From positions 1 through 27,140 of the IMG/VR virus record IMGVR_UViG_3300038701_000962: DNA of 27,140 nucleotides. One strand, written 5' to 3'. The position numbers and the translations under genes are program-made. Positions within the stretch are counted from its first letter, which is position 1. Every line of letters begins with the position of its first letter. Below the pieces are notes generated by a model. It saw only the letters and a list, made by a program, of their open reading frames with translations. It was not told where the DNA came from and ran no database searches. Positions 1 to 27,140 of this stretch are shown here, piece by piece. The stretch is from a virus.

Positions 1-127
1 GATAGCCGCACATAGCCCTGTTTTGTGGCTAGGGAAATGTTCTGTACACTCGAATCTAGCCTCTGGTATCGTATTCGTGTGAGGTGACGGCTACCGCCTT
101 CTTACAAGCGTCTAGGGCTGCAACCCG

Positions 128-238
128 TTAACGACGCGGCCAAGATCGACAGTGCGAAACTACTCGCTCCCATTTACCAAACCGAAACCGGATATATGAG
201 CAAACGCTCACCGGTTTCGGCCACTTGCAAGCTACCAT
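128..238 (-). CDS. Small Cys/Trp/Arg-rich protein, 36 aa, unknown
   Basis: The ATG at 238 follows a strong AGGAGGTG ribosome site with 5 nt spacing, which decides this start over a longer reading that begins with GTG at 355 and has no good ribosome site. The product is 36 aa, basic and aromatic, with three cysteines and three tryptophans and a WPKPV segment near the start. I recognise no family. It lies on the minus strand downstream of the chimeric gene, with about 170 nt of noncoding DNA and a hairpin (261-278) between them. It may be a small metal- or nucleic-acid-binding protein, but that is inferred from composition only. Confidence 0.5.
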   Translation of the reverse strand: MVACKWPKPVSVCSYIRFRFGKWERVVSHCRSWPRR

Positions 239-260
239 AATGGCACCTCCTGTGTGGATT

Positions 261-278
261 GCTGGGAAGCAGCCCAGC
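261..278 (-). other. Hairpin upstream of the 36-aa gene
   Basis: GCTGGG and CCCAGC form a perfect 6-bp stem around a 6-nt loop. On the minus strand it lies just before the AGGAGG ribosome site of the 36-aa gene. It has no T-run after it, so it is not a standard terminator. It could shape the 5' leader of that gene. Confidence 0.35.
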
Positions 279-389
279 GCTCCGAAGGCGCACCCTGCGC
301 CCTCGCGCCGCATCAAGGGTCGCTCGGGTGCTAAGGAGTGTGACGGTAGCCGCACCCGCTAATCTACAGAATAACAGGCCGATGAGTAT

Positions 390-431
390 AGCTTGATGTT
401 TTCAAGCTTTTCAACGGGCCGGATCCGGCCC
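390..431 (-). other. Two inverted repeats at the 3' end of the chimeric gene
   Basis: AGCTTGA-N5-TCAAGCT (390-408) is a perfect 7-bp hairpin just past the stop codon of the chimeric gene. GGGCCGGATCCGGCCC (416-431) is a perfect 16-bp palindrome inside its last codons. Only the plus-strand side of the first hairpin has a short T-run, so termination of the minus-strand transcript here is possible but weakly supported. The palindrome may mark a recombination junction. Confidence 0.35.
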
Positions 432-998
432 ATCCTGCTTGAAAACTATAGGTTTTTTTATCTTTTGCCACAGTTCCGGATCCGGTTCGGATCCAAGCTT
501 TTTGCCCCCAAGTGTCTTCATGAAAGCGTTTCCGCCTTCAGATTTTCGACCCAGCGCTCGCGCCATGCCTCTCTTGTGAAAAACGCGCCTGCCATCCTCT
601 AGGACAAAGCAATCCAGTTGCAACCAGCCAATCGGCAAGATGCCACGGTGTGTTGCCCTTGGTAGGTTGTCGGTTACGTCAGCCCCCGTCGCGGTGCTGG
701 GAATGCCTTTCCGGGCGCTGGTGAGCATGAAGATGGCCAGAAGCCACTTTTGCAGGGCAAGGCGGCTTTCGGCCAGCACAGTGCCGGTGCGGACGCTGAA
801 ATGCTTGCGGCAGTCTTTGCAGCGGTAGGGCATTGGATTGTGGTCTTTGCACTCGGTCACGCTGACCGAACCACAGTGGCCGCAAACAGGTTCATTGCCC
901 CAGCGCTTTGCCTCAAAGAACTTGCGCGCCGCTTCTTCATCCGGAAACTTGCGGAAGAACTCAAAGGTAGACAGGGTTTCGGGCTTAGGGTTCGACAT
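411..998 (-). CDS. Chimeric protein: IS1595-type transposase N-terminus joined to P63C-like N-terminus
   Basis: 195 aa. Residues ~10-98 look like the start of an IS1595-family transposase: a zinc ribbon with CGHC and a second CKDC pair, the RKHFSVRTGTV block, then the following helix. The ISXO2-like catalytic DDE domain is absent. From about residue 100 the sequence switches to the opening of a P63C-type protein, marked by LPRATHRG, a CxVLEDG block, KRGMARALG and a PIVFK segment. It then stops, well short of the usual P63C length. The start is strong: AAGGAG lies 8 nt before the ATG. There is no frameshift at the joint, so it would be translated as one chain. It cannot be an active transposase. 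It may be a relic of an insertion and deletion, or a domesticated zinc-ribbon DNA binder. Confidence 0.7.
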   Translation of the reverse strand: MSNPKPETLSTFEFFRKFPDEEAARKFFEAKRWGNEPVCGHCGSVSVTECKDHNPMPYRCKDCRKHFSVRTGTVLAESRLALQKWLLAIFMLTSARKGIPSTATGADVTDNLPRATHRGILPIGWLQLDCFVLEDGRRVFHKRGMARALGRKSEGGNAFMKTLGGKKLGSEPDPELWQKIKKPIVFKQDGPDPAR

Positions 999-1020
999 GG
1001 CGCAGGCTCCTTCTGCATCA

Positions 1021-1063
1021 TGTGTAATCTAATTAGCCAATTTACGCAAGCGAAATCTGGCTA
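1021..1063 (-). promoter_or_regulatory. Candidate promoter with dyad operator for the chimeric gene
   Basis: On the minus strand TTGCGT (1044-1049), a 17-nt spacer and TACACA (1021-1026) form a moderate sigma70-like promoter that would start transcription just before the ribosome site of the 411-998 gene. An inverted repeat with arms TAGCCA (1034-1039) and TGGCTA (1058-1063), extended by A/T-rich flanks, encloses the -35 box. That is a typical operator placement. The promoter elements are imperfect. Confidence 0.35.
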
Positions 1064-1081
1064 GTTAAGTATATAGGCCCC

Positions 1082-1107
1082 AAAAAAACGGGCCATGATA
1101 GCCCGCC
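1082..1107 (-). terminator. Rho-independent terminator of the minus-strand small-gene operon
   Basis: On the minus strand GGCGGGC and GCCCGTT pair over a 7-nt loop and are followed by seven T. It lies about 100 nt past the stop codon of the DUF5681-like gene and before the promoter of the chimeric gene. It therefore separates the two transcription units. Confidence 0.75.
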
Positions 1108-1207
1108 TTCCCGCCTGTCCTGTATCAGTTTTCCGTGCGGTAATCCCATTTGACAGGATAGATGCCCGTAGAGCGCCTGTAGGGCACCCTAGAACGCCAA
1201 CTCATTC

Positions 1208-1558
1208 TTAAGCACCCTTGGCACGTAAAGCGGCAAGGAAGGCATCCTGCGCGCCCTGTGTTGGCGTCATGGTGCCATTAGGGCTTTCTAGGTCAACACT
1301 CGACTTAGGTGTGCCATATGCTCGGTCTTGAGTGTCTTTCAGCAACTTCAGAACGTCGGCCTTGATCGCGGCCAGCTTGTCGGCGTCGTCTTGCGCGGCG
1401 GTAAGCGTGTTATGCAACGCCTCGACTAGATCAAGCTGCACCTTAGCCGCCAATTCAGCCGCGCGCACTTCTGCCTTGCGATGCTCGGACGACTTCCCGC
1501 CAGGGTTGCCGGACTGTCCGGGTTTGAATTGCGTTGATGGATTTGGAAACTGTGCCAT
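1208..1558 (-). CDS. DUF5681-like protein, 116 aa, possible small terminase or DNA-binding protein
   Basis: The N-terminus carries FKPGQSGNPGGK, the signature of DUF5681-type proteins, which are common in alphaproteobacterial phages and often sit near packaging genes. Residues ~25-80 are a charged, alanine-rich region likely to be helical. The tail is Thr/Pro/Ala-rich. The start is the ATG at 1558, with a modest AGGT-type ribosome site. It is the last gene of the minus-strand operon and is followed by a clear terminator. A packaging role would fit its place, but no large terminase is in the window, so the function is open. Confidence 0.6.
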   Translation of the reverse strand: MAQFPNPSTQFKPGQSGNPGGKSSEHRKAEVRAAELAAKVQLDLVEALHNTLTAAQDDADKLAAIKADVLKLLKDTQDRAYGTPKSSVDLESPNGTMTPTQGAQDAFLAALRAKGA

Positions 1559-1579
1559 GGTCTACCTGCGTTCAGGTGC

Positions 1580-1999
1580 TCACAAAATACCCAATTCGCG
1601 GTCAATTTGCCATTCTTCCAAGGCGTATTCCCCCGCGTGTGTCATTTCCCAAATAGGCTTATCATCCCAAAGGCGCGAGGTCAAAAGACCCTCTGCAAGC
1701 ATTGCGTCTAGAAGACCCTTGATATGCGCTACGGGCCGTCCGATCTGGCCTGCAATGATCTGGTTATTGCGCGACGGGTTTCCGTTCCATTCAATGCATC
1801 CGACATCGTATAGCAACTCTAGCACGGCGGCGCGGTCACGGGACAAGGGGCGAGGTTCCCCCATCCAGTCGGGCACTATACCGCGCGCCTTGACTTTCGC
1901 TTTGTCTGCCTTCCACTGCGCCACCATTGCGCGGCGCAGGTTGTCCTCTTCGTTCGGCGTGTAGTCGCCGTTATCCGCGCTGAGTTCTAGCTGTTCCAT
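1580..1999 (-). CDS. Winged-helix-like DNA-binding protein, 139 aa
   Basis: The start is set at the ATG at 1999. The reading frame continues upstream, but that extension overlaps the neighbouring gene and has odd composition. Residues ~75-130 read like a winged helix-turn-helix: an NQIIAGQIGRP recognition-type helix, a helix ending MLAEGLLTS, then a beta-wing and THAGEYALEEW, the arrangement seen in MarR-like folds. The N-terminal ~50 residues are charged. No enzyme motif is seen. It lies 21 nt upstream of the DUF5681-like gene in the same operon, so it may be a regulator or a packaging-associated DNA binder. Confidence 0.55.
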   Translation of the reverse strand: MEQLELSADNGDYTPNEEDNLRRAMVAQWKADKAKVKARGIVPDWMGEPRPLSRDRAAVLELLYDVGCIEWNGNPSRNNQIIAGQIGRPVAHIKGLLDAMLAEGLLTSRLWDDKPIWEMTHAGEYALEEWQIDRELGIL

Positions 2000-2030
2000 G
2001 GGTGTGGTATGGCATATTGCGCGGGAGGTG

Positions 2031-2210
2031 TCAATCCACCCAATATTGCTTCGGGCTGACGGCGTGCAGACGTTGCGCGTCGTTGTCATCTGCCCAGTAT
2101 TCGTAGGACTTGAGACCAGCGCCAAATTCGCAAGCGGGCAGTGTTGTGCCTGTGTATCTGGTCAAAACATAGCGTGTGCCGTTGTGGGTGATCTCGCGGG
2201 GCATGGTCAT
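2031..2210 (-). CDS. Small unknown protein, 59 aa
   Basis: The ATG at 2210 overlaps the stop codon of the upstream gene in an ATGA arrangement, which implies translational coupling and decides this start. The product is small, with NGTRYVLTRYTG and an aromatic C-terminal half, and reads as a compact beta-rich domain. There is no recognised family, signal peptide or membrane segment. It sits in the minus-strand small-gene operon between another unknown gene and the winged-helix protein. Confidence 0.5.
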   Translation of the reverse strand: MTMPREITHNGTRYVLTRYTGTTLPACEFGAGLKSYEYWADDNDAQRLHAVSPKQYWVD

Positions 2211-2407
2211 TTTGGGCTGTGCAGATCGTGCGCGACTGCGATCATGTCCCATAGCGCGTCTGCATCATCTTGGCGCGGCCCTTCGTATCCATCCAATCCA
2301 ACTATTGCGGCCTCCATCAGCAGGTCGAATTGATCAGGCGTCATGACGATTCGCCCTGTGCGTTCGGTTTCAATCGTCACCATGTGGCGTTCTGGTTTGT
2401 GGGTCAT
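2207..2407 (-). CDS. Small unknown protein, 66 aa
   Basis: The ATG at 2407 directly follows the operon's recurrent leader GGAGACAGACAG, which decides this start over an internal ATG nine codons in. The first half (ETERTGRIVMTPDQF) looks like a short beta hairpin. The second half is acidic and helical. No family is recognised. It overlaps the next gene by 4 nt. Confidence 0.55.
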   Translation of the reverse strand: MTHKPERHMVTIETERTGRIVMTPDQFDLLMEAAIVGLDGYEGPRQDDADALWDMIAVAHDLHSPK

Positions 2408-2448
2408 CTGTCTGTCTCCGGTGGTGGTGGCGGGCTGTGCGGGAAGTG

Positions 2449-2703
2449 TCAGGCCAAAGCTGCGACAACAATTGCGCGCTGTTCGTCAAACTCACGACTT
2501 GTCACGCCCTTGCCTATTTGGTCCACAACCGCGCCGGTTTGCATGTCGATATAAAGTTGATGCGTCCGGTTCCCGGCAAACCGCTTTTCGCAAGCTGTCA
2601 GGTTGAGGTAAGCGCGGCGATCTTTCCAAATGTTGACGTGCTGTACTTCCTCCAACTTTTTAGCGGCTTCTATTTTGGCGGCGGCTTCGTGTGCGATGGT
2701 CAT
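2449..2703 (-). CDS. Small unknown protein, 84 aa
   Basis: It starts at the ATG at 2703 behind the recurrent GGAGACAGACAG leader. Residues 3-22 are an alanine/lysine/glutamate-rich helix. The rest contains one cysteine, several aromatic residues and an IDMQTGAVVDQ turn. No family is recognised. It has the same leader and strand as its two neighbours, which suggests coordinated translation. Confidence 0.55.
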   Translation of the reverse strand: MTIAHEAAAKIEAAKKLEEVQHVNIWKDRRAYLNLTACEKRFAGNRTHQLYIDMQTGAVVDQIGKGVTSREFDEQRAIVVAALA

Positions 2704-2754
2704 CTGTCTGTCTCCTGTGGATGGTAGTAATCCTGAAGGACCACAATCGATATC

Positions 2755-2943
2755 TCAATCGGCTCCGGCGGCGTCTAGCCACTCTATAACGTCTCCCCCG
2801 AGAGCATTTATTTCGTCACAGACTTCGGAGATTAGGGGTCTGTACGAGGCCGCAAGTGCCTCACGACCCATCAATCTATGATGGCGTTCATTGGACACCA
2901 GGCCGGTCAGGCGGTCGAAAAGTTGATCTGCGGTCGCGGTCAT
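2755..2943 (-). CDS. Small acidic unknown protein, 62 aa, first gene of the operon
   Basis: The frame is open further upstream, but the start is set at the ATG at 2943 because it carries the GGAGACAGACAG leader shared with the next two genes. The product is helical and acidic, with a SNERHHRLMGREAL segment and a C-terminal IEWLDAAGAD. No family is recognised. A candidate TTGAC promoter lies 34-62 nt upstream, making this the first gene of the leftward operon. Confidence 0.55.
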   Translation of the reverse strand: MTATADQLFDRLTGLVSNERHHRLMGREALAASYRPLISEVCDEINALGGDVIEWLDAAGAD

Positions 2944-2976
2944 CTGTCTGTCTCCTGTTAGCGTTTCCTTGAACCC

Positions 2977-3005
2977 TTGATGCCATGCGGCGCGGGGCGG
3001 GTCAA
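2977..3005 (-). promoter_or_regulatory. Candidate promoter for the leftward small-gene operon
   Basis: On the minus strand TTGACC (3000-3005), a 17-nt spacer and CATCAA (2977-2982) precede the first gene of the operon. The -35 box matches the strong TTGAC boxes found elsewhere in the window at the same spacing. The -10 box is poor. Confidence 0.35.
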
Positions 3006-3250
3006 GCGGTTTTTTTAAGGATAGCACAGAAAAGATGTTGCAATTATGCAACACTCGGAAGAAAGACCAATGGGACAAAGGGTTTATACTCTACTATAGT
3101 ATAATAGTTAAATAGTAGTTTTTTTTAGTTATACTCCAAATAGAGGTAAAACAGTCTTTACGTAAGGTGGGTATCCTATAGGTATTTCTCTTAGAGTATA
3201 TCTATTTAAGGGCCACTATCCTACTATTTTGACTTTTTTGCCGATTTAGT
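3006..3250. other. AT-rich noncoding region with dyads; possible control region or origin
   Basis: No gene is supported between 2944 and 3309. The core is far more AT-rich than the rest of the window. It contains GTTGCA-N4-TGCAAC (3037-3052), CTACTA...TAGTAG (3091-3118) with TATAAT-like strings between the arms, a CCTATAGG palindrome (3175-3182), and a 10-nt direct repeat CACTATCCTA at 3214-3223 and 3295-3304. It lies next to the primase-helicase gene. An origin of replication or an operator cluster is possible. No DnaA-box array was recognised. Confidence 0.5.
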
Positions 3251-3251
3251 C

Positions 3252-3288
3252 AAAAAAAACAGGCACTTAAAGGAAAGCGCCTGTTTTT
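3252..3288. terminator. Bidirectional terminator downstream of the primase-helicase gene
   Basis: ACAGGC (3259-3264) and GCCTGT (3279-3284) form a stem flanked by an A-run on one side and a T-run on the other, so it works on either strand. On the minus strand it ends the primase-helicase transcript about 25-50 nt past its stop codon. Confidence 0.75.
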
Positions 3289-3309
3289 ATCCTTCACTAT
3301 CCTATGGTG

Positions 3310-5553
3310 CTACACCATTCGCCACCGCTCGACCGGCTTTTTCGTGCGCGGATGCTCCGTCACTTCAAGAGCGGCAACGCCGCCATCCTTCATGGTCTCT
3401 AGGGCCTTTCGCACGTCCTCTTTCTTGTAGTTGCGCAGCCGATTGGCGATAACTCCGAACGTCTCCCCGTGGTCCTTGCCGATCACCTTGGTGATCTTTG
3501 CCATCAAAACACGGTCCGCGCCGTAGGTCTGATCGTTGGAAACCACTAGCTTTAGCTTTTGATCTATATCCGCACGGACGAACGCGTACGCCCATCGGAC
3601 ATGCTCCAGCGTCCTGACACCGCTGGGGACGGCTAGAATGAGGCTTACCTTAGAAACCATCTCATACCCCCTGCGCGGGATCGGTGTTAGCCCTGTGGCC
3701 TCTTTCTGATCCTCTGCATACTGCCAGAAAGTGTGATACACACGATCCAAGGCGTCCATAGCTGCGGGGTCTGTGCTGATCTTTACGCGGTCTCCGTAGT
3801 ATTCGATCCGCTCTGGCGCGGCGCTGTAGTTGCCTCCGTGCGCCAACTGGTAAAGCCTGCCCTTGACAGCATCGGTAAGGGGTTTCTTGCGAAAGTTTGG
3901 CTTGCGGTCCGGGTTTGGGTCTAGCTCGCGCACGATCAATGCGCGTCCGATAAATCCTGAAGTCGCTTGATCCGGCGTTACTAGATCGTCGAATGTGCCG
4001 GGAGTTGTCATCCCCATAACAGAAACGAACGGCTTTTCTAGCCCATTGTCTACTTGCGTCAGCATTCTCTGCGCGCGTTCAATTCTGGCATCCCAGTCAA
4101 CGCCCTTTTCGTTTTCCTCTTTTGCCTTCTTGCATTTGGCTATTTCACGACGCAAATCGGTTTGAATTGCCTCTTTCAAGTCTCCGCTAATTGGAAGAAA
4201 TTCATCCGCTTTTGAATAGGCGTTCATTAGAATGCCGATTAGTCCTTCCAGATATGACGCTGTGCCTTTTTCGCCTGCATTAACAACCTTCTTTAGGTGA
4301 ATGCCAAATTCGTCGATATTGTAAAAAGCAGGTTGGTGGCGGACTAGGTTGCGGATGACTTCTTGCTCTGATTTCTGCATACCGTGCAATGCCGGTGCAA
4401 GCGCCGCCGCCCTCATTAGCTTGTTAAAGGCCGCGTAAACGCTATCCTTGCCGCTACCGCTATCCGCAACTCCAAAGCCGAAAAGATTGGTCGTAACCCC
4501 GTTAATATCGTCGGTGTAGCGCAGCCCGAATATGTTGCCGAGTGCAACAAGCGTTCCCAATACTGCCAAATGTTCGCGCGGGTAAAGGCATTGATCGTTT
4601 ACCCATTGGCATATTTCACCTGCAAACCCCGGCGGGCGTAGAAGGTCAATATGATCTGTGTCTAGCGGCTCTTCTATGACTTCAAATTCCTGCCATTCTT
4701 CTTGCGGGTTGAACGTGACTGATTGTTTCCATCCGTTTTGTTCGGCATAGTGAATCAGTGTCCCAACTGTTACGGGGTTGGCGGATTTGCCGAAAGAATG
4801 CCAACGGACTGACAACGCTTCAACGCCGGGATACTTTGCGCCTTTAGCGGACCATTCGTCCCATACGCCGAAAGCAGTTCCCCCGGACGCTTCATGGCAA
4901 GCCATGCCGCACCTTACCCATGTTTCATGGTCGCAATCGGGGTCTACATGGGCCAGCATGTCGGCAAGGTCATCATGGGACAAGTCCACGGGGGCGCCGT
5001 TGTATTCGCTGCGGTGGCGTTCGGGCTTGCGGAGTAGGTCAATAAGGGCTTGCGGCGCGTCGTTAATGTCGTCTACGTTGCCTTCAATAATCGTGTAACG
5101 GTTGCCGCTTGCGTGTAGCGACCCCGGCCCCACGACAAAGCCGGAGGTTTTGAAGTCAATGCCGGGATAATCTGGCAGGTGCTGCACCATGGCAACGCCT
5201 GAGGGCGCGCGGAAATAGAAATGCCGTGATCCTCCACCGCTTCCTGTTGCAACGACCAATCCCGCGTCGTCCAAATCAATGGGAAGGCTTTCAAGCGATG
5301 CAATACCGCCGTTGCGGGCGTCTACGTCCACGACTAGCAGTCCCGCGCACAGGACGCCATATCCGGTTGCGAACTGGTCCATTTCTTGCATAAGGTCGAA
5401 TTGCTCTTCGGACCATACTGGCGAGTGTTGCCATCCTGACGCCCGGGGTTTCTTGTATGCCTCTTTTTCATCTAGAGGTGCGTCGTCGCCGTCTGTCGCG
5501 CCGTATAGCGGAAAAACCCTGTGGCCCGCTTCCCAGAATTGCTTATGCTGCAT
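3310..5553 (-). CDS. Primase-polymerase/helicase fusion protein, 747 aa
   Basis: The protein primes and unwinds phage DNA in replication. Residues ~1-180 are an archaeo-eukaryotic type prim-pol domain: DVD at 76-78, SRH at 109-111 and a third acidic residue near 133 in GIDFKTSG. Residues ~200-275 resemble the PriCT-2 linker domain found after such primases. From ~300 a DUF3987-like ATPase follows, with a Walker A loop GVADSGSGKDS (361-371, Lys369) and a Walker B YNIDEFG (411-417). The start is well supported: GGAGAGG lies 7 nt before the ATG. It is transcribed alone, away from the recombination operon, from a divergent promoter. The domain order is that of replicative prim-pol/helicases of phages and plasmids. 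Oligomeric state and polarity cannot be read from sequence. Confidence 0.9.
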   Translation of the reverse strand: MQHKQFWEAGHRVFPLYGATDGDDAPLDEKEAYKKPRASGWQHSPVWSEEQFDLMQEMDQFATGYGVLCAGLLVVDVDARNGGIASLESLPIDLDDAGLVVATGSGGGSRHFYFRAPSGVAMVQHLPDYPGIDFKTSGFVVGPGSLHASGNRYTIIEGNVDDINDAPQALIDLLRKPERHRSEYNGAPVDLSHDDLADMLAHVDPDCDHETWVRCGMACHEASGGTAFGVWDEWSAKGAKYPGVEALSVRWHSFGKSANPVTVGTLIHYAEQNGWKQSVTFNPQEEWQEFEVIEEPLDTDHIDLLRPPGFAGEICQWVNDQCLYPREHLAVLGTLVALGNIFGLRYTDDINGVTTNLFGFGVADSGSGKDSVYAAFNKLMRAAALAPALHGMQKSEQEVIRNLVRHQPAFYNIDEFGIHLKKVVNAGEKGTASYLEGLIGILMNAYSKADEFLPISGDLKEAIQTDLRREIAKCKKAKEENEKGVDWDARIERAQRMLTQVDNGLEKPFVSVMGMTTPGTFDDLVTPDQATSGFIGRALIVRELDPNPDRKPNFRKKPLTDAVKGRLYQLAHGGNYSAAPERIEYYGDRVKISTDPAAMDALDRVYHTFWQYAEDQKEATGLTPIPRRGYEMVSKVSLILAVPSGVRTLEHVRWAYAFVRADIDQKLKLVVSNDQTYGADRVLMAKITKVIGKDHGETFGVIANRLRNYKKEDVRKALETMKDGGVAALEVTEHPRTKKPVERWRMV

Positions 5554-5584
5554 GTGTTGCCTCTCCTATCCTTCTATCTTGCTA

Positions 5585-5613
5585 TCCATACACGCGGCGG
5601 GGCTGCGCGTCAA
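5585..5613 (-). promoter_or_regulatory. Promoter for the primase-helicase gene
   Basis: On the minus strand TTGACG (5608-5613), a 17-nt spacer and TATGGA (5585-5590) give a good housekeeping-sigma promoter. Transcription would begin about 25-30 nt before the ATG at 5553. Confidence 0.6.
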
Positions 5614-5629
5614 GGCTACAGAAACCGCC

Positions 5630-5658
5630 TTGACATGCCGCGTGGCGCCATGTTAAAC
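5630..5658 (+). promoter_or_regulatory. Promoter for the rightward recombination/replication operon
   Basis: TTGACA (5630-5635), a 17-nt spacer and TTAAAC (5653-5658) lie 29 nt before the ATG of the Sak4-like gene. The -35 box is perfect. It is back-to-back with the primase promoter, 16 nt between the two -35 boxes, so one regulator could control both. Confidence 0.65.
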
Positions 5659-5686
5659 ACGGCACATGTGAACCATAGGAGGCACT

Positions 5687-6463
5687 ATGCTAGAAGATGC
5701 AACCGCCGCACCGGCGGGCAAGTCCCCATTGATCTTGACGATCTGCGGGGACGCGGGAAGCGGGAAGACAAGCCTTGCGGCGACGTTTCCCAATCCGTTT
5801 ATCATCCGCACACAAGGCGAGGCCATGCCGCGCGACATTGCCACGGACAAAGCGCCGAAGGGTCTTGCGCCGCTTGGCGGAAAGCGGGCAAAGGTTGGCG
5901 ATGTTGATATTTGGGATGAAAGCGAACTGTTTGATCAGCTAATGGCGCTACTTCGTGAGGATCATGATTTTCAGACGTTGATCGTAGATAGCGTCACGGG
6001 TCTAGAGGCTCTTTTCGTGGATAATATCCTTGCGGTGCAGCCGCCAAAGCAGCGCACGATGAACAGCGCGGGAAGCGGATACGGCAGCGCATGGGATATG
6101 GTTGCGGCAAAGCATTCCCGTGTCAAGAAAGCGGCGGAATTGCTGCGCGACCGTAAGGGGATGAATGTTGTTTTCATCTGCCATGTTGATGTAAACCGGA
6201 TGGACCCGCCGGAGGGGGAGGCTTATACCAAATACGATCTGCAATTGCACAAGAAAACCGCACCGATTTACACGAACAATGTCGATGTGGTCGGCATGGT
6301 GAAGCAAGAGACAATCGTGATGGAAGGCGGAAAGGCAAAGTCAACCGGCGCGCGTCTATTGTCTGTTGCAATGACGCCAGCTAATGTGTCGAAAAACCGT
6401 TTGGGCATTGAGAAAGACTTGCCCGTAATCAAGGGTGAAAACCCGTTTGAGGAGTATATCTGA
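5687..6463 (+). CDS. Sak4-like RecA-fold ATPase, 258 aa
   Basis: This is a RecA-type ATP-binding protein of the kind that phages use in single-strand annealing or recombination (Sak4/AAA_24 group). The Walker A motif GDAGSGKT lies at residues 21-28. A Walker B-like strand TLIVDS at 97-102 has Asp101, and a later strand VVFICHVD is typical of the fold. Length fits the family. An AGGAGG ribosome site lies 6 nt before the ATG. It is the first gene of the rightward operon and is followed at once by an ssDNA-binding protein and a YqaJ exonuclease, the standard partners. Family-level function is known. Its exact loading activity is inferred. Confidence 0.85.
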   Translation: MLEDATAAPAGKSPLILTICGDAGSGKTSLAATFPNPFIIRTQGEAMPRDIATDKAPKGLAPLGGKRAKVGDVDIWDESELFDQLMALLREDHDFQTLIVDSVTGLEALFVDNILAVQPPKQRTMNSAGSGYGSAWDMVAAKHSRVKKAAELLRDRKGMNVVFICHVDVNRMDPPEGEAYTKYDLQLHKKTAPIYTNNVDVVGMVKQETIVMEGGKAKSTGARLLSVAMTPANVSKNRLGIEKDLPVIKGENPFEEYI

Positions 6464-6464
6464 T

Positions 6465-7031
6465 ATGTCTTTTTGGAACTTGTCCACAGGTGAGACTGCT
6501 AAATCTGAAACCGAATATGAAGCGCCCCAAGGCGGCGACCTTAGCCCAATCCCCGATAATACAGATATTATGGCATTTATTGACGAGGCCAAATGGGATG
6601 AAAAGGACGGCGCAGAATACATTAGCCTTCGGTGGCGTGTGGCAAAGCCGGAAGGCTTTAAAAACCGCGTTATCTTCCAGAAGCTTTGGGTAATGGGGAA
6701 TAACCCGAACGCAAAGGATTCCGAAAAGGCCAAGAAGAAAGGGGATAATGACAAGCGGATGCTTGCCGCTATTGACGCTAATGCGGGTGGTGAATTGTTT
6801 TCTATTGAAGGCAAGCCGTCTAGCGAAGATATTCAACGATGCCTGATGAACAAGATGATGGTGATCAAGCTGAAAGTTTGGGAGATGGAAACAAATACGG
6901 GCGAAAAGATGTCGGGCAATTGGATTTGCGCCGTATCGCCTAAGTCCAAGGGTGTATCGGACGCGCCTGCCCCAAAGGCACCGTCCGCACCGCCACCGCC
7001 TAACGACATGGACGATGAAATTCCCTTCTGA
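6465..7031 (+). CDS. DUF669-like ssDNA-binding protein with SSB-type acidic tip, 188 aa
   Basis: The protein likely coats single-stranded DNA for the annealing system. The body (residues ~1-165) resembles DUF669 phage proteins: WNL near the start, a central EYISLRWRV strand and KNRVIFQKLWV. The end is a Pro/Ala-rich linker followed by MDDEIPF, almost the same as the C-terminal tip of bacterial SSB (DDDIPF), which binds repair and replication enzymes. The start is the ATG at 6465, 1 nt after the upstream stop codon. An earlier in-frame reading overlaps the ATPase gene and was rejected. The gene order ATPase-SSB-YqaJ supports the call. Confidence 0.85.
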   Translation: MSFWNLSTGETAKSETEYEAPQGGDLSPIPDNTDIMAFIDEAKWDEKDGAEYISLRWRVAKPEGFKNRVIFQKLWVMGNNPNAKDSEKAKKKGDNDKRMLAAIDANAGGELFSIEGKPSSEDIQRCLMNKMMVIKLKVWEMETNTGEKMSGNWICAVSPKSKGVSDAPAPKAPSAPPPPNDMDDEIPF

Positions 7032-7039
7032 TATAACGC

Positions 7040-7060
7040 GGCGGGCTGTAATGGCCCGCC
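7040..7060 (+). other. Intergenic hairpin between the SSB-like and exonuclease genes
   Basis: GGCGGGC and GCCCGCC form a perfect 7-bp stem around a 7-nt loop in the only sizeable gap of the early operon's first part. Its sequence closely matches the terminator at 1082-1107 (GGCGGGCT...ATGGCCCG) but there is no T-run. It may be an RNA-stability or processing element, or a weak attenuator. Confidence 0.5.
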
Positions 7061-7088
7061 ACTAAATAGGGCTGTAGGAGGCCAAGAC

Positions 7089-7946
7089 ATGATCGAACAA
7101 CGCACACCTGAATGGCACGAACAGCGCAAAGGCCGCGTCACAGGGAGCGCCGTGAGTGCTATCCTAGGGCTTGCACCGTATGCCACGCGGGCGGATGTCA
7201 TGCGCCGCATGGTGCGGGCGTATCACGGCGCTGAAAGCGAGTTTAGCGGCAATGTTGCGACGGAATACGGGACGCAAAACGAGGAGGGCGCAATCTGGCA
7301 ATATGAGGCGGAAACCGGAAATGGTGTGAAGCCCGCGCCGTTTGTTCCAAAGGGCGATTGGCTGGGCGCAAGTCCTGACGGGTATATTGGCGACGTTGGG
7401 TTGATTGAAGTCAAGTGCCCGTATGGATTGCGAAAAGGCGGTGACTTCAAGTCAATTCAGGATCAACCGCATTACTACGCTCAAATCCAAGTGCAGTTGC
7501 ATTGCACCAATCGGCTATGGTGCGACTTTTATCAATGGTCGCCGCACGGCACAAAGTTAGAAACGGTTTTTCTAGATGTTGAATGGCTTGACGCAAACCT
7601 GCCAGAATTGCGCGCGTTTTATGATGAATACATTGCCGAATTGAGTAATCCAGAGCACCTTGATCCACTGCGGGTCGAATTGAATACACTTGAGGCAAAA
7701 CGTGTTATTGATGAAATTGACCAACTGAAAGAGGCTGAGGATAACGCCCGCGAGCGCCGAAAGGAATTGGAAAAGGGACTAGTAAATATGGCAGGCGGGA
7801 AAAACGCTAATATTTGGGGGCGCAAGCTTACGCAAGTCCAGCGGGAAGGGTCTATTAGCTACGCCAAGGCGATCAAGGATATTGCGCCGGATGCTGACCT
7901 TGAGCCGTATCGCGGCAAGCCGTCTAGCTTTTGGAAGTTGACCTAA
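7089..7946 (+). CDS. YqaJ/lambda-exonuclease family recombination nuclease, 285 aa
   Basis: The protein is a PD-(D/E)XK 5'-3' exonuclease that makes single strands for annealing. Visible motifs are TPEWHEQRKGRVTGS (7-20 region), Glu65/66 after EYGTQ, SPDG with Asp97, and the catalytic EVK at 107-109 in LIEVKCP. A charged coiled-coil-like stretch (~195-235) follows, and a YAKAIKDIAP C-terminal segment. The ribosome site is AGGAGG, 7 nt before the ATG. Together with the Sak4-like ATPase and DUF669 protein it completes a two- to three-part phage recombination module. Confidence 0.9.
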   Translation: MIEQRTPEWHEQRKGRVTGSAVSAILGLAPYATRADVMRRMVRAYHGAESEFSGNVATEYGTQNEEGAIWQYEAETGNGVKPAPFVPKGDWLGASPDGYIGDVGLIEVKCPYGLRKGGDFKSIQDQPHYYAQIQVQLHCTNRLWCDFYQWSPHGTKLETVFLDVEWLDANLPELRAFYDEYIAELSNPEHLDPLRVELNTLEAKRVIDEIDQLKEAEDNARERRKELEKGLVNMAGGKNANIWGRKLTQVQREGSISYAKAIKDIAPDADLEPYRGKPSSFWKLT

Positions 7947-7951
7947 ATCCC

Positions 7952-9736
7952 ATGTATCAACTCCGCCCTTACCAATCCCGCGCGGTTGCGCGAATAATGG
8001 AGCACGTCCGCACCTCAACGGAACCTTGCCTAATTGATGCCGCAACCGGCGCTGGTAAGTCGCTGATTATTGCGGACGTTGCGAATAGGTTGCACAATAT
8101 CAGCGGGGGCAAACATGTTCTTTGCCTTGCGCCTAGCGCCGAACTAGTGACACAAAACAGGGAGAAATACTTGCTGACGGGCGAACCTGCAAGTTTGTTT
8201 TCTGCTAGCGGTGGAGGGCGTAGTTTGCGGCATCCGGTAGTGTTCGGGACGCCGGGAACGGTCAAGAATGCGATTGCGCGGTTTGGCGATAGGTTTTGCG
8301 CGGTAGTTGTGGACGAATGCCACGGCATCACTCCGACTGTGCGGGCTATTATTGACGCTATGCGGGGGCATAACCCTAACTTGCGGGTGATCGGCCTTAC
8401 CGCCACGCCTTACCGCTTGGGAGAGGGTTATATTTACCGGATAGGGCTGGACGGTAAACCATGCCATGATGGAACAATCCGCGATCCGTATTTCCTGAAA
8501 TGCGTTGACCGCATCACGCCGCACGAGTTAATCGCGAAAGGATACTTGACGCCCCCGACGATTGGCGCACCTCTTACAGATGGGTATGACACCAGCGGGC
8601 TTAAGCTAAACGCGCGCCACCAATTCGATAGCGGGGCGGTTGACGCCGCATTTGTGGGCCATGGCAGAAAGACTGCGGGCATTGTAGCGGATGTGGTGGA
8701 GCAAGCCCGCGACCGCATGGGCGTGATGCTGTTTGCGGCAACCGTGCAACACGCCGAGGAGGTAATGGCGAGTTTGCCGCCACACCTGAGCGCGATAGTC
8801 ACGGGAAAGACGCCAAAGGAAGAGCGCAAGTCAATTATTACACAGTTCAAGGCGCGGCAACTGAAATACCTTGTCAACGTGTCTGTATTGACAACGGGTT
8901 TTGACGCGCCGCACGTTGATCTGGTGGCGCTGTTGCGCCGAACTGAAAGCGTCGGACTAATGCAGCAGATTATCGGGCGCGGGTTGCGATTGCACGACGA
9001 TAAGCATGATTGCCTTGTTCTGGACTACGCGGGAAACATTGAAAACCATTGCCCGGATGGTGATTTATTCAATCCTGAAATCCGCGCCATTCCTGAAAAA
9101 GAAGGCGGCGGAACGGTCAATTGCAAATGCCCATTGTGCGAGGTTGAAAACGTATTCAGCGGACGGCAAAACTCGGACGGCTTCGCGCATGACGAAAACG
9201 GCTATTTTGTTGATTTGGCAGGCAATAAGATCGAGACAGATCACGGCCCTATGCCAGCGCATTACGGGCGGCGCTGCATGGGCGGCGATATGGTGGCCGG
9301 GAAGTGGGTGCAGTGCGGTTATAGGTGGACTAGCAAGGATTGCCCGCATTGCGAAGAGCCTAACGACATTGCGGCGCGCTATTGCCACCACTGCAAGGGG
9401 GAGTTGATCGACCCAAACGAAAAGCTAGCGATGGAGTTTCGCGCGCTAAAGAAAAGCCCGTATAATCGGCAATGCGATGAAGTGCTAAAATGCGATGTTA
9501 GGGATAGCATTAGTGGAAGCGGAAACCCGACAAAGCGGATTGACATTGTGACGCCTTATCGGTCCTTTTCGGTATGGCTACAGATGAACCCGAAGCATCC
9601 GCGCGCATTGCAGGAATTGGAGTTGTGGCGCGCATTGGGTGGCGAACTGCCTAGATCGGTGGAATACAAGAAAGAGGAAAGCGGTTTTTTCCGCGTGTTT
9701 AGCTGGAACAAGGAACCTGACATTGATCCTACCTGA
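7952..9736 (+). CDS. SF2 DEAD/DEAH-type helicase with C-terminal zinc-binding region, 594 aa
   Basis: This is an ATP-dependent nucleic-acid helicase. Motif I is ATGAGKS (31-37), motif II DECH (121-124), motif III TATP (150-153) and motif VI QQIIGRGLR (338-346), so both RecA-like lobes are complete. The C-terminal third has cysteine clusters: CKCPLC from 391 and a CPHC...CHHC ribbon near 470-490, likely zinc-binding DNA contacts. The start is taken as the ATG at 7952, 5 nt after the exonuclease stop codon; the ribosome site is weak, so coupling is likely. A VRR-NUC nuclease gene overlaps its 3' end, which suggests a helicase-nuclease pair in replication or branch processing. Confidence 0.85.
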   Translation: MYQLRPYQSRAVARIMEHVRTSTEPCLIDAATGAGKSLIIADVANRLHNISGGKHVLCLAPSAELVTQNREKYLLTGEPASLFSASGGGRSLRHPVVFGTPGTVKNAIARFGDRFCAVVVDECHGITPTVRAIIDAMRGHNPNLRVIGLTATPYRLGEGYIYRIGLDGKPCHDGTIRDPYFLKCVDRITPHELIAKGYLTPPTIGAPLTDGYDTSGLKLNARHQFDSGAVDAAFVGHGRKTAGIVADVVEQARDRMGVMLFAATVQHAEEVMASLPPHLSAIVTGKTPKEERKSIITQFKARQLKYLVNVSVLTTGFDAPHVDLVALLRRTESVGLMQQIIGRGLRLHDDKHDCLVLDYAGNIENHCPDGDLFNPEIRAIPEKEGGGTVNCKCPLCEVENVFSGRQNSDGFAHDENGYFVDLAGNKIETDHGPMPAHYGRRCMGGDMVAGKWVQCGYRWTSKDCPHCEEPNDIAARYCHHCKGELIDPNEKLAMEFRALKKSPYNRQCDEVLKCDVRDSISGSGNPTKRIDIVTPYRSFSVWLQMNPKHPRALQELELWRALGGELPRSVEYKKEESGFFRVFSWNKEPDIDPT

Positions 9737-10112
9737 AAATATACCGCTATTTGGAGACCCCAAATGGCGCGGCCCATGTCCTACTGAAACTGCGGAGGCG
9801 GTGACGTTCTTTAGTGAGATACGCAAGACGCAATGGGGCGCAATTGCGGTTCATATCAAGAACGAGGGCAAGCGCCGCAAAGGGCAGATCACATGGGATA
9901 AGGCTCAAGGTTTAGTGAAGGGTGCGAGTGATATCATTATACCCGGAGCGCCCGCTTTTGTTTGCGAGTTGAAGCGGCGCGACCATACGAAAAGCCGGAT
10001 TAGTCAGGCGCAAATTGATTACTTGACCGATGCGCAAGGCGCGGGGGCATTTGCTTGTATTGCGTTGGGGTGGGAGGCTGCATTTGCCGCTGTCGAAGCT
10101 TGGTCTAGCTGA
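9723..10112 (+). CDS. VRR-NUC family nuclease, 129 aa
   Basis: This is a small PD-(D/E)XK endonuclease of the VRR-NUC type, which acts on branched DNA. Residues ~46-125 contain a GKRRKG entry segment, KGASDIIIPG carrying the catalytic Asp, the CELKR motif with catalytic Glu and Lys, and an AQIDYL helix. A TTG start at 9723 is chosen because AAGGA lies 8 nt upstream and the next ATG options are far inside or far upstream. It overlaps the helicase gene by 14 nt. An IPLF segment at residues 8-11 looks somewhat like a clamp-binding peptide (speculative). Confidence 0.8.
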   Translation: MILPENIPLFGDPKWRGPCPTETAEAVTFFSEIRKTQWGAIAVHIKNEGKRRKGQITWDKAQGLVKGASDIIIPGAPAFVCELKRRDHTKSRISQAQIDYLTDAQGAGAFACIALGWEAAFAAVEAWSS

Positions 10113-10329
10113 CCATTTGGCGGACCTGCTAGAGGGCAGGGTGACGCCGGAAAATGCGGACCCGCGCATAATGCACTGGGCGGAGTTGTATATTTTTCAG
10201 GGCGCGGAGGAGATTTTATCCTTGCCAAGCCGGGATGAAAGGCGTATAGCTTTGTCTAAGGTGCCGGAAACGATCCGGCCATATGTGGAAAGAGAGGCAA
10301 AAAGACTATGGGAACTAAGAAAGAAGTGA
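10084..10329 (+). CDS. Conserved-looking small phage protein, 81 aa
   Basis: The TTG start at 10084 is supported by a GGGAGG ribosome site 6 nt upstream; the ATG at 10030 lies inside the nuclease gene and lacks one. It overlaps the nuclease gene by 29 nt. The product is helical, with a DADPR-like region, LSLPSRDERR and a C-terminal VPETIRPYVEREAKRLWELR helix. I do not recognise a named function. Its place suggests a replication or recombination accessory role. Confidence 0.6.
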   Translation: MPLSKLGLADHLADLLEGRVTPENADPRIMHWAELYIFQGAEEILSLPSRDERRIALSKVPETIRPYVEREAKRLWELRKK

Positions 10330-10556
10330 AATGGACGCCGAGCCTTAAGCCCAGTGCAGCATGGACACCGGCAGAATACTGGAGTTACGAACAAGGATTT
10401 GAAGAGGCAATCAAAACAACCGCCGCTCGGGAGTTGTATGAAGCTTTGGATGAAGCGCTGTCTGTGCTCGAAACATCGCCCGCGAAAGTTAAAGGCGGAG
10501 TTACTATCCGCGCCCGCGCCGCACTCGCCAAGGCGCGCGGGGAGTGTGAGCAGTGA
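10308..10556 (+). CDS. Small helical phage protein, 82 aa
   Basis: The ATG at 10308 follows a GAGAGG-type ribosome site and overlaps the previous gene by 22 nt. A basic N-terminus and a Trp/Tyr-rich stretch precede a long helix (ELYEALDEALSVL). The C-terminal IRARAALAKARGE pattern is of a type common in hypothetical phage proteins. No enzymatic motif is seen. The helix could mediate coiled-coil contacts. Confidence 0.6.
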   Translation: MGTKKEVKWTPSLKPSAAWTPAEYWSYEQGFEEAIKTTAARELYEALDEALSVLETSPAKVKGGVTIRARAALAKARGECEQ

Positions 10557-10777
10557 CAATTGACCTGAAATGGGGAATGTTCCTTTATGTTCCAATTGCG
10601 TTGATATTTACTGCGCGAGTGTGTGCGTTTTTGGCGGGAGTTCATTATTCTCCGAATATCGCTTATGGTGTGTTTAGCACGTCTTTAGTATTGGGATTTG
10701 CGATTGGCGCTGCAATTAGCGCATTTATGGCATCAGAAGGGATTAAATGGAACATCAGCATTGGTGGTAATCGATGA
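10553..10777 (+). CDS. Small membrane protein, two TM segments, 74 aa
   Basis: A GTG start at 10553 overlaps the previous stop codon (GTGA). Two hydrophobic segments are evident, at about residues 9-28 and 40-62, with a short loop between them. The tail is short and polar. Two-TM proteins in early operons may be membrane-tethering or superinfection factors, but nothing here identifies a role. It is not placed with the lysis genes, so a holin is unlikely. Confidence 0.55.
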   Translation: MTIDLKWGMFLYVPIALIFTARVCAFLAGVHYSPNIAYGVFSTSLVLGFAIGAAISAFMASEGIKWNISIGGNR

Positions 10778-10917
10778 CCATCCCGCCCCACCTAGACGCC
10801 GCGCTGCGCGCAATTGGCGTTGTCCCTGCCCAGCGTCACGCGCCTGTTTACATTCCTGAGCCGGTCGCGTATGACGTTTGGAAGCCAACGCCAGAACAGA
10901 AGGAGTGCCCGTTTTGA
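10774..10917 (+). CDS. Small Pro-rich protein, 47 aa
   Basis: The ATG at 10774 overlaps the previous stop codon (ATGA), and its own stop codon overlaps the TTG start of the SNF2-like helicase (TTGA). It is thus linked at both ends by coupling overlaps. The product has an N-terminal amphipathic helix (PPHLDAALRAIGVVP) and a proline-rich second half ending PTPEQKECPF. No family is recognised. It may serve mainly to couple translation into the helicase gene. Confidence 0.5.
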   Translation: MTIPPHLDAALRAIGVVPAQRHAPVYIPEPVAYDVWKPTPEQKECPF

Positions 10918-12296
10918 GCATTGAGGAATATCGCCGGTTTATTGCGTCACGCGCGCCTAAGCCAAAGATGAACGGCTTTACGCCCAAGCCCTACCCTGAG
11001 ACTGTGAAGGCGCACCAGCGCGCCACGCTTGACTTTGTACTTGAGCGCGGCGCGAGTGCGGCGTTTTTGGACACTGGACTTGGCAAGTCTTTCATCGAGT
11101 TGGAATTTGCGCGCCAGTGCGCTGAGGAAACCGGCAAGCCTAGCTTGATCTTGACGCCGCTTGCGGTTGCTGGGCAGATGGTGCGCGAGGGGCAGAAGTT
11201 CGGCATTGACGCCCGCCAAATCCGCGAGCATCATGAGGTTGGAGCGGGTGTTATGGTGGCGAATTATGAACGGTTGCCCAAGCTAGACCCTGCATCATTT
11301 GGCGCGGTTGTTCTGGACGAAAGCAGTATCTTGAAGTCGTTCAACGGGCGTACTCGCAACATGCTTATGGCCGCGTTTGGCGATCATCGGTTTAAGTTGG
11401 CCGCGACAGCCACGCCCAGCCCTAATGATCATATGGAATTGGGCAACCACGCTGAGTTTCTAGGCATCATGCGGCAACAAGAGATGCTGTCGAAGTGGTT
11501 TGTTAACGACACTGGCACTGCTTCTCAAGATTGGCGGCTGAAGGGTCACGCGGTAGATGACTTCTGGGCATGGGTTGCATCATGGTCTCGTTGCGCGACA
11601 TTGCCTAGCGATCTTGGCGGCGACGATACCGGCTACATCTTGCCCGAGATTGACCGTCATATTCACGTTGTGCGGGCTGATATCACGGATCAACCGGGCG
11701 ACATGCTTTTCCGCATCCCCGAGATGAGCGCGACTAGTTTTCACAAGGAAAAGAGGTTGACCCTTAAGGATAGGTGCGAGTTGGCGGCAAGGCTTGCGAC
11801 ACATGACAAGCCGGTGACTGTTTGGTGTGAGACAAACGAGGAAAGCGCACTATTGGCGAAGATGATCCCGGACGCGCGGGAAGTGCGAGGGGACATGAAG
11901 CCGGAAGAGAAAGAGATGTTGCTTTTGGGCTTTTCAGACGGTGACTTCCGTGTTATCGTTACCAAACCGAAGTTGGCGGGGTTTGGGGTCAATTGGCAGT
12001 ATTGCTCCCATGCGGTTTTCGCGTCGATTAGCTTTAGCTATGAGCAACATTATCAGGCCGTGCGGCGTTCGCATCGTTTCGGCCAATTGGAGCGAGTTAG
12101 GAATGACATCGTTATTAGCGATACGGAGCGCACGATTTGGGACGCGGTGAATACGAAAGCCCAAAAGCATGATGAGATGAAACGTCGGATGCAGGACGCA
12201 ATGCGCGCCGCGCAAAGCAACACCTCCCGTATGGCGAAATATGATAGGCCGCTAGACCTAGCTTTCCCAGCATGGCTTGTGAGCAAAGGAGAATGA
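10914..12296 (+). CDS. SNF2-like SF2 helicase/translocase, 460 aa
   Basis: This is an ATP-driven DNA translocase. Motif I is DTGLGKS (53-59), motif II DESS (135-138, as in SNF2-type proteins rather than DEAH), motif III TATP (165-168), and motif VI is the QAVRRSHRFGQ segment in the second lobe. The TTG start at 10914 is preceded by AAGGAG 8 nt upstream and overlaps the 47-aa gene's stop codon; the ATG upstream at 10878 lies inside that gene. Phage SNF2-like helicases are common in early operons next to methyltransferases. A role in replication-fork remodelling or stripping host proteins is inferred. Confidence 0.85.
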   Translation: MSIEEYRRFIASRAPKPKMNGFTPKPYPETVKAHQRATLDFVLERGASAAFLDTGLGKSFIELEFARQCAEETGKPSLILTPLAVAGQMVREGQKFGIDARQIREHHEVGAGVMVANYERLPKLDPASFGAVVLDESSILKSFNGRTRNMLMAAFGDHRFKLAATATPSPNDHMELGNHAEFLGIMRQQEMLSKWFVNDTGTASQDWRLKGHAVDDFWAWVASWSRCATLPSDLGGDDTGYILPEIDRHIHVVRADITDQPGDMLFRIPEMSATSFHKEKRLTLKDRCELAARLATHDKPVTVWCETNEESALLAKMIPDAREVRGDMKPEEKEMLLLGFSDGDFRVIVTKPKLAGFGVNWQYCSHAVFASISFSYEQHYQAVRRSHRFGQLERVRNDIVISDTERTIWDAVNTKAQKHDEMKRRMQDAMRAAQSNTSRMAKYDRPLDLAFPAWLVSKGE

Positions 12297-12299
12297 AGA

Positions 12300-12629
12300 A
12301 TGAAGGTGGTAACAGCAAAACAGCGCGCCCTAGACGCAAAAGACGAATGGTTTCGCCAGTATAGAGGTGAAATACAATTTGGGCACGCTAGGCCGTCATT
12401 TTCTCCAGTAAATAAACGACAGATATACGAAAGACTTTGCGCCCTTGAAGTTGTAACCCCTGACACGGTAGATGCCGCAATAGGAAATAATAGCTGGACG
12501 CGGATCATGTGCGATGAGTGCTTAAAGAAAGTGGATATCGTTGTCGAATTAAATGGCTCTGAATGGGATATGGTATATTGCAGAGATTGCTTGTCCGAGG
12601 CCATGCAAAAAATGGAGAATGAAGAATGA
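12300..12629 (+). CDS. Small protein with C-terminal zinc-ribbon-like cysteines, 109 aa
   Basis: The ATG at 12300 lies 3 nt after the helicase stop codon, with an AAGGAG site just upstream. The N-terminal half is basic. The C-terminal half has CDEC and YCRDC pairs about 20 residues apart with beta-type sequence between them, which would make a zinc ribbon. The gene overlaps the methyltransferase by 4 nt. A DNA- or protein-binding role beside the helicase and methyltransferase is plausible. No named family is recognised. Confidence 0.6.
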   Translation: MKVVTAKQRALDAKDEWFRQYRGEIQFGHARPSFSPVNKRQIYERLCALEVVTPDTVDAAIGNNSWTRIMCDECLKKVDIVVELNGSEWDMVYCRDCLSEAMQKMENEE

Positions 12630-13621
12630 AACAACCTGAATACAGCGGAAACGGATGGGCGCTGCACAATAGCGATTGCATCGAAGGCATGTGGGCAATG
12701 CCTGAAGATAGCGTTGACTGCTCTATTTTCAGCCCGCCTTTCGGTGATCTTTTCGTCTATTCCGATAGCGAGCGCGACCTTGGCAATGCTGGCGAAGGTG
12801 GCAACTTCCTAAAGCAATACAAATTCTTTGCCGAGGCATTGACACGGGTAATGCGCCCGGGGCGGATGACTTGCGTCCATTGCACCGACTTGCCGACACG
12901 CAAAGGTAAGCACGGATATATTGGGTTGCAGGACTTTAGCGGCGATCTTATCAAGGCGCATACGGATGCGGGGCTTATCTACCATGGCCGCGCGACGATC
13001 TGGAAAGATCCGGTTGTTGAGATGCAGAGAACCAAGGCGTTGGGCTTGCTGTATAAGCAAATCCGCAAGGATAGTGCGATGAACCGCGTAGGGATGCCGG
13101 ATTATATGCTTTTCTTTCGCAAGCCGGGCGACAATCCAGACAGGATCGAGCACTGCGCTCCGGGCGAAATGAAAATGACAACGGCACATGAGATCGCGTC
13201 TAAATGGCTTGCACATATGCACAAGTCAGGGCTTGCCACAAAGCCGCCTAGCGATGCAATGTTGGCGGAATTGCTGGAACATGCGCAGTTTGATGTTTAC
13301 GAATGGCAGCGGCTTGCCAGTCCTGTATGGATGGATATTGATCAAGGGGATGTGCTTAACGACTTTCGTGCGGCACGTGCGGAGAATGACGAGCGCCATG
13401 TGTGCCCGTTGCAGATTGGCGTTATTGACCGATGCCTGAGGCTCTATAGCAAGCCGGGGGACGTTGTTATGGACCCGTTCAATGGCGTCGGTAGTACGGG
13501 TTATCAAGCGATCAAGCGCGCGCGTCACTACATTGGATTTGAACTAAAGCCGGAATACGCGGCGCAAGCTAACCGCAACCTAATCGCCGCTGAACAAAGC
13601 ATGGGGGACTTGTTCGCGTGA
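12626..13621 (+). CDS. DNA (N4-cytosine or N6-adenine) methyltransferase, 331 aa
   Basis: The enzyme transfers a methyl group from SAM to an exocyclic amino group. The catalytic motif IV SPPF lies at residues 36-39 and precedes the SAM-binding motif I DPFNGVGS near 290-297, the beta-class order. SPPF is more typical of N4-cytosine enzymes, but specificity cannot be read. No cognate nuclease gene is adjacent, so it is probably an orphan that protects phage DNA or changes its regulation. The last residues QSMGDLF (324-330) resemble a beta-clamp-binding peptide, notable because this phage encodes its own clamp. ATGA overlap with the upstream gene. Confidence 0.85.
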   Translation: MKQPEYSGNGWALHNSDCIEGMWAMPEDSVDCSIFSPPFGDLFVYSDSERDLGNAGEGGNFLKQYKFFAEALTRVMRPGRMTCVHCTDLPTRKGKHGYIGLQDFSGDLIKAHTDAGLIYHGRATIWKDPVVEMQRTKALGLLYKQIRKDSAMNRVGMPDYMLFFRKPGDNPDRIEHCAPGEMKMTTAHEIASKWLAHMHKSGLATKPPSDAMLAELLEHAQFDVYEWQRLASPVWMDIDQGDVLNDFRAARAENDERHVCPLQIGVIDRCLRLYSKPGDVVMDPFNGVGSTGYQAIKRARHYIGFELKPEYAAQANRNLIAAEQSMGDLFA

Positions 13622-14058
13622 CACCCTACTACGCAACTCTAACCCGCCGCTGGCACACGAACGCGCACCTTGGGCACACGGGCGACACGCTTGCAAGCCA
13701 TGGTGGGCGCATGGCTGTGCTATCTCTTATGATCTGGCGCGACCCTAATGCCGAACTGCTAGCGGCCTGCGTGACGCACGATCTAGGGGAATACGTCACG
13801 GGCGACGTGCCGTATGGATCACCCAACAAGGATAGCAATGCGGAACTGGACGCACTAGAGGATATGGGAATGCTCTACCCGCTATGCCCCGAGGATAGCG
13901 ATAAATTGAAACTGCTAGACCTGCTAGACGCTTACTTGTGGGCAAGGCATCACGCGCCGTTTGCGATGGTCAGTCACGAATGGATTGATCACCGTGAAAA
14001 AGTGCTTGAACTAGCTGACAAGTTGGGTGTATCGTTGCGTATGTTCGGAATGGAGTGA
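13618..14058 (+). CDS. HD-domain 5'-nucleotidase, YfbR-like, 146 aa
   Basis: The protein is an HD hydrolase likely to act on deoxynucleoside monophosphates. The metal-binding set is visible: H28 in LASHGGR, the H54-D55 pair in THDLGEY, E58, D63 in GDVPY and a C-terminal Asp at 101 or 104. This is the pattern of YfbR-type nucleotidases. The GTG start overlaps the methyltransferase stop codon. With dUTPase, ribonucleotide reductase and ThyX downstream it belongs to a nucleotide-pool module. Substrate choice (dCMP, dUMP or other) is not visible. Confidence 0.75.
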   Translation: MTPYYATLTRRWHTNAHLGHTGDTLASHGGRMAVLSLMIWRDPNAELLAACVTHDLGEYVTGDVPYGSPNKDSNAELDALEDMGMLYPLCPEDSDKLKLLDLLDAYLWARHHAPFAMVSHEWIDHREKVLELADKLGVSLRMFGME

Positions 14059-14062
14059 CGAC

Positions 14063-14290
14063 ATGGCTAAAGCGTATGTGTTGGCGGATATCGAGGCGGA
14101 GTTGTCGTTTCGTGTCTTGAAAGAGGAATACGGTTGCGAGATTGACCTAGAGACGGTAGAGATTGACAGCCTGTCAATGTTTGGGCGCGACTGGTCGGAA
14201 AGTGACTTGCGGGCGACGTTTGGCGATCAAGGCGCGGAAGCAATGCGCGCTATGATCTTGGCAGAAGTGGAGGACTGGGAAGATGAGTGA
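14063..14290 (+). CDS. Small acidic unknown protein, 75 aa
   Basis: The start is the ATG at 14063 after a GGAGTG site; the earlier in-frame start lies inside the HD gene. The product is strongly acidic (the C-terminal half ends VEDWEDE). An LSFRVLKEEYGCEIDLE block suggests a helix-strand fold. No family is recognised. It is the first of a chain of tiny overlapping genes. An acidic DNA-mimic-like anti-host protein is possible but only on composition. Confidence 0.55.
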   Translation: MAKAYVLADIEAELSFRVLKEEYGCEIDLETVEIDSLSMFGRDWSESDLRATFGDQGAEAMRAMILAEVEDWEDE

Positions 14291-14579
14291 CACAAACTAC
14301 AATGACGGCAAATGGCACGGCTGGAATGGCGGCGAATGCCCTGTGCATCCCTTGAGTGTTGTCGAGGTTGCGACGGAAGAGGGACTGAATACGGATAGAG
14401 CCGAAAACTGGGACTGGCACACTGATATTGTCCCTATTGTAGCTTTCCGCGTCGTGGAGGAATACATGGAACCGCGTGAAGAACCGAGGGAGTGGTCGTT
14501 CAGTCCAAACCGTTTTCTTTGCTGGTATGACAGCCAATCCCACATGGTGCGAATTCGCGAGGTAATGGAAGATGACTAA
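14283..14579 (+). CDS. Small Trp-rich acidic protein, 98 aa
   Basis: The ATG at 14283 overlaps the previous gene by 8 nt. The protein has seven tryptophans, a KWHGWNGGECP start and an NRFLCWYD block. The sequence reads as a beta-rich domain. The pattern NGGECPV resembles many uncharacterised phage proteins, but no function is known to me. Confidence 0.55.
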   Translation: MSDTNYNDGKWHGWNGGECPVHPLSVVEVATEEGLNTDRAENWDWHTDIVPIVAFRVVEEYMEPREEPREWSFSPNRFLCWYDSQSHMVRIREVMEDD

Positions 14580-14760
14580 ACCCCATAACATCGCGGCGAT
14601 CACGGCTGAGCCTGACCCGGATGGCGTTACGTTCACACTTCGGGTTAAACTGTCTAACGGCGGGGAATTGGTGATGGAAGGACCGGAGGCTATTTCGGCA
14701 TACTTCACGATTAGCAGCCATTGCGCCGAACAATACGACGACGAAAGGACGATCCATTGA
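14572..14760 (+). CDS. Small unknown protein, 62 aa
   Basis: The ATG at 14572 overlaps the previous gene by 8 nt and follows a GGAAG site. The product is a probable beta-sandwich fragment (DGVTFTLRVKLSNGGELVM) with an acidic C-terminus. No family is recognised. Confidence 0.5.
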   Translation: MTKPHNIAAITAEPDPDGVTFTLRVKLSNGGELVMEGPEAISAYFTISSHCAEQYDDERTIH

Positions 14761-14999
14761 TCAGCTTTTACCAGAATAAGGACGCGGTGCGAGTTATTCG
14801 TAATGCGGTCCTAGACGATGTTTCGCCGCCGCCGCGCGGGACGTGCTTTGAATACTGGCGTGGGGATATGGACGTTGATCCGAAGGGATTGCGCAAGGCT
14901 GTTTTTGAGGAAGTGCGCCGCTTGTATCAGGCGGGCCACGTAGTGCCCTATCAGGTGCGGGATGGGGGCGAGTATAGCTACCGCTTTTCGGTGCTGTGA
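14757..14999 (+). CDS. Small unknown protein, 80 aa, TTG start
   Basis: The TTG at 14757 lies 8 nt after AAAGGA and overlaps the previous stop codon (TTGA). The first ATG of the frame is upstream inside another gene. Residues ~45-80 (GLRKAVFEEVRRLYQAGHVVPYQ) form a helix then a strand, like a small wing. No family is recognised. Confidence 0.5.
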   Translation: MISFYQNKDAVRVIRNAVLDDVSPPPRGTCFEYWRGDMDVDPKGLRKAVFEEVRRLYQAGHVVPYQVRDGGEYSYRFSVL

Positions 15000-15184
15000 T
15001 GGACTTTGACACATGGTATCAAGAGCAGGTTGACGCGGATCAGCTTTGGGGCGTGAAGGGCACGGCTTTAGAGATGGTTGTCTATCTAGCCATGCGCCGC
15101 GCGTGGGAAGCCGCAATGCGGGAATCGGCGCTGGACCAAATTGCATGGCTAGGGCAGATGATGGACCGCGACTATGAGTGTTAG
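14999..15184 (+). CDS. Small helical protein, 61 aa
   Basis: The ATG at 14999 overlaps the previous stop codon (TGATG); a GTG one codon earlier is an alternative. The product is mostly helical with several tryptophans (TWYQEQVDADQLWG and RRAWEAAMRESAL). The pattern resembles common hypothetical phage proteins of this size. No function is known. Confidence 0.55.
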   Translation: MDFDTWYQEQVDADQLWGVKGTALEMVVYLAMRRAWEAAMRESALDQIAWLGQMMDRDYEC

Positions 15185-15332
15185 ACAGCGCGTTCGCAAT
15201 CGACGCACGGTCGCGACTGGCACGATTGAATGGCGCACACCTAACGCGGCGAGCGTGGCATGGGATGACCCACTAACCAGCGGGGCGCGCGTTGTGCCGG
15301 TCGCAGATTTGGAGGATATGGAAGATGAGTGA
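15174..15332 (+). CDS. Small basic protein with acidic tail, 52 aa
   Basis: The ATG at 15174 lies inside the end of the previous gene (11-nt overlap) and the stop codon overlaps the next start. The N-terminus is arginine-rich (SVRQRVRNRRTV). The last ten residues are acidic (ADLEDMEDE). The split charge suggests nucleic-acid binding with self-masking. No family is recognised. It is supported mainly by the overlap chain it completes. Confidence 0.45.
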   Translation: MSVRQRVRNRRTVATGTIEWRTPNAASVAWDDPLTSGARVVPVADLEDMEDE

Positions 15333-15594
15333 AGCACTAATCCATGCAGGAGTGGCCGTGTATTGGTCGTTTGCGGTAGTTGTCTTTGTTGCTCTTCGGG
15401 AAACGACCGAAACACGCGAATTGTTAGCCGCTGCGACCTTTTGGCCAATAGTCTCTGTTGTTGGGATTGTGGTTTTGCTTTGGCGCATACCGTTCAAAAC
15501 GGCTAAAGCCATTCGCGTAGACCTGCGAAACCGCAAATTGATCAAGGAATTTGAGCAGTGGCTAGATGAAAGAAAGGATATGAAAGATGAGTAA
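15325..15594 (+). CDS. Small membrane protein, two TM segments, 89 aa
   Basis: The ATG at 15325 has a GGAAG site and overlaps the previous gene by 8 nt. Hydrophobic segments lie at about residues 8-25 and 34-54, followed by a basic, helical cytoplasmic tail (KAIRVDLRNRKLIKEFEQWL). It is in an early operon, away from the lysis cassette. Role unknown. Confidence 0.55.
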   Translation: MSEALIHAGVAVYWSFAVVVFVALRETTETRELLAAATFWPIVSVVGIVVLLWRIPFKTAKAIRVDLRNRKLIKEFEQWLDERKDMKDE

Positions 15595-15817
15595 GTCTAA
15601 CAACGGCGGTCCAGCGTTTCCGTCTGAAATAGAAATGTCAGACGGAACCTATTGGCATGAGCAAGGCATGACCTTGCGCGATTGGTTTGCGGGGCAGGCT
15701 ATCCGTGCGCAGTGGGGGAACGGGCAGGCTATGACTGCGGAGCAGGCGGCGGAATTTGCCTACCAACTGGCCGACGCCATGCTAGAGGCTCGTGAAAAGG
15801 AACTGAAAGGTGAGTGA
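15587..15817 (+). CDS. Conserved phage protein with GGPAFP and LRDWFAGQA motifs, 76 aa
   Basis: The product shows the NNGGPAFP opening and GMTLRDWFAGQA block of a widespread, uncharacterised phage protein family, followed by an alanine-rich helix (AEQAAEFAYQLADAMLEA). It starts at the ATG at 15587 after GAAAG and overlaps the previous gene by 8 nt. The family is common in temperate and lytic phages. Its function is not known to me. Confidence 0.65.
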   Translation: MSKSNNGGPAFPSEIEMSDGTYWHEQGMTLRDWFAGQAIRAQWGNGQAMTAEQAAEFAYQLADAMLEAREKELKGE

Positions 15818-16007
15818 TCTAATCAAGTATATGTTGGCATTTGCCATTATTACCCCGATGATGCTTATTGCAATTGTCGTGTGGCTTGCAATTCCGGTAA
15901 TTGTTGTAGATTGGTTGACTGGCATTGGCCCTTGGTCTCTATTGACCGTGCCATTCTCCCTTGGCGCTATTGTTGGTTTCGCGGCATGGATGGATGAAAA
16001 TAAATGA
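15810..16007 (+). CDS. Small membrane protein, two TM segments, 65 aa
   Basis: A GTG start at 15810 overlaps the previous gene by 8 nt, with AAGGA upstream. Segments ~6-32 and ~43-59 are strongly hydrophobic, and the tail is short and charged. The stop codon overlaps the dUTPase ATG (ATGA). Role unknown. Confidence 0.5.
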   Translation: MSDLIKYMLAFAIITPMMLIAIVVWLAIPVIVVDWLTGIGPWSLLTVPFSLGAIVGFAAWMDENK

Positions 16008-16432
16008 TCCTACACGCACGAAAACTACATCCCGCCGCCGCATTGCCGCGCTTTGCCACGTCGCAAGCCGCTTGCTTTGACCTAACAGCCGTTTCGCGTG
16101 GGCCGGTAAATGGCCGATCTAGGGTTTACTCCACCGGATTTGCTCTAGATATTCCGAAGGGGTATTATGTAGAACTCTACATTCGCAGCGGGCTTGCGTT
16201 CAATCGGGACTTCATTCTAGCGAATGGGGTTGGCATTATTGACGCTGATTTCACGGGGGAGGTTAAATGCAAACTTGCCTACCTTGGCGACGGCTTGCCG
16301 GATTGGCCTATGCCGGGGGATCGGATTGCGCAAGGGCGATTGGTGCGAATGTCGAAAACGCAAATTGAATGGACTACGGAACAAAAGGAAACAGAACGTG
16401 GGGAAAACGGATTTGGCAGCACGGGGCGATAA
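16004..16432 (+). CDS. dut: dUTP diphosphatase (trimeric dUTPase), 142 aa
   Basis: The enzyme hydrolyses dUTP to dUMP, keeping uracil out of phage DNA and feeding thymidylate synthesis. All five dUTPase motifs are visible: ACFDL (~23-27), RSGLAF (61-66), GVGIIDADFTGEVK (75-88, catalytic Asp80), GDRIAQ (105-110) and the flexible arm RGENGFGSTG (132-141). Length is typical of the homotrimeric type. It starts at the ATG at 16004, coupled to the upstream gene, and overlaps the ribonucleotide reductase gene by 35 nt. Confidence 0.92.
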   Translation: MILHARKLHPAAALPRFATSQAACFDLTAVSRGPVNGRSRVYSTGFALDIPKGYYVELYIRSGLAFNRDFILANGVGIIDADFTGEVKCKLAYLGDGLPDWPMPGDRIAQGRLVRMSKTQIEWTTEQKETERGENGFGSTGR

Positions 16433-18185
16433 CGGAAGCCCGTTTCAGCAGGCAATCTCTGAACAGATTTGGGATATGAAATACCGCCTGAAAACGCAAG
16501 ACGGTATGCCGGTTGACTTGGACGTAACAGACACATGGCGGCGCGTTGCCAAGTCGCTTTCTGCACTTGAGCCGGAATGGGAGGATGAGTTTTACCGTGT
16601 TCTTGAGAGTTTCGCGTTTATCCCTGCGGGGCGCATTAATGCGGGCGCTGGCACTGATCGAAACGTGACACTGTTTAATTGCTTTGTTATGGGAACCGTG
16701 CCCGATAGCCTTACGGGCATCATGGACGCGCTGAAAGAGGCCGCAGTGACCATGCAGGCGGGGGGCGGCATTGGTTACGACTTTTCGACGCTGAGGCCGC
16801 AGGGAGCGCCTGTGCGTGGCGTTGCGGCGGATGCAAGCGGCCCGCTTACATTCATGGACGTTTGGGACGCCATGTGCAAAACCATCATGTCGGCAGGGGT
16901 GCGGCGTGGCGCGATGATGGCAACCATGCGTTGCGACCATCCCGACATTTTCCGCTTTGTTGACGCCAAGCGCGACCCGTTGCGACTGCGCAACTTCAAC
17001 GTGTCCGTGCTAGTGACTGATGAATTCATGGAGGCGGTGCGGGAAAACCGGCAATTCGATTTGCGATTTGAAGGCAAGGTGTATAAGACCGTTTCCGCGC
17101 GCGGGTTGTGGGATCACATTGCGCAAGCGACTTATGCGTATGCAGAGCCGGGCGTGATCTTTATTGATCGGATTAATCAGGATAACAACCTGAACTATTG
17201 CGAAACGATTGCCGCAACCAACCCATGCGGCGAACAGCCATTGCCGCCCTATGGTGCTTGCCTGCTAGGGTCCATTAACCTTTGCGCTATGCTTAACACT
17301 TACGGCATTGACCGCGATAAACTGCGGGACACGGTGCGTGTTGCGGTGCGGATGATGGACAACGTGGTTGACGTTTCGAAATTCCCGCTTCCCGCGCAAA
17401 AGGCAGAGGCGGAAGCAAAGCGGCGCATTGGATTGGGCGTGACGGGCGTAGGGTCTGCACTGGCGTTGTGCGGCATTGAATACGGGACGCAAGCCGCGCA
17501 AGATTGGCTTGATCAGGTAATGCAGGCTGTTGCGGTAGATGCTTATCAAGCGTCGATTGATTTAGCGAAGGAGAAAGGGCCGTTTCCTCTTTTCGACACT
17601 GATAAATTCCTTGCATCCGGCAACATGCGCAAAATGCCGGAGCACATCCGCGAACAAGTGCGGGAACACGGCATTCGAAACGCACTGCTTACATCCATTG
17701 CGCCAACGGGCACTATTAGCCTTTACGCGGGCAACGTGTCTAGTGGTATCGAGCCAATGTTTGCTCTTGAATATGAGCGCAAGGTGACGCAACGCGACAG
17801 CACAAAAACAACCGAAGTTGTGCGGGATTATGCGGTTGACAAGTGGCGGCGTGAGAATGGCGATACGCCTTTGCCGGATAGTTTTGTGACCGCGCAAACC
17901 TTGCGCCCGATTGACCATGTGAGAATGCAGGCTGTTGCGCAAAAGTGGGTTGATAGCTCGATTAGCAAGACGATCAATTGCCCCGAGGATATCAGCTTTG
18001 ACGACTTCAAGGATGTTTACACGGCTGCATGGGAATTGGGCTGCAAGGGTTGCACGACCTACCGCCCTAATGACGTGACAGGGAGTGTCTTGACCGCTAC
18101 GCCAGAACCCAAACAAGACGAAGGCGCGGCGTGTGAGATGCGTGTAGACCCTGACACGGGGCAATTGATCCGCACTTGTGAATAA
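16398..18185 (+). CDS. nrdJ: Class II (B12-dependent) ribonucleotide reductase, 595 aa
   Basis: The enzyme reduces ribonucleotides to deoxyribonucleotides using adenosylcobalamin. The thiyl site NPCGE has N275, C277 and E279. The redox pair is probably C95 (LFNCF) and C288 (PYGAC). GGIGYDFSTLRPQGAPV and GSINL are family hallmarks. The protein is shorter than large NrdJ forms and ends in a cysteine-containing tail (RTCE) after GCKGCTTYRP. The GTG start at 16398 follows AAAAGGA by 8 nt; an earlier reading lies inside the dUTPase gene. No small subunit gene is present, as expected for class II. Activity would depend on host cobalamin. Confidence 0.88.
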   Translation: MGKTDLAARGDNGSPFQQAISEQIWDMKYRLKTQDGMPVDLDVTDTWRRVAKSLSALEPEWEDEFYRVLESFAFIPAGRINAGAGTDRNVTLFNCFVMGTVPDSLTGIMDALKEAAVTMQAGGGIGYDFSTLRPQGAPVRGVAADASGPLTFMDVWDAMCKTIMSAGVRRGAMMATMRCDHPDIFRFVDAKRDPLRLRNFNVSVLVTDEFMEAVRENRQFDLRFEGKVYKTVSARGLWDHIAQATYAYAEPGVIFIDRINQDNNLNYCETIAATNPCGEQPLPPYGACLLGSINLCAMLNTYGIDRDKLRDTVRVAVRMMDNVVDVSKFPLPAQKAEAEAKRRIGLGVTGVGSALALCGIEYGTQAAQDWLDQVMQAVAVDAYQASIDLAKEKGPFPLFDTDKFLASGNMRKMPEHIREQVREHGIRNALLTSIAPTGTISLYAGNVSSGIEPMFALEYERKVTQRDSTKTTEVVRDYAVDKWRRENGDTPLPDSFVTAQTLRPIDHVRMQAVAQKWVDSSISKTINCPEDISFDDFKDVYTAAWELGCKGCTTYRPNDVTGSVLTATPEPKQDEGAACEMRVDPDTGQLIRTCE

Positions 18186-18188
18186 CGC

Positions 18189-18217
18189 TTGACGCCCTAA
18201 GCCTGCCCGTGCTAACC
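18189..18217 (+). promoter_or_regulatory. Candidate internal promoter for thyX and downstream genes
   Basis: TTGACG (18189-18194), a 17-nt spacer and CTAACC (18212-18217) with a G before it match the alphaproteobacterial TTGACG / GCTANAWC pattern fairly well. It lies in the 61-nt gap between nrdJ and thyX, and initiation would fall about 20-25 nt before the thyX ATG. Confidence 0.5.
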
Positions 18218-18227
18218 CATGGGCAGG
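18202..18227 (+). other. Inverted repeat over the thyX promoter
   Basis: CCTGCCC and GGGCAGG pair perfectly over a 12-nt loop. The arms bracket the -10 box and probable start site of the candidate promoter. There is no T-run, so an operator or 5'-leader hairpin is more likely than a terminator. Confidence 0.45.
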
Positions 18228-18246
18228 TTAATCGCTTGGAGGATAA

Positions 18247-19047
18247 ATGACTATCACTGCAAAGATCATCGCGGATAGCGTGGCGGATGGATGCCCGCGC
18301 TTGACCACTATGCAACTGCGCTACCCGCGCTTTATTCACTCAGAGGTTATGACCCACCGCGCGTTTAGTCGCAATGCTTCTAGCAGCCGCGCCATCCCTG
18401 TGGAGCGCCTTATTCAAGACGTTCTAGACGATCCGGCAATGCCGATTTATTGGGGTAGCAACAAGCCGGGGATGCAGGCGGGGGAGGAAGTATTTTGCAA
18501 AGATGACGCAAAGAAGGTTTGGCAGTCTGGTTTGCACAGTTCTTTAAGCTGTGCGCGGCTGATGACTGAGATGGGCCTTCACAAGCAGATCGTAAACCGC
18601 ATTCTTGAGCCATACGCGCATATCAACGTTTTGGTGACCGCGACGGACTGGGATAACTTCTTTGCGCTTCGTGACCATCCCGACGCGCAACCTGAGATTG
18701 CGGCGCTTGCACGGGCCATGAAGGAAGCTATGGCGGAAAGCACCCCCGAATGGCTAGACCCGCGCGACTGGCACTTGCCATATACAACCGATTATGACCG
18801 CGCCGGAGATATTGCCGTTGCCAAGGCTGTATCCGCCGCACGTTGCGCAAGTGTCAGCTATAAGACGGTAGACGGCAAGCCCATGACGGTTGACAAGGCG
18901 CTCAAGATATACGATAAGCTGGCGGGAAGCGACCCTATCCATGCAAGCCCGTTTGAGCACATCGCGCGGCCTGCACCGGAAGGCGGAAAGGGTTGCCGTA
19001 ACTTTACCAACTGGCACCAATGGAGGCATGATGTCGAAGAAAATTAA
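18247..19047 (+). CDS. thyX: Flavin-dependent thymidylate synthase, variant signature, 266 aa
   Basis: ThyX methylates dUMP to dTMP with FAD, NADPH and methylene-THF. The fold is recognisable from RYPRFIHSEVMTHR, the long helical middle, and the end with HASPFEH and RNFTNWHQWR. The canonical RHRxxSxNE signature is altered here: residues 36-48 read THRAFSRNASSSR, so the first Arg and the Glu are replaced. This variant occurs in some phage ThyX-like proteins, so an active enzyme is likely, but changed substrate or product cannot be ruled out. A GGAGG site lies 7 nt before the ATG. It follows dUTPase and NrdJ, consistent with dTTP supply. Confidence 0.8.
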   Translation: MTITAKIIADSVADGCPRLTTMQLRYPRFIHSEVMTHRAFSRNASSSRAIPVERLIQDVLDDPAMPIYWGSNKPGMQAGEEVFCKDDAKKVWQSGLHSSLSCARLMTEMGLHKQIVNRILEPYAHINVLVTATDWDNFFALRDHPDAQPEIAALARAMKEAMAESTPEWLDPRDWHLPYTTDYDRAGDIAVAKAVSAARCASVSYKTVDGKPMTVDKALKIYDKLAGSDPIHASPFEHIARPAPEGGKGCRNFTNWHQWRHDVEEN

Positions 19048-19216
19048 AGTGCAAGCGTCGCACGGTGATGTATATGAAATTCCAGAATTTTTGAGCGACG
19101 TATTTTGGGCAATGGATGCCTTATTTGCTGAACTTGGTCTTCATGATGAAGTAGTTTACGCTTTGGGCGCTTGGGATTGTCTTTTTGACAAATATCTCAT
19201 TAAAGACACCCCCTAA
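19031..19216 (+). CDS. Small acidic protein, 61 aa
   Basis: Two adjacent ATG codons (19028 and 19031) follow GGAGG; the second has better spacing. It overlaps the end of thyX by 17 nt. A basic beta start (SKKIKVQASHGDVYEIP) is followed by an acidic, aromatic helix region (LSDVFWAMDALFAELGL). No family is recognised. Codon use is more AT-rich than that of thyX. Confidence 0.5.
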   Translation: MSKKIKVQASHGDVYEIPEFLSDVFWAMDALFAELGLHDEVVYALGAWDCLFDKYLIKDTP

Positions 19217-19237
19217 TTATAAGACAATGGAGGCACA

Positions 19238-19420
19238 ATGTCGAAAAACAACGCTGAGCGCCGCCGCGAGGTCAAGGATGCTGTTTACGCTGCGAAAGGC
19301 AGAGGTCCGTGCCCATATCCGCCCGACACAATGGAGGCTAGGCAGTGGGCGCGGGTTGTGAAGCACTATTGGCACATGGAAGCCAGAATGAGAGAAATGG
19401 AGGAAGTTTATGGAAGATAA
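19238..19420 (+). CDS. Small basic protein, 60 aa
   Basis: The ATG at 19238 follows TGGAGGC with good spacing. The N-terminus is strongly basic (NNAERRREVKDAV), a PCPYPPD loop lies in the middle, and a helical end (HYWHMEARMREMEEVYG) follows. Possibly a nucleic-acid binder. No family is recognised. Confidence 0.5.
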   Translation: MSKNNAERRREVKDAVYAAKGRGPCPYPPDTMEARQWARVVKHYWHMEARMREMEEVYGR

Positions 19421-19568
19421 GTGCACTTGCGAACAAATGAGCGACAACGATGCACACCCTTGCCCATATGCGCTTGACGTAAACGACGAATATGAATTGC
19501 CGGAGGACCAATGGACACTTTGCACATGCTGCCCGGAATGCAAATACCAATGCGCAATGGATATCTGA
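19410..19568 (+). CDS. Cys-rich mini-protein, 52 aa, probable zinc binder
   Basis: The ATG at 19410 follows GGAGG by 6 nt and overlaps the previous gene by 11 nt. Eight cysteines occur in 52 residues: CxC near the start, one in HPCPY, then CTCCPEC and a final C. This spacing suits one or two zinc sites. The product is acidic. Unknown family; such proteins are often adaptors or anti-host factors. Confidence 0.5.
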   Translation: MEDKCTCEQMSDNDAHPCPYALDVNDEYELPEDQWTLCTCCPECKYQCAMDI

Positions 19569-19569
19569 A

Positions 19570-19767
19570 ATGACCATTGACCCGCACGAACTAATCAACC
19601 TGCCCGGATATGGCAACGCTGAAAAGCAATTGCGCAAACATGGCAAGTGGCGTCTTGATCCAATTGACGAGATTGAAAACGCGATAGGTGACTTGGAAGT
19701 TGCAATAGACATGGCGCAAAACGCAAAATACGAAATTGAAAAGAAATGGAGGATGCTGAACAAATGA
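19570..19767 (+). CDS. Small helical protein, 65 aa
   Basis: The start is set at the ATG at 19570, just past the previous stop codon, because the upstream extension of the frame overlaps the Cys-rich gene. After an NLPGYGNAEKQL segment, a long charged helix (EIENAIGDLEVAIDMAQNA) suggests a coiled coil. It is coupled to the clamp gene through an ATGA overlap. It could be a clamp partner, but this is inferred from position only. Confidence 0.5.
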   Translation: MTIDPHELINLPGYGNAEKQLRKHGKWRLDPIDEIENAIGDLEVAIDMAQNAKYEIEKKWRMLNK

Positions 19768-20849
19768 AACTGACCATCGCAAAGGAAACGCTTGCCGCAG
19801 GGCTTGCAAAAGTGGCGGGTATTGTGGAAAAGAAAACCACAATTCCGCTTCTTTCCAATATCAAGATCGAAGCGACACCGGATGCCTTGACGCTTACCGG
19901 CACTGACCTTGACATTGAGGCAAAAACCCGCCTTGATGCGGACATTGAGCGGGAAGGCGTGACTACGGTTTCCGCCGATATCCTTGCCAATCTGGTAAAG
20001 CGGTTCAAGGCAGGTTCTCTTGTAACTCTTGATTATGACGGGGCGCGGCTTAACGTGTCTAGCGGCAAATCCCGTGTTGACTTCGCCACGCTGTCCGCAG
20101 ATGAATATCCGTCATTGTCCGATGTGGAGGACGGCGTTACGTTCACTGCGCCCGCAAGTGATCTGGCGCGGATGTTTGGCAAAACCGCGTTTGCAGTGTC
20201 AAACGAGGAAACCCGCTATTACCTCAATGGCGTGTATTTTCACCCCGGCGATGACGGGCTAACCGCAGTTGCCACGGACGGGCATCGGGTGGCGGTTGCG
20301 TGGTCTGATACTAAAGTGGACTTTCCCGGCGTTATCGTTCCGCGTAAGGCGGTTGCGGAGTTGCGCAAGGTGCTGGATATTGGCGATGTTGCGGTGACTG
20401 TGACAGATCGTAAAATCCGGTTTGACCTAGGCGATACGGTTATCACGTCCAAAGTGATCGACTACACATACCCCGATTATCGGCGCGTTATCCCGCAGGG
20501 ATTGCCGGATACGTTCCGGGCCGATGCTAAGGCCCTTGCGGGCGCGTCCTCGCTTGTTGCCATGGTGTCAGAGGAAAAGGTGAGGGCGGTCACGGTGGAT
20601 GTGTCTAGCGGCGCTGTGCGGCTGTCTAGCGGAGGCCAGCACCATGCAGAGGACGAGGTAGAAGCGGACGTGACCGGCGGCGGCGCGGTTATGGGGTTTA
20701 ACTCGAAATACCTTGCGGACGTGCTAGCGCAAGCGGATGGCGGGGACGTTGACGCGGCATATGACGCTAAAAATGTGCAATCGCCAATCGTTATCACTGC
20801 GACTGAAGACGCGCAGTTTCTGGCGGTTGTAATGCCGATGCGGGTTTAA
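19764..20849 (+). CDS. dnaN: DNA polymerase III beta sliding clamp, 361 aa
   Basis: The protein is a ring-shaped processivity clamp for the replicase. It is full length for a bacterial beta subunit, which has about 366 residues in E. coli. The hallmarks are visible: EKKTTIPLLSNI near the start, GTDLDIEA, VDFATLSADEYP, a TRYYLNGVYF strand, ATDGHRVA, VIDYTYPDYRRVIP and the terminal MPMR segment, which forms part of the partner-binding pocket. The ATG overlaps the upstream stop codon, with GGAGG 11 nt before it. No polymerase or clamp loader is encoded in the window, so it probably serves host Pol III or other clamp-binding proteins. Confidence 0.92.
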   Translation: MKLTIAKETLAAGLAKVAGIVEKKTTIPLLSNIKIEATPDALTLTGTDLDIEAKTRLDADIEREGVTTVSADILANLVKRFKAGSLVTLDYDGARLNVSSGKSRVDFATLSADEYPSLSDVEDGVTFTAPASDLARMFGKTAFAVSNEETRYYLNGVYFHPGDDGLTAVATDGHRVAVAWSDTKVDFPGVIVPRKAVAELRKVLDIGDVAVTVTDRKIRFDLGDTVITSKVIDYTYPDYRRVIPQGLPDTFRADAKALAGASSLVAMVSEEKVRAVTVDVSSGAVRLSSGGQHHAEDEVEADVTGGGAVMGFNSKYLADVLAQADGGDVDAAYDAKNVQSPIVITATEDAQFLAVVMPMRV

Positions 20850-20852
20850 TCC

Positions 20853-21089
20853 ATGGCTACACTTGCCGAAAGACTAGAGACGCAAGAGCCTAGCGCACAA
20901 CTGAACAAGGATGCGGCGCACATGATCCGCGTTCTTGCACGTATCGTGGAACATGCTTACCCGGATAAGACTGGCGCGTTTTTCATCTGCGGGTCTAGTC
21001 CTGTCGAAGATGACGGGTTGCCGGATCGTGTATCCATCTGCCCTGCCTATGGCGCGGACTGGTCCGCTACGTATCAGAGGGTAAAGTGA
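20853..21089 (+). CDS. Small unknown protein, 78 aa
   Basis: The ATG at 20853 lies 3 nt after the clamp stop codon and has little ribosome site, so coupling is likely. A helical N-terminal half (KDAAHMIRVLARIVEHAYPD) precedes a beta-type half with GAFFICGSS. No family is recognised. It is the last gene before a hairpin with a short T-run. Confidence 0.5.
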   Translation: MATLAERLETQEPSAQLNKDAAHMIRVLARIVEHAYPDKTGAFFICGSSPVEDDGLPDRVSICPAYGADWSATYQRVK

Positions 21090-21113
21090 CCCTGTAACAA
21101 TCTGTTACCATCG

Positions 21114-21142
21114 CCGCGCAGGTTTAGGCTTGCGCGGTGTTT
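21114..21142 (+). terminator. Probable rho-independent terminator after the clamp transcript
   Basis: CCGCGCA (21114-21120) and TGCGCGG (21131-21137) form a perfect 7-bp stem, followed by TGTTTT. Just before it is another small dyad, GTAACA-N3-TGTTAC (21094-21108), of unknown role. Confidence 0.5.
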
Positions 21143-21193
21143 TCGTGTGCTGTAGGTATGGTGTAACGAAACGCTAGATAGGAGTTAGCGAGA

Positions 21194-21346
21194 ATGTTAC
21201 CCTTCATCAAGCTATGGACGGACAAAGACGCAATCTGCGGGAATATCTACCGAGTGGAATTTCTTGACGGTAGTGTATGTGGATACCCATCTGAAAAAAT
21301 AAGGGATTATGCGATTGAACGTGTAACTGGTGTAAAGCCTTGGTAA
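21194..21346 (+). CDS. Isolated small protein, 50 aa
   Basis: The ATG at 21194 follows TAGGAG by 9 nt. The product starts LPFIKLWTDKDAICGNIY, likely a small beta domain, and ends in a basic helix. No family is recognised. It sits alone between two hairpins, after a probable terminator and before the convergent terminator, so it needs read-through or its own promoter. No convincing promoter was seen. Confidence 0.45.
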   Translation: MLPFIKLWTDKDAICGNIYRVEFLDGSVCGYPSEKIRDYAIERVTGVKPW

Positions 21347-21351
21347 CTTTT

Positions 21352-21376
21352 AACCCCGCCTCAAAATGGCGGGGTT
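21352..21376. terminator. Terminator between convergent early and late operons
   Basis: AACCCCGCC and GGCGGGGTT form a perfect 9-bp stem around a 7-nt loop, with short T- and A-rich flanks on both sides. It stands between the rightward early operon and the leftward late operon and probably works in both directions. Confidence 0.75.
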
Positions 21377-21409
21377 TATCACTTGCAGGCTATATTTTGG
21401 TTTTAATGC

Positions 21410-21679
21410 CTAGGCGCTATCGCCATATTCAAACGCGATAAGCTTTTGCAGCATGTCAATCGCCTTTTCCAAGTCCTGCCGCCCGTTTTTGCTACGGTGG
21501 CGGGATACGTATTTAACTACGCTAGCCTCGCACATGTTTAGCCCATTCGCCATGCTATACTCAAGCGGCTGAATTGCCATTGTGCGGTAGTGGTCCCCGC
21601 CAATCTGTTCGGCCATTGGCTTATCATAACTTGCGCGTGGCGGTTGCCCTCTAGTGGTTGGCGGATATATCTTACCCAT
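21410..21679 (-). CDS. DUF3310 (SaV-like) protein, 89 aa
   Basis: The core GGDHYRTMAIQPLEY (27-41) and NGLNMCEASVVKYVSRH (45-61) are characteristic of DUF3310, followed by the LEKAIDMLQKLI helix. The family is common in phages, often near nucleotide or replication genes, and its function is not established. The N-terminal ~20 residues are basic and probably disordered. It overlaps the metallophosphoesterase gene by 8 nt and is the last gene of the late operon. Confidence 0.8.
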   Translation of the reverse strand: MGKIYPPTTRGQPPRASYDKPMAEQIGGDHYRTMAIQPLEYSMANGLNMCEASVVKYVSRHRSKNGRQDLEKAIDMLQKLIAFEYGDSA

Positions 21680-22769
21680 TCCGGTAAATCCCCTCGATCA
21701 AGTGCATTTTCAATCCCGCTTTATCGTCAAAGGTAAGCGACTGCAGCGCCCGCCGTCCGCCGTATGTTGAACCGTATTCATCGGTAGGGCAGAACGCCCG
21801 CAAACTCCACCATTTGACGCCGGGAAAGTCCTTTGTGCTGTCATGGTGAATATGCCCGGTCAATATATGCCTGTCCCGCGTTGCGCTCCATTCTGGGCAC
21901 GTATCCGCAAGCGACATTGCCAGTCGTTGCGCGGGCGACCTGTCGCCATGGTGCGCGGCCACAAGCGACCGCCCATGCCTAACCCAATAGATGTCCCGCG
22001 CGGCGTCCTCGATTGTGATATTAGGCGCGTTGCGGTATCGCTGCGATAGGGCGAAGTGCAGCACTAGGTGCGCGTGGGGGTCGTGGTTGCCCCGCAGGAC
22101 GCGCACAGTTACGCGCCAATGCTTATGTGCCAGCGTGTCCACGACATGACAGATCGCGCGTATTGCCACCTCTGCGGCCTTGTATTGCCGCCCGTCCGTA
22201 TCCACAACGTGGGAGCGGCTTTGCGTGTGCCCTTCGTTATCATCGGCGTGTAGCGTGTCCCCGCCAAGGATCAGCACCGCATGGCCGCTGTCCGGCGTGT
22301 CTGCGCATAGGTCTGCAAACGCTTGCTTTAGGTCGCGTTCGGCATGTGACAAGTCATAATCAACGCCGCCGGTTTCCCGCCCCCAAGCCCGCATTCCAAA
22401 GTGTGCGTCCATTAGCGGATAGACGGTCATGAGGTTGCCGGGCGTGTTACTTGGCGGCGTTGGCGTGTATGCGGGAATATCCTTGAACGCCTCTGCAATG
22501 TCCGCTAGAACATCGCGCGCGGTGTCATCCTTTGGCGTCTTGTAATAGACGGAATGCGTGTCCGTTTTGATCCAGAAGCTATCTGGAATAGCGCCGGAAC
22601 CCGCCACGGTCGCAGCTTGCTGCGCGGCTGGATCGGCGTCTAGCCATTTGCGCGCGCCCGCAAGCCTGCGCTTGACCGCGTATTCGCTAATGCCCATAAT
22701 TCGCGCAATATCGGCCCTGCTGTGCCCTTTGTCGCGCAATTCAAGCGCGGTGGATTGCTCGGGTGTCAC
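21672..22769 (-). CDS. Helix-turn-helix/calcineurin-like metallophosphoesterase, 365 aa
   Basis: Residues ~1-45 are a helix-turn-helix of the sigma region 4 type (GHSRADIARIMGISEYAVKRRL). From ~113 a calcineurin-like metallophosphoesterase follows, with the metal ligands in order: DAHFG (121-125), GGDTLHADD (169-177), GNHD (227-230), HHGD (273-276) and TGHIHH (304-309). The GTG start at 22769 overlaps the upstream stop codon. Such phage proteins are often labelled DNA-repair-exonuclease-like. The HTH suggests action on or near DNA. Nuclease or phosphatase activity is likely, but the substrate is unknown. Confidence 0.8.
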   Translation of the reverse strand: MTPEQSTALELRDKGHSRADIARIMGISEYAVKRRLAGARKWLDADPAAQQAATVAGSGAIPDSFWIKTDTHSVYYKTPKDDTARDVLADIAEAFKDIPAYTPTPPSNTPGNLMTVYPLMDAHFGMRAWGRETGGVDYDLSHAERDLKQAFADLCADTPDSGHAVLILGGDTLHADDNEGHTQSRSHVVDTDGRQYKAAEVAIRAICHVVDTLAHKHWRVTVRVLRGNHDPHAHLVLHFALSQRYRNAPNITIEDAARDIYWVRHGRSLVAAHHGDRSPAQRLAMSLADTCPEWSATRDRHILTGHIHHDSTKDFPGVKWWSLRAFCPTDEYGSTYGGRRALQSLTFDDKAGLKMHLIEGIYRNG

Positions 22770-22954
22770 TTATAGCCCTCCAATCCGGTAATCAGGCCAT
22801 TGCGCAAAAGCACATCCCGCGTTTGCGAATTGCACCAATGCGGGAACCAATCCTCTTTTGCTACACTAGATTGCGCCGCCGCCCGGTAGCCTTCCTCGAA
22901 CGCTTGCCGCATGTAGTATTGCGCTAGTTGCGCGTCAATCTTGCTTACTCTCAT
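22766..22954 (-). CDS. Small helical protein, 62 aa
   Basis: The ATG at 22954 has a GGAGGT site 7 nt upstream, which decides it over an ATG eight codons earlier. The first half is helical (KIDAQLAQYYMRQAFEEGYRAA). The second half holds EDWFPHWCNSQTRDVL. The stop codon overlaps the metallophosphoesterase start. No family is recognised. Confidence 0.55.
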   Translation of the reverse strand: MRVSKIDAQLAQYYMRQAFEEGYRAAAQSSVAKEDWFPHWCNSQTRDVLLRNGLITGLEGYK

Positions 22955-23198
22955 GATAATACCTCCAACTTGCCTCACAATGGCGCTTCCCGAATACTAC
23001 CACCCAAGCGCGCCAGAACCTATGCTTGCCCTGCAATCTATAGCCCCGACTGCATAGGCTTTCATGCGTATCAGAAAAGATCAGGTTGTGCAAATGGCAG
23101 GAGATTGTGGTCCGGTTTGTCTTTACGCCAATCTTAGGAGGCATCAATTGGCGAAGGGGCACAAACCGGAAAGCCCTATCCTTGAAACCGTATAGCAT
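22935..23198 (-). CDS. Possible basic Cys/Trp-rich protein, 87 aa
   Basis: An open frame with an ATG at 23198 fills an otherwise empty gap of about 250 nt and ends 20 nt inside the next gene's leader. The opening MLYGFK and a following KTNRTTIS stretch resemble small phage proteins with an ASCH-like start. The rest is basic with several Cys and Trp. The ribosome site is weak (AGGG, far upstream). It may be a real gene, or this may be a noncoding late-region gap. Confidence 0.35.
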   Translation of the reverse strand: MLYGFKDRAFRFVPLRQLMPPKIGVKTNRTTISCHLHNLIFSDTHESLCSRGYRLQGKHRFWRAWVVVFGKRHCEASWRYYHESKQD

Positions 23199-23221
23199 AT
23201 TGATATGCCCTGCAAATAGAC

Positions 23222-23563
23222 CTAGAAACCTAGAAAGCGGATAACCTTGATCTGCACCGTTTCGCCATCCTCTGCGGACATTTGCGGCGGGTATGCAATC
23301 CACCCGTCCTCCGGCGCTACATGGATCGTCTCAGGCCCGGATGTTACGTCTAGGTCAATACTGACCGTCACTAGATCGGTAGCCATTTCCGGAGGGTGGC
23401 CCGCGCTGGATTGTGACGCTGAATTGTAATAGGTGACAATAGCGGTGTTTTCGTCTACCTGCTCAATTGCGAATATGTCCAGATCGTTTTGGTCCGGGTA
23501 AGCCTGCCCGAAAGCCGGGAATGCCATGAGTGCCGCCAGTGCGGTTACGGTCGCCAATTGCAT
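23222..23563 (-). CDS. Secreted (signal-peptide) protein, 113 aa
   Basis: Residues 1-20 are a clear signal peptide with a hydrophobic core (LATVTALAALMAFPAF) and a GQA cleavage site. The mature part is acidic and beta-rich (NTAIVTYYNSASQ, DLVTVSIDLDVTSG). It follows the spanin genes, overlapping the o-spanin by 19 nt. It would act in the periplasm. No family is recognised; a lysis-accessory or envelope-modifying role is possible. Confidence 0.6.
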   Translation of the reverse strand: MQLATVTALAALMAFPAFGQAYPDQNDLDIFAIEQVDENTAIVTYYNSASQSSAGHPPEMATDLVTVSIDLDVTSGPETIHVAPEDGWIAYPPQMSAEDGETVQIKVIRFLGF

Positions 23564-23736
23564 ACGGATGCCCCCGTTTCATTATGCGTGAGAATTTGCC
23601 GCGCGGTTTCTTCTGTCAGAACGTCCGCAGTGCTAGGCCGGATTGGCGCGGCCCAATCGCAGCTATCGGTTATTGTCGCGCAACCACTTAGAAAGAGCGT
23701 TATGGACATCATCGCTAGACTTGCTCGCAACGTCAT
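23545..23736 (-). CDS. Outer-membrane spanin subunit (Rz1-like lipoprotein), 63 aa
   Basis: The start at 23736 has GGGAGGT 5 nt upstream. A short hydrophobic stretch ends in the lipobox LSGC with Cys19, the lipidation site, leaving a mature protein of about 45 residues. The mature part (AAPIRPSTADVLTEETARQIL and a final CNWRP) resembles Rz1-like proteins of alphaproteobacterial phages. Its start lies inside the i-spanin gene in another frame (74-nt overlap), the classical nested spanin layout. Together the pair fuses the inner and outer membranes at the last step of lysis. Confidence 0.75.
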   Translation of the reverse strand: MTLRASLAMMSITLFLSGCATITDSCDWAAPIRPSTADVLTEETARQILTHNETGASVCNWRP

Positions 23737-23908
23737 TCTGGACCTCCCTTGCCTCTTTCATCGCTTCCACGCGGCGGCGCGCATACGCGGCCTCTTGATC
23801 GTTCCGGCCCTTGCGGTAGAAGAACGCGGATACAAATACCGCCATAGCAGACACCGCCGCTAAAATCAACCGCCCCGCGCGGGTGGACAGGAACCAGCGG
23901 AGGGTCAT
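23663..23908 (-). CDS. Inner-membrane spanin subunit (Rz-like), 81 aa
   Basis: The ATG at 23908 overlaps the endolysin stop codon (ATGA). A TM segment at ~13-31 is followed by a charged, helical periplasmic part (NDQEAAYARRRVEAMKEA...). This N-in/C-out layout with a coiled coil is that of i-spanins. It is short for the class. The paired nested lipoprotein gene supports the call. Confidence 0.7.
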   Translation of the reverse strand: MTLRWFLSTRAGRLILAAVSAMAVFVSAFFYRKGRNDQEAAYARRRVEAMKEAREVQNDVASKSSDDVHNALSKWLRDNNR

Positions 23909-24549
23909 CGGTCGCCCGCCGCCCATTTGCGCAAACGCTCGCGCGCAATCCATGCAAACGCCAGCACAGCCACTGAGACGCCCGCCACGATAGCGACCTG
24001 AGCCGTAGCGTCTAGCTGCCCAACGGCGCTAAACACGCCGCTAGCAGCCGCCACAGTGCCACCTACGCCTGCCGCCGTGGCTTGCAGTGTAGTGGATTGC
24101 GCTGCGGACGTTCGGGGCCGCTTTGCGGCATACCACCGGCGCACATTAAAGCCCGGGCAAGCCTTGGCGGCAACTTCGTTGTGCCCGTGAATTGTGATCC
24201 CGTCATATCGGGTTTCCCAATCCAAAATCAGCGCGCGCAACATGGCCTCTTGTTGCGGCGTGAAATTATCCTCGAAAGCGTCGGTTTCGCTACTACCGTG
24301 CCCGCCAATGAGGCATACTGCCACGGTATCATGGTTATGGCCTTTTGCATGTGCAGGCCTGTCTTGCTCTTTACGACCGCTTGCAATTGACCCGTCGCGG
24401 TCAATGATCCAATGATAACCAATGTCACGCCACCCGCGATCCATGTGCCAGCGCCGTATTTCTGACACCTTGTCATCTAGTGGCCTGCCATCCATCCAGT
24501 CGGGCTGTGTTGCGCTGCAATGAATAAACCCACGTTTGATCTTACGCAT
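23905..24549 (-). CDS. N-acetylmuramoyl-L-alanine amidase endolysin with C-terminal membrane segment, 214 aa
   Basis: The endolysin cuts peptidoglycan between muramic acid and L-alanine. It is a T7-lysozyme-like amidase_2: zinc ligands H10 (FIHCSAT), H123 and C131 (HGHNEV..KACPGF), and catalytic partners Y45 and K129, with spacing like T7's H17/Y46/H122/K128/C130. After residue ~145 comes a linker, an Ala/Gly-rich hydrophobic stretch (~155-179) and a TM segment (~184-203) with a basic end. A C-terminal anchor is unusual for an amidase endolysin. It overlaps the upstream gene by 1 nt and sits directly before the spanins. Confidence 0.88.
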   Translation of the reverse strand: MRKIKRGFIHCSATQPDWMDGRPLDDKVSEIRRWHMDRGWRDIGYHWIIDRDGSIASGRKEQDRPAHAKGHNHDTVAVCLIGGHGSSETDAFEDNFTPQQEAMLRALILDWETRYDGITIHGHNEVAAKACPGFNVRRWYAAKRPRTSAAQSTTLQATAAGVGGTVAAASGVFSAVGQLDATAQVAIVAGVSVAVLAFAWIARERLRKWAAGDR

Positions 24550-24797
24550 TAGTCTGAACTCCTTGAAAGTAGCTTCTTGACGTCACCCATAATCACTTTG
24601 ATATCGTCTTTCAATTCGTCCTCCAAGCGGTCAATCCTGCGATTGACTTGATCCATCTTTTCGTCCGATTGCTTTCTGTGCTCTTTGAAGTTAACCCGCA
24701 ACTCAATATACCCCACTGCGAACGCCACGAAAGCGGACAGAATGGCCCAATATTCCTTTATGAATTGCAAGATCACGCTGGAGTTAGTCGGTTCCAT
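24549..24797 (-). CDS. TM plus coiled-coil protein, possible holin partner, 82 aa
   Basis: A TM segment lies at ~14-32 (YWAILSAFVAFAVGYIELR), followed by a charged heptad-like helix (KMDQVNRRIDRLEDELKDDI). The gene overlaps the endolysin gene by 1 nt and the upstream membrane-protein gene by 14 nt. It could be a holin-like, antiholin-like or XhlA-type protein. Position in the lysis cassette is the main support. Confidence 0.6.
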   Translation of the reverse strand: MEPTNSSVILQFIKEYWAILSAFVAFAVGYIELRVNFKEHRKQSDEKMDQVNRRIDRLEDELKDDIKVIMGDVKKLLSRSSD

Positions 24798-25233
24798 GCC
24801 TTAGCTCTCTATATGCTCTAGTCGTTGCGCCGACTGCAAAATGTGTTGCAACTATTGCAAATATCCCGGCGAAGTTCAATATATTCCCGATCATGTTGGG
24901 ATTGCCGGGGTCTATCTCTGAGAACATTAGGATAACCGTTCCCGCGCCATATAAAACGGTAAATATTGTGTCCTCGATTGTGTCCCATGTGTCTGTGACC
25001 CATTGCTTCCATTGCTGGATTGCGAACAAGGCGAACACGATTAGGAACGTGATGCCCTTTGGCGCAAACTCACCGAAGTAAGCAAAAGCCGCCGCTGAAA
25101 CCATAGTAGTCAATGCAACGCCAACAACCAAATGGCCGCATTGATTATCCACCCACGATTTCCAATCGTCGCGGTAACTGCTGGGCGTGTTAATGTCCCG
25201 CCACATTTTACGAAGGACTGCGGGGAAGGTCAT
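24784..25233 (-). CDS. Multi-span membrane protein, candidate holin, 149 aa
   Basis: Four hydrophobic segments (about 33-55, 60-75, 86-106, 113-135) are visible after a charged N-terminus (RKMWRDINTPSSYRDDW). Place in the cassette before the endolysin makes a holin the likely role. The length is greater than that of most holins. No family is recognised by name. Confidence 0.55.
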   Translation of the reverse strand: MTFPAVLRKMWRDINTPSSYRDDWKSWVDNQCGHLVVGVALTTMVSAAAFAYFGEFAPKGITFLIVFALFAIQQWKQWVTDTWDTIEDTIFTVLYGAGTVILMFSEIDPGNPNMIGNILNFAGIFAIVATHFAVGATTRAYRELRHGTD

Positions 25234-25264
25234 TGATTAGTAGCCCATACGGCGCGGATAGGGG

Positions 25265-25741
25265 TCACGGGGAGACGCCTTGCAGCGCGACGGCATAGGC
25301 GCGGGAATACCCGCCAACCGTATCAGCACCGGTCACATTAAGGCGTATTGCGTTGGACGCTGACATATCAACAACAGCGAAACCACCAGCGCCAGCCGCA
25401 GCCCCTGAATAGATTGAAACAGCGCCGCCAAACGACGCGCCGTTATTGGATGATATCTGGTATGTTGCCGATGCGACCTCCCCTGACCCGCCAAGTCCAG
25501 CCCCATGAACGATAACCGTTTGCACCCGCTCAATATCAGTAATCGTTACACTTTCCGTAGCACCGCGCCCCGCCTCTACAGACCCAAGGAACAAGTCAAC
25601 CGCCGCCCCTTGCACCTTGGGAGCATTCTCCGCACCCTCTGCAATCGCAATGGGATTATCCCGAAACTGCCCCGCAAGCTGCGCGGTTAGTGGCGCGTCC
25701 GGTTCAATCTGTGTGTCAAGAATTGCGTTATAATCAGCCAT
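25265..25741 (-). CDS. Tail or virion surface protein, 158 aa
   Basis: The N-terminal segment (YNAILDTQIEPDAPLTAQLAGQFRDNP) is typical of small structural proteins found next to tail genes. The rest is a Gly/Ser/Ala-rich beta domain (VIVHGAGLGGSG, YQISSNNGASFGG) like a carbohydrate-binding or fibre-tip domain. The ATG at 25741 overlaps the stop codon of the tail hub gene by 1 nt. A receptor-contact role is inferred. Confidence 0.6.
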   Translation of the reverse strand: MADYNAILDTQIEPDAPLTAQLAGQFRDNPIAIAEGAENAPKVQGAAVDLFLGSVEAGRGATESVTITDIERVQTVIVHGAGLGGSGEVASATYQISSNNGASFGGAVSIYSGAAAGAGGFAVVDMSASNAIRLNVTGADTVGGYSRAYAVALQGVSP

Positions 25742-27140
25742 TAGCTAAACCTGTATGCCCCTTCACCATCCGCGAATAGCAACGTGTCATCCACGAAATA
25801 AGCCCCTCTGTCTTTCTGCGCTTGGCTACTTGCATCATAATCCGGCCTCGTGTTTTCCGTAATGTAGCCGTAACGCTCATCGAATTGAAACCGTTGCAAT
25901 CCCACGCGCACTTTATGCCCGGAACGCATGTCATCCCGCATGATAACTTGCGCAAGCTGTGGAGACAACTCGCCCGCTTCATCCGTAATGGTCCGGCTTT
26001 CCAATTGGATAACGTCCGCAATGGAAACGTCATCTTTATAGTCCAACTCAACCATAAACCGCACAGGCTGCACCTTGAAGCGGTTCATATAGCGAATTGA
26101 CAAAATCCGAACCGTTGCATCCGCGCCTTGATTAAGCCACCGGCAATTGATCTCCTTTATCCGCGTATCCCCAAACGCTTCCGGCAACTTGCTTTCCGCG
26201 TCAATAGTAACGCGCGTTCGGCTGAAATTGTCATCGGACACGCCGCGCGACGGGTCAATCTGCACCGTCCTAAACACCACTTCCGTTAGACGATCCTCGT
26301 CCCGGTCCTCTTTTGATACCGCGATATTGGTTTGCGTGTCGTTAAATTGCTTCACGCCCAATAGATCAACCGGGCGATTAACTAGAAACTTGATTTCTTG
26401 ATCTACGTCATCCCACCAGATAGTCACGCCTAGCACCGCCAATTCCCCGATTAGCTTTGCCGCGCCTTCCGGCTTCATAATGTCAGCAGTCAAGAAAAGG
26501 CTAGGCGCCCATCGCTGCGCTTCCGTTTGCCAGTCCGTGAACGGAATGAACGCCGATGGAACGCCCGCAGCTAGTAGAATATCCCGCACAACGCTATCAA
26601 TGCGCTGCAACCTCGGGCTAAACGTCGCTTGAAACGTGTCCGCCTGATTATGGCTAGAAACCCGCGTTCCGTTAACGCCGCGTTCAACCAGCGTGATAAC
26701 GTCACCCGCGCGCGTGTATTGCACCAACTCCGACCCAATCGCCGCAAAGCCCGCCGCCGGATATTCACTGTCTCCAATGCCCTCCGGCGTCAATGTAAGC
26801 GTGGTGGCGTCCTCTGCTACGTCCAGCGTCAAGACGCCATTGGACGGCGCTGGAACAACTGCCCTGTCATTATCCGCCAACGCCAGAACGTCCTTACCCT
26901 CAATCGACACGCGCCCGTTATCGTCCGGCCCCTTAAAGTCCGTAATGATGTAATGCCGCGTTGTATCAATCGTCAGCGTCCCGCCGTCCACATAGCCTGT
27001 AATGATCCGCATAGGGCGGCCTGCATAGTTAGGATTGCGCGCCCTAAACCTGCTCCAGAACGTGCCCCGCGTCTCAGGGTCATACCCTACGCCAAATTGC
27101 TGCGCTGCACCGCTAATCCGCTCCGCTTGGTATTTGTTCC
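25741..27140 (-). CDS. Tail hub/baseplate-like protein, 5' end beyond the window
   Basis: The frame is open from 25741 to the right edge (465 residues visible), so the gene is cut by the window; the internal ATG at 27012 is not its real start. The visible start (TFWSRFRARNPNYAGRP) leads into long beta-rich domains, including TTRHYIITDFKGPD, GKDVLALADN and QYTRAGDVITLV, as in central tail-hub proteins of siphophages of alphaproteobacteria. It is followed by the smaller tail protein and then the lysis genes, the usual late order. The name rests on pattern and context. Confidence 0.65.
   Translation of the reverse strand, partial: NKYQAERISGAAQQFGVGYDPETRGTFWSRFRARNPNYAGRPMRIITGYVDGGTLTIDTTRHYIITDFKGPDDNGRVSIEGKDVLALADNDRAVVPAPSNGVLTLDVAEDATTLTLTPEGIGDSEYPAAGFAAIGSELVQYTRAGDVITLVERGVNGTRVSSHNQADTFQATFSPRLQRIDSVVRDILLAAGVPSAFIPFTDWQTEAQRWAPSLFLTADIMKPEGAAKLIGELAVLGVTIWWDDVDQEIKFLVNRPVDLLGVKQFNDTQTNIAVSKEDRDEDRLTEVVFRTVQIDPSRGVSDDNFSRTRVTIDAESKLPEAFGDTRIKEINCRWLNQGADATVRILSIRYMNRFKVQPVRFMVELDYKDDVSIADVIQLESRTITDEAGELSPQLAQVIMRDDMRSGHKVRVGLQRFQFDERYGYITENTRPDYDASSQAQKDRGAYFVDDTLLFADGEGAYRFS

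Follow-up and report, generated by a model that had tools for sequence, protein, structure and literature searches.

A probable decayed copy of a two-gene IS1595-family transposon in a phage genome, and its relatives with apparently exchangeable passenger genes

The chimeric reading frame and its surroundings

The DNA analysed here, a virus record 27,140 bases long (the window), carries on its minus strand an open reading frame of 195 amino acids with an ATG start (411..998 in the list of open reading frames). An AAGGAG ribosome site lies at 1012-1007, 8 nt 5' of the ATG, so that the intact frame and ribosome site named in a preliminary description of this DNA were both recovered. The first 101 codons (696..998, minus strand) were recognised by Pfam and by identity as the N-terminus of an IS1595-family transposase, with the Zn_ribbon_IS1595 domain at residues 19-66 (E 5.7e-11, above the cut-off), the zinc ribbon cysteines C39, C42, C60 and C63, and a match to PHROG 25593 over residues 5-102 (E 3.6e-14). 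This half is 67-87% identical to the intact transposases of six aligned viral loci and up to 95% identical to transposases in genomes. The helix-turn-helix region and the DDE domain are missing from it, with Pfam detecting no ISXO2-like DDE catalytic domain in the chimera, a deletion relative to two intact elements from Oceaniglobus trochenteri (L028) and a Rhodovulum MAG (L026). Codons 104-195 (411..689, minus strand) form a truncated N-terminal region of P63C type that starts just past the leader described below, as judged from identity to L028 and L026 and from PHROG 2384, the N-terminal part of which matches residues 95-188 (E 1.7e-11); a full P63C passenger also matches PHROG 2384 (E 1e-96). 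The C-terminal P63C domain (PF10546) was found by Pfam in the L028 passenger and is absent from the chimera. The frame at 411-998 is a genuine chimera of the zinc-ribbon end of an IS1595 transposase and the start of a P63C-type protein, much as it had been drawn beforehand, with an IS1595 N-terminus devoid of the DDE domain at residues ~10-98 and a P63C-type start from ~100 that ends early. The zinc ribbon by which IS1595 membership was judged is present in the window copy; because no DDE domain was found in it, the copy can only be called a derivative of the family.

The two halves meet at 694..697 (minus strand), where a joint near position 700 had been anticipated. The alignment has a GCAC microhomology at this point; a comparison in L028 coordinates shows that 692 bp have been lost from a GCAC tetramer in the transposase to a second one in the passenger, which brings transposase codon 101 in frame with the passenger just past its leader. 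A second joint (411..421, minus strand) is a probable deletion of ~390 bp at GGC(C), aligned to L026 positions 5263 and 5646, with a frameshift that stops the reading frame after PDPAR, the match to L026 beyond the joint being weak. With a truncated passenger and a second deletion, the decayed remnant that had been offered as one option holds.

Further parts of the element were recognised on either side, all on the minus strand. The left terminal inverted repeat, GGGGCCTATATACTTAACTAGCCA (1058..1081), adjoins a putative target 8-mer, GTTTTTTT (1082..1089), which is A/T-rich like the target duplications of relatives. Here the element meets the T tract of a phage hairpin resembling an intrinsic terminator (1089..1105), and at the corresponding place in a related phage (L166), behind the same upstream gene, stands a similar terminator with an uninterrupted T tract and no insertion. 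A preference of insertions for terminators was not shown when 36 distinct sites were compared with A/T-matched controls (hairpins below -12 kcal/mol in 19% versus 10%, p = 0.053). The 3' part of the element (84..248) aligns to L026 6094-6259, upstream of the L026 right inverted repeat, and contains a small open reading frame of 36 amino acids (MVACKWPKPVSVCSY...; 128..238) common to L026, L027 and L036. This small frame holds a perfect hairpin (CCGAAACCGG...CCGGTTTCGG), and frame and hairpin together are common to three Rhodobacterales elements (3 of the 99 loci analysed). The window shows the insertion from one side, the right inverted repeat and the second copy of the 8-mer lying outside the contig, which stops ~17 bp short of the right repeat if it is colinear with L026. 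Elsewhere in the phage genome, a full-length bacterial-type DNA sliding clamp was noted by eye at 19746-20849 (plus strand), near a ribonucleotide reductase-like frame (16224-18185) and a ThyX-like frame (18247-19047).

The position of the element at a contig end, where repeats break assemblies, raises the question of an artefact in which two elements, or an element and a phage, were joined during assembly. However, the window and L026 compare as colinear blocks (left repeat with the 5' part of the transposase, 5' part of the passenger, 3' region), in keeping with single intact elements. Both halves are closest to the same two elements, the joint bears microhomology and the target 8-mer matches the A/T-rich sites of relatives, all of which make an artefact highly improbable.

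Parent transposons carrying both halves

Separate searches with the two halves, as had been proposed, led from the N-half to transposases and from the C-half to a P63C-type protein, in different full-length proteins; in IMG/VR the former gave seven loci and the latter one. Full-length proteins of each half occur apart: intact transposases on the one hand and, on the other, an intact P63C-type protein that reaches 371 amino acids. As one known family the fusion was not met: no twin was found in IMG/VR, in a phage collection (11 records, the sole one to cover more than 80% of the chimera query, H1, being a full transposase by its list of open reading frames), among the 40 matches listed of 316 in plasmids (mostly annotated IS1595 transposases), or in the 394 Oceaniglobus-family genomes searched.

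At the six N-half loci listed, the stop of an intact transposase frame overlaps the start of a second gene behind it. This second gene is of P63C type in L006, L008 and L009, and inverted repeats (GGGACYTATATAC...CTAGCCA) with 8-bp duplications flank L008, L010 and L012. In L028 and L026 both halves of the chimera are adjacent, within an intact element of 2.1-2.4 kb that has terminal inverted repeats and exact 8-bp target duplications and in which the P63C gene overlaps the stop codon of the intact transposase. In L026 the genes are flanked by inverted repeats and an AAACTTTT duplication, and the transposase matches DDE_Tnp_IS1595 (E 4.8e-42) and NCBIfam transpos_IS1595 (E 2.3e-60). The transposase part of the window is 90% identical to these two elements over residues 4-106 (95% over 5-101), the passenger half is 78-81% identical to their passengers, and the rows closest to the window in the transposase tree are L028 and L026, both with P63C passengers. 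On these sequence comparisons, the halves of the chimera stem from the two genes of one IS1595-family transposon.

The preliminary description suggested that the chimera might have been made when an insertion sequence was lost, a history that would place the insertion beside an unrelated phage P63C gene. Free-standing P63C genes do occur in phages, and one of them (L013) is 60% identical to the C-half; the L028 and L026 passengers, however, are closer (81%) and already adjoin a transposase, which leaves this origin with hardly any credibility. The comparison points instead to both halves deriving from one transposon and being joined by an internal deletion.

The parent family was followed through 99 loci (80 from genomes, kept from 124 relatives, 18 from IMG/VR and one plasmid match), 37 of which have exact 8-bp duplications around elements of up to 3.4 kb, three longer pairings having been dropped beforehand. 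Intact relatives have the zinc ribbon with the DDE domain (L026) and inverted repeats with 8-bp duplications, and by these features they are IS1595-family elements. An open reading frame of at least 290 amino acids runs through the transposase N-part in 84 of the 99 loci, a count that includes L110, itself a fusion; a leader-bearing gene of at least 200 amino acids follows in 69 of the 84, with the standard 8-nt overlap in 59 of these. The 15 loci without one by this rule are L014, L032, L035, L078, L081, L094, L098, L100, L101, L102, L105, L110, L111, L112 and L113, among which L032 and L035 have P63C-type passengers with a variant leader missed by the pattern, an HsdS-like gene with a looser leader is found in L105, and nothing but short leader-like frames in L078, L081, L094 and L098. 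Some arrangements were noted by eye: in L094 (with its leader-like short frame) and L101, related transposons are followed by a GIY-YIG-like and methylase-like frame; an element in L007 (3182-4924) is nested in another IS1595-type transposase gene; and in L006, similar PemK/MazF-like frames (2708-3109 and 5910-6335) each follow a transposase or passenger gene.

Passenger bodies and the leader

The second gene combines a constant leader of ~25 amino acids with a swappable body (69 of 84 loci; P63C, BstA, RhuM, KilA-N and rarer types). Clustering of 72 passengers, of which three come from loci where the transposase frame is shorter, gave 39 of P63C type, 16 of class 1, nine RhuM, four KilA-N and the singletons L051, L062, L077 and L109. 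When one member per class was compared with Pfam, P63C, RhuM, KilA-N, Bro-N, ParA-like and D12 methylase matches were obtained, and none for the class 1 and L051 passengers. In PADLOC, class 1 was assigned to BstA through its tested member (L010, one of 16), a near full-length profile match (E 1e-118; PHROG 6287, E 1e-97). The RhuM passenger corresponds to the candidate PDC-S05 and the Bro-N protein to PDC-S13; the KilA-N protein matches BstA weakly in its C-terminal part, and L051 gives a weak match to a specificity subunit. The P63C passenger had no match in PADLOC, and for this reason a defence role of P63C passengers is inferred by association.

Mapped on an 82-row transposase tree, body class takes 30 changes (minimum 7; shuffled mean 30.5) and is therefore without phylogenetic signal, this being a quick tree with SH-aLRT support only and 25 of its 78 inner branches open. 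L084 (BstA class) and L085 (RhuM class) have 91% DNA identity between the left end and about passenger codon 25, past which the right inverted repeat alone is in common. The same pattern is seen between L026 (P63C) and L024 (BstA class), with the break at about codon 13; L026 and L028, both with a P63C body, are alike across the entire passenger. In the first two pairs the body is exchanged in one piece, which reaches from the leader to the right end. A leader profile of 24 columns, built on 24 rows selected among the 72 passengers, matched 10 times at E <=1e-5 in 388 genomes of the Oceaniglobus family, each time shortly downstream of a transposase match that shares its contig and strand; an eleventh match (E 2.2e-4) is a 44-aa frame at a contig start, and the remainder have E 0.008 or worse. 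The leader is thus a module of the IS1595-family parent transposon, where its role may be docking to the transposase or translation coupling.

With leaders removed, hhalign related the P63C and BstA bodies with a probability of 80 (E 1.4e-5), which is no more than suggestive of kinship; with leaders included, the score is inflated by the shared leader. The predicted fold of the L028 passenger (mean pLDDT 80, pTM 0.47) matched nothing in the PDB under E 0.001 (the best was DdrC, at 0.04), and no solved structure is close by sequence. A viral structure library gave four matches under 0.001, including p63 of phage Mx8 and a Bro protein.

Intact relatives would presumably behave as ordinary IS1595 elements, with a transposase that cleaves at the inverted repeats and produces 8-bp duplications. 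Their second gene is probably translationally coupled via the 8-nt overlap and would yield a leader-tagged protein, often resembling known or candidate phage-defence proteins. A broader proposal, put forward tentatively and somewhat doubtful as a whole, is that the parents spread exchangeable, mainly phage-defence-like proteins, in which capture of a body replaces all that lies behind a transposon-only leader of 25 amino acids, up to the right inverted repeat, and so fuses the body to that leader. Passengers would be tethered through this leader to the transposase or its DNA, P63C would be a BstA-like abortive-infection family, and loss of the DDE domain would repeatedly make zinc-ribbon/P63C chimeras, some becoming host genes. 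The interest lies in these parents, the window frame itself being probably an ordinary decayed copy: their cargo slot is swapped so often that its type no longer tracks the transposase tree, while the short leader is kept, and this makes cargo swapping by a small transposon, leader docking and P63C as a BstA-like defence testable. A literature search returned no paper joining IS1595 with P63C, nor P63C with KilA-N, and it is from this search that the architecture is taken to be absent from print.

Fate of the chimeras and likeness to known systems

Other chimeras of this kind were found. The viral locus L110 has a zinc-ribbon fragment, cut at the inverted repeat and fused to a P63C protein (PF10546, E 3.5e-34), although the zinc-ribbon model does not reach E 0.01 there. 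Six matches of listed length, and a seventh that is short, come from one MAG, G010 (Pseudomonadales Ast373_bin18). In L142, L151 and L153 a zinc ribbon, the leader and a shortened P63C domain make up an intact fusion, both domains being found by Pfam in L122 (the same gene as L142), the sole one tested; L155 stops past the leader, the zinc ribbon is absent from L157, in L159 the transposase is truncated and the passenger separate, and L160 is a fragment. The three intact fusions lie downstream of similar pal-like genes (by eye), so that either duplication spread them or the bin is a mixture of strains. In these three and in L155, the ends of similar pal-like genes with terminators were noted, each ahead of a fusion or its remnant. 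Pairs among L142, L151 and L153 have dN of 0.17-0.35 and dS of 0.71-1.33 over both parts, and pairs with L157 have dN of 0.34-0.47 and dS from 0.93 to saturation. The G010 fusions are under purifying selection, and such chimeras can therefore become functional; in 293 genomes of the order, no match outside G010 went past the N-terminal part of the query. The domesticated DNA-binding chimera of the preliminary description is thus credible in kind, given the several divergent in-frame fusions of one MAG with dN well below dS, and is unlikely for the window copy, which has the second truncating deletion.

If the window chimera were functional, its zinc ribbon might bind element ends, or its P63C part act on phage or host DNA, as a transposition repressor or a phage defence trait. 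Relative to L028 and L026, the window branch has 14 synonymous changes and 1 non-synonymous change in the N-half, and 19 and 10, respectively, in the C-half; the window also departs from its homologues at positions 54 and 81, where 85 of 99 have K and 85 of 98 have P, respectively. The intact frame, the ribosome site, the 14:1 ratio with retained zinc ligands, the three selected MAG fusions and the in-frame fusion of L110 to a complete P63C domain all speak for function. However, the passenger half ends ahead of the P63C domain, the helix-turn-helix region is gone, the C-half changes appear relaxed, and no second copy was found in the 394 family genomes, the phage collection or the 40 listed of 316 plasmid records, so that a functional product is considered unlikely. 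The truncated passenger, the changes at positions 54 and 81 and the 10:19 ratio point to recent decay. Against decay stand the N-half ratio, with all four zinc ligands kept, and the fusions of the same kind maintained in one MAG; there may have been selection on the zinc ribbon after fusion, and most of the window branch may predate the deletion.

What the window contains is very probably a decayed copy, with internal deletions, of a two-gene IS1595-family transposon that entered a phage genome just behind a phage terminator. The order and strand of its left repeat, of the 5' parts of transposase and passenger and of the 3' non-coding part are those of intact elements. The 692-bp deletion at the 4-bp microhomology fused transposase codon 101 to a passenger that then ends early, and would have arisen after insertion, by replication slippage or end joining. 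Being without a catalytic domain, the product is presumably not functional, and the strong ribosome site may still yield a zinc-ribbon fragment.

IS1595 elements can carry passenger genes. The intact relatives resemble IS1595 (ISXO2-like) elements in the zinc ribbon, the DDE domain, inverted repeats starting with GGG and 8-bp A/T-rich duplications, but the parents differ in a second gene with a constant leader, an exchangeable body and a start overlapping the transposase stop, and the window copy differs in having lost the DDE domain. Polymorphic toxins such as Rhs have a constant front and an exchangeable back, a design which the parents share, but with a constant part of ~25 amino acids that is transposon-borne. 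As regards P63C proteins (PF10546, PHROG 2384; p63 of Myxococcus phage Mx8), the C-half of the window corresponds to their N-terminal part; intact passengers carry PF10546, to which the transposon versions add the leader, whereas the window protein is without the P63C domain. For the BstA abortive-infection proteins of prophages, a prophage association is reported in PMC8585504, whose text does not mention IS1595. The 16 class 1 passengers constitute a body class whose tested member matches BstA, with the difference that class 1 is carried by a transposon, behind the leader.
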